DNA from: Marinobacterium aestuarii
GTDB taxonomy: Bacteria; Pseudomonadota; Gammaproteobacteria; Pseudomonadales; Balneatricaceae
Length of the DNA stretch: 64,000 bases
Assembly: GCF_001651805.1 (NCBI RefSeq)
Contig: NZ_CP015839.1
Coordinates: 1,426,001-1,490,000 of the forward strand
Direction: 5' to 3'
Shown: one piece after another, positions 1 to 64,000 of the stretch
Layout: each line of letters opens with the position of its first letter
How positions within the stretch are numbered: position 1 is the stretch's first letter
Program-made: the position numbers and the translations under genes
Notes under the pieces: model-generated
Told to the model about the DNA's origin: nothing
The model's database searches: none
What the model saw: only the letters and a program-made list of their open reading frames with translations

Positions 1-69
1 AGCTCCTACCTGGTCGGTCAGATTGACAATGAGGTGGGAGACGGCGATTTCGACGACTTTGACTTCTAA
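1..69 (+). CDS. nrdB: Ribonucleotide reductase class Ia beta subunit, C-terminal fragment
   Basis: The first 22 codons of the window read SSYLVGQIDNEVGDGDFDDF followed by DF and a TAA stop. This matches the C-terminal tail of NrdB, the radical-bearing beta subunit of class Ia ribonucleotide reductase, whose last residues (YLVGQID...) dock onto NrdA. The rest of the gene lies left of the window. The 2Fe-2S ferredoxin gene 31 bases downstream is the usual partner (YfaE, which maintains the diiron-tyrosyl cofactor), and that neighbourhood supports the call despite the short fragment. Confidence 0.85.
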   Translation, partial: SSYLVGQIDNEVGDGDFDDFDF

Positions 70-100
70 CCGCGTTATGCCTGCAGACAAGGAGCAAGCC

Positions 101-367
101 ATGGCCGGGATTCCACGCATCAAGGTCAGCAACTATCCCACCTTCTATTTCCAGTACGAGTTTTCGCTGCTGGATGCACTGGAGGCGCAGGCGATCCCGG
201 CGCCGTACAGCTGCAGGGGCGGGTACTGCGGAACCTGCAAGGTGCGTCTGCTCGATGGCGAAGTGGAAACGGTACAGGATTGTTTGGTCGATCTGCACGA
301 CGATGAAATCCTCACCTGCTGCTGCAAGCCCAAAACGCATATCGAGATAGAGCTTCCGTCGGAATAG
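101..367 (+). CDS. yfaE: 2Fe-2S ferredoxin, NrdB cofactor-maintenance type (YfaE)
   Basis: An 88-residue plant-type ferredoxin. Ligands Cys38, Cys43 and Cys46 sit in SCRGGYCGTC, and the fourth is one of the three consecutive cysteines 73-75 (LTCCCKP). I chose the ATG at 101 because AAGGAG lies 6 bases upstream. A longer frame opening at 23 would overlap the nrdB tail and add residues that do not fit the family. In Escherichia coli, YfaE supplies electrons and iron for maintaining the NrdB diiron-tyrosyl radical; that role is inferred here from similarity and from its position directly behind nrdB, with which it is probably co-transcribed. Confidence 0.9.
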   Translation: MAGIPRIKVSNYPTFYFQYEFSLLDALEAQAIPAPYSCRGGYCGTCKVRLLDGEVETVQDCLVDLHDDEILTCCCKPKTHIEIELPSE

Positions 368-410
368 GCAGTGGAAAGTTGCGAGATGCAAGGTACAAGG
401 GAGCGTCAGT

Positions 411-686
411 GGCGAGGTGCAGGTGCAACGCCGCTGAGCATCTGTTAAAAAGCCGTTATTCGTTATTCGTTATTCGTCGCGAGCATCAGCGCTCGCGCCT
501 TTGAACTGTCCTCCACAGTCCGCTGCGGATGTCGGAATTCGCTACGGGTAACCTGTGAATTCCGGGAAGCAGGGTAAAGCTGTGGTGTTCGAGCAGGCGA
601 TCTAACCCTGTGTCCACTTTTGTAGGGTCACATCATGCCTTTCACCTTTCACCTTTCACCTTTCACCTTTCACGTCGCACCTCGCC
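411..686. repeat. Heptamer tandem repeat block bounded by 10-bp inverted repeats
   Basis: Two short tandem arrays lie in this gene-free stretch: three copies of CGTTATT (454-474) and five perfect copies of CCTTTCA (638-672). The block is framed by GGCGAGGTGC (411-420) and its exact reverse complement GCACCTCGCC (677-686). No open frame with coding character covers it. Such heptamer arrays are typical of dispersed intergenic repeats; the function is unknown. Confidence 0.75.
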
Positions 687-1042
687 CTTTTTTCTGCTTT
701 TTAGATCCCTCAATTCGGCGTCATAAAAATCTTTTGCACAGCTGAAGATAGTGATCTGTCAATATTGACTTTGGCTCTCCAAGCTAAAGTTTATGGTTTT
801 TTGTGTGGTATAACTTACTGAAAAATAACACTTATCCTGAGTTGTTCGAATATTGTGCGACTTTCTGAAAGCCGCGCAGGCGCTGCTTTTCAGCTATATA
901 CGCAATAGTTATGCAGTAACTTATGCACAGATTGTGTGAGTAAGCCCCAGGCGATCAATGCACCCCTATAAGCGCCTGTATAAGCGACGGTTCGCAGCCG
1001 TTACTGCCATACTTTTGGCAATAACGGATTCGGAGAATCGTC
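687..1042. other. Gene-free leader upstream of cysM
   Basis: This stretch is AT-rich compared with the flanking genes and presumably holds the cysM promoter, but I cannot pick a -35/-10 pair with confidence. It contains TTATGCACA at 921-929, a match to the DnaA-box consensus TTATNCACA, and TTTTGCACA at 732-740 (one mismatch). No coding frame or stable RNA was recognised. Confidence 0.5.
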
Positions 1043-2053
1043 ATGTTTGAGCATCAACCCGCGCTGGTCTCCCTGATAGGCAATACGCCGCTGATCGAGT
1101 TGCGTCAGGTGTCGGAGCTGACCGGCTGTACCATTCTTGGCAAGGCCGAGTTTCTTAACCCCGGCGGCTCGGTGAAAGACCGTACAGCACTGGGCATTAT
1201 CCGGGATGCAGAACGCAGAGGCCTGCTTGAGCCCGGCGGTACCGTCGTCGAGGGCACCGCCGGCAATACCGGTATCGGTCTCTGCCTGGTGGCCAATGCG
1301 CTGGGGTATCGCACTATCATCGTTATGCCAGAGACCCAGAGCCAGGAGAAGAAGGATCTTTTGCGTCTCTATGGTGCCGATTTGCGCCTGGTGCCCGCGG
1401 TGCCCTATGCCGATGAAAATCATTACACCCGTGTCTCGAGCCGTATCGCAATGGAGATGCAGCAGCAGGGTCGCAGTGCCATCTGGGCCAATCAGTTCGA
1501 CAATACTGCCAATCGCGAGATTCATTATCAGACCACAGGGGCTGAAATCTGGCGCCAGTGTGGCGGGCAGCTCGATGCTTTCTGCTGCGCGGTTGGCACG
1601 GGCGGCACTTTGGCGGGGGTCGCCAGAGCGCTGCGCGAGCAGGATAAAAGCGTGAGCATTGTGCTGTCGGACGCGCAGGGGGCTTCGTTGTGCAATTACT
1701 ATCGCGGGGGTGAGCTGCGCGCCCAGGGATCCTCGGTGATGGAGGGGATTGGGCAGAGCCGCATTACCGCTAACCTGGAAGGGCTGAAAGTGGATGATGC
1801 GCTGGAGATCAGTGATGGCGAAGCCTTGCCCTATCTGTATGACCTGTTGCAGTACGAGGGGCTTTGCCTCGGGGGCTCCAGCGCCATCAATGTGGCGGGT
1901 GCGGTACAGATTGCCCGCACCCTGGGGCCGGGTCATACGGTGGTGACGATTCTGTGTGATGTTGGCTCGCGCTATCAAAGCAAGCTGTTCAATCCGGCTT
2001 TCCTGCAGGCAAAGGGCTTGCCTCTGCCCGCCTGGCTAGCGGCGCCGTCCTGA
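1043..2053 (+). CDS. cysM: PLP-dependent cysteine synthase
   Basis: A 336-residue fold-type II PLP enzyme that makes L-cysteine from an activated serine (O-acetylserine or a relative) and sulfide. The PLP lysine is Lys45 in PGGSVKDR. TAGNTG (substrate loop), GTGGT (phosphate cradle, mid protein) and GGSSA near residue 275 are all present. Length is close to CysK/CysM (about 300-340). The symbol is given for the family; the sequence does not prove CysM rather than a CysK- or CBS-like substrate range. The gene stands alone between two long gene-free stretches, but other sulfur-assimilation genes follow about 9 kb downstream, so it fits the local theme. Confidence 0.85.
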   Translation: MFEHQPALVSLIGNTPLIELRQVSELTGCTILGKAEFLNPGGSVKDRTALGIIRDAERRGLLEPGGTVVEGTAGNTGIGLCLVANALGYRTIIVMPETQSQEKKDLLRLYGADLRLVPAVPYADENHYTRVSSRIAMEMQQQGRSAIWANQFDNTANREIHYQTTGAEIWRQCGGQLDAFCCAVGTGGTLAGVARALREQDKSVSIVLSDAQGASLCNYYRGGELRAQGSSVMEGIGQSRITANLEGLKVDDALEISDGEALPYLYDLLQYEGLCLGGSSAINVAGAVQIARTLGPGHTVVTILCDVGSRYQSKLFNPAFLQAKGLPLPAWLAAPS

Positions 2054-2761
2054 GGGGATAAAAAAGCAGTATATGTTCGGCATGATTGTGGCAGGGGGCT
2101 GGTCCTGTTAGGGCCGAGTTACCCACAGCCCTGGGGGTATTTTCAAGCCTGTGCACAGGTGCGAGTGTCCTGCGCTGTCTTTTCAGAAAGATGAATAAAG
2201 AACAAGTAGCAGACATGAAAAAGAGCAGAGAAATCGGTCTTGACAGCCTCCCTCTCTGTTGATCATCCACACCTCTGAGATGCATCTTTGGTGTTGTTGA
2301 AGCGATGCCGATAATTCGTGAATAAACTCTGTTGACTTAAGTAACTATATGTTTTTAAAGGATAAATATCATGTGGTTATATTTTGATCAATCCAAGGTG
2401 AGCCCTTGAATGGTGGGGGCTGGGGGCATCTGCCCAAACTTTACCAACAGTTTTATCCACAGAAAGTGGGGGTAACTGAATTATCAACATTCTTCAATCA
2501 AACGGACATAAACTGACCAAGTGATCAAGAGTGTTGACGGTCATATTCAGTGTTATTTCAAGCGTGGCTGTATGTTTTTTGTTCGACAGCTCGGCTGCCT
2601 GTGTTGCAGTGCTGATGCACTCTGGGACCCAGCGATCATTTTCTCTGCGTAATCCTGTTTTTTTGGGGGGGGCTTTGGTGCTGGTCCTGTGTATAGCTGG
2701 GCAAGGCGGGCCAGGCGGGCAGGGCCTAAACGCTGGATAGCGTTTGGGGTTGGGCGCTGTG
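2054..2761. other. Long gene-free region with DnaA-box-like sites
   Basis: About 700 bases without a credible gene; the short open frames here lack ribosome binding sites and coding character. It holds a perfect DnaA box TTATCCACA at 2453-2461 and two one-mismatch versions, TTACCCACA at 2119-2127 and TCATCCACA at 2263-2271, around an AT-rich stretch at about 2285-2400. Whether these sites are bound is unknown. Confidence 0.45.
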
Positions 2762-3223
2762 TCAGGCAGCGCTGATGGCGGCTGGTATCCACACCTGCCA
2801 GAGCACGTAGAGATTGCTCTGGCCCAGTACGCAGAGCGCACCCAGGTAGAGATAGACGAAACGATCAAAGCCAAAGCCCGGAGGGTGCTCAATGCCCAGC
2901 AGTGCGCTTTGCTCGGCGCGAAAGCGCGCCTTGATCTGACTGAACAGCAACAGCTCTTCGCGCAGCAGCAGGGTGCCGAATAGCAGCAGGAAGATGCCGA
3001 GTATGGGCAGTGCCAGCACCCAGTAGGACACCACCCGGGTGATCTGCGTTTGTATATAGGGTGCGATGGCCAGCAGTACGGTGGCGGCGGTGAGCTGGAA
3101 CAGTACCTTCCAGATATGGTCATGGCGGTAACGGTATTCGGACCAGAGCAGCTCGGTGTGCAGGGCGCGTACTTCGGGGCTAATGGCAGCCAGGCCTGGC
3201 TGATCGCTGGCGTTCTCACTCAT
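2762..3223 (-). CDS. Hypothetical small membrane protein
   Basis: A 153-residue protein I do not recognise. The N-terminal third is hydrophilic and charged (EVRALHTELLWSEYRYRHD). Two strong membrane segments follow at about residues 43-60 and 65-86, then a basic helix and a third hydrophobic segment near the C-terminus (about 120-145). This suggests an inner-membrane protein with a cytoplasmic N-terminal helix. It starts at an ATG and lies on the same strand as nth, 81 bases downstream of the nth stop, so it may be the last gene of the rsx-nth transcript. No catalytic motif is visible. Confidence 0.65.
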   Translation of the reverse strand: MSENASDQPGLAAISPEVRALHTELLWSEYRYRHDHIWKVLFQLTAATVLLAIAPYIQTQITRVVSYWVLALPILGIFLLLFGTLLLREELLLFSQIKARFRAEQSALLGIEHPPGFGFDRFVYLYLGALCVLGQSNLYVLWQVWIPAAISAA

Positions 3224-3303
3224 CGCGCTTACGCATCAGAGTCGTCTTCCCGTGTGTCTTGTGGGGCTGTGGCTAAACAATAGCAGAGTCTGTAGGGGGC
3301 GAC

Positions 3304-3942
3304 TCAGGTGCTGTCGGTCTTGTCCCTATAGTCGCACAGGTCTTCAATCAGGCAGGACATGCAGCGTGGCTTGCGGGCGATGCAGACATAGCGTCCGTGC
3401 AGAATCAGCCAGTGGTGGGCATCCAGCAGGAATTCCTTGGGGATAAAGCGCATCAGCTTTTTTTCGACGTCCAGCACCGTCTTGCCGGGCGCTATGCCGG
3501 TACGGTTGGAGACGCGAAAAATGTGCGTGTCGACCGCCATGACGGCTTGGCCGAAGGCGGTATTGAGCACCACATTGGCGGTTTTGCGGCCCACGCCGGG
3601 CAGGGCTTCGAGTGCCTCGCGAGTCTCTGGAACTTCAGAGCCGTGCAGTTCAATGAGCATGCGGCAGGCTTTGATAATATTCTCGGCTTTGCTGTTATAA
3701 AGCCCGATGGTCTTGATGTAGCTTTTGAGCCCGTCGACGCCCAGCGCCAGTATGGCTTCCGGGGTGTTGGCGACAGGGAACAGCTTGCGGGTCGCCTTGT
3801 TGACACCCACATCCGTCGCCTGTGCCGAAAGCGTCACCGCCACCAGCAGTTCGAACGGCGAGCTGTACTCCAGCTCGGTCACCGGATGGGGGTTGTCGTC
3901 ACGCAGGCGCGTGAAAATCTCCAGCCGCTTTGCCGCATTCAT
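3304..3942 (-). CDS. nth: Endonuclease III (DNA glycosylase/AP lyase)
   Basis: A 212-residue HhH-GPD DNA glycosylase that removes oxidised pyrimidines and nicks abasic sites. The helix-hairpin-helix LPGVGRKTANVV carries catalytic Lys120, and VDTH carries Asp138. The [4Fe-4S] loop has Cys187, Cys194, Cys197 and Cys203, the same numbering as in E. coli. It follows rsxE by 14 bases on the same strand, reproducing the conserved rsxABCDGE-nth order, so it is probably the last or near-last gene of that operon. Confidence 0.97.
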   Translation of the reverse strand: MNAAKRLEIFTRLRDDNPHPVTELEYSSPFELLVAVTLSAQATDVGVNKATRKLFPVANTPEAILALGVDGLKSYIKTIGLYNSKAENIIKACRMLIELHGSEVPETREALEALPGVGRKTANVVLNTAFGQAVMAVDTHIFRVSNRTGIAPGKTVLDVEKKLMRFIPKEFLLDAHHWLILHGRYVCIARKPRCMSCLIEDLCDYRDKTDST

Positions 3943-3956
3943 CGATACATATCCGC

Positions 3957-4664
3957 CTAGTTGATGGTGCCGGTCACACGTACGCGCCGGCTGCCGCCGT
4001 CGCTCTTGGGCTTGCGGGCCTTGCGGCGCTCTTCCAGCCTGGCGTCGACAATGTTTTTCACGGCGATAAGCAGTCCCATGCCGACGAAGGCGCCGGGGGG
4101 CAGAATCGCAAACAGAAAGCCGGAGTAGTCGCCGATCAGGGTGATCTTCCAGTTCTCGGCCATGGGGCCAAACAGCAGCTGCATGTCGGCAAAGAGTGTG
4201 CCCAGACCCAGCACCTCGCGCATGGCGCCGAGGATCATCAGCACCAGGGTAAAGCCCAGGCCCATCATCAGACCGTCCAGCACCGAAGCGCCCACCGGGT
4301 TCTTGCAGGCGAAGGCATCGGCACGCCCCATGATGGCGCAGTTGGTGACGATCAGCGGGATAAAGATGCCCAGAATCTGATACAGCTCATAGGTAAAGGC
4401 CTGCATCAACAGCTCGATCGAGGTCACGAAGGAGGCGATGATCATGACGAAGATCGGCAGGCGTACGGACTCCGGCACGAAGTGGCGAAACAGAGACACG
4501 GTCAGGTTGGAGCCCGTCAGCACCAGGGTGCTGGCAACGCCCAGACCAATGGCGTTGACGACAGAGCCCGTCACGGCCAGCAGCGGGCACAGCCCCAGCA
4601 GCTGCACCAGGGCCGGGTTGTTGTGCCAGAGGCCGTCGAGGGTGATCTTTTTGTAATCAGCCAT
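3957..4664 (-). CDS. rsxE: Electron transport complex subunit RsxE/RnfE
   Basis: A 235-residue polytopic membrane protein, paralogous to RsxA. Diagnostic stretches are [17 protein letters not shown] near the N-terminus and [14 protein letters not shown] mid protein; the conserved membrane cysteines in these motifs are thought to bind an intramembrane Fe-S centre between RsxA and RsxE. About six membrane helices are visible, followed by a basic cytoplasmic tail ([12 protein letters not shown]). The start overlaps the end of rsxG by 8 bases, so the two are translationally coupled. Confidence 0.95.
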
Positions 4665-5307
4665 TGTTGCGAGTCTCCTGTTGCGCGTCGTCGCTCAGGC
4701 CGAGCAGTTCGCCGCGGTGCAGACGAAAGTAATCTACCGTGCGTCCGACCGCATTAACGACCGCGCGGGGGGTGATGGTAGCCCCGGTGAACTGGTCGAA
4801 GCGTCCGCCATCTTTGCGCACCCCCCAGCTGGGGTCTATTTCGGTTTTGCTCTGGTTGGCAAAGCCCAGCACCCAGCGGGATTTCTTGATATCCACCTTG
4901 TCGCCCAGGCCCGGGGTTTCCTTGTGGGCCAGTACGCGCACGCCGGCAACGCTTGCATCGCTGTTGATGCCCACGATCATACTGATTTCTCCGGTATAGC
5001 CATCGGGTGCCACCACCGGCAGTATGACCATCACGGCTTCGCCGTTGCGCATGGCGCGGTAGGCGGTTTCGGGGCGGTTGTGGCCGAGCAGGTCAGGGGC
5101 AACAAACTCGATGCCGTTTTCCAGCAGATCGCTGTCCAGACCCTCGCGGGGCACGATTTCATATAGCGACCGGGCCTGTTGCTCGCGTTCATTTTGCTTG
5201 ATGCGATCGGCTGTGCCGACCTGGGTAATGGCGATCAGGCCGGCGGTGACCACGGCGAAGATGGCAATGCCGGTGGTGCTGCGGCTAATGGCGCTGAGCA
5301 TTTGCAT
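4657..5307 (-). CDS. rsxG: Electron transport complex subunit RsxG/RnfG (FMN-binding)
   Basis: A 216-residue protein with one N-terminal membrane anchor (about residues 9-30) and a periplasmic FMN-binding domain. The flavinylation motif TGAT lies at residues 174-177, and Thr177 should carry FMN through a phosphoester bond. It is a subunit of the Rsx/Rnf complex, which drives reverse electron flow to ferredoxin-like carriers; in E. coli the complex keeps SoxR reduced. The gene begins one base inside the end of rsxD. Confidence 0.95.
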
Positions 5308-6365
5308 CAGGTGCTCTCCTTCTGGCCGTGCTTGGGCTTGGCGTGGCCGTAGGTGCGCGGTTGGGTGTACTGATCAATAAAGGGGGCACACAGGTTCATC
5401 AGCAGTACGGCGAAGGCCACGGCATCGGGATAGCTGCCCCAGGTGCGGATAATGAAGATCAGCAGGCCGATGCCGGCGCCGTAATAGAGCTTGCCACGGT
5501 TGCTGGTGGCGGCGGTGACCGGATCCGTGGCAATAAAGAAGGCGCCGAGCATGGTGGCACCCATGGTCAGGTGAAAGAACGGATCGGCATAGGTATCGGG
5601 TGAGAAAATGTAGAACAGCGTCGAGAATACCGCCAGGCTGCCGAGTACCGCTACGGGCGTATGCCAGGTAAAAACCTTGCGGTACAGCAGGAAGACACCG
5701 CCCATAAAGTAGGCCGCGCTGACCGCATGCCAGGCGCCCACGCCGTTGGACAGTACGGTTGAATTGCGAAAGGCTTCTTCCGTGGTCAGGCCGCCGCGGT
5801 GGCGCAGTTCATCCAGGGGTGTGGCCGAGGTGAAGGCATCCAGGGTGCTGTGTTCGAGCGCGCCGAAAATCAGTTTGAAGGTGTCCAGAAAACCGAGGAC
5901 ATGCCAGCCGTCCTCGCCCTGCAGCACGAAGGGGGCGCTCCAGCGTGTCATGTCGACGGGAAAGGACACCAGCAGCAGGGCATAGGCCACCATCGCCGGA
6001 TTGAACGGGTTATTGCCCATGCCGCCATAGAGGTGCTTGGCAATGACGATGGCAACGAAGATGCCCACCACCATCAGCCACCAGGGCGCGAAGGGTGGCA
6101 GCGCTAGCCCCAGCAGTACGGCGGTGACCAGGGCGCTGTAGTCGCGCAGGTAGAAGCTGGCGGGGCGCCCGCGCAGTTTCATGACCGCGGCTTCAAAGCC
6201 CAGCGCCAGCAGCATGGCCCAGCCGACCTGCAACAGGGTGCCCCAGCCGAAAAAGAAGGTCATGGCCGCCAGGCCCGGCAAGGTGGCGAACATCAGCAGG
6301 CGCATCAGGTGGGCAGAGCTGCCGGCCCGGCGCAGGTGGGGTGAACTGGAACGAATCAGTGCCAT
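5307..6365 (-). CDS. rsxD: Electron transport complex subunit RsxD/RnfD
   Basis: A 352-residue polytopic membrane subunit related to NqrB. Eight or more hydrophobic segments are visible. GGMGNNPFNPAM near residue 115 and the flavin-attachment TSAT at residues 179-182 (Thr182 as covalent FMN site) are typical. It lies between rsxC (13-base gap) and rsxG (1-base overlap) in the conserved order. Confidence 0.95.
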   Translation of the reverse strand: MALIRSSSPHLRRAGSSAHLMRLLMFATLPGLAAMTFFFGWGTLLQVGWAMLLALGFEAAVMKLRGRPASFYLRDYSALVTAVLLGLALPPFAPWWLMVVGIFVAIVIAKHLYGGMGNNPFNPAMVAYALLLVSFPVDMTRWSAPFVLQGEDGWHVLGFLDTFKLIFGALEHSTLDAFTSATPLDELRHRGGLTTEEAFRNSTVLSNGVGAWHAVSAAYFMGGVFLLYRKVFTWHTPVAVLGSLAVFSTLFYIFSPDTYADPFFHLTMGATMLGAFFIATDPVTAATSNRGKLYYGAGIGLLIFIIRTWGSYPDAVAFAVLLMNLCAPFIDQYTQPRTYGHAKPKHGQKEST

Positions 6366-6378
6366 CTTCGGTCAATCC

Positions 6379-9156
6379 TTATTCAAAACGGCTCAGCGTT
6401 TTGCTTAATTCATCGGCGTGGCTGCGGGCCTGGAGCAGAGCCTGCTCAAGTTCCGTGGCAGCGGTGCTGTCGGCTGTGCTCAGGGCGCGCTCGGTCTTGG
6501 TAACCTGGGCGCGGGCCAGGGCGGCATCGATCTGCAGCTGCTTGAGGTCGACGCCGGCGGCGGCGGCAACTTCGATGCGTGCCTGCTCGGCCGTAGTGAG
6601 CTGGGCTTTGGCGTTCTCAAAGCGACCGCTCAGCTCCTGCACCTCAGTACTGAGGCTAGCTTGGCTATCGGCATCGGCATCCTGCAGGGCTTTTTCGGCC
6701 TTTTTCAGCTTGGTACGCATGATGGATACCTGTTGTTTCAGTGCCTTGATATCCACGACAGTCTCGGCTGCTTTGGCAGTGTCTGGCCCTGCTGCTTGAA
6801 TTGCATCTTGTCCTGTGTGCGGTGCAGTGCCGCTGGCTTCGTCAAAGGCGGTTTTGGCTTCGAGGTACTTGCCGCGAAGCTTCTCGACGCCGGCGGTCAT
6901 TTTCTCGACTGCCGGGCTGCCGGAGGCGATGGCGCTCTCCAGTGCGGCCTGGGCCTTGTCGACCTTGGCTTTGGCGGCCTCCATGTCGGCCTGGAGTTCG
7001 GCGAGCTTGGCCGGGTTCACGGCCTGGGTGTCGGCGGGGGTGCCGGCGGCGTCAAAGGCGGCCTTGGCGTCAAGGTACTTGCCACGCAGCTTCTCGACGC
7101 CTGCGGTCATTTTCTCGACTGCGGGGCTGCCGGAGGCGATGGCGCCCTCCAGTGCAGTCTGGGCCTTGTCGACCTTGGCTTTGGCGGCATCCATATCGGC
7201 CTGCAGTTCGGCAAGCTTGGCGGGGTCAATGCCCGGGGCACCGGCGTCGGCGCCGCCATAGGCCTGTTGTGCATCGCGGGCGCGCAGCTCGAGTTCGCGT
7301 ACGCGAGATTCCAGCGCGGCAATATCGTCGCTGCCGGCATCACGGGCGCTGGCCAGGGCCTTCTCGGCCTGCTTGAGCTTGGTGCGGGCCACGGCGGCGT
7401 TGGTTTTTAGCTGCTTGGCATCGGGCGCGGCGCTGGCGGCACTGTCGGCGTTCAGGGCCTGGTCGTAGGCCTGCTGGGCGGCATCGGCCTTGGCGTTCAA
7501 TGCGTTGACGGTATCGCGCAGGGCATCGATGCCCTCCTGTCCCTTGTCTTCGGCGTTCTTGAGCGCCTTCTGGGCCTGCTTGAGCTTGGTGCGGGCCACC
7601 GATGCTGCGGTTTTCAGTTGCTTCAGGTCGGGTTCTGCCGCCGGCGTTGTAGTTGCTGCGGTACTGGCGAGGGATACCGCTGCCAGGGGCTTGTCCTTGC
7701 GGGCGGCCTGGTTGCGAGCGGCTTCCTCGGCGCGGGCCTTGCGGCGGGCTTCCTTTTCGGCCTGCTCGGCTTCGAGGCGTGCCTGACGCGCTTCGAAGCG
7801 CACGCGGGCATGTTCGGCCTTGCGCTGCTCGGCGTCGTCGCTGCGGATTTCCGCCTTGGCATTGCGGTAGTACTGCACCAGGGGAATGGCGCTGGAACAG
7901 ACATAGGAGCAGGCGCCGCATTCGATGCAATCGAACAGGTTGTGGTGCTTGGCCTTGTCCAGCTCGCGGCCCTTGGCGAACCAGTACAGCTGCTGGGGCA
8001 GCAGCTCGGCCGGGCAGACCTGCTCGCACAGGCCGCAGCGAATGCATTCCTGTGCCGGCGGGGCTGCTGGCATCTCGTCGGGGCTGGCGGCGATAAGGCA
8101 GTTGGTGGTTTTGATCACCGGGATCTGGTCATTATCGACGCTAAAGCCCATCATCGGGCCGCCGACGACCAGGCGGTACAGATCGTTCGGGCTGACCCGC
8201 GCTGCGCGCAGCAGCAACGAGTAGGGCGTACCGATCAGGGCTTCGAAATTCTGCGGCTGGGCCACGGCTTCGCCGGTCAGGGTAACGATGCGCGAAATCA
8301 GCGGTTCACCCTGGTGGACCGCGCGGGCGGTGGCGTAGGCGGTGCCGACGTTCTGGCAGACGATGCCGACATCGGCGGGGATGCGGCCACTGGGAACCTC
8401 GACATTGGTCAGCAGCTTGATCAGCTGCTTTTCGCCACCGGACGGGTACTTGGTCGGCACCACGCGCAGATCAATATTCAGGCTGCAGCCGGCCAGCGCC
8501 TTTTCCAGGGCGCGAATGGCCTGGGGCTTGTTGTCCTCGATGCCGATCAGAATATGACTGGGCTTGAGCAGATGATCGATGATTTCGATGCCGGCCACTA
8601 TATCGTCGGCGCGCTCACGCATCAGCATGTCATCGGCGGTGATATAGGGCTCGCATTCGGCGGCGTTGATAATCAGGGTGTTGACAATATGGTGGTCGCC
8701 CAGATGCAGCTTCACATCGGTGGGGAAGCCTGCGCCGCCCATGCCGGTAATGCCGCTGTTGCGGATATAGTCGGTCAGCGCCGCCTTGCCCAGGGCGCGG
8801 TAATCCGCGAGGCCTGCGTGCTCGATCCAGTGGTCTTCACCGTCGCTGCCGATAATGATGCAGTTGGCCTGCATGCCAGAGGCATGGGGGATTGGATGCG
8901 GGCCTATGGCCGTTACGATGCCCGAGGTGGGGGCATGCAGGGCGGCGCTGATGCGGCCTACAGGGTCGGCGATGCGCTGTCCCTTGAGTACCTTGTCGCC
9001 TACCTTGACCAGGGGTTCTGCCGGCGCGCCTATATGCTGCGACAGTGGCAGTACCAGCTGATCGGGTAGCGGCGCCTGGCGAATCGGCGTGCGGGTCGAC
9101 TGGCGCTTGTTTTCCGGCGGGTGTACACCGCCGTGGAAGGCAAATACATGACCCAT
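6379..9156 (-). CDS. rsxC: Electron transport complex subunit RsxC/RnfC with long repetitive helical tail
   Basis: A 925-residue peripheral subunit that accepts electrons from NADH. I chose the ATG at 9156 ([17 protein letters not shown]) because family members start this way and the codon overlaps the rsxB stop as TGATG; an upstream frame adds arginine-rich sequence read across rsxB. The NADH/FMN-binding core covers about residues 40-360 (GGAGFPT near 140). Two ferredoxin-like clusters follow, CIRCGLCEQVCP (near 370) and CIECGACSYVC (near 410). From about residue 440 to the end the protein is Ala/Lys/Glu-rich coiled coil, built from about six units of roughly 55 residues. This tail is longer than in E. 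coli (740 residues in total). Confidence 0.95.
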   Translation of the reverse strand: MGHVFAFHGGVHPPENKRQSTRTPIRQAPLPDQLVLPLSQHIGAPAEPLVKVGDKVLKGQRIADPVGRISAALHAPTSGIVTAIGPHPIPHASGMQANCIIIGSDGEDHWIEHAGLADYRALGKAALTDYIRNSGITGMGGAGFPTDVKLHLGDHHIVNTLIINAAECEPYITADDMLMRERADDIVAGIEIIDHLLKPSHILIGIEDNKPQAIRALEKALAGCSLNIDLRVVPTKYPSGGEKQLIKLLTNVEVPSGRIPADVGIVCQNVGTAYATARAVHQGEPLISRIVTLTGEAVAQPQNFEALIGTPYSLLLRAARVSPNDLYRLVVGGPMMGFSVDNDQIPVIKTTNCLIAASPDEMPAAPPAQECIRCGLCEQVCPAELLPQQLYWFAKGRELDKAKHHNLFDCIECGACSYVCSSAIPLVQYYRNAKAEIRSDDAEQRKAEHARVRFEARQARLEAEQAEKEARRKARAEEAARNQAARKDKPLAAVSLASTAATTTPAAEPDLKQLKTAASVARTKLKQAQKALKNAEDKGQEGIDALRDTVNALNAKADAAQQAYDQALNADSAASAAPDAKQLKTNAAVARTKLKQAEKALASARDAGSDDIAALESRVRELELRARDAQQAYGGADAGAPGIDPAKLAELQADMDAAKAKVDKAQTALEGAIASGSPAVEKMTAGVEKLRGKYLDAKAAFDAAGTPADTQAVNPAKLAELQADMEAAKAKVDKAQAALESAIASGSPAVEKMTAGVEKLRGKYLEAKTAFDEASGTAPHTGQDAIQAAGPDTAKAAETVVDIKALKQQVSIMRTKLKKAEKALQDADADSQASLSTEVQELSGRFENAKAQLTTAEQARIEVAAAAGVDLKQLQIDAALARAQVTKTERALSTADSTAATELEQALLQARSHADELSKTLSRFE
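6840..7229 (-). repeat. Near-identical direct repeats within rsxC
   Basis: Two 180-base units, 6840-7019 and 7050-7229 (offset 210 bases, a multiple of three), encode almost the same peptide (KLAELQADM then AAKAKVDKAQ, ASGSPAVEKMTAGVEKLRG). They are recent in-frame duplications inside the coiled-coil tail. More diverged units of the same kind flank them. Confidence 0.85.
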
Positions 9157-9755
9157 CAGGCGAGGCCTCCCGGCTGGGCGCTGCCGCGGCCGGCGTCGGT
9201 GGCGATCAGCTGGATGCCGGGTGTGGGCGCGGGCCATTTCCAGGTACTGAGAGTGGTTTCAATCGGGATCATGTCGATACAGTCAACCGGGCAGGGTTCA
9301 ACGCAGAGATCACAGCCGGTGCACTCGGACATGATCACGGTATGCATCTGCTTGGCGGCGCCGAGGATGGCGTCTACCGGGCAGGCCTGGATACACTTGG
9401 TGCAGCCGATGCATTCGGCTTCGCGGATATAGGCGATGGAGCGGGGTTTTTCTTCGCCGTGCTCGTCGTCCAGCGGAATGACGTCGACGTCCAGCAGATC
9501 GGCCAGCGCCTCTATGGTGGACTGGCCACCGGGCGGGCACTTGTTGATGGTGTCGCCGCCGGCGATGGCCTCAGCGTAGGGGCGGCAGCCCGGATAGCCG
9601 CACTGACCGCACTGCGTCTGGGGCAGCAGGGCGTCGATCTGCTCGACGATGGGGTTGCCTTCAACCTTGAAGCGCACCGAGGCGAACCCCAGCACTATGC
9701 CGAAAACAACGGCGAGTCCGAGCAGGACCAGGATGGCGATAATGACTGCGCTCAT
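9156..9755 (-). CDS. rsxB: Electron transport complex subunit RsxB/RnfB (Fe-S)
   Basis: A 199-residue subunit with one N-terminal membrane helix (about residues 3-25), a first Fe-S site in [16 protein letters not shown] with a later CPPGG cysteine, and a two-cluster ferredoxin domain, [16 protein letters not shown] and [16 protein letters not shown]. It passes electrons between RsxC and the membrane subunits. The spacing of 13 bases to rsxA and the 1-base overlap with rsxC show operon membership. Confidence 0.96.
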
Positions 9756-9768
9756 GCGTACTCTCCGC

Positions 9769-10350
9769 TCAGAATGACACCAGGCCGGTGAAGCCCATGA
9801 AAGCCAGTGACATCAAGCCGGCGGTGATCATGCCGATGGCAGCCCCCCGGAAGGGGGTTGGCACGTCGGCCACGGCGACGCGCTCACGAATCGCTGAAAA
9901 CAGGATCAGGGCCAGGGAAAAGCCCACCGCGGCACCAAAGCCGTAGACAATGGATTCCATGAAGCCGTTCATCTTCTTGATGTTGAGCAGCGCCACGCCG
10001 AGCACGGCGCAGTTGGTGGTGATCAGGGGCAGGAAGATGCCCAGCACCCGGTACAGCAGCGGGCTGGTCTTGCGCACCACCATTTCGGTGAACTGCACCA
10101 CCACGGCGATAACCAGGATGAAGGCGATGGTCTTGAGGAAGGCCATCTCCAGGGGTGCCAGCAGGTAGGTGTAGACCAGGTAGCTGCACAGGGATGACAG
10201 CGTCAGTACGAAGGTGGTCGCCAGGGACATGCCCATGGCGGTTTCCAGCTTGTTGGAAACGCCCATGAAGGGGCACAGGCCAAGAAACTGCACCAGTACG
10301 AAGTTATTCACCAGCACTGTGCTGATCAGAATAAGCAGAAATTCCGTCAT
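9769..10350 (-). CDS. rsxA: Electron transport complex subunit RsxA/RnfA
   Basis: A 193-residue, six-helix membrane subunit, equal in length to E. coli Rsx[20 protein letters not shown] near the N-terminus and [13 protein letters not shown] mid protein hold the conserved intramembrane cysteines. I chose the ATG at 10350 ([10 protein letters not shown]). An in-frame TTG 12 bases upstream is possible, but GAG eight bases before the ATG and the family length favour the ATG. It is the first gene of the rsx operon; the roughly 250 bases upstream should hold the promoter. Confidence 0.95.
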
Positions 10351-10544
10351 CGCGATGCTCAAGTTGCAGGGGGCGCGGCATTTTCACCGCTCAAGGGGCG
10401 CGCTTGTCGCTGTGCGCCCGCCAAAAAATCTACCGGGGTTTATGCGGATAGCCCGGGTCCGCTGGAAATCGAGCGGCGAATTTTACCGGATTGACCCCGC
10501 CTCGGTACAGGCTTGAGTCCGGATTAAGCGATCTTATTAACGCA

Positions 10545-10579
10545 TCGGGCCCGGTCACAGATATCTGTGCCGGGCCCGA
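10545..10579. terminator. Strong hairpin between cysN and rsxA
   Basis: TCGGGCCCGG...CACAG, ATAT loop, CTGTG...CCGGGCCCGA form a 15-bp stem with one bulged T. It lies 32 bases past the cysN stop. No T tract follows on either strand, so intrinsic termination is uncertain; it may instead protect or punctuate the cysDN transcript. Confidence 0.45.
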
Positions 10580-10610
10580 GGGTGCCATGACGGCAGGTCG
10601 GCGCTGGCGG

Positions 10611-12335
10611 TTAGGCCAGAGCGTGAGCCTTGAGCAGTGCCAGCAGCGCTTTTACCTGTTCCTGCGGGCTCTGGGCATCGCTGTTCAGGCGCAGATCACC
10701 GGCCTGGCCATCCAGGTTGACGCTCAGGGCGCCGGGCAGGACGCTGTCGCTGTCGACCAGGACCACCAGGCCATTGTCGGCCAGTACCGCTGCGGTGGCC
10801 TCGAGATTTGCCTGCAGAGCAGCTGGCAGATTGCGGGGCGTCAGTACGGCGACGGCGCGCCCGGCGTCAAACAGGCGCTTCTCGGTGCTGTACAGCAGCT
10901 GGTCGCGGGCTGTTGCGTCACCGCCGCTGACGCTGACGATGCCGGCACGCTGACCATAACGGCGTTCCTTGTCACTGCGGCTCACGCGGGAGTCGGCACT
11001 GATGGTGTCGATGTCGTCCTGCTGTGCCTGGTCGCCTTCGTTGATAATCATGCCGGCGGCCACAGTGGCGTTGCTCAGACGATCGACAATAATAAAGGAG
11101 CCGGTGCCGCGATGGTCACGGTAGTCATCGGCGATGATGGAGCGCTCGATATTGAGTTCGCAGCGGGCGATTTCGTTCAGGCTCAGGTTGGAAGCCGGAA
11201 GCTGTTCGTGGGTGTTGACGTCGATACGGTGACGGATGTGGCTGATACTGCCGGCCACGGTCTGGGTTGCGAGCTTGACGTCGTAGGTGCGGCCCGGCAC
11301 CAGTTCGGCTTCGGCCATCCATACCACCATGGCGTCGAAACGGCTGGTGACGTCGGGCAGCTTGTCGCTGTGCACCAGGATGTCGCCGCGGGAGATGTCG
11401 ATCTCATCTTCCAGCGTCAGGGTCACGGACATCGGCGGGTAGGCCTCGGCCAGTTCGCCATCGAAGGTGACGATGGATTTGACGCGGCTCGACTTGCCGG
11501 ACGGCAGCACGGTAACGGCATCGCCCGGGCGCACGATACCGGAGCTCAGGGTGCCGCAATAGCCGCGGAAATCCAGGTGCGGGCGGTTAACGTACTGCAC
11601 CGGGAAGCGCAGGTCGTCGAAGTTGGCGTCGTTGGCAAGCTCAACCGATTCCAGCAGGCCCATCAGCGGCTCGCCCTTGTACCAGGGGGACTGCTCCGAT
11701 GCGGTGACCACGTTGTCGCCCTTGAGGGCCGACAGTGGTATGAACTGCAGATCCGGCAGATCCAGCTCCTTGGCGAATGCCAGGTACTCAGCCTTGATCT
11801 CTTCAAAGCGCTCTTCGCTAAAGCCCACCAGGTCCATCTTGTTGATGGCGACGATGGTGTGCTTGATGCCCAGCAGGGAGACGATAAAGCTGTGGCGCTT
11901 GGTTTGCACCTGCACGCCGTGGCGGGCATCGACCAGGATGATGGCCAGGTCGCAGGTGGAGGCGCCGGTGGCCATGTTACGGGTGTACTGCTCATGCCCC
12001 GGGGTGTCGGCGATGATGAACTTGCGCCTGGACGTCGAAAAATAGCGGTAGGCTACATCAATGGTGATGCCCTGTTCACGCTCGGCCTGCAGGCCGTCGA
12101 CCAGCAGTGCCAGGTCGATCTCATCGCCCGTGGTGCCGGATTTCTTGCTGTCGGCGGTGATGGCGGCCAGCTGATCTTCGTAGATCATCTTGGAGTCGTG
12201 TAGCAGGCGGCCGATAAGGGTGGATTTGCCGTCGTCCACGCTGCCGCAGGTCAGGAACCGCAACAGTTCCTTGTTTTCGTGCTGGGACAGGTATTGCTGA
12301 ATATCAGTGGCGATCAGGTCGCTTTGGTGACTCAT
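10611..12335 (-). CDS. cysN: Sulfate adenylyltransferase GTPase subunit with vestigial APS-kinase domain
   Basis: A 574-residue EF-Tu-like GTPase that couples GTP hydrolysis to APS synthesis by CysD. G-domain motifs are GSVDDGKST (P-loop, near residue 31), [13 protein letters not shown] (G3, near 110) and NKMD (G4, near 165). Residues from about 466 on resemble the APS kinase (CysC) fused to CysN in Pseudomonas: [26 protein letters not shown] and a final [13 protein letters not shown] align by eye. The Walker A loop (normally GLSGxGKS) is replaced by SGGDATAR, and the central catalytic part is deleted, so kinase activity should be lost. It lies 207 bases downstream of cysD, an unusually wide gap for this pair. 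Confidence 0.95.
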
Positions 12336-12462
12336 GTGTTAGCTCCAGGCTTGACGCTGCCGGCGGCGGGGCCGCGGCAGCAGCGTCTTGGTGTCGTATT
12401 GGATGTTGTGTCCGGGCCAGGTCTGCCTTATAAGCAAATGATGGCAGGGGCCCGGATTTTGA

Positions 12463-12612
12463 TCAGAAGTAGCCTTCGATCTTCTTCTGTTCCATGGGTC
12501 TTGTACCGTCGTGGTCGACGCGGTCGCGGCCCTGGGTGTTGCTCAGAAGTAGCCTTCGATCTTTTTCTGTTCCATGGAGCCTGCGCCGTCGTGGTCGATG
12601 GCTCGCCCCTGG
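12463..12612 (-). repeat. Duplicated 3' end of cysD
   Basis: About 70 bases at 12463-12532 repeat the last bases of cysD (12543-12612) at an 80-base offset. Translated on the minus strand, the outer copy ends [18 protein letters not shown]-stop and the real gene ends [18 protein letters not shown]-stop. The outer copy lies after the functional stop and has diverged by several substitutions. The cysD-cysN spacer also holds two inverted repeats, at about 12354-12385 and 12411-12456. Confidence 0.9.
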
Positions 12613-13460
12613 CGCTCGGACGTCGTGGTCAGCAGCATTTCCTGGATGATCTCGGGCAGGGTGTCTGCTTCGGACTCAACGGCACCGGTCAGCGGGTAGC
12701 AGCCCAGGGTACGGAAACGCACCTTTTTCATTACGGGCTCTTCACCTGGCTGCAGCGGCAGGCGGTCGTCATCCACCATGATCTGCATGCCGTCACGCTC
12801 GACAACCGGGCGCAGGGCGGAGTAGTACAGCGGCACGATTTCGATCTGCTCGAGGTAGATGTACTGCCAGATATCCAGTTCCGTCCAGTTGGACAGCGGG
12901 AAGACGCGGATGCTCTCACCCTTGTCGATACGGGTGTTGAAGGTGTTCCAGAGTTCCGGGCGCTGGTTCTTCGGATCCCAGCGGTGATGCTTGTCGCGGA
13001 ACGAAAAGACACGTTCCTTGGCGCGGGATTTTTCTTCATCACGACGGGCGCCGCCGAAGGCCGCATCAAACTTGTACTTGTCCAGTGCCTGCTTCAGGCC
13101 CTGGGTTTTCATGACATCGGTATGGGTTTTGGAACCGTGCACGAAGGGGCTGATGTTCATCTCAACACCCTCGGGGTTGATATGCACGATCAGGTCCATG
13201 CCGGCCTTTTCCGCCATCTTGTCGCGAAAGGCGATCATTTCGCGAAATTTCCAGGTGGTGTCGACGTGCATCAGCGGGAAGGGGGGCTTGCCCGGGTAGA
13301 ACGCCTTGCGTGCCAGGTGCAGCATGACGGAGGAGTCCTTGCCGACGGAGTACAGCATGACGGGGTTGTCAAAGCTCGCGGCCACTTCCCGGATGATGTG
13401 GATGCTCTCGGCTTCCAGCTGTCTTAGATGTGTCAGACGGTGTTCCGGCAACTGATTCAT
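12543..13460 (-). CDS. cysD: Sulfate adenylyltransferase subunit 2
   Basis: A 305-residue PP-loop ATP pyrophosphatase that forms APS from ATP and sulfate together with CysN. The PP-loop is [10 protein letters not shown] near residue 40. Family hallmarks include [26 protein letters not shown] and the terminal [10 protein letters not shown]. Length matches E. coli CysD (302). It is the first gene of cysDN and is transcribed away from the TauE/SafE gene, with a 293-base AT-rich intergenic region between them. Confidence 0.97.
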
Positions 13461-13753
13461 GGATCGACCCCTTCCTTACCTGTATTGAGTAGGCTGTTTG
13501 CTGCCCGGTGGGCGCCAAACGGCTATTAACCTATGATGCGGCGCATTATTGCAGCATTACGCATACAATCAAAAAGAATATATTAGACTTCGTTTAGATC
13601 TATATGGAATAAGAGGTCGGTGGGTTCTGTTGGGTTTTTTGTGTTATTTTGGTTATAACAAAATTTCAAATAAGTATTTAGAGTTATAAGTGGTGGCCAG
13701 TATGATGGCCGCAATTAATAGCAGCAGTTCGCCTGCATGAGTGGTTGGGCAGC
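13461..13753. promoter_or_regulatory. Divergent promoter region of cysDN and the TauE/SafE-cysI unit
   Basis: A 293-base AT-rich region between divergent sulfur genes, with no open frame of interest. A near palindrome TTTTGGTTATAACAAAA lies at about 13648-13664. A CysB-type LysR regulator would be expected to act here, but I see no motif good enough to assign. Confidence 0.5.
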
Positions 13754-14539
13754 ATGGAATTCGCATACAGTTTTGCAGGCTTGGTCGTCGGTTTTATCGT
13801 TGGGCTGACCGGTATCGGTGGTGGTGCCCTGATGACCCCGATTCTGATCGTTGTCTTTGGCATAGCACCGGTCGTGGCCGTGAGCACCGATCTGCTCTAT
13901 GCCGCAGTCACCAAGTTCGGCGGCATGTGGTCCTATGCGCGGCGCAAGATGGTGCACTGGAAGGTGGTTGGGATGCTGCTGCTGGGCAGCGTGCCGGGCA
14001 GCCTGCTGACGCTGCATTACCTGAAAGGGCTCGAGGCGCTGGAAAGCATCGAGAGCCTGATGAACATGACGCTCGGTGTATCGCTTGTACTGACCTCGAT
14101 CGCCGTGTTCCTGCGCAATCAGATTCGCGAGCGCGCCATGCGCCTTGACGGTCATCCGCTGGCCGTTCATGCGCGGCGCTGGCGCCCCCTGGTTACCACC
14201 CTGATGGGGCTGCTGCTGGGTGCGCTGGTCACCTTGTCGTCCGTGGGCGCCGGTGCACTGGGCACGGCCATGCTGATTGTGCTGTACCCGCGCCTGAGCA
14301 TGCCGGCTATCGTGGGTACCGACCTGGTTCACGCCGTGGTGCTGACCAGCATCGCCGGTGCCGGGCACTATTCAATGGGTAATGTCGATTTGACATTGCT
14401 GGTATACTTGTTGATCGGTTCCCTGCCTGGTGTATTTCTGGGCAGTCATGTAGGCGTCCGGCTGTCGCCGCGAGTGATGCAGCCGATCATGGGTTCGATT
14501 CTATTCGCGATTGGTCTGCGCTTTGTTCTGGCAGGTTGA
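13754..14539 (+). CDS. TauE/SafE-family sulfite or organosulfonate permease
   Basis: A 261-residue polytopic membrane protein with a two-fold repeat typical of TauE/SafE (TSUP) transporters: GFIVGLTGIGGGALMTPIL near the N-terminus and GLLLGALVTLSSVGAGALG in the second half. Seven to eight hydrophobic segments are visible. I prefer the ATG at 13754; an in-frame TTG 9 bases upstream is also open. It lies 64 bases ahead of cysI, so a sulfur-anion substrate (sulfite export or sulfate import) is likely, but the direction cannot be read from sequence. Confidence 0.85.
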   Translation: MEFAYSFAGLVVGFIVGLTGIGGGALMTPILIVVFGIAPVVAVSTDLLYAAVTKFGGMWSYARRKMVHWKVVGMLLLGSVPGSLLTLHYLKGLEALESIESLMNMTLGVSLVLTSIAVFLRNQIRERAMRLDGHPLAVHARRWRPLVTTLMGLLLGALVTLSSVGAGALGTAMLIVLYPRLSMPAIVGTDLVHAVVLTSIAGAGHYSMGNVDLTLLVYLLIGSLPGVFLGSHVGVRLSPRVMQPIMGSILFAIGLRFVLAG

Positions 14540-14603
14540 TCGAATCTTTCCACGGGCTTTGAGATGAGTGGCGGGCCTCCCCGTCAGGCAAGGTGTAGTT
14601 AGC

Positions 14604-16268
14604 ATGTATCAATATACTGAAGTAGACCAGAGTCTGGTGGATGCGCGTGTGGCGCAGTTCCGTGACCAGACCCGACGTTTCCTGGCAGGTGAGCTGCCGG
14701 ATGAAGAATTTTTGCCGCTGCGACTGATGAATGGCTTGTACATTCAGCGTCAGGCGCCAATGCTGCGTGTGGCGATTCCCTACGGGTTGCTGTCGTCCGT
14801 ACAGATGCGCAAGCTTGGGCATATCGCCCGTACGTACGACAAGAACTATGCCCATTTCACCACCCGCACCAACGTGCAGTTCAACTGGCCCAAGCTGGAA
14901 GAAGTGCCCGATATTCTGGCGGAACTGGCGCAGGTGCAGATGCACGCCATCCAGACCTCCGGCAACTGTATCCGCAACACCACCACGGACCATTTCGCCG
15001 GTGTGAACGCCAACGAAATCGAAGACCCGCGGCCGTTCTGCGAGCTGATTCGCCAGTGGTCCACGCTGCACCCTGAGTTTGCCTACCTGCCGCGCAAGTT
15101 CAAGATCGCCGTCACCGGTGGTCCGGAAGACCGCGCCGCATCCCAGGTACATGATATCGGTCTGCACCTGGTGCAGAATGCCGCCGGTGACGTTGGCTTT
15201 GAAGTGCTGGTCGGTGGCGGTCTCGGCCGTACACCCATGATCGGCAAGTCGATCCGCAGCTTCCTGCCCAAGGCTGATCTGCTGTCCTACCTTGAAGCTA
15301 TCCTGCGCGTGTACAACCTTAATGGTCGTCGCGACAACAAGTACAAGGCCCGTATCAAGATTCTGGTGCACGCACTGGGTGCCGAAGAGTTTGCCCGTCT
15401 GGTTGAAGCCGAATGGGAACTGATCAAGGCCGAGCAGCCTGAGCTTGAAATCACCGCTGAAGAATTCGCCCGCGTGGAAAACTTCTTCAACACCTTCGAA
15501 TACGACGCGGAGGCGGCTGAAGATGTCAGCCTGAACGCACAGCTCGAAGCCGATACGGATTTCCGTGTCTGGTACGAGAAAAACACCGTAGTGCACAAGG
15601 TGAACGGCTATCGTGCCGTGGTCGTTTCGCTCAAGCCCATGCTGGCACCGGCAGGCGATGCCACCGATCTGCAGATGGATATAGTGGCCGATCTGGCTGA
15701 TCAGTACTGCGGCGGCGAAATCCGCGTGACGCACACCCAGAACCTGGTGCTGGCCGATGTGAAGAACGCTGATCTGTATGCACTCTGGAAGGTGCTGGCC
15801 GAGCACAACATGGCGCGTCCGAACATCAACATGCTCAGCGACATGATCGTGTGCCCGGGGGGCGATTTCTGCGCTCTGGCCAACGCCAAGACCCTGGGGA
15901 TTGCTGATCAGATCAATCAGAAGTTCGAAGATCTGGATTACCAGTACGAACTGGGTGAAATTCGCCTCAATATGTCTGGCTGCATCAACGCCTGTGGCCA
16001 CCACCACGTCGGCCATATCGGTATTCTGGGTGTCGACAAGGGCGGTGAGGACTGGTATCAGATCACCATCGGCGGCTCCGACAAGGAAGATGCGTCTTTG
16101 GGCAAGGTGCTGGGTCGCTCGGTACAGGCTGATGAAGTCGCAGACACGCTTGAAAAGCTGCTGCTGACCTACGTTGAGTCCCGCGAAGAAGGTGAATTGT
16201 TCATTGAGACGGTGCGTCGCATCGGTGTTGCCCCGTTCAAGGAGAAAGTCTATGCCGCTGCTCATTAA
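14604..16268 (+). CDS. cysI: Sulfite reductase hemoprotein (nitrite/sulfite reductase family)
   Basis: A 554-residue siroheme/[4Fe-4S] enzyme that reduces sulfite to sulfide by six electrons. Two half-repeats are visible, each with a sulfite/nitrite reductase motif; TTRTNVQFNW and the siroheme-binding Arg/Lys stretches lie in the first half. The cluster ligands are in VCPGGDFCALA (near residue 418) and LNMSGCINACGHH, giving the C-x5-C...C-x3-C pattern. I chose the ATG at 14604 over an upstream GTG at 14568 that adds residues overlapping a poorly conserved leader. No flavoprotein CysJ gene is in the window, so electrons probably come from ferredoxin or a CysJ elsewhere. Confidence 0.93.
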   Translation: MYQYTEVDQSLVDARVAQFRDQTRRFLAGELPDEEFLPLRLMNGLYIQRQAPMLRVAIPYGLLSSVQMRKLGHIARTYDKNYAHFTTRTNVQFNWPKLEEVPDILAELAQVQMHAIQTSGNCIRNTTTDHFAGVNANEIEDPRPFCELIRQWSTLHPEFAYLPRKFKIAVTGGPEDRAASQVHDIGLHLVQNAAGDVGFEVLVGGGLGRTPMIGKSIRSFLPKADLLSYLEAILRVYNLNGRRDNKYKARIKILVHALGAEEFARLVEAEWELIKAEQPELEITAEEFARVENFFNTFEYDAEAAEDVSLNAQLEADTDFRVWYEKNTVVHKVNGYRAVVVSLKPMLAPAGDATDLQMDIVADLADQYCGGEIRVTHTQNLVLADVKNADLYALWKVLAEHNMARPNINMLSDMIVCPGGDFCALANAKTLGIADQINQKFEDLDYQYELGEIRLNMSGCINACGHHHVGHIGILGVDKGGEDWYQITIGGSDKEDASLGKVLGRSVQADEVADTLEKLLLTYVESREEGELFIETVRRIGVAPFKEKVYAAAH

Positions 16269-16743
16269 TCGCGAAGTTGTAGCCCAGGATAGCTGGCAGT
16301 TTCTGGATGCGGAAGCGACCCTGGAACAGGTGCCGCAGGACGGTGATATCGTTGTGCCGCTGGCGCTTTACCTGGAAAACCGCGACAGCCTGAATGGCCG
16401 CGCCGGTCGTCTGGGTGTGCAGTTCAACGGTGATGATAATATAGAGCCGCTGCTGACAGACCTGTCCGGCCTGGCGCTGGTGGCTATCGAGTTCCCGGTA
16501 TTCCGCGACGGCCGTGGTTTCAGCCAGGCGCGTCTCGTGCGTCGCGCCGGTTTTGCCGGTCAGCTGCGCGCCGTGGGCGATGTCACCCGTGATCGTCTGG
16601 ACCATATGCAGCGCTGCGGTTTTGATGCCCTGGCTGTGCCGGAAGACCGCTTCAAGCCAGAAGTGCTGAATGCCTTCGGTGAAGTGAGCGTGCATTACCA
16701 GGCCGGCGCTGACGATCCGCGCCCGATCTACCGTCAGGGTTAA
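16252..16743 (+). CDS. DUF934 family protein, sulfite-reduction associated
   Basis: A 163-residue protein of the DUF934 family that overlaps the cysI 3' end by 17 bases. AAGGAGA lies 6 bases before its ATG. These proteins are almost always encoded next to cysI in pseudomonads and relatives and are often described as probable oxidoreductases of sulfite reduction; their biochemistry is not established. LALYLENRDSL, IEFPVFRDGRGFSQARLVR and the C-terminal FGEVSVHYQ are the recognisable family stretches. There are no redox cysteine pairs. Confidence 0.88.
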   Translation: MPLLINREVVAQDSWQFLDAEATLEQVPQDGDIVVPLALYLENRDSLNGRAGRLGVQFNGDDNIEPLLTDLSGLALVAIEFPVFRDGRGFSQARLVRRAGFAGQLRAVGDVTRDRLDHMQRCGFDALAVPEDRFKPEVLNAFGEVSVHYQAGADDPRPIYRQG

Positions 16744-16771
16744 GTGGGGCAGCTAGACATCTTGTCGCCAG

Positions 16772-16827
16772 AACGGCTGTTGCCATGCTCGTCGGACTTT
16801 CCGCGGCATGGCCGACAGCCGTTTTTT
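16772..16827 (+). terminator. Intrinsic terminator after the cysI-DUF934 unit
   Basis: AACGGCTGT...GCCATGC (16772-16788) pairs with GCATGGC...ACAGCCGTT (16805-16822), giving a long stem with a small internal mismatch, followed by a run of Ts. It lies only 17 bases before cysH, so it may act as an attenuator between the two. Confidence 0.8.
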
Positions 16828-16843
16828 ATAGAGGATACTTTGC

Positions 16844-17563
16844 ATGAGTGAGCAGTTGAGCGCCGAGCTGAACGCCCGGGTTGAGCATGTAGCCGGCCTG
16901 CTGAAGCAGGCGGCTGACGACTATAGCGCCGGCATTGTGTTTGCCAACAGTCTTGGCGCTGAAGACATGGTGCTGACCGATCTGATCAGCAAGCACGCCC
17001 CCGGCATCGGCATTTTCGTGCTCGATACCGGGCGTCTGCCGGAGGAAACCCTGAAACTGCTGGCCGACGCCAAGGCTCGTTATCCACAGGTGAGCTTCAA
17101 GGTGTATTACCCGGAGGCTGCCGATGTGGAAGCTTTTGTGGCGGACCATGGCATCAATGCATTCTATGAGTCGCAGGATCTGCGCAAAGGGTGCTGCTTC
17201 GTGCGCAAGATCAAGCCGCTAAAGCGTGCCCTGGCCGGCCAGAAAGCCTGGATTACCGGTTTGCGTCGCGAACAATCGGTTACCCGCGATGAAATCGCCT
17301 TCAGCGAATGGGACAAGGGCAACGGTCTGCAGAAACTGAACCCGCTGGCGGACTGGAGCGAGAAGGATGTCTGGGCCTATATCCGCGCGCTGGACGTACC
17401 CTACAACGCGCTGCACGACCAGCACTATCCGAGCATCGGCTGTGCGCCCTGTACCCGTGCCATCTCCATGGGTGAAGATGTACGTTCCGGCCGCTGGTGG
17501 TGGGAAAATCCGGACAACCGCGAGTGCGGTCTGCACCCGGCGACACCGCTGAAGTTCAAGTAA
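16844..17563 (+). CDS. cysH: Assimilatory adenylyl-sulfate (APS) reductase
   Basis: A 239-residue PP-loop-derived reductase that turns APS into sulfite and AMP with thioredoxin as donor. It has four cluster cysteines, Cys117-Cys118 (KGCCFVRK) and Cys200/Cys203 (IGCAPCTRA), and the catalytic Cys228 (NRECGLH). Enzymes with the extra Cys-Cys and Cys-x2-Cys pairs bind a [4Fe-4S] centre and use APS, whereas the PAPS reductases of enterobacteria lack them. This agrees with the dead kinase domain of CysN in the same window. It has its own terminator downstream. Confidence 0.95.
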   Translation: MSEQLSAELNARVEHVAGLLKQAADDYSAGIVFANSLGAEDMVLTDLISKHAPGIGIFVLDTGRLPEETLKLLADAKARYPQVSFKVYYPEAADVEAFVADHGINAFYESQDLRKGCCFVRKIKPLKRALAGQKAWITGLRREQSVTRDEIAFSEWDKGNGLQKLNPLADWSEKDVWAYIRALDVPYNALHDQHYPSIGCAPCTRAISMGEDVRSGRWWWENPDNRECGLHPATPLKFK

Positions 17564-17583
17564 GGTCGGACGTTGTGCCCAGG

Positions 17584-17616
17584 CGCCGCTGCGGGTTACC
17601 GCCGCGGCGTTTTTGT
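17584..17616 (+). terminator. Intrinsic terminator of cysH
   Basis: CGCCGC (17584-17589) and GCGGCG (17604-17609) form a stem followed immediately by five Ts, about 20 bases past the cysH stop. Confidence 0.7.
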
Positions 17617-17634
17617 TGTGCGGGATAGGGTCTA

Positions 17635-17899
17635 GTGTACTGCTTCGCCCTAATGGGTGCTTATAGAGCCCGCCAACTCGTGTCCGGCAAGGCGCCGTTC
17701 GCCGGTAATAGTGGGGCTCTTGCCAAGAGCGGTAACGCAGCAGGGCGCGAATTGGCGCGCTCCCTGCGGGCGAGCCGCCAGAAGGCCGTTCGCGGTGTTG
17801 CATTTCCTCGACATAGGCCCACTATGCCTTCGAAAATGCGCCGTGCGGCCAACCTCCTGGCGACTCGCTAAAAGCGCCTCTAAGAGCGAAGCAGTACAC
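17635..17899. mobile_element. MITE-like element with 14-bp terminal inverted repeats
   Basis: The stretch is bounded by GTGTACTGCTTCGC (17635-17648) and its perfect reverse complement (17886-17899). With two mismatches the match extends to 19 bp. TA dinucleotides flank both ends (17633-17634 and 17900-17901), as left by IS630/Tc1-mariner-type insertion. The 265-base interior has further self-complementarity (ATAGTGGG and CCCACTAT) and no transposase, so it would be moved in trans. Open frames inside it have no coding character. Confidence 0.75.
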
Positions 17900-17901
17900 T
17901 A

Positions 17902-18152
17902 ACGCTCGATTTTGGTGCGTTCTGCTGCTCTTTTATGGGGCGTTCTAGCTGCTGCGGTACGCGGCTTGGCCGTCAATCGGCTGGAATCCCAGGGTGTTTG
18001 TCCGATAGGCCTTAAAATGGTGCCAAAAGACCGCTGTGATGAGGTTTCACGCCTTGGCAGCGATCTTGCTACAGGCTTATGCGTGCGTGCGCTGAGAGCG
18101 CGGCGAATTGAGATACACTACAGATTGTCATCAGGCAGCAGGAGTTCGGATC
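17902..18152. other. Leader region of cysG
   Basis: About 250 bases between the MITE-like element and cysG, presumably holding the cysG promoter. No gene, repeat or convincing promoter motif was recognised. Confidence 0.4.
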
Positions 18153-19604
18153 GTGGAGTACCTTCCTCTTTTTTTCCGTCTAAAGGACCAGCCGGTGTTG
18201 CTGGTGGGCGGTGGGCAGATTGCCATGCGCAAGGCCAAGCTGCTGTTGCGTGCCGGTGCCCGCTTGACGGTGGTGGCGCGGGATATCTGTACGCAGCTGG
18301 CTGAAATGGTCGAGGTGCAGGGCGGTCAGCAGGTGATTGGCGAATATCATCCCGCCCTGCTTGACGGTTGCGTGCTGGTGGTCGCGGCGACCGACGATGA
18401 AGTCCTGCATGAGCGTATCCATTATGATGCCGTGCAGCGCCGCTTGCCGATTAACGTGGTGGATTGCCCGGCGCTCTGTACCTTCGTCTTTCCGGCCATT
18501 GTTGATCGTTCCCCCATCGTTATTGGCATTTCATCGGGTGGGGCTTCACCGGTGCTGGCGCGCATGTTGCGGGCCCGGCTCGAGACCCTGATTCCCAATG
18601 GCTATAGCCAGCTCGGAGCCCTGGCCGGGCGTTTTCGCGATCAGGTCAAGGCGCGCTTTGGCGGCGTCAATCAGCGCCGCAAGTTCTGGGAGTCGGTGTT
18701 GCAGGGGCAGGTGGCGGAGCAGGCTTTTGCCGGGCGTATGCAGGCGGCGGAAAAGTTGCTGCAATCCAAGCTCGATGAAGGTGATCCCGAACACCAGGTG
18801 GGCGAGGTCTATCTGGTGGGAGCAGGTCCGGGCGACCCGGAGCTGCTGACATTCAAGGCGCTGCGCCTGATGCAGCAGGCCGATGTGGTGCTCTACGATG
18901 CTCTGGTATCAGAGGCGGTGCTGGATCTGTGCCGGCGTGATGCAGACATGGTGTATGTCGGCAAGCAGCGGGACAATCACGCCGTGCCTCAGGAGGGCAT
19001 CAACGAGCTGCTGCTGAAATATGCCCTGCAGGGTAAGCGCGTATGCCGTCTTAAGGGCGGTGATCCGTTTATCTTCGGCCGTGGTGCCGAGGAGCTGCAG
19101 TCGCTCAAGCCCCACGGTATCCCGTTCCAGGTGGTACCGGGGATCACCGCCGCCAGCGCCTGTGCCACCTACGCCGGCATACCGCTCACGCACAGGGAGC
19201 ATGCGCAGTCGGTGAAATTTGTCACCGGACAGCTGAAAAATCGCACCACGGACCTCAACTTCGCAGAGCTTGTGCACCCCAATCAGACCATAGTGTTCTA
19301 CATGGGGCTGCATACGTTGCCGGAACTGGCTACCAAACTGGTGGCCCACGGCAAGCCGGGCACTACACCCGCTGCCATCATCTCAAAAGGCACGTCTGCT
19401 GATCAGAAGGTACTGACCGGCACCCTGGATACGATCGCCGAACTGCAGCGCAAGGCGCAGCTTGAGGCGCCTGCGCTGGTGATTGTGGGTGAAGTGGTGA
19501 AAATGCATGACAGCCTGTCCTGGTTCGGCGATGAGCTGGTGGAGGGGCGCAACCACACCCTGATGAAGGTACACCACGGCCCCGACGATAGCCCCCAGGG
19601 CTAA
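18153..19604 (+). CDS. cysG: Siroheme synthase (methyltransferase/dehydrogenase/ferrochelatase)
   Basis: A 483-residue trifunctional enzyme that makes siroheme, the cofactor of CysI, from uroporphyrinogen III. The N-terminal Met8p-like dehydrogenase/chelatase part has LLVGGGQIAMRKAKLLL near residue 15 and a dimerisation region to about 215. The C-terminal SAM uroporphyrinogen methyltransferase has VYLVGAGPGDPELLT and RLKGGDPFIFGRGAEE. I chose the GTG at 18153 (VEYLPLFF, matching the family N-terminus) because AGGAG lies about 9 bases upstream. A longer frame from 18108 adds unrelated residues. Its placement behind cysH supplies the cofactor for the same pathway. Confidence 0.95.
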   Translation: MEYLPLFFRLKDQPVLLVGGGQIAMRKAKLLLRAGARLTVVARDICTQLAEMVEVQGGQQVIGEYHPALLDGCVLVVAATDDEVLHERIHYDAVQRRLPINVVDCPALCTFVFPAIVDRSPIVIGISSGGASPVLARMLRARLETLIPNGYSQLGALAGRFRDQVKARFGGVNQRRKFWESVLQGQVAEQAFAGRMQAAEKLLQSKLDEGDPEHQVGEVYLVGAGPGDPELLTFKALRLMQQADVVLYDALVSEAVLDLCRRDADMVYVGKQRDNHAVPQEGINELLLKYALQGKRVCRLKGGDPFIFGRGAEELQSLKPHGIPFQVVPGITAASACATYAGIPLTHREHAQSVKFVTGQLKNRTTDLNFAELVHPNQTIVFYMGLHTLPELATKLVAHGKPGTTPAAIISKGTSADQKVLTGTLDTIAELQRKAQLEAPALVIVGEVVKMHDSLSWFGDELVEGRNHTLMKVHHGPDDSPQG

Positions 19605-19625
19605 AGCCCTGCCCGGGTAGCGCGG

Positions 19626-20603
19626 TCAGTCGCTGCTGGTCGACTGGGCCTCGGCTGCGCGCAGGCTGGTGGCGTAATACAGCAGCAGGCGCCCTGAGAC
19701 ATAGAGCACCATCAGGCTGGCGAGGCCGAGTTGCGCTGTTGCCAGCGTATCTATCTGGCCTACTACATCCGCAGGAGCCCCCAGCGTCTGCAGGACATCG
19801 GTGAGCTCCAGCATCGCCAGTGCGCTGACCACCACCGGAAACGCAAAGGCGGCGTGGGAGGCGCTGAACGGCAGTCGCATCAGCTGAAAAAATGCCATGT
19901 ATATGATCAGTGTCATCAGTTGGGCCACCGTGCCCAGCACGGCAATCAGCAGAATGGACGGTTCATCGATAATGCTGATATAGCCTGCCAGGCAGAGATT
20001 GGCAGGCGCCGCCAGTATGGCCAGGATGGGGCGGGCCGCCCGCGGCAGGCGCTTGGCGAAAATAAGCCGGTACAGCATGAGCGGCAGCAGCAGACTGTAA
20101 CTGATCAGCCCAAACCACATCAGATTGCGGGCCAGTTCGACGGCTTCAGGCGGGCAGGTCAGGGCCGCGCTGACGATGCCCACGGGCGGCACAAACCAGC
20201 TCGGCGCCATATGGTGCAGTTCGAACTTTCGAATGCGGTGCAGCGCGAACAGCAGCAGAAATGTCAGGTGCAATGCCACGGCCAGCAGCCAGATGCCACC
20301 GGCAAAGGTCGGCACAAGTGGGTGCAGTGCATCGCTGATGACCATGGTGGCCATGCTGAAGGTGGGTACTACGCCACCCACAACCGGGTGGGCCAGGTCG
20401 CGCCACAGCAGCAGTGGGTTGAGCACAAACTTGCACAGAACCGCCAGCAACAGGACGCTCGCAAGCAGGGCGCCGGTCAATTGAGCCTGCCCCTGGTGCG
20501 GGCTGTACAGTTCCCAGCAGGCGCCGAGTGCGGCAATACCCAGGGCAAGCCCGGCCAGGGGAGTCGGTACCTGGCGAGTGGCGAGTTTGAAGGCGTGAAA
20601 CAT
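19626..20603 (-). CDS. TDT/SLAC1-family transporter (TehA-like)
   Basis: A 325-residue protein with about ten hydrophobic segments and the general look of the tellurite-resistance/dicarboxylate (TDT) family, which includes E. coli TehA and the plant anion channel SLAC1. HPVVGGVVPTFSMATMVISD near residue 72 and APSWFVPPVGIVSAAL near 135 resemble the family's helix-breaking segments. The substrate cannot be assigned; family members carry anions or C4-dicarboxylates, and some export sulfite. It converges with cysG, with 21 bases between the stops. Confidence 0.8.
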   Translation of the reverse strand: MFHAFKLATRQVPTPLAGLALGIAALGACWELYSPHQGQAQLTGALLASVLLLAVLCKFVLNPLLLWRDLAHPVVGGVVPTFSMATMVISDALHPLVPTFAGGIWLLAVALHLTFLLLFALHRIRKFELHHMAPSWFVPPVGIVSAALTCPPEAVELARNLMWFGLISYSLLLPLMLYRLIFAKRLPRAARPILAILAAPANLCLAGYISIIDEPSILLIAVLGTVAQLMTLIIYMAFFQLMRLPFSASHAAFAFPVVVSALAMLELTDVLQTLGAPADVVGQIDTLATAQLGLASLMVLYVSGRLLLYYATSLRAAEAQSTSSD

Positions 20604-20924
20604 GGATCGGATCTCAAGAACGCGGGCAAAAAGAGCAATACATGCTAATGATTTGCTGCTTTAAATAACATCTAGACGTATTGTACGGGTTGTTAAGCAG
20701 AATTGAATGCTTGGGCGGTAACCATTAGGCAATAGTGGGTGTCTCCCTGGCGTTTTGTGATGCCAGGCCAGAGGCGCGTGCGGGGAAGGGAAGCCTTGTC
20801 GGGGGACGAGCTGTAGCGCAATTGTACCCGCAGGCTGTTAAGCTGAAACTAGGGGTTTCCCGTGCATAAACGCAGGGTACCAAAAAGGTGTAAAATGCCG
20901 CTGTCAAGGATCACATAGCAAAGA
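20604..20924. other. Divergent intergenic region
   Basis: About 320 bases between the TDT transporter and the HTH-receiver gene. TAAAAT at about 20891-20896 is a plausible -10 for the downstream gene, without a clear -35. Nothing else was recognised. Confidence 0.35.
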
Positions 20925-21551
20925 ATGCCCATGAAATTCAAACCGGATGATATTTGTACCAGTCGCAAGGCGGCTGAAATGCTGGGCGTGTCTGCGCGCA
21001 CGGTGCAGTTGTGGGCGGATGCCGAAGTTATCGAGAGCTGGAAAACACCGGGCGGGCATCGTCGCTTCAGTCTGCTGCAGGTGGAAAAGCTGGTGCGCGA
21101 GCTGCAGGACGGCAAGGGACCGGTGTTGTCTGATGCGCAGAATGAGGCGGATGCCTCTCGCAATGCGCCGGTGCGGGTGCTGGTCATCGATGATGAAAAG
21201 GTGCTGTTGCGACTCTATGAGCTGACGCTGAAAAGCTGGCAGCTACCGCTGGAGCTGCATCTGTCGGACAATGGCTACAGTGGATTGCTGAGTGTGGGTC
21301 AGGTGGAACCGCAACTGCTGGTGCTCGATTTGAACCTGCCAAATATTGATGGCTTCAGCATTATTGCGGCGCTCAAGCACAGTGGGTTGCTGGAGCGCAT
21401 GGAACTGATGGTGATTTCAGCACTGGAAGCCGATGAGGTGCTGACGCGTATGCCGGTCGGAGTCGAGTGCCAGGTGCTGCCAAAGCCGATTCCGTTTAAT
21501 GAAATAAAGCTGCGTGTTGAGCAGATTCTCGAGCGCCAGCGCAACCGTTAA
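20925..21551 (+). CDS. MerR/excisionase-type HTH fused to a response-regulator receiver
   Basis: A 208-residue protein with a MerR/excisionase-like winged helix at residues 8-62 (TSRKAAEMLGVSARTVQLWA, then TPGGHRRFS, the wing). A linker is followed by a CheY-like receiver from about residue 83: acidic VIDDEKV, phosphoacceptor Asp in LLVLDLNLPN and conserved lysine in LPKP. The order DNA-binding-then-receiver is the reverse of ordinary response regulators. No canonical kinase is adjacent, but the next gene may encode a degenerate kinase-like partner. ATG at 20925 or 20931 are both possible, and neither has a strong ribosome site. Target genes are unknown. Confidence 0.85.
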   Translation: MPMKFKPDDICTSRKAAEMLGVSARTVQLWADAEVIESWKTPGGHRRFSLLQVEKLVRELQDGKGPVLSDAQNEADASRNAPVRVLVIDDEKVLLRLYELTLKSWQLPLELHLSDNGYSGLLSVGQVEPQLLVLDLNLPNIDGFSIIAALKHSGLLERMELMVISALEADEVLTRMPVGVECQVLPKPIPFNEIKLRVEQILERQRNR

Positions 21552-21556
21552 TCGCC

Positions 21557-21590
21557 GGCTCAATCGTCTGATTGAGCCACTTGTTTTCTT
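21557..21590 (+). terminator. Terminator after the HTH-receiver gene
   Basis: A perfect 9-bp stem, GGCTCAATC (21557-21565) with GATTGAGCC (21570-21578), with a GTCT loop, followed by a T-rich stretch (ACTTGTTTTCTT). Confidence 0.75.
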
Positions 21591-21814
21591 ACTGCCTGAT
21601 TGCGCTGCGTTCTAACACAGCTGCGTTGGATCCTGTGATGCTTGTTCTTTCTGTTCTGGTCCCGTGTGCCCCGTTTTTTGTGTAAGTGTAAAACCGGCCT
21701 ACAGCTATGCCCTGCTTTTGTGAGGGGCTTTGTGTATGCGGCCAGGTTATTGAACGATAAATTCGGAAAATGTAGTAATATACACGCATTCTGATTTTTC
21801 CGGATTTGTGTGTC

Positions 21815-22681
21815 ATGCGATTGACGTTCTTCCAGCGCCTGCTCGATCAGCTCCACGGCAGAGTCGCCCTTATTAATCACACCGGCAGCCTGTTGCTGGT
21901 GAGCACACTGGCCGAGCGTCAGTTTGCTCTGGTGCCTGGCATGCAGGTCGAGGTACTGCACCGCGAGGGTGATCATGTCCTGATACGCCAGCCGGTAACC
22001 CAGCAACTCCATTCTGCTCTGGCCATTCGCTGGCTCAAGTTTGAGTTCCTGCTGTTTCAGCACCAGCCCGATGCGGTCGTGGACATGCAGGCGACACGGG
22101 TGCCCGAACCCCAGCGCGGGTTGGTCGAGTTCTGTTCCAGTCCGGCTGTGCAGGCTTCTCTTGAGCCACAGCAGCTAAAACAGTTACAGCAGTTGCTGCA
22201 ACTGGAGGCCCAGCCTGACGCGCCTAAGGTGCTGTTGGCGGCGGATCTCAGGGGCGGGGCGGTGGATCCGCTGATGCTTATTGAGCGGGCGTTCGGCCCG
22301 GCACTGGAAGGCGTTGACGAGTTTTTCCTGCAGGCACCCAGCGCACTTGGAACCCTCTACGGCGAGACTGAACTGTTGGCGTCGGCCTTGCGTTCACTGG
22401 TGGTGGAGCTGGTCAGTCAGCATCGCAGCAGTCGCTTGCTGGTGCGTTTGCATCAGAGCGAAAGCGAGCTGCTGATTACCGTGCAGGATATTGGCGATCT
22501 GCAGTTGCCACGCATGACCAGGCTAAGCACCGATGATGTCTGGAGTGAGCCTGTTATGCGCAGTCCCGATGCCTGTGCCGTGATTGAGCGTCATGGTGGT
22601 CACCTGCGCATGCGCGGGGATATGGCCCAGGGACGTGTCACCTTCAGTTTGCCCATAGCGGTGAAAAACGTCTTTAACTGA
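21815..22681 (+). CDS. Unrecognised protein with a possible degenerate histidine-kinase-like ATPase fold
   Basis: A 288-residue soluble protein not recognised from its sequence. The N-terminal 90 residues (GRVALINHTGSLLLVST, RQPVTQQLHSALAIRW) look beta-rich. The C-terminal third contains ETELLASALRSLVVELVSQH, LLVRLHQSESELLITVQDIGDL, then VIERHGGHLRMRG and GRVTFSLPI. That order resembles a HATPase_c domain (helix with N-box position, a DxGxG-like DIGDL, and the final GG...F..LP strand), but the N-box Asn and most glycines are missing. It follows the HTH-receiver gene on the same strand after a terminator. ATG at 21815 is preferred to a TTG 9 bases upstream. Confidence 0.6.
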   Translation: MRLTFFQRLLDQLHGRVALINHTGSLLLVSTLAERQFALVPGMQVEVLHREGDHVLIRQPVTQQLHSALAIRWLKFEFLLFQHQPDAVVDMQATRVPEPQRGLVEFCSSPAVQASLEPQQLKQLQQLLQLEAQPDAPKVLLAADLRGGAVDPLMLIERAFGPALEGVDEFFLQAPSALGTLYGETELLASALRSLVVELVSQHRSSRLLVRLHQSESELLITVQDIGDLQLPRMTRLSTDDVWSEPVMRSPDACAVIERHGGHLRMRGDMAQGRVTFSLPIAVKNVFN

Positions 22682-22749
22682 TTCTTTTGGGTGGACTCTA
22701 TCCGGCAATGCGGCCTCTGGGCGCTGGGCTGGATATGTGCAGCCTTATG

Positions 22750-23823
22750 TCAGGCCTCTGCGGTCAGGCGGGCATCAGCCAGCTGGGAGAAGCATACGGC
22801 GCAGTTGCGCCCCTGGCGTTTGGCTTGATAGAGCGCAAGGTCGGCATGCAGAATCCAGTCGGAGTAGCTCTCGGCAGAGGCTTTCGTATCGAGTTCGGCA
22901 ATGCCTAAGCTAATGGTTGCGGGGCTTTGGGAATGAAGGTAGGTGAAAACATGCTGGCGTGCTTTCTCGGCCCGCGCCAGAGCCTCGGCGGCGCCGCAGT
23001 TCGGTAACAGTATGCCGAATTCATCACCGCCATAGCGGCCCAGGCAAGCGTCGTGCGCAAAGCACTCCTCCAGCAGACGGGCGACCTGACGAATCACATC
23101 ATCCCCGGCACCGTGGCCAAAGTGGTCGTTTACCTGCTTGAAATAATCAATATCCAGCATAATCAGGCTGTATGCATGCTGCTCGCTATGAGCCTGGGCA
23201 AAGGCGTCGGCGACGCGCTGCTCCCAGTGCTGACGATTATTCAGTCCTGACAAGCCGTCAGTGCGGCTGACAATTTCCAGCTGCTTGCGCTGTTCATTGG
23301 CGGCAAGGGCGAAGCTGTAGGCGCTGTAGCCGATGAGCAGCGGATAGAACAGCAGTATCGGCACGCTGGCCAGCAGGGTGAACAGTGAAGGTTGCAGTTG
23401 CAGCGGTATGTCACTCAGTAACCAGGTGACAGCGGCGGTCAGGGTAAAAACCAGGATGCCTTTCAGGCAGCGTTTTTTGCCACCCAGGGACAGCAGCACC
23501 ATGCCCAGCATGGCAAAGCCCATGGTGGCCGGCAGCAGATTGAAGCCCATCATGGCGGTCCAGAAGCCGCATTGGGCGGCATCAAAATGCTGGTTTTGCT
23601 TTTCAGCGGCGTAGGGATTGCTGCTGCGACAGGCTCGCCAGTACGCCAGCAGGGGCCAGAGAAGGCCGCTGAAGGCAATCATTAACCAGCTGCCGGGGCC
23701 GACATTCTGCTCATACAGCACCGAGGCGACGCTGATGGCGCCCAGCATAAATCCAGTGCTGCGCCCAGGGTAGATGCGTTTGACGAGTTGCAGGCCACGT
23801 GTGTGCTGGGTCGCGTCCATCAT
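22750..23823 (-). CDS. Diguanylate cyclase with MASE2 membrane sensor
   Basis: A 357-residue protein with a MASE2-type N-terminal region (residues about 12-180, several membrane helices, RIYPGRSTGFMLG entry motif) and a C-terminal GGDEF domain (LSGLNNRQHW, MLDIDYFKQVNDHFGH, RYGGDEFGILL). The GGDEF active-site loop is intact, so it should make cyclic-di-GMP. The RxxD inhibitory site normally just upstream is absent (HDAC at that place), so product inhibition through the I-site is unlikely. The arrangement matches DgcC/AdrA of E. coli. It is transcribed convergently with the gene before it. Confidence 0.92.
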   Translation of the reverse strand: MMDATQHTRGLQLVKRIYPGRSTGFMLGAISVASVLYEQNVGPGSWLMIAFSGLLWPLLAYWRACRSSNPYAAEKQNQHFDAAQCGFWTAMMGFNLLPATMGFAMLGMVLLSLGGKKRCLKGILVFTLTAAVTWLLSDIPLQLQPSLFTLLASVPILLFYPLLIGYSAYSFALAANEQRKQLEIVSRTDGLSGLNNRQHWEQRVADAFAQAHSEQHAYSLIMLDIDYFKQVNDHFGHGAGDDVIRQVARLLEECFAHDACLGRYGGDEFGILLPNCGAAEALARAEKARQHVFTYLHSQSPATISLGIAELDTKASAESYSDWILHADLALYQAKRQGRNCAVCFSQLADARLTAEA

Positions 23824-23925
23824 CCTTAATGCTGTCCTGTCGGCGCTATATTGAAAGTCCGCTCAGCAGTATAACCCTATTTATCGGCGTGCAGGTGCGC
23901 CGAGGTTCCGCATTGCGCTGTAATT

Positions 23926-24744
23926 CTATCCATTGCGGTAGGCGCTGTTTTTCTCCTGTCGGTACAGCAGAACTCCGGCGATGACCACGGCAATGCTGAC
24001 GATGACCACAATCAGGGTTGCCAGTGCATTGATCTGCGGGCTGACGCCAAGGCGCACACTTGAATAGACCACCATGGGCAGGGTCGTGGCGCCAGGGCCG
24101 GATACGAAACTGGCAATCACCAGATCGTCCATCGACAGTGTAAAAGCCAGCAGCCAGCCGGCCACCAGGGCCGGTGCGATAATCGGCAGGGTGATGGCGA
24201 AAAACACCTTCAGCGGCCGGGCGCCGAGGTCCAGCGCCGCTTCCTCCAGCGACATGTCCATATGCGCCAGGCGGCTGCGTACTACCACGGTAACGTAGGC
24301 CATTGAAAAGGTAATGTGGGCCAGGGTGATGGTGGTCTGGCCGCGGCCGGCGGGCCAGCCGATCAGGGTTTGCATGGAGACAAACAGCAGTAGCAGCGAG
24401 AGCCCGATAATGACGTCCGGCAGTACCATGGGGGCCGTCACCATGATTTCCAGACTGGTACGGCCGCGAAAGCGCCGGTAGCGCACCAGTGCCATTGCCG
24501 CCAGGGTACCCAGTACCACGGCGGCGCTGGCGTTGATGGCGGCGATCTTGATGCTGAGCCAGGCGGCGCCGAGTATCTGCTCGTTATGCAGCAGTTCGCC
24601 GTACCATTTTGTGCTGAAGCCGCCCCACACAGTTACCAGCCGGCTTTCATTAAACGAATACACCATCAGGCTGAGAATAGGCCCGTAGAGGAAGGCGTAG
24701 CCAAACAGCAGTACCGTCATTAGCAGCGGTGCACGGCGAAACAT
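23926..24744 (-). CDS. potI: Polyamine ABC transporter permease PotI
   Basis: A 272-residue inner-membrane permease with six hydrophobic segments and the EAA loop EEAALDLGARPLKVFFAITLP near residue 167, which contacts the ATPase. It is the second permease of a putrescine-type importer. Its ATG overlaps the potH stop (TAATG). It is the last gene of potFGHI. Confidence 0.92.
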   Translation of the reverse strand: MFRRAPLLMTVLLFGYAFLYGPILSLMVYSFNESRLVTVWGGFSTKWYGELLHNEQILGAAWLSIKIAAINASAAVVLGTLAAMALVRYRRFRGRTSLEIMVTAPMVLPDVIIGLSLLLLFVSMQTLIGWPAGRGQTTITLAHITFSMAYVTVVVRSRLAHMDMSLEEAALDLGARPLKVFFAITLPIIAPALVAGWLLAFTLSMDDLVIASFVSGPGATTLPMVVYSSVRLGVSPQINALATLIVVIVSIAVVIAGVLLYRQEKNSAYRNG

Positions 24745-25646
24745 TACTGAGCCCCCAGATCACGCTGCTCATAATGGCGCAGCAGCATAAATGGAATTAT
24801 GAGTACTACCAGCAGTACCGCGGCCAGTGCCGAGGCCAGTGGCCAGTCCTTGTTGCTGAAAAACTCGGTCCACATCAGCTTGCCGAGCATCAGGGTGTCG
24901 GGGCCGCCGAGCAGGTCCGGAATAACGAATTCACCCATCACGGGGATAAACACCAGCATGGCGCCGGCCAGCACACCGGGCATGGACAGCGGCAGGGTGA
25001 TGCGCAGGAACTGTTTCCAGGGCCGGCAACCCAGGTCCGCCGCCGCTTCGAGCAGGGTCAGATCCAGCCGAACCAGGGTGGCGTAGAGCGGTAGCACCAT
25101 GAAGGGCAGGTAGCTGTAAACGATGCCGATATAGACAGCGAACGGCGTGTGCAGCATTTCCAGCGGAGTGTCTATGATGCCCAGCCCCATCAGCAGTTGA
25201 TTGATCAGGCCGTTGTTTTTCAGAATGCCGATCCAGGCGTAGACCCGGATCAGGAAAGACGTCCAGAACGGCAGTATGATCAGCATCATCAGTGGCAGGC
25301 GCCAGTGGCGTGGCGCCCGGGCGATGGCATAGGCCATGGGGTAGCCCAGCAGCAGCGTCAGCAGGGTCGAGAGGCCGGCGATCTGCAGCGAGCTGAGCAG
25401 GGCCTTGAAATACAGGCTGTCTTCCAGCAGCAGCTGATAGTTGCCCAGGTTAATGGCGAGCACCAGTACGCCGTCCCTGAACTCGCGTAGCAGGTCGAGA
25501 TAGGGCGGCTGCGCCAGCACGGACTCGGACAGGCTGAGCTTGAGTACGAACAGGAAGGGCAGCGCAAAGAACAGAGCGAGCCAGAGCGAGGGCAGGCCGA
25601 TGATCAGGCGCCGGCCTGTGAGCGCACGCGCTGCACCGGTACTCAT
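24744..25646 (-). CDS. potH: Polyamine ABC transporter permease PotH
   Basis: A 300-residue permease, partner of PotI. It has an N-terminal membrane helix (about 15-37), a long periplasmic loop and five further helices. The EAA motif is LLEAAADLGCRPWKQFLRITLP near residue 197. Its ATG overlaps the potG stop by four bases (ATGA), so the genes are translationally coupled. Confidence 0.92.
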   Translation of the reverse strand: MSTGAARALTGRRLIIGLPSLWLALFFALPFLFVLKLSLSESVLAQPPYLDLLREFRDGVLVLAINLGNYQLLLEDSLYFKALLSSLQIAGLSTLLTLLLGYPMAYAIARAPRHWRLPLMMLIILPFWTSFLIRVYAWIGILKNNGLINQLLMGLGIIDTPLEMLHTPFAVYIGIVYSYLPFMVLPLYATLVRLDLTLLEAAADLGCRPWKQFLRITLPLSMPGVLAGAMLVFIPVMGEFVIPDLLGGPDTLMLGKLMWTEFFSNKDWPLASALAAVLLVVLIIPFMLLRHYEQRDLGAQ

Positions 25647-26779
25647 TCGGTCAGTACCGAGCAGCTGTCGGGCTGCCAGCCGAGCACGACGTCCTGCTCC
25701 CAGCTCAGGGGCTGCTCGGCCAGTGCCTGCACATTGGACTGGGTAAACTGCACCCGTTTGCCACTGGAAAGCTCTGCGTGGTAGATCGACACGCCCCCCA
25801 GGTAAGCGATTTCCTTGATGCGTCCTCGTATCTGGTTGGGGCTCTGTTCGCCGGGGGCCAGCAAGCGCACCTTTTCCGGCCGTACGGCCAGTGTCAGCGC
25901 CATGCCGGGCAGCATTTTTTCGCTGCTGCGCACCTGTAGTTCGGCGCCGGCCTGGTCGCAGGCCAGGCGGACTTCATCGCCGCTTTGCTGCAGTACGCGG
26001 GCCTGGAACAGGTTAATAGAGCCGATAAAGGAGGCGGCATAACGGGTGGCGGGGAACTCGTACAGACGCCTGGGCGCGTCCAACTGCTCGATCTGGCCGT
26101 CACGCATCAGGGCGATGCGGGATGACATGGTCATGGCCTCTTCCTGATCATGGGTGACGACGATAAAGGTGGTGCCCAGGCGCTCCTGAATGTTGACCAG
26201 CTCGAACTGGGTTTTCTCGCGCAGCTTTTTGTCCAGCGCGCCCAGGGGTTCGTCCAGCAACAGAATACGCGGGTGCCGTGCCAGGGCGCGGGCCAGGGCG
26301 ACACGCTGGCGCTGCCCGCCAGAGAGCTGGTGCGGCTTGCGCTTTGCCAGCGGGCTGATCTGCACCAGCTCCATCATTTGCGTCACGCGCAGATTGCGTG
26401 CGCCGCGGGCCATGGGCGTCTGCTTCAGCCCAAAGGCAATGTTGTCCGCCACGCTCATGTGGGGGAACAGGGCATAGGACTGGAACATCATGTTGACCGG
26501 CCGCTCATAGGGCGGCACCCGGGTCATGTCCTGGCCATCGATCAGCACGCGGCCGCGATCCGGCGTTTCAAAGCCCGCGAGCATGCGCAGCAGGGTGGTT
26601 TTGCCGCAGCCGGAGGGACCCAGCAGCGAAAAGAACTCACCCTGCTGAATGTCCAGGCTGACATTGTTCACCGCGTAGCTGTTGCCGAAGGATTTGCTGA
26701 TGCCCTCCAGCCGCACAGAGGCTGTCGTGGAGGCGGTATCTGCAGCGTCGGGTGCCGGTGAGATCGGGGTTTGTGTCAT
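25643..26779 (-). CDS. potG: Polyamine ABC transporter ATPase PotG
   Basis: A 378-residue ABC ATPase. Motifs are Walker [10 protein letters not shown], signature [15 protein letters not shown], Walker [13 protein letters not shown] and the H-loop VTHDQEEA. The C-terminal 120 residues form the TOBE regulatory domain usual for PotA/PotG. A hairpin lies between this gene and the upstream potF, so it may be made in smaller amounts than the binding protein. Confidence 0.94.
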
Positions 26780-26805
26780 TGCTGCTACCGGGTTCCTGAA
26801 TCAGA

Positions 26806-26825
26806 AATGCCCCCGAGGGGGCATT
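26806..26825. terminator. Hairpin between potF and potG
   Basis: A perfect 20-base palindrome (AATGCCCC, CGAG loop, GGGGCATT) between the two genes. On the minus strand it is followed by TTCTGATTC, a weak T tract, so it could be a leaky terminator or an mRNA-stabilising end that lets potF be expressed above the membrane genes. Confidence 0.6.
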
Positions 26826-26845
26826 GTTGAGGCTGGGGACTGGCC

Positions 26846-27949
26846 TTACTGGCCGGTTTTTATCCGCGTCCAGAGGCGGTTGATCGCCTTGGTTTCGCGG
26901 TTGCTGGGTGTTTTCAGCGTGATAAAGCGCTCACGCGTGGCCTGGGGCGGGTAAATGCCGGGATCCTGGCGCACGGCCTCATCCACCAGGTCCGTGGCTG
27001 CTGCGTTGGCATTGGCGTAGGCGACATAGTTGCTGATCGGTGCAATCACATCCGGGCGCAGCACGAAGTCGATAAAGCGGTGTGCCGCATCACTGTTGGG
27101 GGCATCGGCCGGAATGGCCATAACATCGGTCCAGACCACGGCGCCTTCGCGCGGCACCAGGTAAGCGATCTCGACGCCGTTGCCGGCTTCCTCGGCGCGG
27201 GCCTTGGCCTGCAGCACATCGCCGCTGTAGCCGTGGGCGACACAGATATCACCGTTGGCCAGGTCGTTGATGTACTGCGAGCTGTGGTAGTAGCGGATGT
27301 TCGGCCGTACCGCGTTCAGCACCACGGCGGCCTCATCCAGGGCCGCGTTGCTGTAGTCGTTCGGTGCCTGACCGATATAAGCCCTGGCGGCCACCAGCAC
27401 TTCGGTGGGGTCATCCATCAGCGAGATGCCGCAGCTGGCGAGTTTGGCGGTGACGGCGGGGTCAAACACCAGGCTCCAGCTGTCCAGGGGCGTATCGGCA
27501 CCCAGCAATTCACGTACTTTGGTCAGGTTGATGCCCAGGCCCGTGGTGCCCCACATGTAGGGCGCCAGGTACGCGCTATCGGTGTCGATATCGGCCAGGG
27601 AGTTCAGAATAACCGGATCGAGGTTGGCGTAATTGCTGAGCTTGGTCTTGTCCAGCGGCTGGAAGATGCCCGCCTTGATCTGGCGGTCGGCAAAGGGCCT
27701 GGCGGTGGGGAATACCAGATCGTAGCCGCTGTGGCCGGCCAGCAGTTTTGCCTCCAGCACCTCGTTGGAGTCATACACGTCGTAGAGCACCTTGATGCCG
27801 CTTTCCTGCTGGAAGCGCTCGAGGGTGTCTTCGGCGATATAGTCCGACCAGTTGTAAATGTGCAGTTCCTGCTGTGCAGAGGCCTGCAGCGAGGCTCCGA
27901 ACACCAGGCCGGTGACAAGCGTTTTGAGTATGGAAGTCGTACTTTTCAT
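26846..27949 (-). CDS. potF: Putrescine-type ABC transporter substrate-binding protein PotF
   Basis: A 367-residue periplasmic binding protein with a Sec signal peptide (MKSTTSILKTLVTGLVFG, cleavage after ASA near residue 24). The mature protein starts QQELHIYNWSDYIAEDTLERF, the polyamine-binding PotD/PotF signature. YHSSQYINDLANGDICVAHGYSGD is typical of the hinge region. I chose the ATG at 27949, which gives the family length (E. coli PotF is 370 residues). The open frame runs upstream to 28390 but that part has no homology and covers the promoter. Confidence 0.94.
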   Translation of the reverse strand: MKSTTSILKTLVTGLVFGASLQASAQQELHIYNWSDYIAEDTLERFQQESGIKVLYDVYDSNEVLEAKLLAGHSGYDLVFPTARPFADRQIKAGIFQPLDKTKLSNYANLDPVILNSLADIDTDSAYLAPYMWGTTGLGINLTKVRELLGADTPLDSWSLVFDPAVTAKLASCGISLMDDPTEVLVAARAYIGQAPNDYSNAALDEAAVVLNAVRPNIRYYHSSQYINDLANGDICVAHGYSGDVLQAKARAEEAGNGVEIAYLVPREGAVVWTDVMAIPADAPNSDAAHRFIDFVLRPDVIAPISNYVAYANANAAATDLVDEAVRQDPGIYPPQATRERFITLKTPSNRETKAINRLWTRIKTGQ

Positions 27950-28174
27950 CCACTCGGTTCTCCGGGTGTCAATTGAAAATGGTTGGCGCAACGGCTGTGG
28001 CCAACAATAGACGCGGGTGTTGATGAGCGCCTGATTTGAATGCCGAATATGAACAATCCACAGCAAAAAAACCAATGTTTTTTGAAACCAATTGGGACAG
28101 TTTTGAGCTGGACGGGCCTTGCTGTGCCTGCAGGCTATGCTTGAGTTTGAGTTATATATGCAGAGGTGGCAAAG

Positions 28175-28375
28175 ATGCCCCATAAAGATGCACTTAAACT
28201 GGCACGGGCGGTACAGACTGCCGCCATCCTGGCGGCCCTGCAGGGGTATGAAAACGCGGCCATCAGCGGGCTCTGTCGCGAAGGTGCCTGGGAGGCGGCG
28301 ATCAGCGCGATCCGGATGATGGATCTGGACGCTCTGGTTGCAGATGGGTCGGCGAAAAACGGGCCGCAGCCTTGA
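28175..28375 (+). CDS. Small hypothetical protein
   Basis: A 66-residue protein starting at an ATG with AGAGGTGG 6 bases upstream. The sequence is mostly helical: MPHKDALKLARAVQTAAILA, then GYENAAISGLCREGAWEAAI and a C-terminal MDLDAL. The GYE-x5-GLCxEGxWExA pattern recalls small conserved proteins of marine gammaproteobacteria and Halomonas, none with a known function to me. It is divergent from potF and convergent with the SIMPL gene. Confidence 0.6.
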   Translation: MPHKDALKLARAVQTAAILAALQGYENAAISGLCREGAWEAAISAIRMMDLDALVADGSAKNGPQP

Positions 28376-28413
28376 TTTGCAGGCCGGCAATGCCCGTGAA
28401 CGATGTCTGAGAA

Positions 28414-29130
28414 TCAGTCCGACAGGTAGTACTCGACGGTGGAGACCACCCGCAGCTTTTTGATGTGGGGGTTGTTGCGGTCCCGGTCCGAGATCGAGAA
28501 CTGGCCCTGCTGCGCCGAGCGAATCTTGCCGAGCCGGCTGTCGGAATCGGCAGCGAATTTTTCTGCCACCGCGCGCGCCTCGCGGGTTGCTTCCTCGACC
28601 ATGTCGGGCTTGACGTCGTTCAGGCGATTGAACAGGTACTCGGTACTGTTGCCGTACTGATCTCCCGTCAGGGCAATGCCACTTTGCCCCAGCTCCGCCA
28701 GATCCTGCATCACAAGGCGTACCTGATCGATACGGGTGGAGTACAGGGTAACAGTTTGAGTGGCGCTGTAGCGCTGGCTGTAATTGCCATCGCCGTATTG
28801 CTGTACCTGCTTGTCGATGACCGCCGGGGGGGACAGGCTTATTTCAGAGGGCTCAATGCCGCGCAGCAGCAGGAAGGCGCGAATCTGTTCGCCATGGCGC
28901 TGCTGGCGCGTATAGAGTGCGGTCAGGTCGTTATCCACGACGCTGAACTGAATCGGCCAGAGTACGATATCGGCCGGATACTCCCGTTCCGACAGGCCCT
29001 TTACGGTGACCGAGCGTTCATGTTCCTTCACCCGCAGCGCGCCTTCGCCCAGCAGATATCCCAGGGCTGAGAGCCCCAGCAGAATACAGAGTCCCAGCAG
29101 CAGTGCGCTGCTACGCTGTGTCGTGCTCAT
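28414..29130 (-). CDS. SIMPL (DUF541) domain periplasmic protein
   Basis: A 238-residue protein with one N-terminal membrane segment (about residues 8-29, signal peptide or anchor). A SIMPL/DUF541 domain follows: SVTVKGLSEREYPADIVLWPI, the RYSATQTVTLYSTRIDQV repeat strand and EEATREARAVAEKFAADS helix. Members are periplasmic or outer-membrane associated (E. coli YggE, Brucella BP26) and linked to oxidative stress; the molecular role is unknown. Confidence 0.88.
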   Translation of the reverse strand: MSTTQRSSALLLGLCILLGLSALGYLLGEGALRVKEHERSVTVKGLSEREYPADIVLWPIQFSVVDNDLTALYTRQQRHGEQIRAFLLLRGIEPSEISLSPPAVIDKQVQQYGDGNYSQRYSATQTVTLYSTRIDQVRLVMQDLAELGQSGIALTGDQYGNSTEYLFNRLNDVKPDMVEEATREARAVAEKFAADSDSRLGKIRSAQQGQFSISDRDRNNPHIKKLRVVSTVEYYLSD

Positions 29131-29237
29131 CCATCTCTCCCTGATCAGTTAACAAGCGGTATAGAGTTCATCTTGCCACTTTCATCTGAACAGGTCGTGA
29201 ACCGGGCTTAATCGACCCTGCCGGGGTTTGATCAGCA

Positions 29238-30017
29238 TCAGCTGATGCTGACCCTGGTATCCCCGATCCCAGGGAAACGGGCGATGATTTCACAACCGGG
29301 TTCAACGAAACAGGTACCGGTCCAACTGCCGGCACTGAAAAGATCCCCGGCCCTGAGCCCGCCAAAACGCTGTACCGTGGCGTTGACGGCGGCTGTCATG
29401 ATGTTGAACGGATCTCCCACTGTATTGCTGGCGGTGGCACTGACGTGCTCAGAGCCGTCGACCAGTAACAGAGCCTGCTGCTGGCTGTGGTCAATGTTCT
29501 GCCAGTCGGCATACAGATCTCCCACAATCAGGGCACCGTTCATCTGGCTGTCGGCCAGCTGCCAGAACGCCGTCTGTTCCCGCCAGTGTCGCATGCGACT
29601 GTCGATAATCTCGATGGTGACCTGTATGCCGTCGATGGCACTGCGGACCTCGGCTTCGCTGTAGGGCGCATCTCGTGCGGGCAGGTCCCGCCCCAGTCGA
29701 TAGGCCAGCTCTGCCTCGGCGCCGATTTCATGGAAATCCGCAGCCGCCAGGGTACTGTGGTTGTCGAATACTCGATCGGGGGGGATGGGCGCCACAAAGG
29801 GCGTGACGCTGGCATTGGCAGCCCCGGCTTTCCAAGCATTTATTCGCAGGCCGCGGTTTAGCCAGAGTGCGTGACAGACCGCATCCTGTATCGCATAGGC
29901 GTCCTGGTAGGAGTCGGGCGTGCAGCCAGAGGGCAGCTCGCTCAGCTGGGTATGCTCCAGCCTCGCACGAATCAGTGGTGCGGCGGCCTGTTCAATTTGT
30001 TGTGCAGTCAGAGACAT
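29238..30017 (-). CDS. 2-keto-4-pentenoate hydratase/fumarylacetoacetase-family enzyme
   Basis: A 259-residue enzyme of the MhpD-like branch of the FAH superfamily. Metal-binding carboxylates are expected in EIGAEAELAYRLGRDL (ExE motif near residue 100) and VTIEIIDSR (near 135). VGDPFNIMTAAVNATVQRFGGLRAGDLFSAGSWTG near the C-terminus is typical. The usual reactions are hydration of 2-hydroxypentadienoate or decarboxylation/hydrolysis of 2-oxo acids. As the last gene of a LacI-TRAP-dehydrogenase-kinase cluster it more likely handles a sugar-acid-derived 2-oxo acid. The exact substrate is open. Confidence 0.82.
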   Translation of the reverse strand: MSLTAQQIEQAAAPLIRARLEHTQLSELPSGCTPDSYQDAYAIQDAVCHALWLNRGLRINAWKAGAANASVTPFVAPIPPDRVFDNHSTLAAADFHEIGAEAELAYRLGRDLPARDAPYSEAEVRSAIDGIQVTIEIIDSRMRHWREQTAFWQLADSQMNGALIVGDLYADWQNIDHSQQQALLLVDGSEHVSATASNTVGDPFNIMTAAVNATVQRFGGLRAGDLFSAGSWTGTCFVEPGCEIIARFPGIGDTRVSIS

Positions 30018-30080
30018 GTTGTGTCCTTGTATCGACGGGGTGAGAAGTTGGCCTCACCCTGTTGGGTTTTACGGGCGGAA

Positions 30081-30992
30081 TCAGTGTTGCAGTTGTGGAA
30101 CTATGGCACCGCGATAGCCAATAACATGACTCGCCATGCGATGCCCGTCTGCGGCAGCCTGTTCCGCGCTCTTGCCGTTCAAGCGCGCAGCTATATAAGC
30201 TCCATTGAAGGAGTCGCCCGCCGCCGTGGTATCCACCGGCTGTGATACTTGCATGGGTGCAACCTCGAAGTCGGATTCTGCACAGCGGCCCAGGCATGGC
30301 TCGGCACCCTGTTTGACGACGATTTCCCCAACGCCACTGCGCTGAATGCGGACAATGGTGTCGCTGGCGCAGGCATCGCCGAACAAGGCCTGTTCATCCT
30401 CGAATGTTGGCAGTGCTAGAGTGCATACCTGCAGGGCATCGGTCACAGCCTGCTGTGCCTCCGCTTGGCTCTGCCACAGTCGCGGGCGGTAGTTGGTATC
30501 AAAAATGATGGTTTTGCCCGCGTGGCGCATGCGTCCCAAAAAGGTCAGCAAGCGGGTACGGCTGTCCGGATCCAGGATGCCCAGGGTAATGCCTGAGAAG
30601 TAGAGCGCATCGTAGTCCTCCAGCCGCGCACAGAGCTCGGTGAAAGCCGGTGCCTGCACCAGCTGCCTTGCGGCGGCTTGTGAGCGCCAGAACCAGGGTT
30701 TGCGCTCGCCGTTCTCCAGCGTAATGGCATAGAGCCCTGGCAGTTGCCCGGGCAGGCTGAGCACGGTGGAGGTATCGATGGCTTCAGTGGCGATAAAGTC
30801 GCGCATTTCGAGGCTGAAGGGGTCATCGCCCAGGGCGGAGACATAACTGACACAGGCGGCCTGATCACCCAGTGCACGTTTGGCATAGACGGCGACGTTA
30901 AGAGTGTCGCCACCAAAGGTGCGGCGGGTAGTGCCATCGGCCATGTCCTGAATTTCGATCATGCATTCGCCGATTGAAGCTATACGTAACAT
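30081..30992 (-). CDS. kdgK: PfkB-family sugar kinase, 2-keto-3-deoxygluconate kinase type
   Basis: A 303-residue ribokinase-fold enzyme. N-terminal MLRIASIGECMIEI with GGDTLNVAVYAKRAL is typical of KdgK; the C-terminal signature DTTAAGDSFNGAYIA holds the catalytic Asp. It would phosphorylate 2-keto-3-deoxy-gluconate (KDG) to KDPG. The KDG assignment is by resemblance and context (TRAP uptake, 2-hydroxyacid dehydrogenase, LacI regulator). No KDPG aldolase is in the window. The gene starts 3 bases after the dehydrogenase stop codon ends. Confidence 0.82.
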   Translation of the reverse strand: MLRIASIGECMIEIQDMADGTTRRTFGGDTLNVAVYAKRALGDQAACVSYVSALGDDPFSLEMRDFIATEAIDTSTVLSLPGQLPGLYAITLENGERKPWFWRSQAAARQLVQAPAFTELCARLEDYDALYFSGITLGILDPDSRTRLLTFLGRMRHAGKTIIFDTNYRPRLWQSQAEAQQAVTDALQVCTLALPTFEDEQALFGDACASDTIVRIQRSGVGEIVVKQGAEPCLGRCAESDFEVAPMQVSQPVDTTAAGDSFNGAYIAARLNGKSAEQAAADGHRMASHVIGYRGAIVPQLQH

Positions 30993-30994
30993 GC

Positions 30995-31939
30995 TCAGAC
31001 TCCTGGAACCGGGGTAGGGAGGGGGTGATTCGCCACGTGGGCCGCGATGTTGTCCAGTACCAGACGCCCCATGGCCATGCGGGCCTGGTCGGTGGCACTG
31101 GCGATGTGGGGCGTTAATACCAACTGTGGATGCTCCAGCAGCGCACGTGGCACGCGGGGCTCATCGGCGAACACATCCAGGGCGGCGGCGCCCAGCTCTT
31201 GGGCCTGCAGCGCCTGCAGCAGGGCACTTTCATCCACCACAGTGCCGCGGGCAACATTGACCAGAAGGCCGTTGGGCCCCAGTGCCCGCATGACATCCCG
31301 ACTCACCAGGCCGGCGGTGGACGGGCCGCCGGCACAGGCGACCACCAGCGCATCCACGGTCTGCGCCAGTTCGACCGGATCGGCAATGAAGGTACCCGGC
31401 AGATCCGGCCTGGGAACGCGGTCGCTGTAGTAAATATCCATGGCAAACGCCCGGGCTAGGCGGGCGATCTCCTGGCCAATCTGACCGTAGCCCAGAATAC
31501 CCAGCTTGCGGTGGCGCAGGCTCCAGCCGAGTCCAAGCTTGCCGTCTGACCAGCAGCCTGCGCGCACAAAGCGGTCGCCTTCGGCGATGCGACGGCTGGC
31601 ACTGAGCAGCAGCCCCAGTGCCAGGTCCGCCACGCTTTCGGTCAGCACACCCGGTGTCGAGGTGACGGCGATGCCCCGTGAGCGGCAGTACTCCAGATCA
31701 ATCGCGTCCAGACCAACGCCATAGACAGTGATCAGCTTCAACGCCGGCATGGCCGCCATGAGCGCGGTGCTGGCACCGATGGCGCCATTAGTGACCAGTA
31801 TTCCGCAGTCGCCGGCAAGCGCGCTGAGGTCGGCCGGGTCGCCGCCGGGCCCAAAGTGCCGCACTTCGTAGCGGGCCTGCAGTTCTTCCATGATGGCGGC
31901 GGGCGCCAGCTGTGCGAGTGTTACGATGCTAGGTTTCAC
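30995..31939 (-). CDS. D-2-hydroxyacid dehydrogenase
   Basis: A 314-residue NAD(P)-dependent enzyme. Rossmann motif GILGYGQIGQEIARLA near residue 147; catalytic Arg in NVARGTVVDE, Glu in DVFADEP and His in LTPHIASAT. It starts with GTG at 31939, supported by GGAGAAA 8-9 bases upstream. It resembles glyoxylate/hydroxypyruvate or 2-ketogluconate reductases. In this operon it would interconvert a 2-oxo and a 2-hydroxy acid taken up by the TRAP system or made from it. Confidence 0.88.
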   Translation of the reverse strand: MKPSIVTLAQLAPAAIMEELQARYEVRHFGPGGDPADLSALAGDCGILVTNGAIGASTALMAAMPALKLITVYGVGLDAIDLEYCRSRGIAVTSTPGVLTESVADLALGLLLSASRRIAEGDRFVRAGCWSDGKLGLGWSLRHRKLGILGYGQIGQEIARLARAFAMDIYYSDRVPRPDLPGTFIADPVELAQTVDALVVACAGGPSTAGLVSRDVMRALGPNGLLVNVARGTVVDESALLQALQAQELGAAALDVFADEPRVPRALLEHPQLVLTPHIASATDQARMAMGRLVLDNIAAHVANHPLPTPVPGV

Positions 31940-31954
31940 AGTCTGTTTCTCCTG

Positions 31955-33274
31955 TCAGGAACGAATGCCAATGAGTTCGGGTGCCATCAGTTCTGGCAGT
32001 CCCAGGGTCAGCTCCGGGAAAACAATGATCAGCAGCAGGACGGCGGTCATGGCGCCGAGATAAATCAGGGTCGGTACCAGGCATTTGAGCAGGTTAATGC
32101 CGCCAATCTTGGAGGCGATCATCAGGCACAGGCCGTAGGGCGGAGTGATCAGGCCAAAGCCCAGCGCCATGACGCCGACAATGCCGAATTGCACCGGGTG
32201 TATGCCGGCCTGCAGCGCCAATGGCAGGAACAGCGGCGCGATGATGGCCATGGCCGGCAGTGAGTCCATAAAGGTGCCAATCAGCAGCATCACCAGGGTC
32301 ATGACCAGCATCAGGGTGACCGGATCGGTCAGGGTGATACCGCCCATCAGGGTGTTGGGCACTTCATAGAACGAGATCAGATAGCCGAAGATGGACGCCG
32401 CTACCAGGCTGAACAGTGAAAGCGCAGACAGGCGAATGGTTGAGGTGCTGGCCTGCATGACCTTGCTCAGGTTCAGGGTGCGGTAGATAACAAAGCCCAG
32501 AAAAAGGGCATAGATCACGGCAATGACGGCAGCTTCAGTGGGCGTAAACCAGCCAAAGCGGATGCCACCGATAATCAGTACCGGAATAGCGGCTGCCAGG
32601 AGCCCATCCTTGGAGGAGATCAACAGTGCCCGGCGACTGGCCGGCGCCTGTACCGGGATCTTCAGTTTGCGCACGAACCAGGTGTTGGTGAGCAGCTGTG
32701 ACAGACCGATCATGATGCCAGGTACAATCCCGGCCAGAAACATGCCGCCGATGGACGTATTGGTGAGCGCGCCCCAGACGATCATGTTGATGCTGGGCGG
32801 AATGATGATGCCGATTACCGACGAGGCTGCAGTGACGGCTACGGCGAACTCCGTGGGATAGCCCTCGCGTTTCATTGAGGGTATCAGGATGGACCCCACC
32901 CCGGCGCTGTCGGCGGTGGATGAGCCCGACACACCGGCGAACATCATGCTGACCGCCACATTGACATGGGCCAGGGCGCCCTTGAAGCGACCCAGCAGGT
33001 TCATGGCGAAACGGATCAGCTTGTCGGTGACCTCCGCCTGGTTGATCAGGTTGCCGGCCAGCAGAAAGATGGGGACTGCCAGCAGCACGAAAGAATCCAT
33101 GCCGTTGTACATGCGCTGGAAGACGATCCAGTTTGTCAGGCGCGGGTCCAGCAGGGTGATGGCAACGGCGCTGGCGATCAGCGCAAAGGCGATGGGGATG
33201 CCGATGGTGATGAAGAGTCCCAGCAGCAGGAACAGGGCCCAGGGCAAGAGCCAGAAGAAGTCGGCTTCGATCAT
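31955..33274 (-). CDS. dctM: TRAP transporter large permease (DctM family)
   Basis: A 439-residue, roughly 12-helix permease of the tripartite ATP-independent periplasmic family. PIFLLAGNLINQAEVTDKL near residue 70, GVSGSSTADSAGVGSILIPSM near 114, and IPPSINMIVWG near 153 are conserved features of the transport core. It moves organic acids with sodium. Its ATG overlaps the end of the small subunit gene (ATGA). Confidence 0.93.
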   Translation of the reverse strand: MIEADFFWLLPWALFLLLGLFITIGIPIAFALIASAVAITLLDPRLTNWIVFQRMYNGMDSFVLLAVPIFLLAGNLINQAEVTDKLIRFAMNLLGRFKGALAHVNVAVSMMFAGVSGSSTADSAGVGSILIPSMKREGYPTEFAVAVTAASSVIGIIIPPSINMIVWGALTNTSIGGMFLAGIVPGIMIGLSQLLTNTWFVRKLKIPVQAPASRRALLISSKDGLLAAAIPVLIIGGIRFGWFTPTEAAVIAVIYALFLGFVIYRTLNLSKVMQASTSTIRLSALSLFSLVAASIFGYLISFYEVPNTLMGGITLTDPVTLMLVMTLVMLLIGTFMDSLPAMAIIAPLFLPLALQAGIHPVQFGIVGVMALGFGLITPPYGLCLMIASKIGGINLLKCLVPTLIYLGAMTAVLLLIIVFPELTLGLPELMAPELIGIRS

Positions 33275-33912
33275 GATTTTGGCTCCTGTAAGCTGTCTCT
33301 GCGGGCGTCGTTATGGTTTTTGTTGTCGAAGTCGCTGGCGCCGTCCGGATTCAGTGCGCTGGTGTCGCCAAGGCGTTCCAGGTAGGCAAAGCCGTACAGC
33401 CAGAGTCCCAGCAGGCGTTGCAGCGAGAACAGCAGCATGATGCTGCCGCAGGTGGTGAAGGTGATGTACATCCAGAACATGGGCAGGCGCGCTGCGGTGG
33501 ATTTGCGATGCCAGCCGGAGTCCGCAAACTCGTAGCCGTAGATCATCAGGTAGAGCGCCAGTGCCAGCATGGCCAGTTCGGCGATCAGGCGGCAGGCCCG
33601 GTCGGCGCGCCGGCCGGGCTTGAAAGCGTGCAGCACAAAATGATCCGCGTGCAGTACACCCAGCGCCGTGCCAAAGGCGATGGACCATTGAAAGCTGAAG
33701 CGCGCCAGTTCTTCGCTCCAGTAAATCACCGGCAGGGCCGGCAGGTTGCGGCTCAGAATCTGGTAGGCGATCAGGCCGACAAAGGCGAACAGCAGCACCT
33801 GCAGCAGCCGCTCCAGTCCGTGTTCGAGGTGCCGGTTGACGCCTTCCAGTGTGATCAGCGCAGGGCGTAACGAACCTGCGCGTCTGACGTTCAGGTTATC
33901 GGTAAAAATCAT
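33271..33912 (-). CDS. dctQ: TRAP transporter small permease (DctQ family)
   Basis: A 213-residue protein with four membrane helices. The family motif W-EE-ARFSFQWSIAFG (YWSEELARFSFQW near residue 68) is present. I chose the ATG at 33912 (MIFTDNLN), preceded by AAGGTAAC 8 bases upstream; a longer frame to 33954 begins inside the spacer after dctP. The hydrophilic C-terminal tail (residues about 185-213) is longer than usual. Confidence 0.88.
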   Translation of the reverse strand: MIFTDNLNVRRAGSLRPALITLEGVNRHLEHGLERLLQVLLFAFVGLIAYQILSRNLPALPVIYWSEELARFSFQWSIAFGTALGVLHADHFVLHAFKPGRRADRACRLIAELAMLALALYLMIYGYEFADSGWHRKSTAARLPMFWMYITFTTCGSIMLLFSLQRLLGLWLYGFAYLERLGDTSALNPDGASDFDNKNHNDARRDSLQEPKS

Positions 33913-33981
33913 GCCAGTTACCTTGTGAGTCTGTGAGACTGGAAACGGGGCCACAACGCAAGCTGCCGCCCCGGCAGCGGC

Positions 33982-34971
33982 TTACTCGGCCTGCTGAATA
34001 CGCAGATACAGATCGTCCAGTTCCATTTTCTTCGCCACGGCCAGCAGCGGCGCCTGTACCCGGCGTTTCATCTCGACCCGATCCAGTGGATACAGAATGG
34101 CGCCTTCGGCAACCAGGTCCGCCTCGGATTTGGCATCCAGTTTCAGCTGTATCTGGCGGGCATAGGCCGAAGCCTCGGCGGCGGCCCGGTTGACAGCCGT
34201 TTGCTGCGTTGCTGACAGCTTGTCCAGGGCCTTGCCGGACAGCGTCATCAGACGCACGGTGATGTCGTGCTCCGACAGGCCGATATGGGGAGCGACCTCA
34301 TGAAAACGCATGCGGTAAATCCATTCGGGCTCGTTGAGCAGGCCGTCGATGGCCCCCAGTTGCAGACCGGTATAGATTTCCTTCCAGGCAAAGGTGGTCG
34401 GTTGTGCGCCCAGTGCGCTCCAAGCTTCGATCAGCGGGTCTGTCGGGTTCACTCGAACCTTCATGCCCTGCAGGTCATCCAGGCTGTTCAGCGGCTTGTT
34501 ACTGACGATCTGCCGCTTGCCGCCGCCGAAGTAACCGATCACCGTCACGCCGGACTCCGCATGGATGCGATGACTGATTTCCTTGCCGAGGTCGCCGCTC
34601 AGTACGCTGTTCCAGTGAGCGGCATCGCGGTACAGAAACGGAAAGCTGAAGATGTTGGCGGTTTCGGAAAAATCGGTGATTTTTCCGGGGTTGATAATGG
34701 ATGCATCCAGTACACCGGCTATTTGCTGCTCGAACAGCTCTCCCTCGTCACCAAGCACGCCGTTGGGAAATATCTGCACGTCTATGTCGTTATCAGAATA
34801 CTGTCTTACCAGTTGCTGGAATTTGACCGCGCCCTCCTGATAGGCCGTATCTTCGGCTCCAAGGTGACCAAAGCGCAGCGTTACGGAGGCTGCAGAGACG
34901 GCGGTTGTCAGTGTAAGGGCGGTCGCACCGACGACCAGGCTGGCCGAGAGTGACTTAATGAAGGCTTTCAT
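33982..34971 (-). CDS. dctP: TRAP transporter substrate-binding protein (DctP family)
   Basis: A 329-residue periplasmic protein with a signal peptide (MKAFIKSLSASLVVGATALT, cleavage after VSA near residue 27). DDLQGMKVRVNPTDP holds the conserved arginine that binds the substrate carboxylate. QLGAIDGLLNEP marks the second lobe. GGAGAA about 9 bases before the ATG at 34971 supports this start over the one at 34989. It binds an organic or sugar acid, as in the sialic acid/uronate branch; the ligand is not proven. Confidence 0.9.
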   Translation of the reverse strand: MKAFIKSLSASLVVGATALTLTTAVSAASVTLRFGHLGAEDTAYQEGAVKFQQLVRQYSDNDIDVQIFPNGVLGDEGELFEQQIAGVLDASIINPGKITDFSETANIFSFPFLYRDAAHWNSVLSGDLGKEISHRIHAESGVTVIGYFGGGKRQIVSNKPLNSLDDLQGMKVRVNPTDPLIEAWSALGAQPTTFAWKEIYTGLQLGAIDGLLNEPEWIYRMRFHEVAPHIGLSEHDITVRLMTLSGKALDKLSATQQTAVNRAAAEASAYARQIQLKLDAKSEADLVAEGAILYPLDRVEMKRRVQAPLLAVAKKMELDDLYLRIQQAE

Positions 34972-35089
34972 AATTTTTATCTTCTCCATTGGTTCAAGAG
35001 TGCTTCAGGCACAGGGGTATTGCCCCGATAACGGCTGGCGCCGGCTTATCGGGTGTGGCAATTCAGGTTATTGAGTGAAGCGCTGTGGG

Positions 35090-36151
35090 TTAGAGCCTAT
35101 CGCCAGGAAGCTCGGGGATGGGGAGGGCGCCGCTATTGCCGCAGGAGCCGCGTATGATCAGTTCCGCCGGCAGAATATACTGCTGCCTGGGTTGATCTGG
35201 AGATTCCATACGGGCCAGCAACATGTGCGCCGCCCGGCGACCCATTTCAAACGCATGGGAATCGATGGTGGTCAGGGCCGGTATGCGATCTTCGGCTTCT
35301 TCCACATTGTCGAATCCGGTGACCGCGAAATCCTTGCCGGGCACCAGTCCAAGGCGCCGCAGGCCGGCCATCATGCCAAAGGCGGTAACGTCGTTGAAAC
35401 AGACCGCCGCGCTGACCTCGGGATGTTCGCGGCGCAAGGTTTCGACGAAATTCCTGCCACTGCGGCGACTGGGCTCGATGTGAAAAATCAGGCTGGCGTC
35501 CTGCTCGTGCCGTTGCAGGGCATCAATAAAGCCCTGGTGTCGTTCCAGGGTTGCCGAGTGCAGCCGGTCACCGCCGACAAAGGCAATATGACGGTGGCCT
35601 AGGGCCATAAGGTGCTCGCAGATCTGGTCTATCCCGCTGCGGTAATCGGTGCTGACATAGTCAAATGGCGAATCCGGCAGGGTGCGCAGCAGCTGAACAC
35701 AGGGAATCTGCCACTGCTGCAGGGTGTTGACCATGGCAGGGTCAGTACCGAAGGCCGGGCACAGCAGAATTCCATCGACACTCTGTTCGCTCAGGCGTGA
35801 AAGTAACGATGCCTGGCGTTCCGGGTCCTCGTTATAACTGGCCAGGAACAGCATCTTGCCGGCTTCGGTCAACACTTCGTTGACCCCGGCGGACAACTGG
35901 GCAAAGAACGGGTTGGCGATATCGCCGATCACCAGGCCGATGATGTCTGAAGATTGATTACGCAGGTTGGCGGCACTGCGGTTATAGACATATCCGACTT
36001 CAACTGCGGCTGTCTCGACGCGGCTGCGTGTTTCTTCGCTGATACGGGGATCTTTGCGCAGCGCCATCGAGACGGTTGCCGAAGAGGTACCAGAGACACG
36101 GGCAACATCTTTGATGGTCGCACGTTTTTTTGGATCGGTTATTGTCGTCAT
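35090..36151 (-). CDS. LacI-family transcriptional regulator
   Basis: A 353-residue repressor. The N-terminal HTH (ATIKDVARVSGTSSATVSMAL, residues 11-31) is followed by the hinge helix NRSAANLRNQ, then a periplasmic-binding-protein-like effector domain to the end (GLVIGDIANPFFAQLSAG, then FVGGD and VTGFDN motifs). It heads the TRAP-dehydrogenase-kinase-hydratase genes on the same strand, separated by a 118-base spacer from dctP, and should control them and itself through the operators just upstream of its own start. Confidence 0.93.
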   Translation of the reverse strand: MTTITDPKKRATIKDVARVSGTSSATVSMALRKDPRISEETRSRVETAAVEVGYVYNRSAANLRNQSSDIIGLVIGDIANPFFAQLSAGVNEVLTEAGKMLFLASYNEDPERQASLLSRLSEQSVDGILLCPAFGTDPAMVNTLQQWQIPCVQLLRTLPDSPFDYVSTDYRSGIDQICEHLMALGHRHIAFVGGDRLHSATLERHQGFIDALQRHEQDASLIFHIEPSRRSGRNFVETLRREHPEVSAAVCFNDVTAFGMMAGLRRLGLVPGKDFAVTGFDNVEEAEDRIPALTTIDSHAFEMGRRAAHMLLARMESPDQPRQQYILPAELIIRGSCGNSGALPIPELPGDRL

Positions 36152-36162
36152 TATAATCGCCG

Positions 36163-36196
36163 TTTAATCGTTTAAATTGGAGTTTAATCGATTAAA
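36163..36196. promoter_or_regulatory. Tandem LacI-type operators
   Basis: TTTAATCGATTAAA at 36183-36196 is a perfect 14-base palindrome with the central CG of LacI-family operators. TTTAATCGTTTAAA at 36163-36176 is a second copy with one asymmetric position. The centres are 20 bases apart, about two helical turns. They lie 12-45 bases upstream of the lacI start, which suggests autoregulation and possible cooperative binding. Confidence 0.8.
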
Positions 36197-36344
36197 TTCC
36201 GAAGTCAAGCCCTCCTGTGACGGGCTCTTCAAGGTGCGGCTCAGTGGTGTCGCCGCCAGTTGGGGTGATGTCGTGCTTCATGGCGGCCGTCGACGGATGG
36301 CTGCGGTATACTGATGGCCGGTTCAACAACGGGGGCTGACAGGG

Positions 36345-36800
36345 ATGCAATACTGGTTGTTCAAGACCGAACCGGATGTGTTCGGCATTGATGATCTGGC
36401 CCGGGCGCCTGATCAGACGGCGCGCTGGGATGAAATACGCAACTATCAGGCGCGCAATTTTCTGCGTGATGAGGTGCGTGTCGGTGATCAGGTGTTTATT
36501 TACCACAGCAGCTGCAAGCAGGTTGGGATTGCCGGTGTTGCCGAGGTGGTTCGAGGGGCCTATCCGGACCCGAGCCAGTTTGAACCCTCCCATGCGCTCT
36601 TTGATGTAAAAGCGGCTCCGGGGTCACCGCGCTGGTTCTGTGTGGATATCCGCCTGCGTGAGTGCTTCAGCCAGGTCATACCGCTGCGCCAGATCAAGGC
36701 GACTGCGGCGCTGGCCGATATGACGCTTGTTCGCCAGGGGCGACTTTCGGTACAGCCGGTCAGCGCCGCGCAGTGGCAGCTTGTACTAAAATTGCGATGA
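36345..36800 (+). CDS. EVE (PUA-like) domain protein
   Basis: A 151-residue single-domain protein of the EVE/thymocyte-nuclear-protein family: MQYWLFKTEPDVFGIDDLA, WDEIRNYQARNFLRDEVRVGD and FIYHSSCKQVGIAGVAEVV. The aromatic residues of these stretches line a pocket for modified bases in the PUA-like fold. The cellular role is not established. It is divergent from lacI and stands alone. Confidence 0.93.
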   Translation: MQYWLFKTEPDVFGIDDLARAPDQTARWDEIRNYQARNFLRDEVRVGDQVFIYHSSCKQVGIAGVAEVVRGAYPDPSQFEPSHALFDVKAAPGSPRWFCVDIRLRECFSQVIPLRQIKATAALADMTLVRQGRLSVQPVSAAQWQLVLKLR

Positions 36801-36954
36801 TTTCTGATTTTTCTGAATACTATTCCGATTTTTGCTGGGTATACTGAAATAAGAAAGTGCTTTGGCTGAGTTGCTGCTGGTTGCTGTGGGGCCTTTGTAA
36901 TTCATCTTGGGTAAAAGCCAGGCAACATCTTTGAGGTAGGGAGCACCCGTACGC

Positions 36955-38343
36955 ATGATAATTCGCAGGGCCAGGGAGGCGTTCGGTGGGCTGTTGCTGC
37001 CCTATATAGGGGTGCTGGTGGTGGTACTCAGCGGCATTCTGGGAACCGAATACGTAGCGCGCCTGGCCGCCGAGCGTGACCGTGAATCTGTGCAGCTGGA
37101 AACCCAGATACAGCTGTCGGAGCTGCGTGCCTGGCTCGAAAGCGAAATTAACTCGGTACTCTATCTGACCCGCGGCCTGACGGCCTATATAGTGGCGCGC
37201 CCGGATGCGACGCCGGCGGAACTGGCCGTGGTCGCGCCATACATAGTGCGCGGCAGTGATCATATCCGCAATATTGGGTTGGCACCGGACAATGTGGTTC
37301 GCTTTGTCTATCCGCTCACCGGCAATGAAGCCGCGCTGGGGCTTGATTACACCCAGGATCCGAAACAGTGGCCGACCATTCAGCGCGCCATCGAGCATGG
37401 CGACATGCTGGTGAGCGGGCCTCTGCCACTTGTCCAGGGCGGTAGTGGCCTGATTGCGCGCAGCCCGATATTTATTGATGAAGGCAAGGACAGCCGTTAT
37501 TGGGGCATGGTGTCGATTGTCATCGACATGAATTCCCTGCTGGGCGCTGCGGGGCTGAATGACAATCCCAGAGGTATAGCATTGCGCGGAACCGACGGTC
37601 AGGGGGCCCGGGGTGAGCAGTTTTTTGGGCCTTCAGCGGTGTTTGAAAACCGCGCTGTGCTGACGCAGCCCGTCAACTTTCGCCACAGTCAGTGGGAAAT
37701 TGCGGTCGTGCCAGACTACCGCCTGCAGGGGCATTCCGGCATGCGGGTCAGGGGGCTTTTGTATGGCTTGCTGCTGGCCATAGTGGCGTTATTAGTGCAA
37801 CTTATTCGGGTATTTTGCCGTGCCCGCCATCAGGCCTCGGTCGATTCCCTCACCGGCCTCCCCAACCGGCGCATCTTGCTTGAGCGCGCTAATCAGCTGA
37901 TCGCCCAGACTCGGCGTAATGACAGTGGTTTTGCCCTTTGCTATGTCGATCTTAATGGCTTCAAGCCGGTGAATGATCGCTATGGCCATCATGCCGGCGA
38001 TCAGGTACTGCAGGAGACCGCTTTGCGCTTGCGCCATGCGCTGCGTGCGGTGGATACGGTGGCTCGCACCGGTGGCGACGAGTTTGTGTTGCTGCTGCCG
38101 GGCATCGAGTCGGCAGCGAATGTGGATGCGGTACTGCAAAAGCTCTCGGTCGCCCTGCGAGTGCCGGTACGCTATAAAGGCCAGAGTATCGTCGTGGGCG
38201 CCAGCATGGGCTGGGCGCTCTATGCGCGCGAGGCTGACAGTCTGGATGCGCTGATGGCGCTGGCGGATAGCCGCATGTACGAAATGAAGGAAAACCTCAG
38301 GGCTGTCGCCCGCAGTGCTCAGGTGGGTACTGCGGTGCCCTAG
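36955..38343 (+). CDS. CHASE-sensor diguanylate cyclase
   Basis: A 462-residue membrane protein. Membrane segments lie at about 10-34 and 264-284; the periplasmic part between them fits a CHASE sensor (INSVLYLTRGLTAYI, IRNIGLAPDNVV, ARSPIF, WGMVSIVIDM). The C-terminal GGDEF domain has DSLTGLPNRRILLER, YVDLNGFKPVNDRYGHHAGD and RTGGDEFVLLLPG. The RxxD inhibitory site is present (RAVD just before RTGGDEF), so cyclic-di-GMP synthesis should be subject to product inhibition, unlike the MASE2 enzyme elsewhere in the window. Confidence 0.92.
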   Translation: MIIRRAREAFGGLLLPYIGVLVVVLSGILGTEYVARLAAERDRESVQLETQIQLSELRAWLESEINSVLYLTRGLTAYIVARPDATPAELAVVAPYIVRGSDHIRNIGLAPDNVVRFVYPLTGNEAALGLDYTQDPKQWPTIQRAIEHGDMLVSGPLPLVQGGSGLIARSPIFIDEGKDSRYWGMVSIVIDMNSLLGAAGLNDNPRGIALRGTDGQGARGEQFFGPSAVFENRAVLTQPVNFRHSQWEIAVVPDYRLQGHSGMRVRGLLYGLLLAIVALLVQLIRVFCRARHQASVDSLTGLPNRRILLERANQLIAQTRRNDSGFALCYVDLNGFKPVNDRYGHHAGDQVLQETALRLRHALRAVDTVARTGGDEFVLLLPGIESAANVDAVLQKLSVALRVPVRYKGQSIVVGASMGWALYAREADSLDALMALADSRMYEMKENLRAVARSAQVGTAVP

Positions 38344-38384
38344 GCTTTTTTGTCCGGGATTGGAGTCAGTGTCAGGTGCGGGTG

Positions 38385-38693
38385 TCAGTCATCGGTAAAT
38401 CGTCCCAGGCGTTGCCGGAGCATGCGGTTTTCGTCTCTGAGCTGCTCCAGTTCGTTCAGAAGATCAAGCGCCAGTGCAATCCCGGACCAGTCAATCTCAA
38501 GCTCTCGATGCAGACGCAATGCCCGCCGGGCAGTAAAGACCATCTGAAATTCGAAACGCCATTCACCGGCTGCATCTGCGTGCGGGTCCAGAATGCCGGC
38601 CTCAATCATTCGCTGCAGGATGTCGCTTGGCAGGTGAGAGGCGTGAATGAACTCGTCCAGGGTCATTTCAATGATGTGAGAGCTCGGGGTCAT
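38385..38693 (-). CDS. cbpM: Chaperone-modulator protein CbpM
   Basis: A 102-residue MerR-like helical protein that binds and inhibits the J-domain of Cbp[28 protein letters not shown] and [24 protein letters not shown] are the recognisable parts. I chose the ATG at 38693, which overlaps the cbpA stop as ATGA with GGAG about 9 bases upstream; an ATG 12 bases earlier is also in frame. Confidence 0.92.
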
Positions 38694-39646
38694 CGCTTGC
38701 TCCATTCGGCTCTGGGGTCAAAAGATGCCGATTCGGCCAGTTGCTGCCACTGTTGGCGAATCTTGTCATTGCTGGCGGGCGGCATCACGACTTTCAGCAC
38801 TGCGAAGAGATCGCCTTTGTGGCTTCTGCCAACAAGGCCTTTTCCCTTGGCGCGCAAACGCTGACCGGTCTGGCTGTTGGCGGGAATGCTCAGGTGAATT
38901 CTGCCGGTCAGGGTAGGGACCTCAATTTTGGCGCCCAGCGCGGCTTCCCAGGGGGCAAGCGGTACTGTGATAACCAGGTTGTGCCCCTCGACATCGAACA
39001 GCGGGTGAGGCACAAGACGGATCCGCAGATACAGGTCACCGGCGGGCCCTCCGCCCGTCCCCGGAGCTCCCTGACCCTTGAGGCGAATGCGCTCACCCTC
39101 GCCGACACCGGCCGGAATTTTTACGTTCAGGTGCTTTTTGCGCCGGGTCTGCTGACCATTGGCGCCGGGCCCGGTCACCTCGAAGGCGACAGGCATGGAT
39201 TCTTCCGAGAGGGTGTCTTCCAGAAAGACGGGCAGGTCGAGCTCGATATCACGACCTCGGCGTTCAAAATCGCGTTCTGTTCCTCGATGTGGCTGCTGCC
39301 GTTGCTGTGCGCCACCAAATATGGATTCAAAAAAATCCGAGAAATCGCCAGAAAAGGTGGCGTGACTGCTATCGCCGAATCCGCTTGATGGTTGCCAGTC
39401 CGGCGGAGGCTCGAATGTCTTGCCATGGCGGCCATAGCGTCTCAGTTCGTCATATTCTGCCCGTTTCTGGGCATCCTTCAGGACCTCGTAGGCTTCTGCG
39501 ACGTCCTTGAACTGGGCTTCGGCGTTGGACTCGCTGCTGACATCGGGGTGATATTTGCGCGCCAGCTTTCGATAGGCGTTCTTGATGGTGGGCTTGTCGG
39601 CGTCGGCAGCGACACCGAGAACCTTGTAATAGTCTTTAAACTCCAT
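38690..39646 (-). CDS. cbpA: DnaJ-like co-chaperone CbpA
   Basis: A 318-residue J-protein. The J-domain occupies residues 3-68 with the HPD motif in YHPDVS. A Gly/Phe-rich linker (about 75-115) is followed by two DnaJ C-terminal beta domains (from [10 protein letters not shown]). It lacks the zinc finger of DnaJ. It stimulates DnaK and binds curved DNA in E. coli. It is coupled to cbpM. Confidence 0.95.
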
Positions 39647-39729
39647 CGCAGTACTTGCCTCGGCGGGTCATTGGTGATCCCTATTGAGACACTGTAGTCG
39701 AGTTCGTTGGATGCGGCGGGCGGGCCGGC

Positions 39730-40659
39730 TTAATACCCCAGTGTACTATCGACACGGGGCACGAAGAGGCCCTGCTGCAGCGATTGTATATCAGCGGCGA
39801 TCTGCCCCAGCGCCTCATCGATCAGGGTCGGTGCGGCTATATGGGGCGTGATGATGACATCGGATCTTGCCCAGAGTGGGTGATCGCCTGGCAGAGGCTC
39901 GGTGTGAAACACGTCCAGCAGGGCGCCGCGCAGGTGCCCGCTCTCCAGCGCACTGTTCAGCGCGTCTGGGTCTAGCGTGGTGCCACGTCCTGCGTTAATG
40001 AGTACGGCTCCCTGGCGTAACTGCGCCAGGCGGCTGGCATCAAGCAGATTGTACGTTTGCTCTGTGCCTGGCAGCAGGTTGACCAGCACATCACAGCGCC
40101 CGAGAAAGTCACCCAGGTGCTCCAGCCCGGAGTAGCTATCGACGCCCTCGATGCTCTTGGGACCGCGGCTCCAGCCCTGCACCCGATAGCCCAGCTGCTC
40201 AAAGCGTTGTGCCACTGTCTGGCCCAGGGCGCCCAGTCCCAGTACGCCTATGCAGCAGGCGTTGGGGGCCAGGCTGGCGTGGGGTTGCCACTTCCTTTGC
40301 TGCTGTTGGCGCCGGTAGTGGTCGAAGTTGCGCCCAAAATGTAGCACGCCGTAGTGGATATAGTCGAACATCCAGGGATCCATGCCGGCATTGCGCAGCT
40401 TGATTATGGGTACTTCGACGGGGCGGCCCGGCAGGCGTAGCAGGGCATCGACGCCGGCGCCCAGGTTGAAAATGGTTTTCAGATTGTGCTGGCTGGCGAA
40501 GAGCTCGCGCGGCGGGTGCCACAGCAGGGCGTAGTCAGCCTGCCAGTTAGCGTCCAGCTGCGCTGACCAGAGTTGAATGTCGCTGTCGGGCCAGGTGGTG
40601 CGCATCGCGTCTAGCCAGTCATCATTCGCAAGCCCCTGGCCGTAAAACAGAATATTCAT
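39730..40659 (-). CDS. ghrA: Glyoxylate/hydroxypyruvate reductase A
   Basis: A 309-residue D-2-hydroxyacid dehydrogenase close in length and layout to E. coli GhrA (312). Rossmann motif IGVLGLGALGQTVAQRF near residue 137; catalytic Arg in NAGRGTTLD, Glu in DVFHTEPLP and His in ITPHIAAPT. FNLGAGVDALL and DPWMFDYIHYGVLHFGRNFD are GhrA-like. It reduces glyoxylate or hydroxypyruvate with NADPH. A second, only distantly similar dehydrogenase sits in the TRAP operon. Confidence 0.9.
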   Translation of the reverse strand: MNILFYGQGLANDDWLDAMRTTWPDSDIQLWSAQLDANWQADYALLWHPPRELFASQHNLKTIFNLGAGVDALLRLPGRPVEVPIIKLRNAGMDPWMFDYIHYGVLHFGRNFDHYRRQQQQRKWQPHASLAPNACCIGVLGLGALGQTVAQRFEQLGYRVQGWSRGPKSIEGVDSYSGLEHLGDFLGRCDVLVNLLPGTEQTYNLLDASRLAQLRQGAVLINAGRGTTLDPDALNSALESGHLRGALLDVFHTEPLPGDHPLWARSDVIITPHIAAPTLIDEALGQIAADIQSLQQGLFVPRVDSTLGY

Positions 40660-40720
40660 GATCTGATTCCCTGTTGTTATATGCCGACGGGCGCAAAGGG
40701 GTTAGGCACGCCGGGCTTTG

Positions 40721-41758
40721 TCAGTAGTTATAGGACGCTGACAAGGATCCGTAACTGTGGCCGCTGGATTGGCCCTCGAATTCGCGACTGCGGTGTACCC
40801 GCGCAAAGGACAGTTTCCAGCGCTCGAAAAGGGCGGAGACGCCGATGGCGGCTTCGCCCACCAGTGGCTCCTTGCTGACCGAGTGGCTGTTGCGCCAGCT
40901 GTTTCCATCCAGAAAAATATCCTGCAGTACCCAGCGGCCATCGACGGAAATAAAGCCGTGCAGGCCCCAGCTACCGTAGTAGCGAGGGTCGCGGCGCCCC
41001 GGTGCACTGTTGTCGCCACCAGGGCGCAGGGCCGAGGTGCCAAAGTCATCGGGCAGGTGCCAGCCTGCGCGCAATTCTGCGCCCGCGTTGGCATAAGTGG
41101 TGACGTTGCCAAGGCTGGCGCCGCCGTGCCAGATGAAATCGATGCCCAGGCCCGAGGGGCGACTTTCGGTCTGGCTGCGTTCCTTGTGTTCATAGACCAG
41201 CTGCAGGCCGGGCTCATTTTTGATCTGGTTGTCCCAGCCCTGGAATTTGTCGAAGCCGCGCAGGTCGTGGATAAAGTCCTGCGCTTGCTGGCCCAGCGCC
41301 ACGGGACCGACGAAGCCCAGGTTGAGCTCCACCGAGTTCAGCTTGTTGCGAGTTTTGGCGTGATAGCCCACGCCGCCGTACAGCCAGGCCGCATAGGGGC
41401 GATCGTTGAGGTCGAGGGTGGTACGAACACTATCCTCTGGGGTGAAAATCTGCTGCCCCAGCGTCAGTACTATGTTGCGTCTGACGGCGTCGATGCGCGA
41501 TTCGGGCACCGGGTAGAAGGGCTCGAACCAGTCGTTTACCGTGAGCACCCAGTCGGGCAGGCGTGGATCGTAGAGAAAGTTGTCTATATCCGGGGACACG
41601 GCGGAAAAGCGGATACCGTTGGTGTAGTTCTGATCGGTTTGAGCGAACAGATCGTTTTCCAGATAGAAGTTGTAGGTCCAGGGCTCATCTTCTGTGGCCA
41701 GTGCTGGCCATGGCAGCAGTAATGGCAACAGGCCTGCGAGTAAGGCTTTCATTCGCAT
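40721..41758 (-). CDS. LpxR-like outer membrane protein (lipid A deacylase family)
   Basis: A 345-residue beta-barrel protein with a signal peptide (MRMKALLAGLLPLLLPWPAL, cleavage after ALA near residue 21). ENDLF, then TDQNYTNGIRFS, match the active-site strands of LpxR/DUF2219, which removes the 3'-acyloxyacyl group of lipid A. The last residues alternate and end in YNY, with a terminal aromatic residue as needed for barrel insertion. Activity is inferred from the family. Confidence 0.88.
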   Translation of the reverse strand: MRMKALLAGLLPLLLPWPALATEDEPWTYNFYLENDLFAQTDQNYTNGIRFSAVSPDIDNFLYDPRLPDWVLTVNDWFEPFYPVPESRIDAVRRNIVLTLGQQIFTPEDSVRTTLDLNDRPYAAWLYGGVGYHAKTRNKLNSVELNLGFVGPVALGQQAQDFIHDLRGFDKFQGWDNQIKNEPGLQLVYEHKERSQTESRPSGLGIDFIWHGGASLGNVTTYANAGAELRAGWHLPDDFGTSALRPGGDNSAPGRRDPRYYGSWGLHGFISVDGRWVLQDIFLDGNSWRNSHSVSKEPLVGEAAIGVSALFERWKLSFARVHRSREFEGQSSGHSYGSLSASYNY

Positions 41759-41767
41759 GGGGTCGAC

Positions 41768-42280
41768 TCAGTTAAAATAGCTGCGGCGGCTTTTCTTGCG
41801 CAGTTGCTGCCACACCAGTACCAGCAGAACGACGAAGAGCAGGAGTGACAGGTGCGGTACCTGCAGGCCGAGCAGGCTCCAGTCCGTGCCGCTGGCGCAG
41901 TTATCAGCCAGGGCCTGGCTAATGGATTGCAGTGCAGAAAGGGCATCAGGCGGCGTGTCTGCTGTGCAGTCCGGCGTGGCGGTGGCGTTGATCCAGGCAT
42001 GTTTCAGGCTGGTGGCCAGGCCTGCGATGAGCAGCAGCAGATTCAGTCCCGACAGCAGGCGCTGCAGCCAGGGCCTGGGGTTCAGTATCCAGCCAATGCC
42101 AAACAGCAGCGTCAGACAGAGGAAAATGAATCTTGTCAGGGTGCACAGCGGGCAGGACTCCAGCCCCTGTTCCTGCTGCAGGTAGAGCAGGGCGAACCCC
42201 AGTGCACCGGCGCAGATGCTTAAACCGATAAAATTGCTCAGACGATATGACATGCCGGAGGTGGCAGACTTGGGAATCAC
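41768..42280 (-). CDS. dsbB: Disulfide bond formation protein B
   Basis: A 170-residue four-helix quinone oxidoreductase that re-oxidises DsbA. The first redox pair is CPLC in LESCPLCTLTRF, just after helix 1; the second pair is one cysteine in TPDCTADTP and one in ADNCASG in the second periplasmic loop. The GTG at 42280 has AAAGGA 7 bases upstream; an ATG at 42253 (MSYRLSNF, 161 residues) is also plausible. It lies 37 bases downstream of ydbL on the same strand and may belong to that transcript. Confidence 0.9.
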   Translation of the reverse strand: MIPKSATSGMSYRLSNFIGLSICAGALGFALLYLQQEQGLESCPLCTLTRFIFLCLTLLFGIGWILNPRPWLQRLLSGLNLLLLIAGLATSLKHAWINATATPDCTADTPPDALSALQSISQALADNCASGTDWSLLGLQVPHLSLLLFVVLLVLVWQQLRKKSRRSYFN

Positions 42281-42317
42281 GCGCAGTCCTTTCGTTGCAG
42301 TTCAACTGTGGTTTGGC

Positions 42318-42659
42318 TCACTTGCGCTGCCAGGCGCCACCCTCGGTCTGGATATACTGACCGCCGCCGGTTTTTTGCTGCAGACGCTGGCCGATGCGCA
42401 GTTCGATGATCTGCAGTTCAACCCCCGCGCTGCTGGCGCTTTCCTGGTAGGCCTGCTTGCGTTTGCTGTTGATGTCCGCCACCAGCGTCTTGACGTCTGC
42501 GGACGGATTGTTCACGACTATGCCCAGGTAGCCGTTGCTGCGCTCGCCGACCAGCCCCTGACTTTTGGCATCATCCAGTGACAGGGCCCAGGCGGACGTC
42601 GCCAGCAGACTGGCGGTGAGAGCAATCAGTGACAGTAGTGATTTAAGCGTGTTGTTCAT
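42318..42659 (-). CDS. ydbL: YdbL family (DUF1318) periplasmic protein
   Basis: A 113-residue secreted protein with a signal peptide (MNNTLKSLLSLIALTASLLA, cleavage after AWA near residue 26). LDDAKSQGLVGERSNGYLGIV is the DUF1318 signature. The genes ynbE and ydbH lie just upstream in the same order as in E. coli, where YdbH-YnbE forms an intermembrane phospholipid bridge and YdbL modulates it. The ATG at 42659 is chosen because it gives the signal peptide; a longer frame runs into ynbE. Confidence 0.92.
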   Translation of the reverse strand: MNNTLKSLLSLIALTASLLATSAWALSLDDAKSQGLVGERSNGYLGIVVNNPSADVKTLVADINSKRKQAYQESASSAGVELQIIELRIGQRLQQKTGGGQYIQTEGGAWQRK

Positions 42660-42669
42660 GGCAACGTCC

Positions 42670-42870
42670 TTAGAAGAGATTGCTGTTTTCTTTGAGCAGG
42701 GAATCGATTTCCCTATCAACCTTGACCAGGATTTCATGTTCAATCTTGACGTTCAGGTTGATGGTGATCGGCTCATTGGGCATGGCGACCTGCACGGTTG
42801 GCGTGCATGCGCCAAGCAGAACGCCGGCCGTGAGCAGCGAGGCCCTGGGCATTAATCGGTGTAGGTACAT
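42670..42870 (-). CDS. ynbE: YnbE family outer-membrane lipoprotein
   Basis: A 66-residue lipoprotein with lipobox LLGAC (Cys22). The mature part, TPTVQVAMPNEPITINLNV followed by KIEHEILVKVDREID, is the conserved YnbE sequence. It is thought to stack on the C-terminus of YdbH in the outer membrane. An internal ATG at residue 7 could also serve as start. Confidence 0.92.
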   Translation of the reverse strand: MYLHRLMPRASLLTAGVLLGACTPTVQVAMPNEPITINLNVKIEHEILVKVDREIDSLLKENSNLF

Positions 42871-42919
42871 ATGCGTGTCTCCTCCAGGGCTCGGCAGTGC
42901 TGTGACTGCGAGTCAGCTC

Positions 42920-45238
42920 TCAACGGTAACGCTTCTCGATCGATTCCGTCAATTTGTCCGTAAATTGCAGCGTCTGCATCAGTTTAAGCAGGTTCTGCTC
43001 GATATTGATGCTGAAATCGACCGGTCTGCCATTATTCCAGTCCGGGTTTCTGCCCTGCAGCCGTGTATTCATCAGGGCAGCGCCGCTGGCGTCGTATTGC
43101 AGCTTGACCGACAACGCCTCGTACTGAAAGTTTTTCAGCGCCTTTAGCGCCATGGCCATGCCCTGGTGAGCCTGGCCCAAGGCGGCCACCTTGGCATCGG
43201 GTGCAAAGCGAATCTCGCCCGGGCCTTCGCTGGCAATCAGGCCATCCCGTACCTGAAACCCGCTGGCATCAAAGGTCAGCGGCAGTCGACCGGACAACAG
43301 GCCTTCGCCACTGAGGCCTTCCTGCTGCTGCAGCTCGAGCACCTTGGCCAGTTGCAGCTGTTGCAGTCTCAGTTCTGTGCTCAGTGTGGGGGACAGGGGA
43401 TTTATCGCAACTGAATCAAGCGCCAGGGCGCCGCCGAGCAGTTGTGCGGTGAGGCTATTCAGTTGCAGGACGGGTGTCTGTGCCGGTGTTTGCCGATAGC
43501 CATAGTCCAGCGCAATGGCCTGTAGCGGGAAGCCGGTATCCAGGCGCTCGACCTGTACCTGTCCTTGGTGGAGCAGCTGGCCGCTGTGGCGCAGCTCGGT
43601 ACTGGACTGCCAGTTGAGGCCCTGCAGTTCAAGGGCGCCCCAGCGTGCGGCGAGTTGATCGGTGTGCTGTTCCAGGCGCAGTGCGAGGCCGCGGCTGCTG
43701 ATATTGGCGCTGCCATTATGGTGCAGCACGCCTGCGCTGACACTGAGTTCAGGTGGTGCCGGGGGATAATAGCGGTTCCACAGACGCTCGGCCTGTTGCA
43801 GTGACAGCGGGCTGGCCTGCCAGTGGATATCGCTGACAAAGGGTGACAGGCGGGTGCTGGCGCGGCCCTGCAGCTTGAGTGCAGGATCCGCCAGGTCCAG
43901 TGTAAAACGGTTGCTGAGCACCGAGTCTTTGAGTTCAAAGCGGCTGTCCAGTGCGGCCAAGGGGAAGGGCTGCCCCGGCATCTGCCAGTTGATCTCGGCG
44001 ATGCGCAGCCGACCGGCGGCGCTGTACTGCTGCAGATCCAGCTGGCTGATATCGAGCCTGGCCGGGCTGAGCTTGAGGGTGCCGCGGGCATGCTGCAGCG
44101 CGGGGCTTTGCAGCAGCAGCTCAAAGGCGGGTAATTGCAGCGGCGCAGTATCCGCATCGTCCAGGCGTCGGGACCATTGCAGCGGGGTCTGTAGCTGCGC
44201 GCTGGCCTGCACGGGCGCGAATCCGGGAAGGGCCAGGCCGCTGAGGTCGACCCGGCTGCCAGCGGCCAGGCTGAAACTCAGGGTACCTGCCGCAAGGCTC
44301 AGGCTGGCATCCAGTGGCAGTTGCACACGCTGCAGCTCAGGCCGATTCAGATCAAGCTGCAACGCGCCGGCCAGGTTTTGTTCCAGGGTCATCTGCTGCA
44401 GCCAGTGGTCGCTTTCAAATGCGAGGGGCAGGCGCAGCAGGCCCTGGGCCTCAACTCGGCCCTGGATGGCGGGCATCTCGTCGGATAAGCGCTGGCCGGA
44501 GAGCTGATCGCCTAATAACAGGGGGCTGGGCAGCTGTTGCAGCCAGCGCAGGGCCTCGGCCAGCTCAAGTGATTGCCGCAGCTGAATCTCCAGTTGCCCA
44601 GCGTCCTGGCGCAGTTCGCCACGGGCCTGGTAAACGGGATTGTTATCCTGCAGCAGGCTCAGTTCAAAGCGGTTGTCCTCATCCAGCGCCAGATCGAGCC
44701 AGCCCAGGGCGCTGTCGTTTTCAAATAGCTGCATGCGACTGTGCAGTTGGCCCTGGTGCAGGTCGATGTTGCCGCGCAGGCCGCGACTGGGTTGGCCCTC
44801 GGTCAGCAGGCTGAGGTCGAGCTGGCCAACCTGGAGGCGGTCAGCCGGTGCCAGTGCGAGCCAGGCCGCGGGCAGTAACGGGCGCAGATCCAGCGCGGCC
44901 GGGTCAGACGCGGTGCCTGGCTGTGTTTGCAACTGCAGTTTGAGGCTGGAAATGCGCAGGCTGTTCAGATGCAGCTGGCCGATCAGATCCAGCGGATCGT
45001 ACTCGATCAGAACGGGGCCCGAGTCGAGGGTGATACGCTGGCCATTCTGTTGCTGGCTGAGCCTGAAGCTGCGAATCTGCAGCCGGTTCCAGCCCGGGTA
45101 GTCCAGTTCGATACGGGGTTGCTCGATGCCACGGGCCTGCAGCCAGCGCTCGATGCTGTAGCTGGCGAGCCTGGGCAGCAGCGCGTACAGCAGTGCGAGC
45201 AGCAGCAGGGGTGTTAGAAGCCAGAGGGCCGGGCGCAT
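42920..45238 (-). CDS. ydbH: Intermembrane phospholipid transport protein YdbH
   Basis: A 772-residue AsmA-like protein of the TamB/YhdP/YdbH group. One N-terminal membrane anchor (ALWLLTPLLLLALLYALLPRL, residues 3-23) is followed by a long repetitive beta region that should form a hydrophobic groove across the periplasm. The C-terminal part (LEGEGLLSGRLPLTF-like LSGEGLLSGRLPLTF, DGLIASEGPGEIRF) is the conserved YdbH domain. The length is slightly below that of E. coli YdbH (879). It starts the ydbH-ynbE-ydbL transcript. Confidence 0.92.
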   Translation of the reverse strand: MRPALWLLTPLLLLALLYALLPRLASYSIERWLQARGIEQPRIELDYPGWNRLQIRSFRLSQQQNGQRITLDSGPVLIEYDPLDLIGQLHLNSLRISSLKLQLQTQPGTASDPAALDLRPLLPAAWLALAPADRLQVGQLDLSLLTEGQPSRGLRGNIDLHQGQLHSRMQLFENDSALGWLDLALDEDNRFELSLLQDNNPVYQARGELRQDAGQLEIQLRQSLELAEALRWLQQLPSPLLLGDQLSGQRLSDEMPAIQGRVEAQGLLRLPLAFESDHWLQQMTLEQNLAGALQLDLNRPELQRVQLPLDASLSLAAGTLSFSLAAGSRVDLSGLALPGFAPVQASAQLQTPLQWSRRLDDADTAPLQLPAFELLLQSPALQHARGTLKLSPARLDISQLDLQQYSAAGRLRIAEINWQMPGQPFPLAALDSRFELKDSVLSNRFTLDLADPALKLQGRASTRLSPFVSDIHWQASPLSLQQAERLWNRYYPPAPPELSVSAGVLHHNGSANISSRGLALRLEQHTDQLAARWGALELQGLNWQSSTELRHSGQLLHQGQVQVERLDTGFPLQAIALDYGYRQTPAQTPVLQLNSLTAQLLGGALALDSVAINPLSPTLSTELRLQQLQLAKVLELQQQEGLSGEGLLSGRLPLTFDASGFQVRDGLIASEGPGEIRFAPDAKVAALGQAHQGMAMALKALKNFQYEALSVKLQYDASGAALMNTRLQGRNPDWNNGRPVDFSINIEQNLLKLMQTLQFTDKLTESIEKRYR

Positions 45239-45261
45239 TGAATCTCCGAAGTCGAGGCCCT

Positions 45262-46185
45262 TCAGGGCGTGGCGGGGCTGATAGCAGGGACTCTGTATTG
45301 CTGGATAAATTCACCCAGCAGGCGAAATTCATCGGCCCGGGCGGCCTGGCGGCGCCACATCAGGCCGATGGCGCGTTGAACGCCTGTCTCTGCAAATTCA
45401 CGGGTCTGCACATCGGTGCCGGCGAGGATAGGTGTGTCCAGCGCCATGCGGGGCAGCAGGGTAATACCGATGCCGTTTGCCACCATCTGGACCAGGGTAT
45501 TCAGGCTGGTGGCCTGATAGGGCATCGACAGGGTTGCACTGGTGAGATGGCAGGCGGCGAGGGCGTGTCCGCGCAGGCAGTGGCCTTCTTCCAGCAGCAG
45601 CAAATCCTGTCCGGCCAGATCCTGGGTGTACAGCTGCTCAACCCGGTTCAGCGGATGCTGTGATGGGCAGGCCAGTACAAAGCCATCGTAAAACAGGTGC
45701 ATGCACTGGACCGCATCCGCCGGGAAGGGAATGGCCAGCAGCAACAGATCCAGGTCGCCCTGGTGCAGTGCATCCACCAGATGCTGGCTCAGGTCCTCAC
45801 GGATATAGAGCTGAAACTGTGGATGCTGGGCGCGCAGGCGATTGAGCAGGCCGGGTAGCAGAAAGGGGGCGATGGTGGGAATAACCCCCAGGCGCATGCG
45901 GCCACTCAGGGGCGGCACCGCCTGTTCGCACAGGGCTGCCAGATCATCCACGGCGTTCAGTATCTGATGGCTGCGGGTCACCACCGCGGCGCCTACCTCG
46001 GTGAGCAGCACGCGCTTGTTGTTGCGCTCCAGCAGCACCACGCCCAGGTGCGCTTCCAGCTCGGCAATACCGGCACTCAGGCTGGACTGAGACACATGGC
46101 AGGCACGGGCGGCGCGACCAAAGTGCAACTGCTCGGCCACGGCGCAGAGGTATTTGAGCTGTTTGAAGGTCGGCGGGTGAGTCAT
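45262..46185 (-). CDS. oxyR: Hydrogen peroxide sensor OxyR
   Basis: A 307-residue LysR-family regulator. The HTH (residues about 20-40, FGRAARACHVSQSSLSAGIA) is OxyR-like. Cys203 in EEGHCLRGHAL and Cys212 are nine residues apart, as the redox pair Cys199/Cys208 in E. coli OxyR. It is divergent from the rubrerythrin operon and should activate it when oxidised. It lies 23 bases downstream of ydbH's start region on the same strand, without evident coupling. Confidence 0.93.
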   Translation of the reverse strand: MTHPPTFKQLKYLCAVAEQLHFGRAARACHVSQSSLSAGIAELEAHLGVVLLERNNKRVLLTEVGAAVVTRSHQILNAVDDLAALCEQAVPPLSGRMRLGVIPTIAPFLLPGLLNRLRAQHPQFQLYIREDLSQHLVDALHQGDLDLLLLAIPFPADAVQCMHLFYDGFVLACPSQHPLNRVEQLYTQDLAGQDLLLLEEGHCLRGHALAACHLTSATLSMPYQATSLNTLVQMVANGIGITLLPRMALDTPILAGTDVQTREFAETGVQRAIGLMWRRQAARADEFRLLGEFIQQYRVPAISPATP

Positions 46186-46327
46186 CGGAAAATTCGATCA
46201 TTGCATGAGAATTTATCTATTGTACAGATTCTAGTTGTCCGCCTACTTTTTAACCAGGGCGGCGCGGCCGTGAACGCCATTCGCCCCCTTGAAGCAGCGT
46301 TTTCCCCATAGTGTCAGGAGGTGCGTC
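46186..46327. promoter_or_regulatory. oxyR / rubrerythrin divergent promoter region
   Basis: A 142-base region; the oxyR-proximal part (about 46186-46240) is AT-rich and the most likely OxyR site, but I cannot fit the four-part ATAG-N7-CTAT pattern convincingly. AGGAGGTG before the rubrerythrin ATG is a strong ribosome site. Confidence 0.5.
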
Positions 46328-46747
46328 ATGTCGCTCAAAGGTTCCCAGACCGAACAAAACCTGAAGGACGCCTTTGCCGGCGAATCCCAGGCCAATCGCC
46401 GCTATCTGTATTTCGCCGCCAAGGCGGACGTTGAAGGCTACAACGATGTGTCCGCCGTGTTCCGTTCCACCGCAGAAGGTGAAACCGGTCACGCCCATGG
46501 TCACCTGGAATATCTGGAAGAAGTGGGGGACCCGGCCACCGGCTTGCCGATCGGTGCCACTGGGCTGAACCTCAAATCCGCCATTGCCGGTGAAACCCAT
46601 GAATACACCGACATGTATCCGGGCATGGCTAAAACCGCCCGTGCGGAAGGCTTCGATGAGGTCGCCGACTGGTTCGAAACCCTGGCCAAGGCAGAACGCA
46701 GCCACGCCAATCGCTTCCAGAAAGCCCTCGACGGCCTGGATGGCTGA
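46328..46747 (+). CDS. Rubrerythrin without rubredoxin domain
   Basis: A 139-residue ferritin-like diiron protein. Iron-ligand segments [40 protein letters not shown] and [11 protein letters not shown] give the two E-x2-H-like pairs plus bridging glutamates. The C-terminal rubredoxin domain of classical rubrerythrin is absent. It should reduce hydrogen peroxide with electrons from an external partner, perhaps the Fe-S protein encoded next. I chose the ATG at 46328, which follows AGGAGGTG. Confidence 0.93.
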
Positions 46748-46848
46748 GCAGAAGCTTGTTTAGGGGGAGGGCCTGGGTGTTCTCCATCAGTGCTCTCCAG
46801 TATCTGCCTGCATGAGTACTTTGCGGCTAACTTTCAGGTAACCGAGCC

Positions 46849-48189
46849 ATGAGCCAGAGCAAGATATCGCGCGAGGGCAGCCTTGAGGCGCCCACCCGCC
46901 ATCCAATCGACTGGCAGTCGCCGGCTTTTTACGACAGCGCGGCGCTGAACCAGGAGCTGGAGCGGGTGTTCGATATCTGCCACGGATGCAGGCGTTGCGT
47001 CAGTCTCTGTGATGCCTTCCCGACCCTGTTCGATCTGGTGGACGAGTCCGACACCATGGAGGTGGATGGCGTCGACAAGGCGGATTACATGAAGGTGGCG
47101 GATCAGTGTTACCTCTGTGATCTGTGCTACATGACCAAGTGCCCCTATGTGCCGCCCCACGAATGGAATGTGGATTTCCCGCATTTGATGCTGCGTGCCA
47201 AGGCGGTGCATTTTCAGCAGACAGGGGCGTCCTGGCGGGATCTGACACTGACCAGTACCGACCGTGTCGGGGCGCTGGCGTCGATTCCGCTGATCGATGT
47301 GACCGTGAATGCCATGAACGCCAACGCGGGCTTTCGCAATGTGTTGGAAAAATCCCTCGGCGTACACCACGAAGCGCCCTTGCCCAAATATCACAGCAAG
47401 ACCCTGCGCAAGCGTGTCGCGCCACTGCGGCAGTCGCTGAGTCCGCTGCAAATCAATGGGACAACCGGCAAGGTGGCGCTCTTTGCGACTTGCTATGGCA
47501 ATTACAACAGCCCGGAGCTGGGGGAGGATCTGTTCCGGGTATATCAGCACAACGATATCCATATCGAGATGGTGCCGCGGGAGAAGTGCTGCGGCATGCC
47601 GAAGATGGAACTGGGCGATCTTGAGTCGGTTGCCCGGGCGCGGGACTTTAATATTCCACTGCTGGCCCGGTTGGTGGATGAGGGCTTTGATCTGATCGCG
47701 CCCATTCCCTCCTGCGTACTGATGTTCAAGCAGGAGCTGCCGCTGCTGTTTCCCGATGATGCCGATGTCGCCAAGGTGCGGGCCGCTTTCTTTGATCCGT
47801 TTGAGTATCTGTGGCTACGACACCGGGAGGGCGGGCTTAAGCTGGACTTTACCCAGGGGCTGGGAGACATCAGCTATCAGGTGGCCTGTCATCTGCGGGT
47901 GCAGAATATCGGCCTTAAAACCCGTGATGTGCTGAGTCTGGTGCCGGGCACCCAGGTGCATGCGATTGAGCGCTGCTCCGGCCATGACGGCACCTATGCG
48001 GTGCGCACCGAGACCCGCGACAAGTCGGTAAAAATTGCCCGCCCGGTGGTGCGCAAGGTGGAGCAGCAGCAGGCGGATCACTTTGCCAGCGACTGCCCCA
48101 TGGCTGCGACCCATATTGCCCATCTGAGCGCCGGGGTCGATCATGCCGAGCACCCCATCAGCCTGTTGCGCAAGGCCTACGGCATTTGA
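46849..48189 (+). CDS. Fe-S oxidoreductase with CCG domains (GlpC/HdrD-like)
   Basis: A 446-residue protein with two [4Fe-4S] ferredoxin motifs, CHGCRRCVSLC (near residue 45) and CYLCDLCYMTKCP (near 88). Two cysteine-rich CCG domains follow: CYGNYN...EKCCGMPKMELGD in the first, and ACHLRVQ...ERCSGHDG in the second, where CSG replaces CCG. It resembles the GlpC subunit of glycerol-3-phosphate dehydrogenase and heterodisulfide reductase D. Its place between rubrerythrin and the DUF3501 gene marks it as the probable electron donor of rubrerythrin. Confidence 0.9.
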   Translation: MSQSKISREGSLEAPTRHPIDWQSPAFYDSAALNQELERVFDICHGCRRCVSLCDAFPTLFDLVDESDTMEVDGVDKADYMKVADQCYLCDLCYMTKCPYVPPHEWNVDFPHLMLRAKAVHFQQTGASWRDLTLTSTDRVGALASIPLIDVTVNAMNANAGFRNVLEKSLGVHHEAPLPKYHSKTLRKRVAPLRQSLSPLQINGTTGKVALFATCYGNYNSPELGEDLFRVYQHNDIHIEMVPREKCCGMPKMELGDLESVARARDFNIPLLARLVDEGFDLIAPIPSCVLMFKQELPLLFPDDADVAKVRAAFFDPFEYLWLRHREGGLKLDFTQGLGDISYQVACHLRVQNIGLKTRDVLSLVPGTQVHAIERCSGHDGTYAVRTETRDKSVKIARPVVRKVEQQQADHFASDCPMAATHIAHLSAGVDHAEHPISLLRKAYGI

Positions 48190-48229
48190 TGCGACTCTTT
48201 CATTCCCCTGTACAGACTGGAGCCCTACC

Positions 48230-48823
48230 ATGGACAAACTGACCCCGCAGGATCTCTGGCCATTGGAAACCTATGCCCGCATGCGCGGTGATTTTCGCGC
48301 CCGGGTGATGGCCCACAAGCGTGATCGTCAGCTGCTGCTCGGTGAACATCTGCGCCTGCTGTTCGAGGATCGCACCACGGTGCAATACCAGGTTCAGGAA
48401 ATGCTGCGCATCGAAAAACTGTTTGAGGAGGCCGAGATTCGGGATGAACTTGATGCCTACAATCCGCTGATTCCGGATGGCTCGAACTGGAAGGCGACGC
48501 TGATGATCGAAATTGCCGATGTACCGGAGCGGCGTCGGCGTCTACAGGCGATGGTCGGTGTCGAACACAGAGTCTGGATACAGGTGGGCACGCTGGAGCC
48601 GGTATTTGCCATTGCCGATGAGGATATGGAGCGCAGCAACGAAGAGAAGACCTCCAGCGTGCACTTTCTGCGTTTCGAACTTACGCCTGCCATGCTGAGC
48701 GCCGCCGCGCGGGGGCGGGCGCTGCATGCCGGTGTCGATCATCCGGCCTGCAGCATTGCCGGACAGTTGCTTGAGCACGGGCTGCAGGCTGCGCTGCAGG
48801 GGGACCTGGTCCCGCGGCATTAA
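48230..48823 (+). CDS. DUF3501 family protein
   Basis: A 197-residue protein of DUF3501, begun at the ATG at 48230 (MDKLTPQDLWPLETYARMR). RTVQYQVQEMLRIEKLFEE-like sequence (TTVQYQVQEMLRIEKLFEEA) and NWKATLMIEIADVPERRRRL are family features. It is regularly encoded with a rubrerythrin and a CCG Fe-S protein; no biochemical role is known. It follows the Fe-S gene by 40 bases. Confidence 0.88.
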   Translation: MDKLTPQDLWPLETYARMRGDFRARVMAHKRDRQLLLGEHLRLLFEDRTTVQYQVQEMLRIEKLFEEAEIRDELDAYNPLIPDGSNWKATLMIEIADVPERRRRLQAMVGVEHRVWIQVGTLEPVFAIADEDMERSNEEKTSSVHFLRFELTPAMLSAAARGRALHAGVDHPACSIAGQLLEHGLQAALQGDLVPRH

Positions 48824-48859
48824 GGGCGGGGCTTTACGCTATAGGGAGAGGGGCTGCGA

Positions 48860-49501
48860 TTAGCGCAGCTTGCGCACCACGTTAATGCCGTCGCGCACCG
48901 TCAGGAAGATGTTTTCCACATCGGGGTCGGCGGCGATACGGCGGTTGAGCTCCACCAGGGTGTCGTCTATATCGGATTCGGGCTGAATGACCTTGCCGGA
49001 CCAGAGCATATTGTCCAGCACTATGAGCCCGCCCGGGCGGGTCATGGTCTTGACCCGTTCGTAGTACTCAAGGTAGCTGCGCTTGTCGGCGTCGATAAAG
49101 CTGAAATCCAGCTCCAGATCCAGGGTTTCCAACGTATCCAGCGCCCGGCCGAAGATCACCTCGATCTTGTGGCCGTGCTCGCTGCGATCAAAAAATCCCT
49201 GGGCGAACTCAATGGCACGGGGGTTGGTTTCACAGCAGATCAGGCGGCCGTCGTCGGGCATGCCTTCTGCGATCGACAGCGCCGAATAGCCGGTGAACAT
49301 GCCGATTTCCAGCGCGACTTTGGGTTGTGCCAGCGCCACCAGCATTTTCAGTGTGCGCCCCACCAGGCGGCCCGACAGTTTCTGCGGCCAGCCCATGTTT
49401 TCGTTGGTGGCATCGATCAGCTCCTGCAGTAATGCAGGCTCTGCGCCGGTGCTGATAAAGGCGTAGTCTTCAATGGCTTCGTGGACGAGAAAGTCGGTCA
49501 T
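48860..49501 (-). CDS. SAM-dependent O-methyltransferase (class I, family 3)
   Basis: A 213-residue cation-dependent O-methyltransferase of the catechol/caffeoyl-CoA type. SAM-binding motif I is ALEIGMFTGYSALSIAE (near residue 60), and the metal-site motif LDFSFIDADKRSYLEYYE (near 132) and DNMLWSGKV follow. The natural acceptor is unknown. It converges with the DUF3501 gene, and its upstream region contains a MITE-like element. Confidence 0.9.
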   Translation of the reverse strand: MTDFLVHEAIEDYAFISTGAEPALLQELIDATNENMGWPQKLSGRLVGRTLKMLVALAQPKVALEIGMFTGYSALSIAEGMPDDGRLICCETNPRAIEFAQGFFDRSEHGHKIEVIFGRALDTLETLDLELDFSFIDADKRSYLEYYERVKTMTRPGGLIVLDNMLWSGKVIQPESDIDDTLVELNRRIAADPDVENIFLTVRDGINVVRKLR

Positions 49502-49542
49502 GGCAAGGCGCGCACTGTCATTTACAAGGGGGCGCCATTCTA

Positions 49543-49705
49543 GCAGCCTGTCGGACTTAACGTTAATCTACTGCGGAAAAGCCGATTTTGGTCATTTCCC
49601 GCGCTCTTTTTCGTTAAATAGAACCACTATTCGTCTCAAAAGAGCTCAAAAACTGCCTCAAAACGGACTTTCCCTCGCTACGATCGGTCAAGCCCGACAG
49701 GCTGC
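49543..49705. mobile_element. 163-bp MITE-like element, copy A
   Basis: Ends are GCAGCCTGTCGGACTT (49543-49558) and AAGCCCGACAGGCTGC (49690-49705), inverted repeats with one mismatch, flanked by TA on both sides (49541-49542 and 49706-49707). A second copy of the same length occurs at 56530-56692, roughly 89% identical by eye. No transposase is inside. It fills most of the 320-base gap between the O-methyltransferase and the potassium channel. Confidence 0.85.
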
Positions 49706-49821
49706 TAGCTTTTTTTGCCGTCCTGCAGGGCTCCCGGTATGCCGGCACAGCGATGCTGCACCCGGGGGGCGCAGGTAGTTGCGGCTCAGAGGTGCCCCCC
49801 GCTCAAGTTACTTTATACCGC

Positions 49822-50868
49822 TCAGGGCTGTGTCAGCGTCGCCCAGTCAAAGTCACGGATGCGCCTGGGCGCAATGTAGTAAATCAGCGCGCCGGGCTGC
49901 AGCTCCATATCCAGCGGCGGATTAATCTCGGGTTCGCCGTCCGCCTCCTGATCCACCGCGATCAGGGTGGCCTGGTAGTGTTCCTTCAGGGGCGCATAGA
50001 GGCGGCGAATGCTGATCGGTGGCAGCGGCTCGGGGTAGCATACCGAGTACTGGGTCATGCCGTCGCCTGCGCTCAGCAGCTGGCGGTGCAGGGCGCTGGA
50101 GCCTGGGTCCATGGCGGCCTTGACCATCAGCTCCACCGCGACCGAGGGCGTGCACTCGATATTGGGGCAGTGGTGGCGCAATAGCTGGCTCAGAGACTGG
50201 TCGCGAAAATAGGCGATGCTGTGGGCGTGGGGGTTGCGGCTGTGGCTGTAGAGCGCGGCGGCCAGGGTACTGTCGTCCCGGGCGCAGTCGATGATGATGC
50301 TGGAGGCCTGGTCAATGCAGCAGCGCTGCATGTCAGCGGGGTCGTTGTAGGCCGACACGCGCACGAATTCGATTTCCCCCGGCAGCGGATTCTCGATTTC
50401 GTCGCTGACACACAGGCACAGCGTGCGGCCCAGGTTCTGTTGCGCTTCAATCAGCAACAGGCGCAGCAGCTGAGGCGTGCGGTGCGGATCCCAGCCGATA
50501 ACCAGGATGTGTTCGTTCAGGTTCAGTGCCTTCATGCCCATAATGCCCTTTCTCCATTGGTAGGCGCTGAAGGCGGCAACCTTGCCGACTGTCAGCGCGA
50601 ACAGGCCCAGACCGATTGGAATAACGAAAAATGCGCTAAACAGCTTGCCCCCCATAGTGGCGGGCGACAGGTCACCGTAGCCGACCGTGGAGGCCGTGAC
50701 GATGATCCAGTAGAGGTAGTCGGCGCCCGCCAGTGCGGTTTCCCCCAGCAGGCGCAGTACCAGCCAGCACAGCAGCATATAGGCCAGCAGTGACATTAGC
50801 AGGCCCTGCCACTTCATTTCCTTGAAGTTGTGGTAAATCAGCTTGCGCAGGCGTTTGAACAGCAGCAT
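49822..50868 (-). CDS. Potassium channel with RCK-like regulatory domain
   Basis: A 348-residue two-helix channel. The selectivity filter TVGYGD lies near residue 62 between two membrane helices (about 22-43 and 78-100). The cytoplasmic part starts with LNEHILVIGWDPHRTPQLL, a TrkA-N/RCK-like nucleotide fold, and ends with a beta-rich segment. The glycine-rich NAD loop is poor (GWDPHRT). I chose the ATG at 50868 (MLLFKRLRKLIYHNF); the frame is open further upstream but proline-rich and unlike a protein. Confidence 0.88.
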   Translation of the reverse strand: MLLFKRLRKLIYHNFKEMKWQGLLMSLLAYMLLCWLVLRLLGETALAGADYLYWIIVTASTVGYGDLSPATMGGKLFSAFFVIPIGLGLFALTVGKVAAFSAYQWRKGIMGMKALNLNEHILVIGWDPHRTPQLLRLLLIEAQQNLGRTLCLCVSDEIENPLPGEIEFVRVSAYNDPADMQRCCIDQASSIIIDCARDDSTLAAALYSHSRNPHAHSIAYFRDQSLSQLLRHHCPNIECTPSVAVELMVKAAMDPGSSALHRQLLSAGDGMTQYSVCYPEPLPPISIRRLYAPLKEHYQATLIAVDQEADGEPEINPPLDMELQPGALIYYIAPRRIRDFDWATLTQP

Positions 50869-51080
50869 GGCGAGGGTACTTTGCAGATGTCTGTAAGGCG
50901 GTGATGCCGGGCCATGGATACTAACAACCCAGGCCCGCGAGGTCGATGGCGGGGAAAACAGGGGCGGGCGTGGAGGGGGGAGGGGCAAAGCAGGCTTGGT
51001 GTCATGCTGTTCAAGGGCTGGGGATAAGACGGTAAATCCCGTACAATGCGGCCGTCCATGACCTCACAGGAGCCTACCCC

Positions 51081-51431
51081 TTGGAACCCCTCGTATTATT
51101 CTTGCTCAGTGGTTTTGTGTCCATGTCCGCGGCCCTCAGTGCCGGGGCCATTAACAAGCTGCCCGATGAGCAAAAGCCGCCGTTTGCGCTGCAGCGCAGT
51201 GGCCAGTTGTGGGTAGTGATGATCGGCAACTTCGCCGCGCTGACGCTGCTGGGAGCCATGGCCTATGGTTTTCGTCTGCTGGATTGGTGGATCCCGTTGC
51301 TGTGCATTTTCCTGACCTTCCCGGTGGCGCACCTGGTGCTGCTGCAGCCGCTGCTCGGCCATGTACGCACACTCTTTGTGATGGCACCGCTGGTGCTGGC
51401 TTCAATCGCCGCGCTCTATACTTACTGGTAG
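51081..51431 (+). CDS. Hypothetical small integral membrane protein
   Basis: A 116-residue protein with four hydrophobic segments (about 4-20, 44-64, 68-84 and 97-114) and a short polar loop AGAINKLPDEQKPPF. It starts at TTG 51081, supported by AGGAG eight bases upstream; an ATG at 51123 is a shorter alternative but would remove the first helix. I do not recognise the family. It ends 6 bases before the next gene, so the two are co-transcribed. Confidence 0.65.
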   Translation: MEPLVLFLLSGFVSMSAALSAGAINKLPDEQKPPFALQRSGQLWVVMIGNFAALTLLGAMAYGFRLLDWWIPLLCIFLTFPVAHLVLLQPLLGHVRTLFVMAPLVLASIAALYTYW

Positions 51432-51437
51432 TGACCC

Positions 51438-52103
51438 ATGGGTATTGCGACAGGAAGCGAAGGCTTGATTACGGTACTGGGGTATGGCTCTTTGCTGTCG
51501 CAGCGCTCGGCGCTGGAAACGGTGCCGAGCCTCACCGGCTTCAGACGGGTGCGCCTTCCTGGCTACAGGCGCATTTTCAACAAGGTCGGGGTGGTGTTTT
51601 TCAGTCGCCACGGTGCTGATGCTGCAAGCCTTGAAATTGCCTCTTGCTCCACGCAGGCGATGGCGGGCTGCGAGATTATCTGCTCGGCCTTCGAAGTGCC
51701 CGAGGCGGATTTTTCCGCACTCTACGAACGTGAACACCGTTATCGCTGGGTCGAGGTTGTGGCACTGGATGAGGCTGGTATGCCGGTTCAGGGGCGTATC
51801 TGTACCAGCAGCACTGACATGGATTACCGTCTTAACAAGTGCGTGACCCACGCGGAGTATTATCGTCGCGTAGGGCAGTATTACAGCGGCCCGCTGTGGC
51901 GCGATGATATTCTGCCCTTTCCGCGCTACCTCGCCTTCTGTCTTGAGGCGGCGGCCTCCCAGGGGCAGGCGGTGCTGGACAATTTTATGGACAGCAGTTA
52001 TCTGGCAGATGGGTGCACCAGTATCCGCCAATACCTGGGTAGCCTTGAGCCTCCGTTGCAATGGCAGGGGAGCAGGGGCGGTTACAGTTACCGGGCGCGC
52101 TGA
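51438..52103 (+). CDS. Gamma-glutamylcyclotransferase-like protein
   Basis: A 221-residue protein with the GGCT/AIG2-like entry motif VLGYGSLLSQRSAL near residue 13 and LYEREHRYRW near 95, which carries the expected catalytic glutamate. It would cleave gamma-glutamyl compounds to 5-oxoproline or act on a related substrate. A TGAACG-CGTTCA hairpin coincides with its stop codon (52101-52116) and could end the transcript. The cyclotransferase activity itself is not proven. Confidence 0.78.
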   Translation: MGIATGSEGLITVLGYGSLLSQRSALETVPSLTGFRRVRLPGYRRIFNKVGVVFFSRHGADAASLEIASCSTQAMAGCEIICSAFEVPEADFSALYEREHRYRWVEVVALDEAGMPVQGRICTSSTDMDYRLNKCVTHAEYYRRVGQYYSGPLWRDDILPFPRYLAFCLEAAASQGQAVLDNFMDSSYLADGCTSIRQYLGSLEPPLQWQGSRGGYSYRAR

Positions 52104-52553
52104 ACGCTGCCGTTCAATAAGTTTTTAGCCAAACCTGTGACTTTTATATTCAAGATCAGGTTTTGATATCTTGCTCGATAAATCAAAAACAATTTTTGAT
52201 TTATTTTAGATTAATCAATATTAAATATTGATGTTTATTTTATTTATCAAAATCTATTCTTGATTTTTATTTTAATCATTCCTCAAAAGCGGGTGAGTTA
52301 ATTAGCATCAGGGGCGGAAAAACTTTGCCGCCGAGAAAAAACTAGAAGACTGAAAAACAAAGAATTTTGCTAAACTTCGGTAAAACATTGCCGATATAAA
52401 GGTGGTAAGTGCTGTTGTTTTTTTGTACATTTTGTTTCAATCTCTTGCTATGACTGCAGTTAGCAAAAGGTCGATTGAAGTTGGCGTGGTTCTTGCGATA
52501 TTTAACCAAAACGCCTTTCTATACGGACTTAATCCACAGCGGATGATGGCAAG
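52104..52553. promoter_or_regulatory. AT-rich, palindromic leader of ftsA
   Basis: A 450-base gene-free region whose first part (about 52130-52290) is far more AT-rich than the rest of the window. It contains a 12-bp hairpin (52178-52189 with 52193-52204, AAATCAAAAA/TTTTTGATTT core) and a perfect palindrome ATCAATATT-A-AATATTGAT (52214-52232). It should include the ftsA promoter(s); no other gene was seen. Confidence 0.6.
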
Positions 52554-53813
52554 ATGGTAACCCCTAACAATATGATTGTCGGACTCGACATCGGCACCTC
52601 CAAGGTGGTCTGTATGGTGGGCGAGATGGATCCGAACGGGCGTATTGAACTGGTCGGAATAGGGGCCCAGCCTTCGCGTGGTTTGAAACGCGGTGTGGTC
52701 GTCAATATTGAGTCCACCGTGAGTTCCATCCAGCGGGCAGTGGAAGAGGCCGAGCTGATGGCCGGCTGCAAGATTCACTCCGTCACTGTGGGTATCGCCG
52801 GCAGCCATATCCGCAGTCTTAACTCCCACGGCATTGTTGCCGTGCGTGACCGGGAAGTGACCGAACAGGACCTGGAGCGGGTGATCGATGCCGCCCGGGC
52901 CGTGGCCATTCCCGCTGATCAGAAAATCATTCATATATTGCCGCAGGAATACCTGATCGATAACCAGGAGGGCATCAAGGAGCCGCTCGGGATGTCGGGT
53001 GTGCGTCTGGAAGCCAAGGTACATCTGGTGACCGGGTCCATCAATGCGGTACAGAACATCGAAAAATGCGTACGCCGCTGTGGGCTGGATGTCGACGGCA
53101 TAGTGCTGCAGCCGCTGGCATCGAGCTATTCGGTCCTGACTGACGATGAAAAGGATCTGGGCGTCTGCCTGGTGGATATAGGTGGCGGCACGACCGATAT
53201 AGCAGTCTTTACCGGCGGTGCCATTCGGCATACGGCGTCGATTCCGGTGGCGGGCGATCAGGTCACCAATGATATCGCCATGGCACTGCGCACCCCCACC
53301 CAGAATGCGGAAGAGCTGAAGGTCAAATATGCCTGTGCCCTGGCGCAACTGGCCGGTGCCGATGAGACCATCAAGGTTCCCAGTGTCGGCGAGCGGCCGC
53401 CGCGCAGCCTGTCGCGTCAGTCTCTGGCCGAGGTGGTGGAACCGCGCTACGAAGAGCTGTTTTCACTGATTCAGGCGGAGCTGCGTCGTTGTGGTTTCGA
53501 GGATCTGGTGGCCGCAGGCATAGTGCTGACCGGGGGTACCGCCAAGATGGAAGGGGCGGTTGAGCTGGCGGAGGAAATTTTCCATATTCCGGTGCGGCTC
53601 GCCAGCCCCACCGGCGTGCATGGCATGGAGGATATTCTGGGCAACCCGGTGTATGCCACAGCCCAGGGGCTGCTGCTTTATGCCAGGCAAAATTATAACG
53701 GCGCCTATTCCGGCCAGGGCGAAGCGTCAAGACGCGAGCCTCAGCCGATAGAAGTCACCGAGCAGCCGGGGCTGGTGGAACGCATGAAATCCTGGTTTCA
53801 GGGTAATTTTTAG
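52554..53813 (+). CDS. ftsA: Cell division protein FtsA
   Basis: A 419-residue actin-like ATPase that tethers FtsZ to the membrane. Phosphate-1 motif [10 protein letters not shown] near residue 9, phosphate-2 [16 protein letters not shown] near 205, and adenosine motif [13 protein letters not shown] near 325. The C-terminal amphipathic helix [14 protein letters not shown] is the membrane-targeting sequence. The usual upstream neighbour ftsQ is not present; a gamma-glutamylcyclotransferase-like gene and a long AT-rich leader precede it instead. ATG at 52554; an internal ATG at codon 7 is possible. Confidence 0.96.
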
Positions 53814-53899
53814 TTTTTGTTCGTCGCAGGGCAGTTCATAACGTAAACAGGGCAGGTGTTCAGACGAAGAAGCTGGCACCTCGCAAGGAGGGGATCCAA

Positions 53900-55108
53900 A
53901 TGTTCGAACTCGCTGATAGCATTGCGCAAAATGCCATCATCAAGGTGATAGGCGTGGGCGGCGGCGGCGGTAATGCCGTGCAGCACATGGTCAGCGCCGA
54001 TGTTGAAGGTGTCGATTTTATCTGTGCCAATACCGATGCACAGGCGCTGTCGGGGCTTGCCGCCCGCAGTGTCATTCAGCTCGGTGGTGATTTGACCAAG
54101 GGGCTGGGTGCCGGGGCTAATCCGGAGATCGGTCGCCAGGCCGCGCTGGAAGACCGTGAACGTATCGCACAGATGCTCAGCGGTGCCGATATGGTATTCA
54201 TTACCGCTGGCATGGGCGGTGGCACCGGTACCGGGGCTGCCCCCATAGTGGCCGAAGTGGCGCGTGAACTGGGTATTCTGACCGTGGCCGTCGTGACGCG
54301 GCCTTTCCCGTTTGAAGGCAAAAAGCGCCTCAAGATCGCGGAAGAGGGTATTCGCGAGCTGAAGGAGTGCGTCGATTCGCTGATTATAATCCCGAATGAA
54401 AAGCTGTTGCCGGTACTGGGCAGAAACTGCAGCCTGATCAATGCCTTCAATGCCGCCAATGATGTCCTCAGGGGCGCGGTGCAGGGTATTGCCGATCTGA
54501 TTATCCGCCCCGGCATGATCAACGTCGATTTCGCCGACGTCCGCACCGTGATGTCCGAAATGGGCATGGCGATGATGGGTACCGGCAGTGCCCGCGGTGA
54601 AGGCCGCGCACGGGAAGCCACTGAAGCGGCCATCAATAGCCCGCTGCTGGAAGATGTCGACCTCAAGGGCGCGCGCGGCGTGCTGGTGAACATTACCGCA
54701 GGGCTTGACCTGAGCCTTGGCGAGTTCTCCGAAGTCGGCAGTATTGTCGAGCAGTACGCCTCTGACAACGCCACCATAGTGGTGGGTACTGTTATTGATC
54801 CGGAAATGAGTGACGAAATTCGCATTACAGTGGTTGCGACCGGTCTTGGACAGGTTCAGCAGCAGGAAGTGCGGGTCGCTAATGGTGGCTCCGCCAGCGT
54901 GACATCCCGCCCGGGCCCCGGCAAACCGACCACCGACTACAGCCAGCTGGAGCTGCCGACCGTGCTGCGCAATCGCGCAGATGAACGTGCAGCCCGTGCG
55001 GCGCCTGTGGCTGCGACCGAAGCGCCGGCCCAGGCGTTGCAGCGCACCGGTACCGACGATATGGATTTTCTGGATATACCGGCGTTTCTGCGCCGCCAGG
55101 CCGACTGA
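53900..55108 (+). CDS. ftsZ: Cell division protein FtsZ
   Basis: A 402-residue tubulin-like GTPase that builds the division ring. G1 [14 protein letters not shown], tubulin signature [10 protein letters not shown] near residue 108 and the T7 synergy loop NVDFADVRT are intact. The C-terminal [11 protein letters not shown] is the conserved peptide that binds FtsA and ZipA. A strong AAGGAGGGG site precedes the ATG. lpxC, the normal downstream gene, is absent; an intrinsic terminator follows instead. Confidence 0.97.
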
Positions 55109-55172
55109 TTCGACTGCTTGTTGCGGCCTTGCCTGTTCTATAGCGCCGCTACCCTTTTTGCATGATCTTTTG

Positions 55173-55200
55173 AGGCTGCCCCTTTGGGGTGGCCTTTTTT
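55173..55200 (+). terminator. Intrinsic terminator of ftsAZ
   Basis: GGC-TG-CCCC, TTT loop, GGGG-T-GGCC and a run of six Ts lie 65-92 bases after the ftsZ stop, so the ftsAZ transcript ends before the TRAP genes. Confidence 0.8.
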
Positions 55201-55222
55201 CTTGGTGCTTAACTGGGGTATC

Positions 55223-55238
55223 TAGGTAGTACTACTTA
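55223..55238. promoter_or_regulatory. Palindromic candidate operator upstream of the TRAP operon
   Basis: TAGGTAGTACTACTTA is an inverted repeat with a perfect GTAGTACTAC core (55226-55235) and one mismatch further out. It lies about 195 bases upstream of the TRAP binding-protein gene, in an otherwise gene-free 323-base gap. It could bind the LuxR-type response regulator encoded at the end of the cluster; this is inference. Confidence 0.45.
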
Positions 55239-55431
55239 GGTTCGTCAGTAGAATCCGCGCCTGCGGTTGCGGGCCTGCTGCGCATTAGTGCGAATGGCGG
55301 TGCTGGCGGCGAATCGTCACCATAGCGCAACGGCTCCGACACGGGCCTGATGCGGGTGTGCAGGGCCAAACAGGCCATGCGCGCACTTGAAGCCCCTACT
55401 GGGGGCAGCCAGTCAAAAGGTGACAATAACA

Positions 55432-56508
55432 ATGTTTAAACTCCCTGTTGCACGCACCCTGATTGCGGCGGCGGCTTGCGTAGCCTCGCTGTTCAATCCG
55501 GCCCAGGCCGAAGAAAAGGTTTACCGCCTGAAAATGGCCGAAACCTGGCAGACCAACTTCCCGATCTTCGGCGATGCGCCGCGCAACATGGCCGCCATGG
55601 CTGAGAAAATGTCCAATGGTCGCCTGAAGATCACCATCGACTCCGCCAACAAGCACAAGGCGCCGCTGGGTGTGTTTGACATGGTTCGCGCCGGCCAGTA
55701 CGACATGGGCCACTCGGCGTCTTACTACTGGAAAGGCAAGGTCCCCAATACCCTGTACTTCACCACCATGCCCTTTGGCATGACCACCCCCGAGCAGTAC
55801 GCCTGGTTCTACCAGGGCGAAGGCATGGACCTGATGCAGGAGGTGTACGAGCCCTTTAACCTGCTGTCCTTCCCCGGTGGCAATACCGGCAACCAGATGG
55901 GCGGCTGGTTCCAGAAAGAGATCAACTCGCTGGATGATATCCAGGGCCTGAAAATGCGCATTCCGGGCTTTGCCGGTGAAGTGCTGGCGAAACTGGGTGC
56001 CAACCCGACCAATATCCCGCCGGGCGAGCTTTACACCGCACTGGAACGTCGTACCATCGATGCGCTGGAGTGGGTAGGTCCCGGGCTTGACCTGCGTATG
56101 GGCTTTCACAAGATCGCGCCTTACTACTACACCGGCTGGCACGAGCCTGCCACCGAGCTGCAGTTCCTGATCAACAAGCGCAGCTGGGAAAAGCTGCCGG
56201 CGGATCTGCAGGAAATCCTGCGCGTCTCCATGCGTACAGCCTCCTATGACATGTATATCCAGAACTACGATGCCTCGGCCACCGCCTGGGCGGAAATGAA
56301 AACCGAGTTCCCGGAGATCCAGGTCAAGACGTTCCCGAACGATGTAATGGCCGCGCTCAAGGGTGCCAATGACGAACTGCTGCAGGAAGCTGCTGCCGCT
56401 GACCCGCTGGCCAAGAAAATCATCGAATCGCAGCAGAAGTACCAGGAACGGGTCCGGGTCTGGACCAATATTTCCGACCGCGCCTACCTGAACAGTCTGT
56501 CTGACTGA
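55432..56508 (+). CDS. TRAP transporter substrate-binding protein, TakP-like
   Basis: A 358-residue periplasmic protein with a signal peptide (MFKLPVARTLIAAAACVASL, cleavage after AQA near residue 26). DDIQGLKMRIPGFAGEVL holds the carboxylate-binding arginine, and ALEWVGPGLDLRMGF with YYYTGWHEP recalls TakP, which binds 2-oxo acids. An oxo- or hydroxy-acid ligand is therefore likely. The ATG at 55432, which gives the signal peptide, is preferred to an upstream start. Confidence 0.88.
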   Translation: MFKLPVARTLIAAAACVASLFNPAQAEEKVYRLKMAETWQTNFPIFGDAPRNMAAMAEKMSNGRLKITIDSANKHKAPLGVFDMVRAGQYDMGHSASYYWKGKVPNTLYFTTMPFGMTTPEQYAWFYQGEGMDLMQEVYEPFNLLSFPGGNTGNQMGGWFQKEINSLDDIQGLKMRIPGFAGEVLAKLGANPTNIPPGELYTALERRTIDALEWVGPGLDLRMGFHKIAPYYYTGWHEPATELQFLINKRSWEKLPADLQEILRVSMRTASYDMYIQNYDASATAWAEMKTEFPEIQVKTFPNDVMAALKGANDELLQEAAAADPLAKKIIESQQKYQERVRVWTNISDRAYLNSLSD

Positions 56509-56529
56509 TCCGTCCGACGGGAGCCTCTG

Positions 56530-56692
56530 GCAGCCTGTCGGACTTACCACTGATCTGCTGCGGAAAAGCCGAATTTGGCCATTTTTCGTCCTCTTTTTTG
56601 TTAAATAGAACCACTATTTGCCTCAAAAGAGCTCAAAAACTGCCTCAAATCGGGCTTTCCCTCGCTACGATCGGCCAAGTCCGACAGGCTGC
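56530..56692. mobile_element. 163-bp MITE-like element, copy B
   Basis: Ends are GCAGCCTGTCGGACTT (56530-56545) and its exact reverse complement (56677-56692). TA follows on the right (56693-56694) and TG precedes on the left. It is the same length as copy A at 49543-49705. It sits between the genes of the TRAP binding protein and the small permease, inside the operon. Confidence 0.85.
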
Positions 56693-56769
56693 TAGTGGCT
56701 CCCGTTCCTGTATCAGGGGCCTGGTTCCGCGCCGGGTGTGCGTTTCGAGAAAGATGCCGAGGTGTTTCC

Positions 56770-57303
56770 ATGCTGATGTTGAAACTGGAGCGTGCGGTCA
56801 ACCGGGTTTCGGACCTGTTTGGCAAGGCCGCTGCCGTGCTGTTTGTGCTGCTGCTGTTTAACGTGTTCTACGACGTTGTGAGCCGCTATGCGTTCAATGA
56901 TGTCTCTATCGCCATGCAGGAAATGGAGTGGCACCTGTTTGCGCTGATGTTTCTGCTGGGGGTTCCCTTCACCCTGCGCGCCGATGCCCATGTACGCGTG
57001 GATATCATTTACGACCGCCTGAGTCTGCGCAAGCGCGCCTGGATCGATCTGACCGGCACCCTTTGTCTGCTGCTGCCGTTCTGTCTGCTGGTGGGCTGGT
57101 ACGGTGTGGGGTTCGCCCATGAATCCTTCCTGCTGGGTGAGAGTTCCGGCGACCCGGGTGGCCTGGGGTATCGCTGGCTGATCAAGGCCGCCATTCCGTT
57201 CGCATTTTTTGCCACTGCCCTGAGTGGTTTCGGGCTGGCGCTGAAATCCGTTAATACCCTGCGGGGGCAGTCTGTGACCGACCTTCAAGGTGATCGCGCA
57301 TGA
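56770..57303 (+). CDS. TRAP transporter small permease (DctQ family)
   Basis: A 177-residue, four-helix protein. SRYAFNDVSIAMQEMEWHLFALMFLLG contains the family W-x-E-like core. I chose the ATG at 56770 with GAGG about 9 bases upstream; the frame opens at a GTG at 56695 right at the MITE edge. It overlaps dctM by 4 bases (ATGA). Confidence 0.9.
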   Translation: MLMLKLERAVNRVSDLFGKAAAVLFVLLLFNVFYDVVSRYAFNDVSIAMQEMEWHLFALMFLLGVPFTLRADAHVRVDIIYDRLSLRKRAWIDLTGTLCLLLPFCLLVGWYGVGFAHESFLLGESSGDPGGLGYRWLIKAAIPFAFFATALSGFGLALKSVNTLRGQSVTDLQGDRA

Positions 57304-58586
57304 TCGGTATCGTAATGTTTTTCGCCGCCCTGGCGCTGCTGCTCAGCGGATTCCCGGTGGCTTTTATCTTTGGTGGCGTCGCGCTGCTGTTTGGTGTTTT
57401 TGCGCAAGGCGCGGATATTTTCGCCTTCATGCCGTTTCGTATTCAAAGCATCATGGAAAGTACCACTATGATGGCGGTGCCGCTGTTTATCTTTATGGGC
57501 CTGGTGCTGCAGAAAACTCGCCTGGCCGAGCAACTGCTCGAAGCCATGGCAAAACTCTTTGGCGGCGTGCGTGGCGGGCTGGCGATTTCCACCGTGCTGG
57601 TGGGCGCGCTGCTGGCGGCATCCACCGGTGTTGTGGGCGCTTCCGTCGTTGCCATGGGCCTGATTTCGCTGCCCGTGATGCTGAAATACAACTACGATAA
57701 ATCCCTGGCCTGCGGCACTATCTGCGCATCCGGCACCCTGGGGCAGATCATTCCGCCTTCCATTATCCTGATCATTCTGGGGGATGTGCTGGGTATCCCG
57801 GTGGGGGATCTGTTCAAGGCCGCGCTCTGGCCTGGTTTGATTCTGATCGGCGCCTATATCGTTTATATCCTTATCTATGCCTTTATGAATCCTGCCTCAG
57901 CACCGGCTCTGCCGGTGGATCCGAGCATCAGCCGCCGCAGCTACTACGGTCAGGCGCTTAAGGCGATACTGCCGCCGCTGGCACTGATTCTGGTGGTGCT
58001 GGGCTCTATCTTTGCCGGCATTGCTACGCCCACCGAGTCTTCAGCCCTGGGCGGGGTTGGTGCCCTGGTGCTGGCGCTGATCTATCGCCAGTTCAGTTTC
58101 AAGATGCTCTATGACGCTTCGCTGGAGACGGTGAAAGTCACCGCCATGGTATTTGCCATTCTGCTGGGCGCCACGGCGTTTTCGATGGCCTTCAGTTATA
58201 CCGGTGGTGATTACATCGTCGAAGAAGTATTGACACAGCTGCCCGGCGGCCAGATGGGTTTCCTGCTGCTGTCGATGCTGGCCATTCTGGTGCTGGGCTT
58301 TTTTATCGACTTCGTTGAAATCAGCTTTATCATAGTGCCGATTCTGGCGCCGGTGGCCGATGCCCTGGGGATAGCGCCTATCTGGTTTGCGATCCTTATC
58401 GCCATGAACCTGCAGGCCAGTTTCCTCACACCGCCCTTTGGCTTTGCACTGTTTTACCTAAAAGGGGTCGCGCCGGACTCGATACGCACCACCCACATCT
58501 ATAAGGGTGTCGTGCCTTTTATCCTGTTGCAGCTGGTGGTGCTGGTCACGATTCTGGCGTTCCCGGGTCTCTATGGTTTGACCTGA
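57300..58586 (+). CDS. TRAP transporter large permease (DctM family)
   Basis: A 428-residue, roughly 12-helix transport subunit. PLFIFMGLVLQKTRLAEQLLEAM near residue 61, GVVGASVVAMGLISLPVML near 103, and LGQIIPPSIILIILGDVLG near 146 are typical. FSMAFSYTGGDYIVEEVL and DFVEISFIIVPI are characteristic of the TakM/mannitol-chloroaromatic branch, agreeing with the TakP-like binding protein. Confidence 0.93.
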   Translation: MIGIVMFFAALALLLSGFPVAFIFGGVALLFGVFAQGADIFAFMPFRIQSIMESTTMMAVPLFIFMGLVLQKTRLAEQLLEAMAKLFGGVRGGLAISTVLVGALLAASTGVVGASVVAMGLISLPVMLKYNYDKSLACGTICASGTLGQIIPPSIILIILGDVLGIPVGDLFKAALWPGLILIGAYIVYILIYAFMNPASAPALPVDPSISRRSYYGQALKAILPPLALILVVLGSIFAGIATPTESSALGGVGALVLALIYRQFSFKMLYDASLETVKVTAMVFAILLGATAFSMAFSYTGGDYIVEEVLTQLPGGQMGFLLLSMLAILVLGFFIDFVEISFIIVPILAPVADALGIAPIWFAILIAMNLQASFLTPPFGFALFYLKGVAPDSIRTTHIYKGVVPFILLQLVVLVTILAFPGLYGLT

Positions 58587-58644
58587 GCAAGGTCCGCCTG
58601 ACACCGGTACTGTCGGCGCAGGTTTATACAGCTATCGCCATCTG

Positions 58645-58680
58645 CGGCGGCTCCGACTTCTGTCGGGGTCGCCGTTTTTT
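58645..58680 (+). terminator. Intrinsic terminator of the TakP-type TRAP genes
   Basis: CGGCG-GCTCCGAC pairs with GTCGG-GGTCGCCG across a TTCT loop, followed by six Ts, about 60 bases after the dctM stop. Confidence 0.8.
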
Positions 58681-58740
58681 GCTGTTATCATGATCCTGCC
58701 GCGCAGCGGTACGGATTTGTTCACCAGAGGTGTCATGGGT

Positions 58741-60090
58741 ATGTCATTAAAGGCCAAGCTGTTATTGCTGGCGATCCTGCCACTGTTGCTGGTGAGCAGC
58801 CTGGTGACCATGGTCAGCCTGCAGCAGGCGCGCAACCTCTCTGAGCAGGAAATCCGCATTTTCGAGGACAACCTGCTGAGCACCAAGCAGCGTGAGCTGC
58901 AGAATTATGTCAGTCTGGCGCTGACCTCCATTGATCATATTGTGGCCAATGCCGATGTGCATGATGAGGCGGCGAAAATTGAGGTCATGCGCATTCTGAG
59001 TGATCTTACCTTCGGCGATGATGGCTACTTCTTCGTTTATGACCGTAACGGCAAGGTGCTGGTACACCCGATTCTCACCGACCTGGTGGGGCAGGATCTG
59101 TATGACATGCAGGATGCGCGCGGCGACTATGTGATTCGCAGCCTGCTGCAGCGTGCCCGCGAGGGTGGCGGCTTTCATCGTTACCTGTGGCAAAAACCGT
59201 CCCGGGGCGAGTCGGAGGAAAAGCTCGGCTATGTGGTGAGTCTGCCCAAGTGGGGCTGGATGCTGGGAACAGGTCTCTATATAGACGACATCACCGAGGA
59301 AGTGGCGAAGATCCGCAGTGAAGTGACGCGCAATATCCGCAATACCTTCTTTACCGTACTGCTGATAGTGGCGGCGGCGGTGGCGGTGATTATCGTTATC
59401 GGCATAGCGCTGAATCTGCATGAAAGTCGCCTCGCCGATGGGCGCCTGCGCTCCCTGGCCCACAAGTCGATTCAGCTACAGGTGAGCCAGCGCCGCGGCT
59501 TTGCCCGGGAGCTGCACGATGGCATCAACCAGCTGATGGTGTCGGTGAAGTTTCGCATAGAGTCGGCCCTGAACAAGCTGTCCAAGGCCGGTGACAGTGC
59601 CTCGGCGACGGCTGATCTGCATCACGCCATGGCGGTGCTTAATGAAGCGATACAGGAAGTGCGCCGTGTGTCCCATAACCTGCGCCCCAGTATTCTCGAT
59701 GACCTGGGGCTGGAGCCTGCGCTGCGCAATCTGCTGGATGAATTCAAGCTGCGCACCGGCATTCTGGTGGATCTGCGGCTCTCGCTGCCGGCGGCACGTC
59801 TGAATGATGATATTGAAACCACCCTGTATCGAGTGGTGCAGGAAGCCCTGACCAATATTGAAAAACATGCCGACGCCAGCCACCTTTTGGTGCGCAGTTG
59901 GTATAGCAGCGGGCTCTTGTGGCTTGAGCTGAAAGACAACGGCTGTGGCTTTGACCCCGATGACCTCTCGCCCCAGGCGGGCATTGGTCTGCGCAATATC
60001 CGCGACCGGCTGGAGCTGCTCGGTGGCGAGCTTGCGCTGGAATCGGCACCGGGGGAGGGGGCGCGGCTATGCATCGGCCTGCCGGCATGA
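58741..60090 (+). CDS. Cache-domain histidine kinase (NarL/HisKA_3 type)
   Basis: A 449-residue sensor kinase. N-terminal membrane helix (about 4-25), a single-cache periplasmic domain (FGDDGYFFVYDRNGKVLVHP, LGYVVSLPKWGWMLGTGLYID), second membrane helix (about 200-222), a HisKA_3 dimerisation domain with His259 in ARELHDGINQ, and a HATPase_c end (EALTNIEKHADA, DNGCGFDPD, GIGLRNIRDRL). Cache domains of this type sense small carboxylates. ATG at 58741 follows AGAGGTG by 8 bases; an ATG 6 bases earlier is also in frame. Its position next to the TRAP genes suggests it senses the transported acid. Confidence 0.92.
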   Translation: MSLKAKLLLLAILPLLLVSSLVTMVSLQQARNLSEQEIRIFEDNLLSTKQRELQNYVSLALTSIDHIVANADVHDEAAKIEVMRILSDLTFGDDGYFFVYDRNGKVLVHPILTDLVGQDLYDMQDARGDYVIRSLLQRAREGGGFHRYLWQKPSRGESEEKLGYVVSLPKWGWMLGTGLYIDDITEEVAKIRSEVTRNIRNTFFTVLLIVAAAVAVIIVIGIALNLHESRLADGRLRSLAHKSIQLQVSQRRGFARELHDGINQLMVSVKFRIESALNKLSKAGDSASATADLHHAMAVLNEAIQEVRRVSHNLRPSILDDLGLEPALRNLLDEFKLRTGILVDLRLSLPAARLNDDIETTLYRVVQEALTNIEKHADASHLLVRSWYSSGLLWLELKDNGCGFDPDDLSPQAGIGLRNIRDRLELLGGELALESAPGEGARLCIGLPA

Positions 60091-60134
60091 GTTGCCCTGC
60101 AGTATTTATGTACGAGACTCGGGAGTATTAGAGC

Positions 60135-60809
60135 ATGACCGTCGCTAAACCCATTCGCGTGCTGCTGGTGGACGACCACCCACTGGTGCTTGAAGGCATT
60201 TCGTCCCGGCTTGGCACCGAAGCCCATCTGGATGTCATCGGGCTGGCGTACAACGGCCAGGAAGCGCTGGAACTGGCTGAACAGCTGCAGCCGGATGTCG
60301 TGATGATGGACGTTTCCATGCCCGTGATGAGCGGACTTGAAGCGACCCAGATATTCCAGCAGCGCTTCCCCTCGGTACGGGTGCTGATCCTCAGCATGCA
60401 CGACAACCGCGAGTACATACTGCAACTGATCCGTGCCGGCGCTTCGGGTTACATCCTCAAGGATGTCTCCTCCGATGAGCTGATAAAAGCCATCGAAACC
60501 GTGCACCAGGGCGGCACCTACTTCAGCGCCAGTGCGTCTCAGTCGCTGTTCAGTCTGGATGAGGCCTTTGCCGCGCCCCTGAGTCCATCGGCGCCTGATC
60601 CCGACTCGCAGCCACTGACACCGCGGGAGGAAACCGTACTGCGCCTGCTGGCGGAAGGTGGCAGTAACAAGGACATCGCCCGCACCCTGGATATTTCGGT
60701 GCGAACCGTGGAAACCCACCGGCAGAATATCAAGACCAAGCTCAACATCCAGACCGCCGCCGGCCTGACCCGTTTCGCCATCGAACAGGGCCTGGTGGAG
60801 CTGAAGTAG
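60135..60809 (+). CDS. LuxR/NarL-family response regulator
   Basis: A 224-residue regulator with a receiver domain (Asp13, Asp14, phosphoacceptor Asp59, Ser87, Lys109) and a C-terminal LuxR HTH (LTPREETVLRLLAEGGSNKDIA, then SVRTVETHRQNIKTKL). It is the partner of the cache kinase 44 bases upstream, and probably switches on the TRAP genes. Confidence 0.94.
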   Translation: MTVAKPIRVLLVDDHPLVLEGISSRLGTEAHLDVIGLAYNGQEALELAEQLQPDVVMMDVSMPVMSGLEATQIFQQRFPSVRVLILSMHDNREYILQLIRAGASGYILKDVSSDELIKAIETVHQGGTYFSASASQSLFSLDEAFAAPLSPSAPDPDSQPLTPREETVLRLLAEGGSNKDIARTLDISVRTVETHRQNIKTKLNIQTAAGLTRFAIEQGLVELK

Positions 60810-60838
60810 ACTCCACGCGAGGCTTATCTTCGCAGTGC

Positions 60839-60861
60839 CTGACTTTTTCTTAAAAAATCAG
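60839..60861 (+). terminator. Short AT-rich terminator after the response regulator
   Basis: CTGACTTTTT-CTT-AAAAAATCAG forms a near-perfect stem about 30 bases after the stop codon; it can act in either direction. Confidence 0.5.
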
Positions 60862-60959
60862 ATAAAAAGTTTGCAATACATGACCTTATCCATTAAATTA
60901 CGCGGCCTCAACGTTACGCAACGGCAGCAAAAGCCCTCGGTGCTGTTGAGAAAAGAAGT

Positions 60960-61190
60960 AACGTTGGCGCTTGCGACAACGGTAACCAGTACGCCCAGGC
61001 ATGCAGGTTACAAGTCTGAAAGGACAGTGCAGCATACAATATGGTGAGGTGTCCGAGTGGCCGACTCGGAGGCGAAGCCGTAGAGAACGTCGGAGCTTGC
61101 GACGACGGTAACGAGTACGCCCAGGCGTGCAAGTTACAAGTCTGAAAAGACAGTGCAGCATACAATATGGTGAGGTGTCCGAGTGGCCGA
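60960..61190. repeat. 105-bp tandem duplication spanning the tRNA-Ser 5' end
   Basis: Two copies, 60960-61064 and 61086-61190, with 126-base offset and about 7 substitutions in 105 positions. Each contains about 83 bases of upstream sequence plus the first 22 bases of tRNA-Ser. Only the second copy continues into a complete tRNA. Confidence 0.9.
61043..61064 (+). pseudogene. Truncated tRNA-Ser 5' fragment
   Basis: GGTGAGGTGTCCGAGTGGCC plus GA repeats the first 22 bases of the functional tRNA-Ser at 61169, then diverges (CTCGGAGGCG). The rest of the tRNA is missing, so it cannot fold as a tRNA. Confidence 0.85.
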
Positions 61191-61256
61191 AGGAGCACGC
61201 CTGGAAAGTGTGTATACCGCAAGGTATCGAGGGTTCGAATCCCTCCCTCACCGCCA
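61169..61256 (+). tRNA. serW: tRNA-Ser (GGA anticodon)
   Basis: An 88-base tRNA with acceptor stem GGTGAGG...CCTCACC, discriminator G and encoded CCA (61254-61256). Anticodon GGA is at 61203-61205. A long variable arm and the GGTTCGAATCC T-arm are visible. It closely matches E. coli tRNA-Ser(GGA); the symbol is given on that basis. It is probably the attachment site of the element that begins immediately downstream. Confidence 0.95.
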
Positions 61257-61353
61257 TATTCTTAATTCTCTTTAAGTTTCAATGACTTAAAGGGAAATGT
61301 CAGTAAAAATACCCAGGTGTGACACTTAGCTATGACAGTTAGGGGTTTCGCTC

Positions 61354-63057
61354 ATGCCTGCGCACTTACCACATACTTACCGTACTGCAACCGGGACTTA
61401 CTACCTTCGCCTGATCTGGCCCAAGGCTGTTCTCGGTTTTTTGCCGTCCATTTCTTCTATATTCCGCTGCTCCCTTAAAACCAAAGAACGTTCCGTTGCT
61501 AAACACAGGGCTTTCGCACATATTAATTTTTTTAATGAATTAATTGCTAGCGTTTTAAAATACGAGTATTTTAAAAAAGAGTTAACCGAACATGAGGCCA
61601 ATATAATGGCCCGGGGGGTGGTTAGTTACTTAAAAGGATTTGTAGAGAAGGATAGCAGTATGTTTTTAAAAAGCATTACACATCAGAGTAATAGTGGCAG
61701 TGAAGTTCGGTTTGACTACGGCTCTGCCGATCAAGACCTGGAAGCGCTGTTGAAGTATTTAAAAATGATGGGTGAGTATACAGAGATCTCTGAAGTGCAT
61801 TCTGTATCTCGTCCTGCGGCTGTTTCTGGTGTGCTGGAAGAGTCTGCATCGGGGAATGGGGGGCAAATAAAAGGCTATAGCGTTCGTGAGCTTGCTGATG
61901 ACTTTTTGCAGGATCGCCTGGTGGCGGGAAAGTGGAAGGACGAAAAAACCTTACAGATTAACGTCGGCCGGATTAACGCTATCGTCGAGATAATCGGAAA
62001 GGACAAAATTGTTGGTTCTCTCAAAAAGTCCGATATAGTTGACGTCAAAAAGACGCTACGTCAGTATCCTGCCCGACGTAATCTGGGCCACTCGGCGAGC
62101 GAGTCGCTACAGGTTTTGATGGCGCGGGATACTTATGCGCGCATATCTCCCAATACCGCCAAGGCGTACTTTGAAATCTGCCAGTCTCTGATACGTTTTG
62201 CCTACTCCAACGATGACCTTGAAAAAGATATTGCCCGCGATATCGATTTCCCGGCAGAAACCCTTGAAGAGGACGAAAAGCACCCGTTTGATCCTGCCGA
62301 CCTGAAAGCTATCGTCAATGGGTATATGTATACCGCTGATTACACGGGTGGCAAGCGTCAGTTCCTGTCCGCGCACTTTTGGGTGCCTCTGATGGCCATG
62401 TACACGGGCGCTCGCTTGAACGAGCTATGTCAGCTGGGGGTTGCTGACATCCAGTGCGAAGGGGATATCTGGTGCTTTAATATTACCGATGAAGATGAAC
62501 ATCAGAACCTGAAGCGCAAAAGCTCGAAGCGCAAGGTTCCGATTCATAGTCAGCTTCTGAAGTTTGGTTTTATTGAGTATTGGGAATCGCGTAATAAGGC
62601 CGTAGTTGGCGATGCGTCAAATACAATGCTGTTTGAGGGGCTTGAGTACGAGAAAGGCAGTCGTTGGGGGCGTAAAGTTGGACGCTGGTATAATGGTGAC
62701 GGCGAGGCGAAGGCCAATGGCTATCTCGACACAGTCCAGATTAAAAATCGTGGTAATAAATCCTTCCATAGTCATCGACATACGGTTATTGACCTGTTGC
62801 GGAATGCCGGTGTAGAAGAAGCGCGTATTGCTGCTATTGTCGGGCACGAGAATGCCAGTATGACGAGTAACTACGGACGTGGCTTCAATATTCAGTCGTT
62901 GAGTAAAGAAATAGAAAAAATACGCTATGACATGGATATGGAGCACGTCGATTACCCGCGTTTCTTGCGGATGAAAGATGATTTTGAACCGCGTCAGCGA
63001 CGTACTCATCGCGTGAAACGAAAGCAGCCCATTCGTAAAGCTAAAGACGCCGCGTAA
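61354..63057 (+). CDS. Tyrosine recombinase (integrase) of an integrative element
   Basis: A 567-residue site-specific recombinase. The N-terminal part (LPHTYRTATGTYYLRLIWPK) resembles the DUF6538 integrase head; the catalytic domain has Arg354 (TGARLNELC), His472/Arg475 (HSHR), His498 (GHEN) and nucleophile Tyr507 (SNYGRG). It ends in a very basic tail. The first 750 bases are clearly more AT-rich than the chromosome around it. It begins 98 bases beyond the tRNA-Ser 3' end in the same direction, the usual arrangement for a tRNA-targeting genomic island. Confidence 0.93.
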   Translation: MPAHLPHTYRTATGTYYLRLIWPKAVLGFLPSISSIFRCSLKTKERSVAKHRAFAHINFFNELIASVLKYEYFKKELTEHEANIMARGVVSYLKGFVEKDSSMFLKSITHQSNSGSEVRFDYGSADQDLEALLKYLKMMGEYTEISEVHSVSRPAAVSGVLEESASGNGGQIKGYSVRELADDFLQDRLVAGKWKDEKTLQINVGRINAIVEIIGKDKIVGSLKKSDIVDVKKTLRQYPARRNLGHSASESLQVLMARDTYARISPNTAKAYFEICQSLIRFAYSNDDLEKDIARDIDFPAETLEEDEKHPFDPADLKAIVNGYMYTADYTGGKRQFLSAHFWVPLMAMYTGARLNELCQLGVADIQCEGDIWCFNITDEDEHQNLKRKSSKRKVPIHSQLLKFGFIEYWESRNKAVVGDASNTMLFEGLEYEKGSRWGRKVGRWYNGDGEAKANGYLDTVQIKNRGNKSFHSHRHTVIDLLRNAGVEEARIAAIVGHENASMTSNYGRGFNIQSLSKEIEKIRYDMDMEHVDYPRFLRMKDDFEPRQRRTHRVKRKQPIRKAKDAA

Positions 63058-63081
63058 TTTTTTATTTCGTGGTTGAGCATA

Positions 63082-63116
63082 GATGGAAAATTTATTTCCA
63101 TCGATCAGTGTTTTTT
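63082..63116 (+). terminator. Terminator downstream of the integrase
   Basis: GATGGAAA (63082-63089) and TTTCCATC (63095-63102) form an 8-bp stem with a 5-base loop; GATCAGTG and six Ts follow. Confidence 0.7.
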
Positions 63117-63190
63117 GCCTATCCAATGCCGTGCTGTTGTTCAGGATGTCAGGCGATGGGAATTACAGTCGATTGGTTAACATATTCTAA

Positions 63191-63207
63191 ATAGCATGGA
63201 GTGCTAT
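63191..63207. repeat. Inverted repeat before the relaxase, possible oriT
   Basis: ATAGCA-TGGAG-TGCTAT forms a 6-bp stem, 5-base loop hairpin 26 bases upstream of the relaxase start. Transfer origins of MobV relaxases often lie here and contain a small hairpin. The nick site cannot be identified. Confidence 0.35.
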
Positions 63208-63232
63208 ATGTTGAAAGCAAGAGAAGGAACTC

Positions 63233-64000
63233 ATGGCGGGTTATCAATTTATACACTACGAAGCATACGGAACTAAGGGGACGAGTAAAAAGCGCAGTCT
63301 GACGTCAATTGCGCGGGAGGCTGAACGGGTGTCTTACAGCCACCCGCATGTTAAGTCGCCGTTGCAGCCTGAGTACTTACTGGGCACTTCGTTCGTTGCA
63401 GTGGCGGAGCAGGTTTCGATAGCGGCAGATGCGAGCACCACTTTGCATGGCGGTAAAAAGCGCAAGGTAAGGGCCGACGCCAATACAGGCATTGGCCTGA
63501 TAGCGAGTTATCCGCTGTCAGTCGCTGACCTGGACGCGCTGCCGGACGAGCAGCGGCAGCTGCGCCTGGCAGAGATACGGGAATGGGCGGAAGACTCAAT
63601 TGCATTTGCGCAAAGCGAATTTCCCGGCCGCGTACAGGTTGCCGCGCTGCATTGGGACGAGAGTCATCCGCATATCCACATTCTGGTGGGGGCGACCGAG
63701 CCCTGCAATGATTTCAAGCAATTGCACAAAGGTGAGCTGGCCCGCCGAGCTGTGCAGGGCAACGACCGTACAGGCCAAGGTAAAAAAGCCGGTAACGACG
63801 CGTACAAAGCTGAAATGAGGAGGTTTCAGGACCGTTATCATCATGAAGTTGCCGTGCACTACGGTCAGGCCCGCATAGGGCCGCGGCGTCAGCGGCTGAC
63901 GCGTGCGCAGTGGCAACGTGAGCAAGCTAAGGCGGAAGCCCTGGCCAATGCCAAGCGGCAGGCCGATATCGTGGACCGGCAAGCGGCAAAGGTCCTGTCG
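63233..64000 (+). CDS. MobV/Pre-type relaxase, N-terminal part (runs off the window)
   Basis: At least 256 residues, open to the last base of the window. It begins MAGYQFIHYEAYGTKGTSKK and carries HWDESHPHIHILV (His140, Asp142, Glu143, His147, His149), the HxDE-x2-PHxH metal-binding motif III of plasmid mobilisation relaxases. The N-terminal tyrosine and histidine region precedes it, and a coiled, Ala/Lys/Arg-rich segment starts near residue 225. Such enzymes nick at oriT to begin transfer. With the integrase next to it, it marks the element as mobilisable or conjugative. The ATG at 63233 follows AGAGAAGGAACTC. Confidence 0.85.
   Translation, partial: MAGYQFIHYEAYGTKGTSKKRSLTSIAREAERVSYSHPHVKSPLQPEYLLGTSFVAVAEQVSIAADASTTLHGGKKRKVRADANTGIGLIASYPLSVADLDALPDEQRQLRLAEIREWAEDSIAFAQSEFPGRVQVAALHWDESHPHIHILVGATEPCNDFKQLHKGELARRAVQGNDRTGQGKKAGNDAYKAEMRRFQDRYHHEVAVHYGQARIGPRRQRLTRAQWQREQAKAEALANAKRQADIVDRQAAKVLS

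Follow-up and report, generated by a model that had tools for sequence, protein, structure and literature searches.

Relaxases of the MOBV type are known both from plasmids and from integrated elements. IMESag-rpsI of Streptococcus agalactiae, described in PMC5090054, is a MobV integrative mobilisable element (IME): it is integrated, has att sites, encodes a MobV relaxase and has no genes for a coupling protein or T4SS; the oriT sits immediately upstream of the relaxase gene, and the measured nick is TAGTGCG/TTA. Among plasmids, pMV158 encodes the relaxase MobM, and in proteobacterial MOBV plasmids (e.g. Sinorhizobium meliloti pRm1132f) the relaxase gene is preceded by a ATAGTCGGTC-like core. 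In Gammaproteobacteria, SGI1 and the MGI-type IMEs are integrated and non-self-transmissible, as described in PMC5704250, and SGI1 has its own oriT and two mobilization genes according to the title of PMC6414798. Canonical IMEs, with a canonical relaxase of their own and no coupling or mating-pair protein, are absent from the Proteobacterial IMEs described up to 2017, according to the review PMC5704250.

Here, we describe an island in the chromosome of Marinobacterium aestuarii that appears, in comparison with SGI1 and the MGI-type IMEs, to belong to the canonical class. Its left end lies in the window, the 64,000-nucleotide stretch of contig NZ_CP015839.1 that was analysed, and positions to the right of it continue the window numbering. 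The island resembles IMESag-rpsI in being integrated between att sites, in its MobV relaxase gene, in apparently lacking coupling protein and T4SS genes, and in a predicted nick, TAGTCGG/TCA. Unlike that streptococcal element, it is gammaproteobacterial, measures 43 kb, sits in a tRNA-Ser gene and carries CRISPR-Cas cargo. Its relaxase appears from structural modelling to share the relaxase fold of pMV158 MobM, and the core of the oriT-like site resembles that of plasmids such as pRm1132f, but those are plasmids, whereas the island lies in the chromosome and encodes an integrase. We are fairly confident that this region forms the left end of an IME of 43.4 kb, inserted in the 3' end of tRNA-Ser(GGA). 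Its features are as follows.

61169..61256, + strand: tRNA-Ser(GGA), the attachment gene
61240..61261, + strand: attL core, 22 bp, TCCCTCCCTCACCGCCATATTC
61354..63057, + strand: tyrosine integrase, 567 aa (Phage_integrase, E=1.2e-11)
63233..64000, + strand: MOBV-type relaxase, 462 aa, of which the first 256 lie in the window; the gene ends at 64621 (window numbering)
74776-74899 (window numbering): oriT-like segment, inverted repeat and core
104688-104709 (window numbering, beyond the window): attR, repeating 22 bp of the tRNA 3' end

An IME was taken to have its own integrase with site-specific insertion at att repeats, its own relaxase gene, an oriT which that relaxase recognises and no T4SS (mating pair) genes, and to be excised as a circle and transferred by a helper. 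Insertion of the island is site-specific: attL and attR are identical at 22/22 positions, and in a congener (G315) the corresponding site (attB) is unoccupied and runs straight into the right flank seen here. A search of 120 kb for exact shared words of at least 13 bp located one further copy of the tRNA 3' end, at 104688. The att repeat measures 22 bp, whereas 50 mononucleotide shuffles of 51.6 kb gave no shared word longer than 13 bp. An Rfam scan of 60000-64000 returned nothing besides the tRNA. The integrase ORF is full length and contains the R / HxxR / H...Y stretches expected in tyrosine recombinases; a DUF6538 match at its N-terminus falls under the Pfam cut-off (20.2 versus 27). No excisionase was identified, which counts against the IME reading.

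The sequence-only reading had placed an integrase directly after tRNA-Ser with a relaxase adjoining it, as the tRNA call and the full-length ORFs confirm, and had proposed the left end of an integrative element there, which is borne out by attR 43.4 kb downstream and by the empty site. It had also named, as grounds for abandoning the proposal, a missing attR and a truncated relaxase; attR is present, and the relaxase gene is not truncated. Its claim of a different base composition stands for the integrase segment only (61262-63232, 46% GC, against 59% in window positions 1-61168), since the relaxase gene is host-like at 59%.

The relaxase gene encodes 462 aa in all and carries the HUH-type motif HWDESHPHIH at residue 140; an HxDExxPHxH-type motif is the pattern of MOBV relaxases. 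Profile scores are divided. The 256-aa window part reaches a Mob_Pre score of 27.3 against the Pfam cut-off of 25.5, but the whole relaxase falls just under it (25.2), and the NCBIfam MobV score of 35.8 is far below the cut-off of 100. A structure model (pLDDT 86) matches PDB chains at E<=0.001 in six cases, and all six are MobM (MOBV), with an rmsd of 6.1-7.8 and TM-scores of 0.45-0.56 on the target, although those on the query are modest (0.36-0.41). In a PDB sequence profile search, by contrast, MobM was reached only at E=0.054, below unrelated, mostly coiled-coil chains. The predicted MobM-like HUH fold, combined with the motif, supports assigning the protein to the MOBV class. A class-wide relaxase search matched 1/369 genomes, the own genome only, and an order-wide search 4/293, own included.

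No T4SS genes were found among the island ORFs given to Pfam, and VirB4 (PF03135) has no match in the whole genome; the island therefore looks like an IME. No helper T4SS was seen in the genome, which counts against this reading. The integrase would excise it as a circle, the relaxase may nick the oriT-like site at TAGTCGG/TCA, as predicted by analogy with pMV158, and the T4SS of another element would export the strand. The island would then integrate into the tRNA-Ser gene of the recipient. Along with it would come its cargo, which the sequence-only reading had expected beyond the window and which was found there: a TRAP/catabolic cluster and a type III-B CRISPR-Cas system, comprising Cmr1-Cmr6 with Cas10/Cmr2 and arrays. 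The cmr core region has no DNA match in any of 6 congeners. The island holds 54 spacers in arrays numbered 1, 2 and 3. Five short matches of array 2 to phage records, all with E about 7, were set aside as chance, and matches of at least 20 bases between the 54 spacers and the loci compared were limited to array 1 itself, present in the overlapping own sequence of L010, and a single match of 21 bases (E 0.22).

The candidate oriT, an inverted repeat with a ATAGTCGGTC core, lies inside the island with its core intact (15/15). A 19-mer from this oriT-like site occurs at 11 sites in 9/116 family genomes (reversed-pattern control, 0), and at eight of these sites a relaxase match starts directly downstream and integrase matches lie upstream. 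The stem covaries, with 17 doubly changed cells versus 5.8 in shuffles (reached by 0/500), and 90% of its cells are paired versus 25-54% when it is slid; two of five covariation measures, however, are not exceptional, being reached by 80 and 44 of 500 shuffles. In plasmid relatives, too, such a core precedes the relaxase gene. The site is a candidate oriT that is conserved, covaries and tracks the relaxase gene in the family, its recognition by the relaxase being putative. The eight papers found to contain the letters of the core were unrelated by title. A BLAST comparison of the oriT region of a Nitrincola relative (L014) with plasmids (148 records matched) was not used as evidence: in the best rows and in rows sampled further down the ranking, the matches were either short fragments that miss the core or isolated hits at E of about 1 to 3, and none covered more than 35% of the query.

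The position of this site bears on whether the island still moves. Some 10 kb separate it from the full-length relaxase gene, a relaxase relic (72910-73130) lies next to it, and the core was not found in the gap directly upstream of the full-length gene (63058-63232), all of which weighs against the IME reading. Together with the genome's lack of a VirB4 match, the relic and the distant site would fit a decayed former IME, frozen into an immobile island by cargo accretion and loss of the native oriT beside the full-length relaxase gene. Against such decay stand the full-length integrase and relaxase ORFs with their motifs, the identical att sites and the intact oriT-like core, and we regard it as doubtful. 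The decayed form shares its origin in part with the IME reading and differs on present mobility.

The island is a mosaic that holds, besides the relic and the candidate oriT, the end of a sibling of the tRNA-Leu type. Relaxase 3' ends lie on both sides of the catabolic block, and a tRNA-Leu locus copy is found at the right. A tblastn search of the island found no tRNA-Leu-type integrase remnants. The segment running from the 3' end of the relic via the oriT-like site to the tRNA-Leu copy may represent the body of a sibling tRNA-Leu-type IME, which would have joined at a tRNA-Leu-like att site within the tRNA-Ser element. Identity assigned the relic to neither parent: over 217 positions it is 95.4% identical to the full-length copy and 94.0% to L011, and the latter two share 93.1%.

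The same architecture, and the presence of the catabolic block elsewhere in G315 and G304, would also suit at least two independent insertions, in which the integrase-relaxase element would be short and the CRISPR-Cas and catabolic blocks would be separate gains, placed between the two tRNA-Ser repeats by coincidence. This we consider unlikely: the one further exact copy of the tRNA 3' end (words of at least 13 bp, 120 kb) and the empty site joining exactly at 104688 mean that the whole segment is now one att-bounded unit. That the relaxase, instead of driving conjugal transfer, works in recombination or in rolling-circle replication of the excised form is very improbable, for although many of the plasmid relatives listed bear the annotation 'plasmid recombination protein' and MOB-suite types 28/45 plasmids as non-mobilizable, the top structural matches are all of the conjugative relaxase MobM bound to oriT, the conserved hairpin tracks the relaxase gene, and 2 of the 8 plasmids inspected were typed as mobilizable, MOBV.

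A mobilisable element, as the sequence-only reading proposed, remains the best reading of the island, its mobility being inferred, and further integrase-relaxase pairs of this kind occur in Marinobacterium and Nitrincola. Marinobacterium profundum carries the same left end (96.7% identity over 60900-64529), and an integrase gene lies upstream of the relaxase gene in 8/8 loci of the two genera (own and L011-L017), judged at L012 from 96.7% identity to the own locus and at L011 solely from weak, sub-threshold matches to integrase domains. Two Nitrincola relatives are compact and have direct-repeat ends: L014 (6.7 kb, at tmRNA) and L016 (7.2 kb, at tRNA-Pro). We tentatively propose, at somewhat under even odds, that Marinobacterium and Nitrincola carry an apparently undescribed canonical MOBV IME lineage, in which one relaxase-oriT module is combined with exchangeable integrases (tRNA-Ser, tRNA-Leu, tRNA-Pro, tmRNA), siblings insert into each other via internal tRNA-like att sites, and whole type III-B CRISPR-Cas systems can pass from host to host on the mosaics. 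The family is called undescribed because searches of titles and abstract starts in the open-licence literature found no paper on it or its oriT core. The island and its relatives form a defined family with a testable candidate oriT and a predicted nick, whose compact 7-kb members suit experiments, and they offer a concrete route by which multi-gene type III CRISPR-Cas could travel by mobilisation between these bacteria.

The source genome is a single contig of 5.19 Mb, in which a 22-bp sequence spanning the tRNA-Ser 3' end and its flank (61240-61261) has an exact second copy at 104688-104709, whereas the longest word shared in 50 mononucleotide shuffles of 51.6 kb was 13 bp. In the congener G315, the same core directly follows tRNA-Ser and continues into the sequence lying right of attR in Marinobacterium aestuarii (85% over 104688-105001). 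Judged by sequence, the G315 locus is an empty site, and its join to the right-of-attR sequence thus delimits an island of 43,448 bp from core to core. A sequence-only reading had taken the integrase and MobV relaxase behind tRNA-Ser for the left end of a mobilisable element; the attR copy supplies the right end. The closely related Marinobacterium profundum (96.7% identity over 60900-64529) shares the tRNA-Ser/integrase/relaxase left end, on a contig that breaks off close to where the relaxase gene stops. The features of the island are as follows, positions past 64000 being counted on in the numbering of the window.

61169-61256, tRNA-Ser(GGA)
61354-63057, integrase ORF
63233-64621, relaxase ORF, 462 aa, complete past the window end
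65214-72324, cargo 1: SDR, TRAP transporter DctM/DctQ/DctP, GntR regulator, 3-hydroxyacyl-CoA-type dehydrogenase, BKACE, hexapeptide-repeat protein
72910-73130, plus strand, relic of a second relaxase gene (3' end), 95.4% identical to the full-length one
73100-74243, HTH gene and ORF
74776-74899, minus strand, candidate oriT
75496-80878, plus strand, NE0113 CARF protein, CARF-PDDEXK-type protein, TPR protein
81166-82419, CRISPR array 1, 17 repeats
85689-87665, CRISPR array 2, 29 repeats
87803-96952, minus strand, Csx1/TM1812 protein, Cmr6, Cmr5, Cmr4, Cmr3, Cmr2/Cas10, Cmr1, Cas6
97713-98575, opposite strand, CRISPR array 3, 13 repeats
99099-103019, Cas1, Cas2, Toprim-domain protein, Csx16, second NE0113 protein
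103282-104278, minus strand, tRNA-Leu locus copy and junction
104688-104709, attR core

Several details surround the insertion site. Owing to a 105-bp near-duplicate (60960-61064 and 61086-61190, 93%), 22 nt of the tRNA-Ser 5' end also occur ahead of the gene; the duplicated stretch is present once in G315 and twice in M. profundum. Just right of attR lie a HipA-like gene and an HTH gene, the latter recognized by eye (105426-107242). In another compared genome, G338 (contig C13), tRNA-Ser and the right-flank sequence lie about 12 kb apart with other genes between them; the DNA matches listed for this genome include none to the relaxase gene.

We read the island relaxase as a divergent MOBV relaxase. 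Its Pfam Mob_Pre score is borderline, at 27.3 bits for the part inside the window and 25.2 for the whole protein against a cut-off of 25.5. Its NCBIfam MobV score of 35.8 falls below the cut-off of 100, and when PDB sequences were searched by profile, MobM came up only at E=0.054, ranking under unrelated chains. Modelling the structure of the first 255 residues (mean pLDDT 86) led to six PDB matches with E<=0.001, all of them MobM (MOBV) in complex with the pMV158 oriT; the TM-scores on the query, 0.36-0.41, are modest. MOB-suite called 28 of 45 plasmid records with a relative non-mobilizable, 16 mobilizable and one conjugative; among eight plasmids opened, two were typed mobilizable/MOBV and six non-mobilizable. 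The relaxase was detected in four of 293 genomes of the order, including M. aestuarii, which is also the only positive among 369 genomes of a class sample.

Nine loci were drawn from the genome collection. M. aestuarii and seven Marinobacterium and Nitrincola loci (L011-L017) all have an integrase gene upstream of the relaxase gene, the order in M. profundum (L012) being judged by identity to M. aestuarii; L013 has one small ORF between the two genes, and the L017 relaxase gene is truncated at 195 codons. In L011 and G315 the integrase matches were confined to N-terminal or central domains; those of L011 fall below Pfam cut-offs, and in G315 other genes, including a HipA-like pair recognized by eye, separate integrase from relaxase. 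No integrase ORF was recognized beside the relaxase genes of the remaining two loci, L018 and L019, whose neighbors were judged outside Pfam. Two compact Nitrincola elements have defined ends: 17-bp repeats of the tmRNA 3' end bound a 6.7-kb element in Nitrincola schmidtii (L014), which carries a SinI-type restriction endonuclease and C5 methylase (L014:11494-13786), and 18-bp repeats of the tRNA-Pro 3' end bound a 7.2-kb element (L016). The same direct-repeat test gave no such repeat within the flank examined of L017.

Upstream of the relaxase gene, L013-L017 carry a candidate oriT, an inverted repeat followed by ATAGTCGGTC. The same 15-base core occurs on the minus strand of the island (74817-74831; arms 74827-74833 and 74853-74859) and in tRNA-Leu-type elements of G315 and M. 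profundum. A 19-mer scan of 116 family genomes found 11 sites in nine genomes, and none with a reversed-pattern control. At eight of the 11, a relaxase match starts just downstream (truncated in L131) and integrase matches lie upstream; five of these eight are the loci where the motif was first noticed, and three are new (L127, L132, L135). The sites in M. aestuarii, G315 and M. profundum have no relaxase match in the flanks covered, about 1.5 kb to the left and to the right (in M. profundum one flank spans about 0.36 kb). Stem pairing across the 11 sequences holds in 90% of cells, compared with 25-54% when slid, and 17 cells are doubly changed, compared with 5.8 in shuffles, a value reached by 0 of 500. 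Two of five stem measures were unexceptional, namely pairs with double change (80/500 shuffles) and further pair types (44/500). Seven of the eight opened plasmids also have a core copy 50-130 bp ahead of their relaxase match or gene, with no mismatch in two, one in four and two in one, two mismatches being possible by chance; the record of the eighth, L124, does not show the upstream region. By analogy with the nick sites TAGTGTG/TTA of pMV158 and TAGTGCG/TTA of IMESag-rpsI, as quoted in an excerpt of PMC5090054, the predicted nick would be TAGTCGG/TCA.

The island is also a mosaic. After the relic come an HTH gene, an ORF and the candidate oriT segment. The same series stands behind the relaxase gene in the G315 tRNA-Leu-type element and, with a contig break in between, in the M. 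profundum one. Close to the right end sits a copy of the tRNA-Leu(CAA) locus (103282-104128), with a 96% counterpart at G000:4384569-4385416 of the same genome. In an alignment, tRNA-Leu is uninterrupted in the native M. aestuarii copy, G326 and G338, and interrupted at one same anticodon-region point in the island, M. profundum and G315. For the flank of the interrupted tRNA-Leu-like sequence in the island, M. profundum contig C168 offers a match in which the tRNA-Leu-like sequence is uninterrupted (85% over 60 bp, about 18 of which extend beyond the tRNA-like part). We infer that a tRNA-Leu-type sibling inserted at a tRNA-Leu-like site inside the tRNA-Ser element, a scheme that does not account for the left junction, and that the sibling afterwards lost the integrase along with most of the relaxase gene. 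Separately, a G315 tRNA-Leu locus (G315:C1:4310001-4405000) holds four copies of a tRNA-adjacent ORF, with many metabolic genes, assigned by eye, around a tRNA-Leu-type integrase-relaxase element; it looks like repeated insertion at one tRNA.

The cargo comprises two blocks. The BKACE of cargo 1 passes the NCBIfam model for 3,5-dioxohexanoate:acetyl-CoA acetone transferase, and this block is found at other places in G315 and G304. The second is a type III-B CRISPR-Cas system, with Cmr1-6 including Cas10, Cas6, Cas1, Cas2 and Csx16, accompanied by two NE0113-type CARF proteins, one Csx1/TM1812 protein and one CARF-PDDEXK-type protein. DNA of the cmr region (L005:8700-18600) had no match in six of six congeners. 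Between arrays 1 and 2 lie consecutive VWA, kinase-like (Pkinase below cut-off) and PP2C genes (82504-85346). The protein between cas2 and csx16 (100297-101343) has a below-cut-off Toprim match and no PADLOC or NCBIfam match. A 141-bp repeat, 94% alike (L005:2062-2202 and L005:6585-6725), extends into the starts of arrays 1 and 2 and is possibly a duplicated leader.

VirB4 (PF03135) had no match in the M. aestuarii or G315 genomes and one in M. profundum, and no T4SS gene was among the island ORFs given to Pfam, a set that left out some small ORFs. Transfer of the island would need a helper element. According to the portion of a 2017 IME review consulted (PMC5704250), no IME with its own canonical relaxase and without coupling or mating-pair proteins had been described in Proteobacteria; its table includes a MobP IncP island of Burkholderia glumae with some mating-pair genes. 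PMC6414798, by its title, credits SGI1 with its own oriT and two mobilization genes. Among the papers listed by later searches of an open-licence library, none, judged by title or the start of the abstract, is on a gammaproteobacterial MOBV IME. Because of the review's statement and the lack of a later gammaproteobacterial report in these sources, we file the island as a variant of the MOBV IMEs, a known kind of element of which the gammaproteobacterial form is apparently new.
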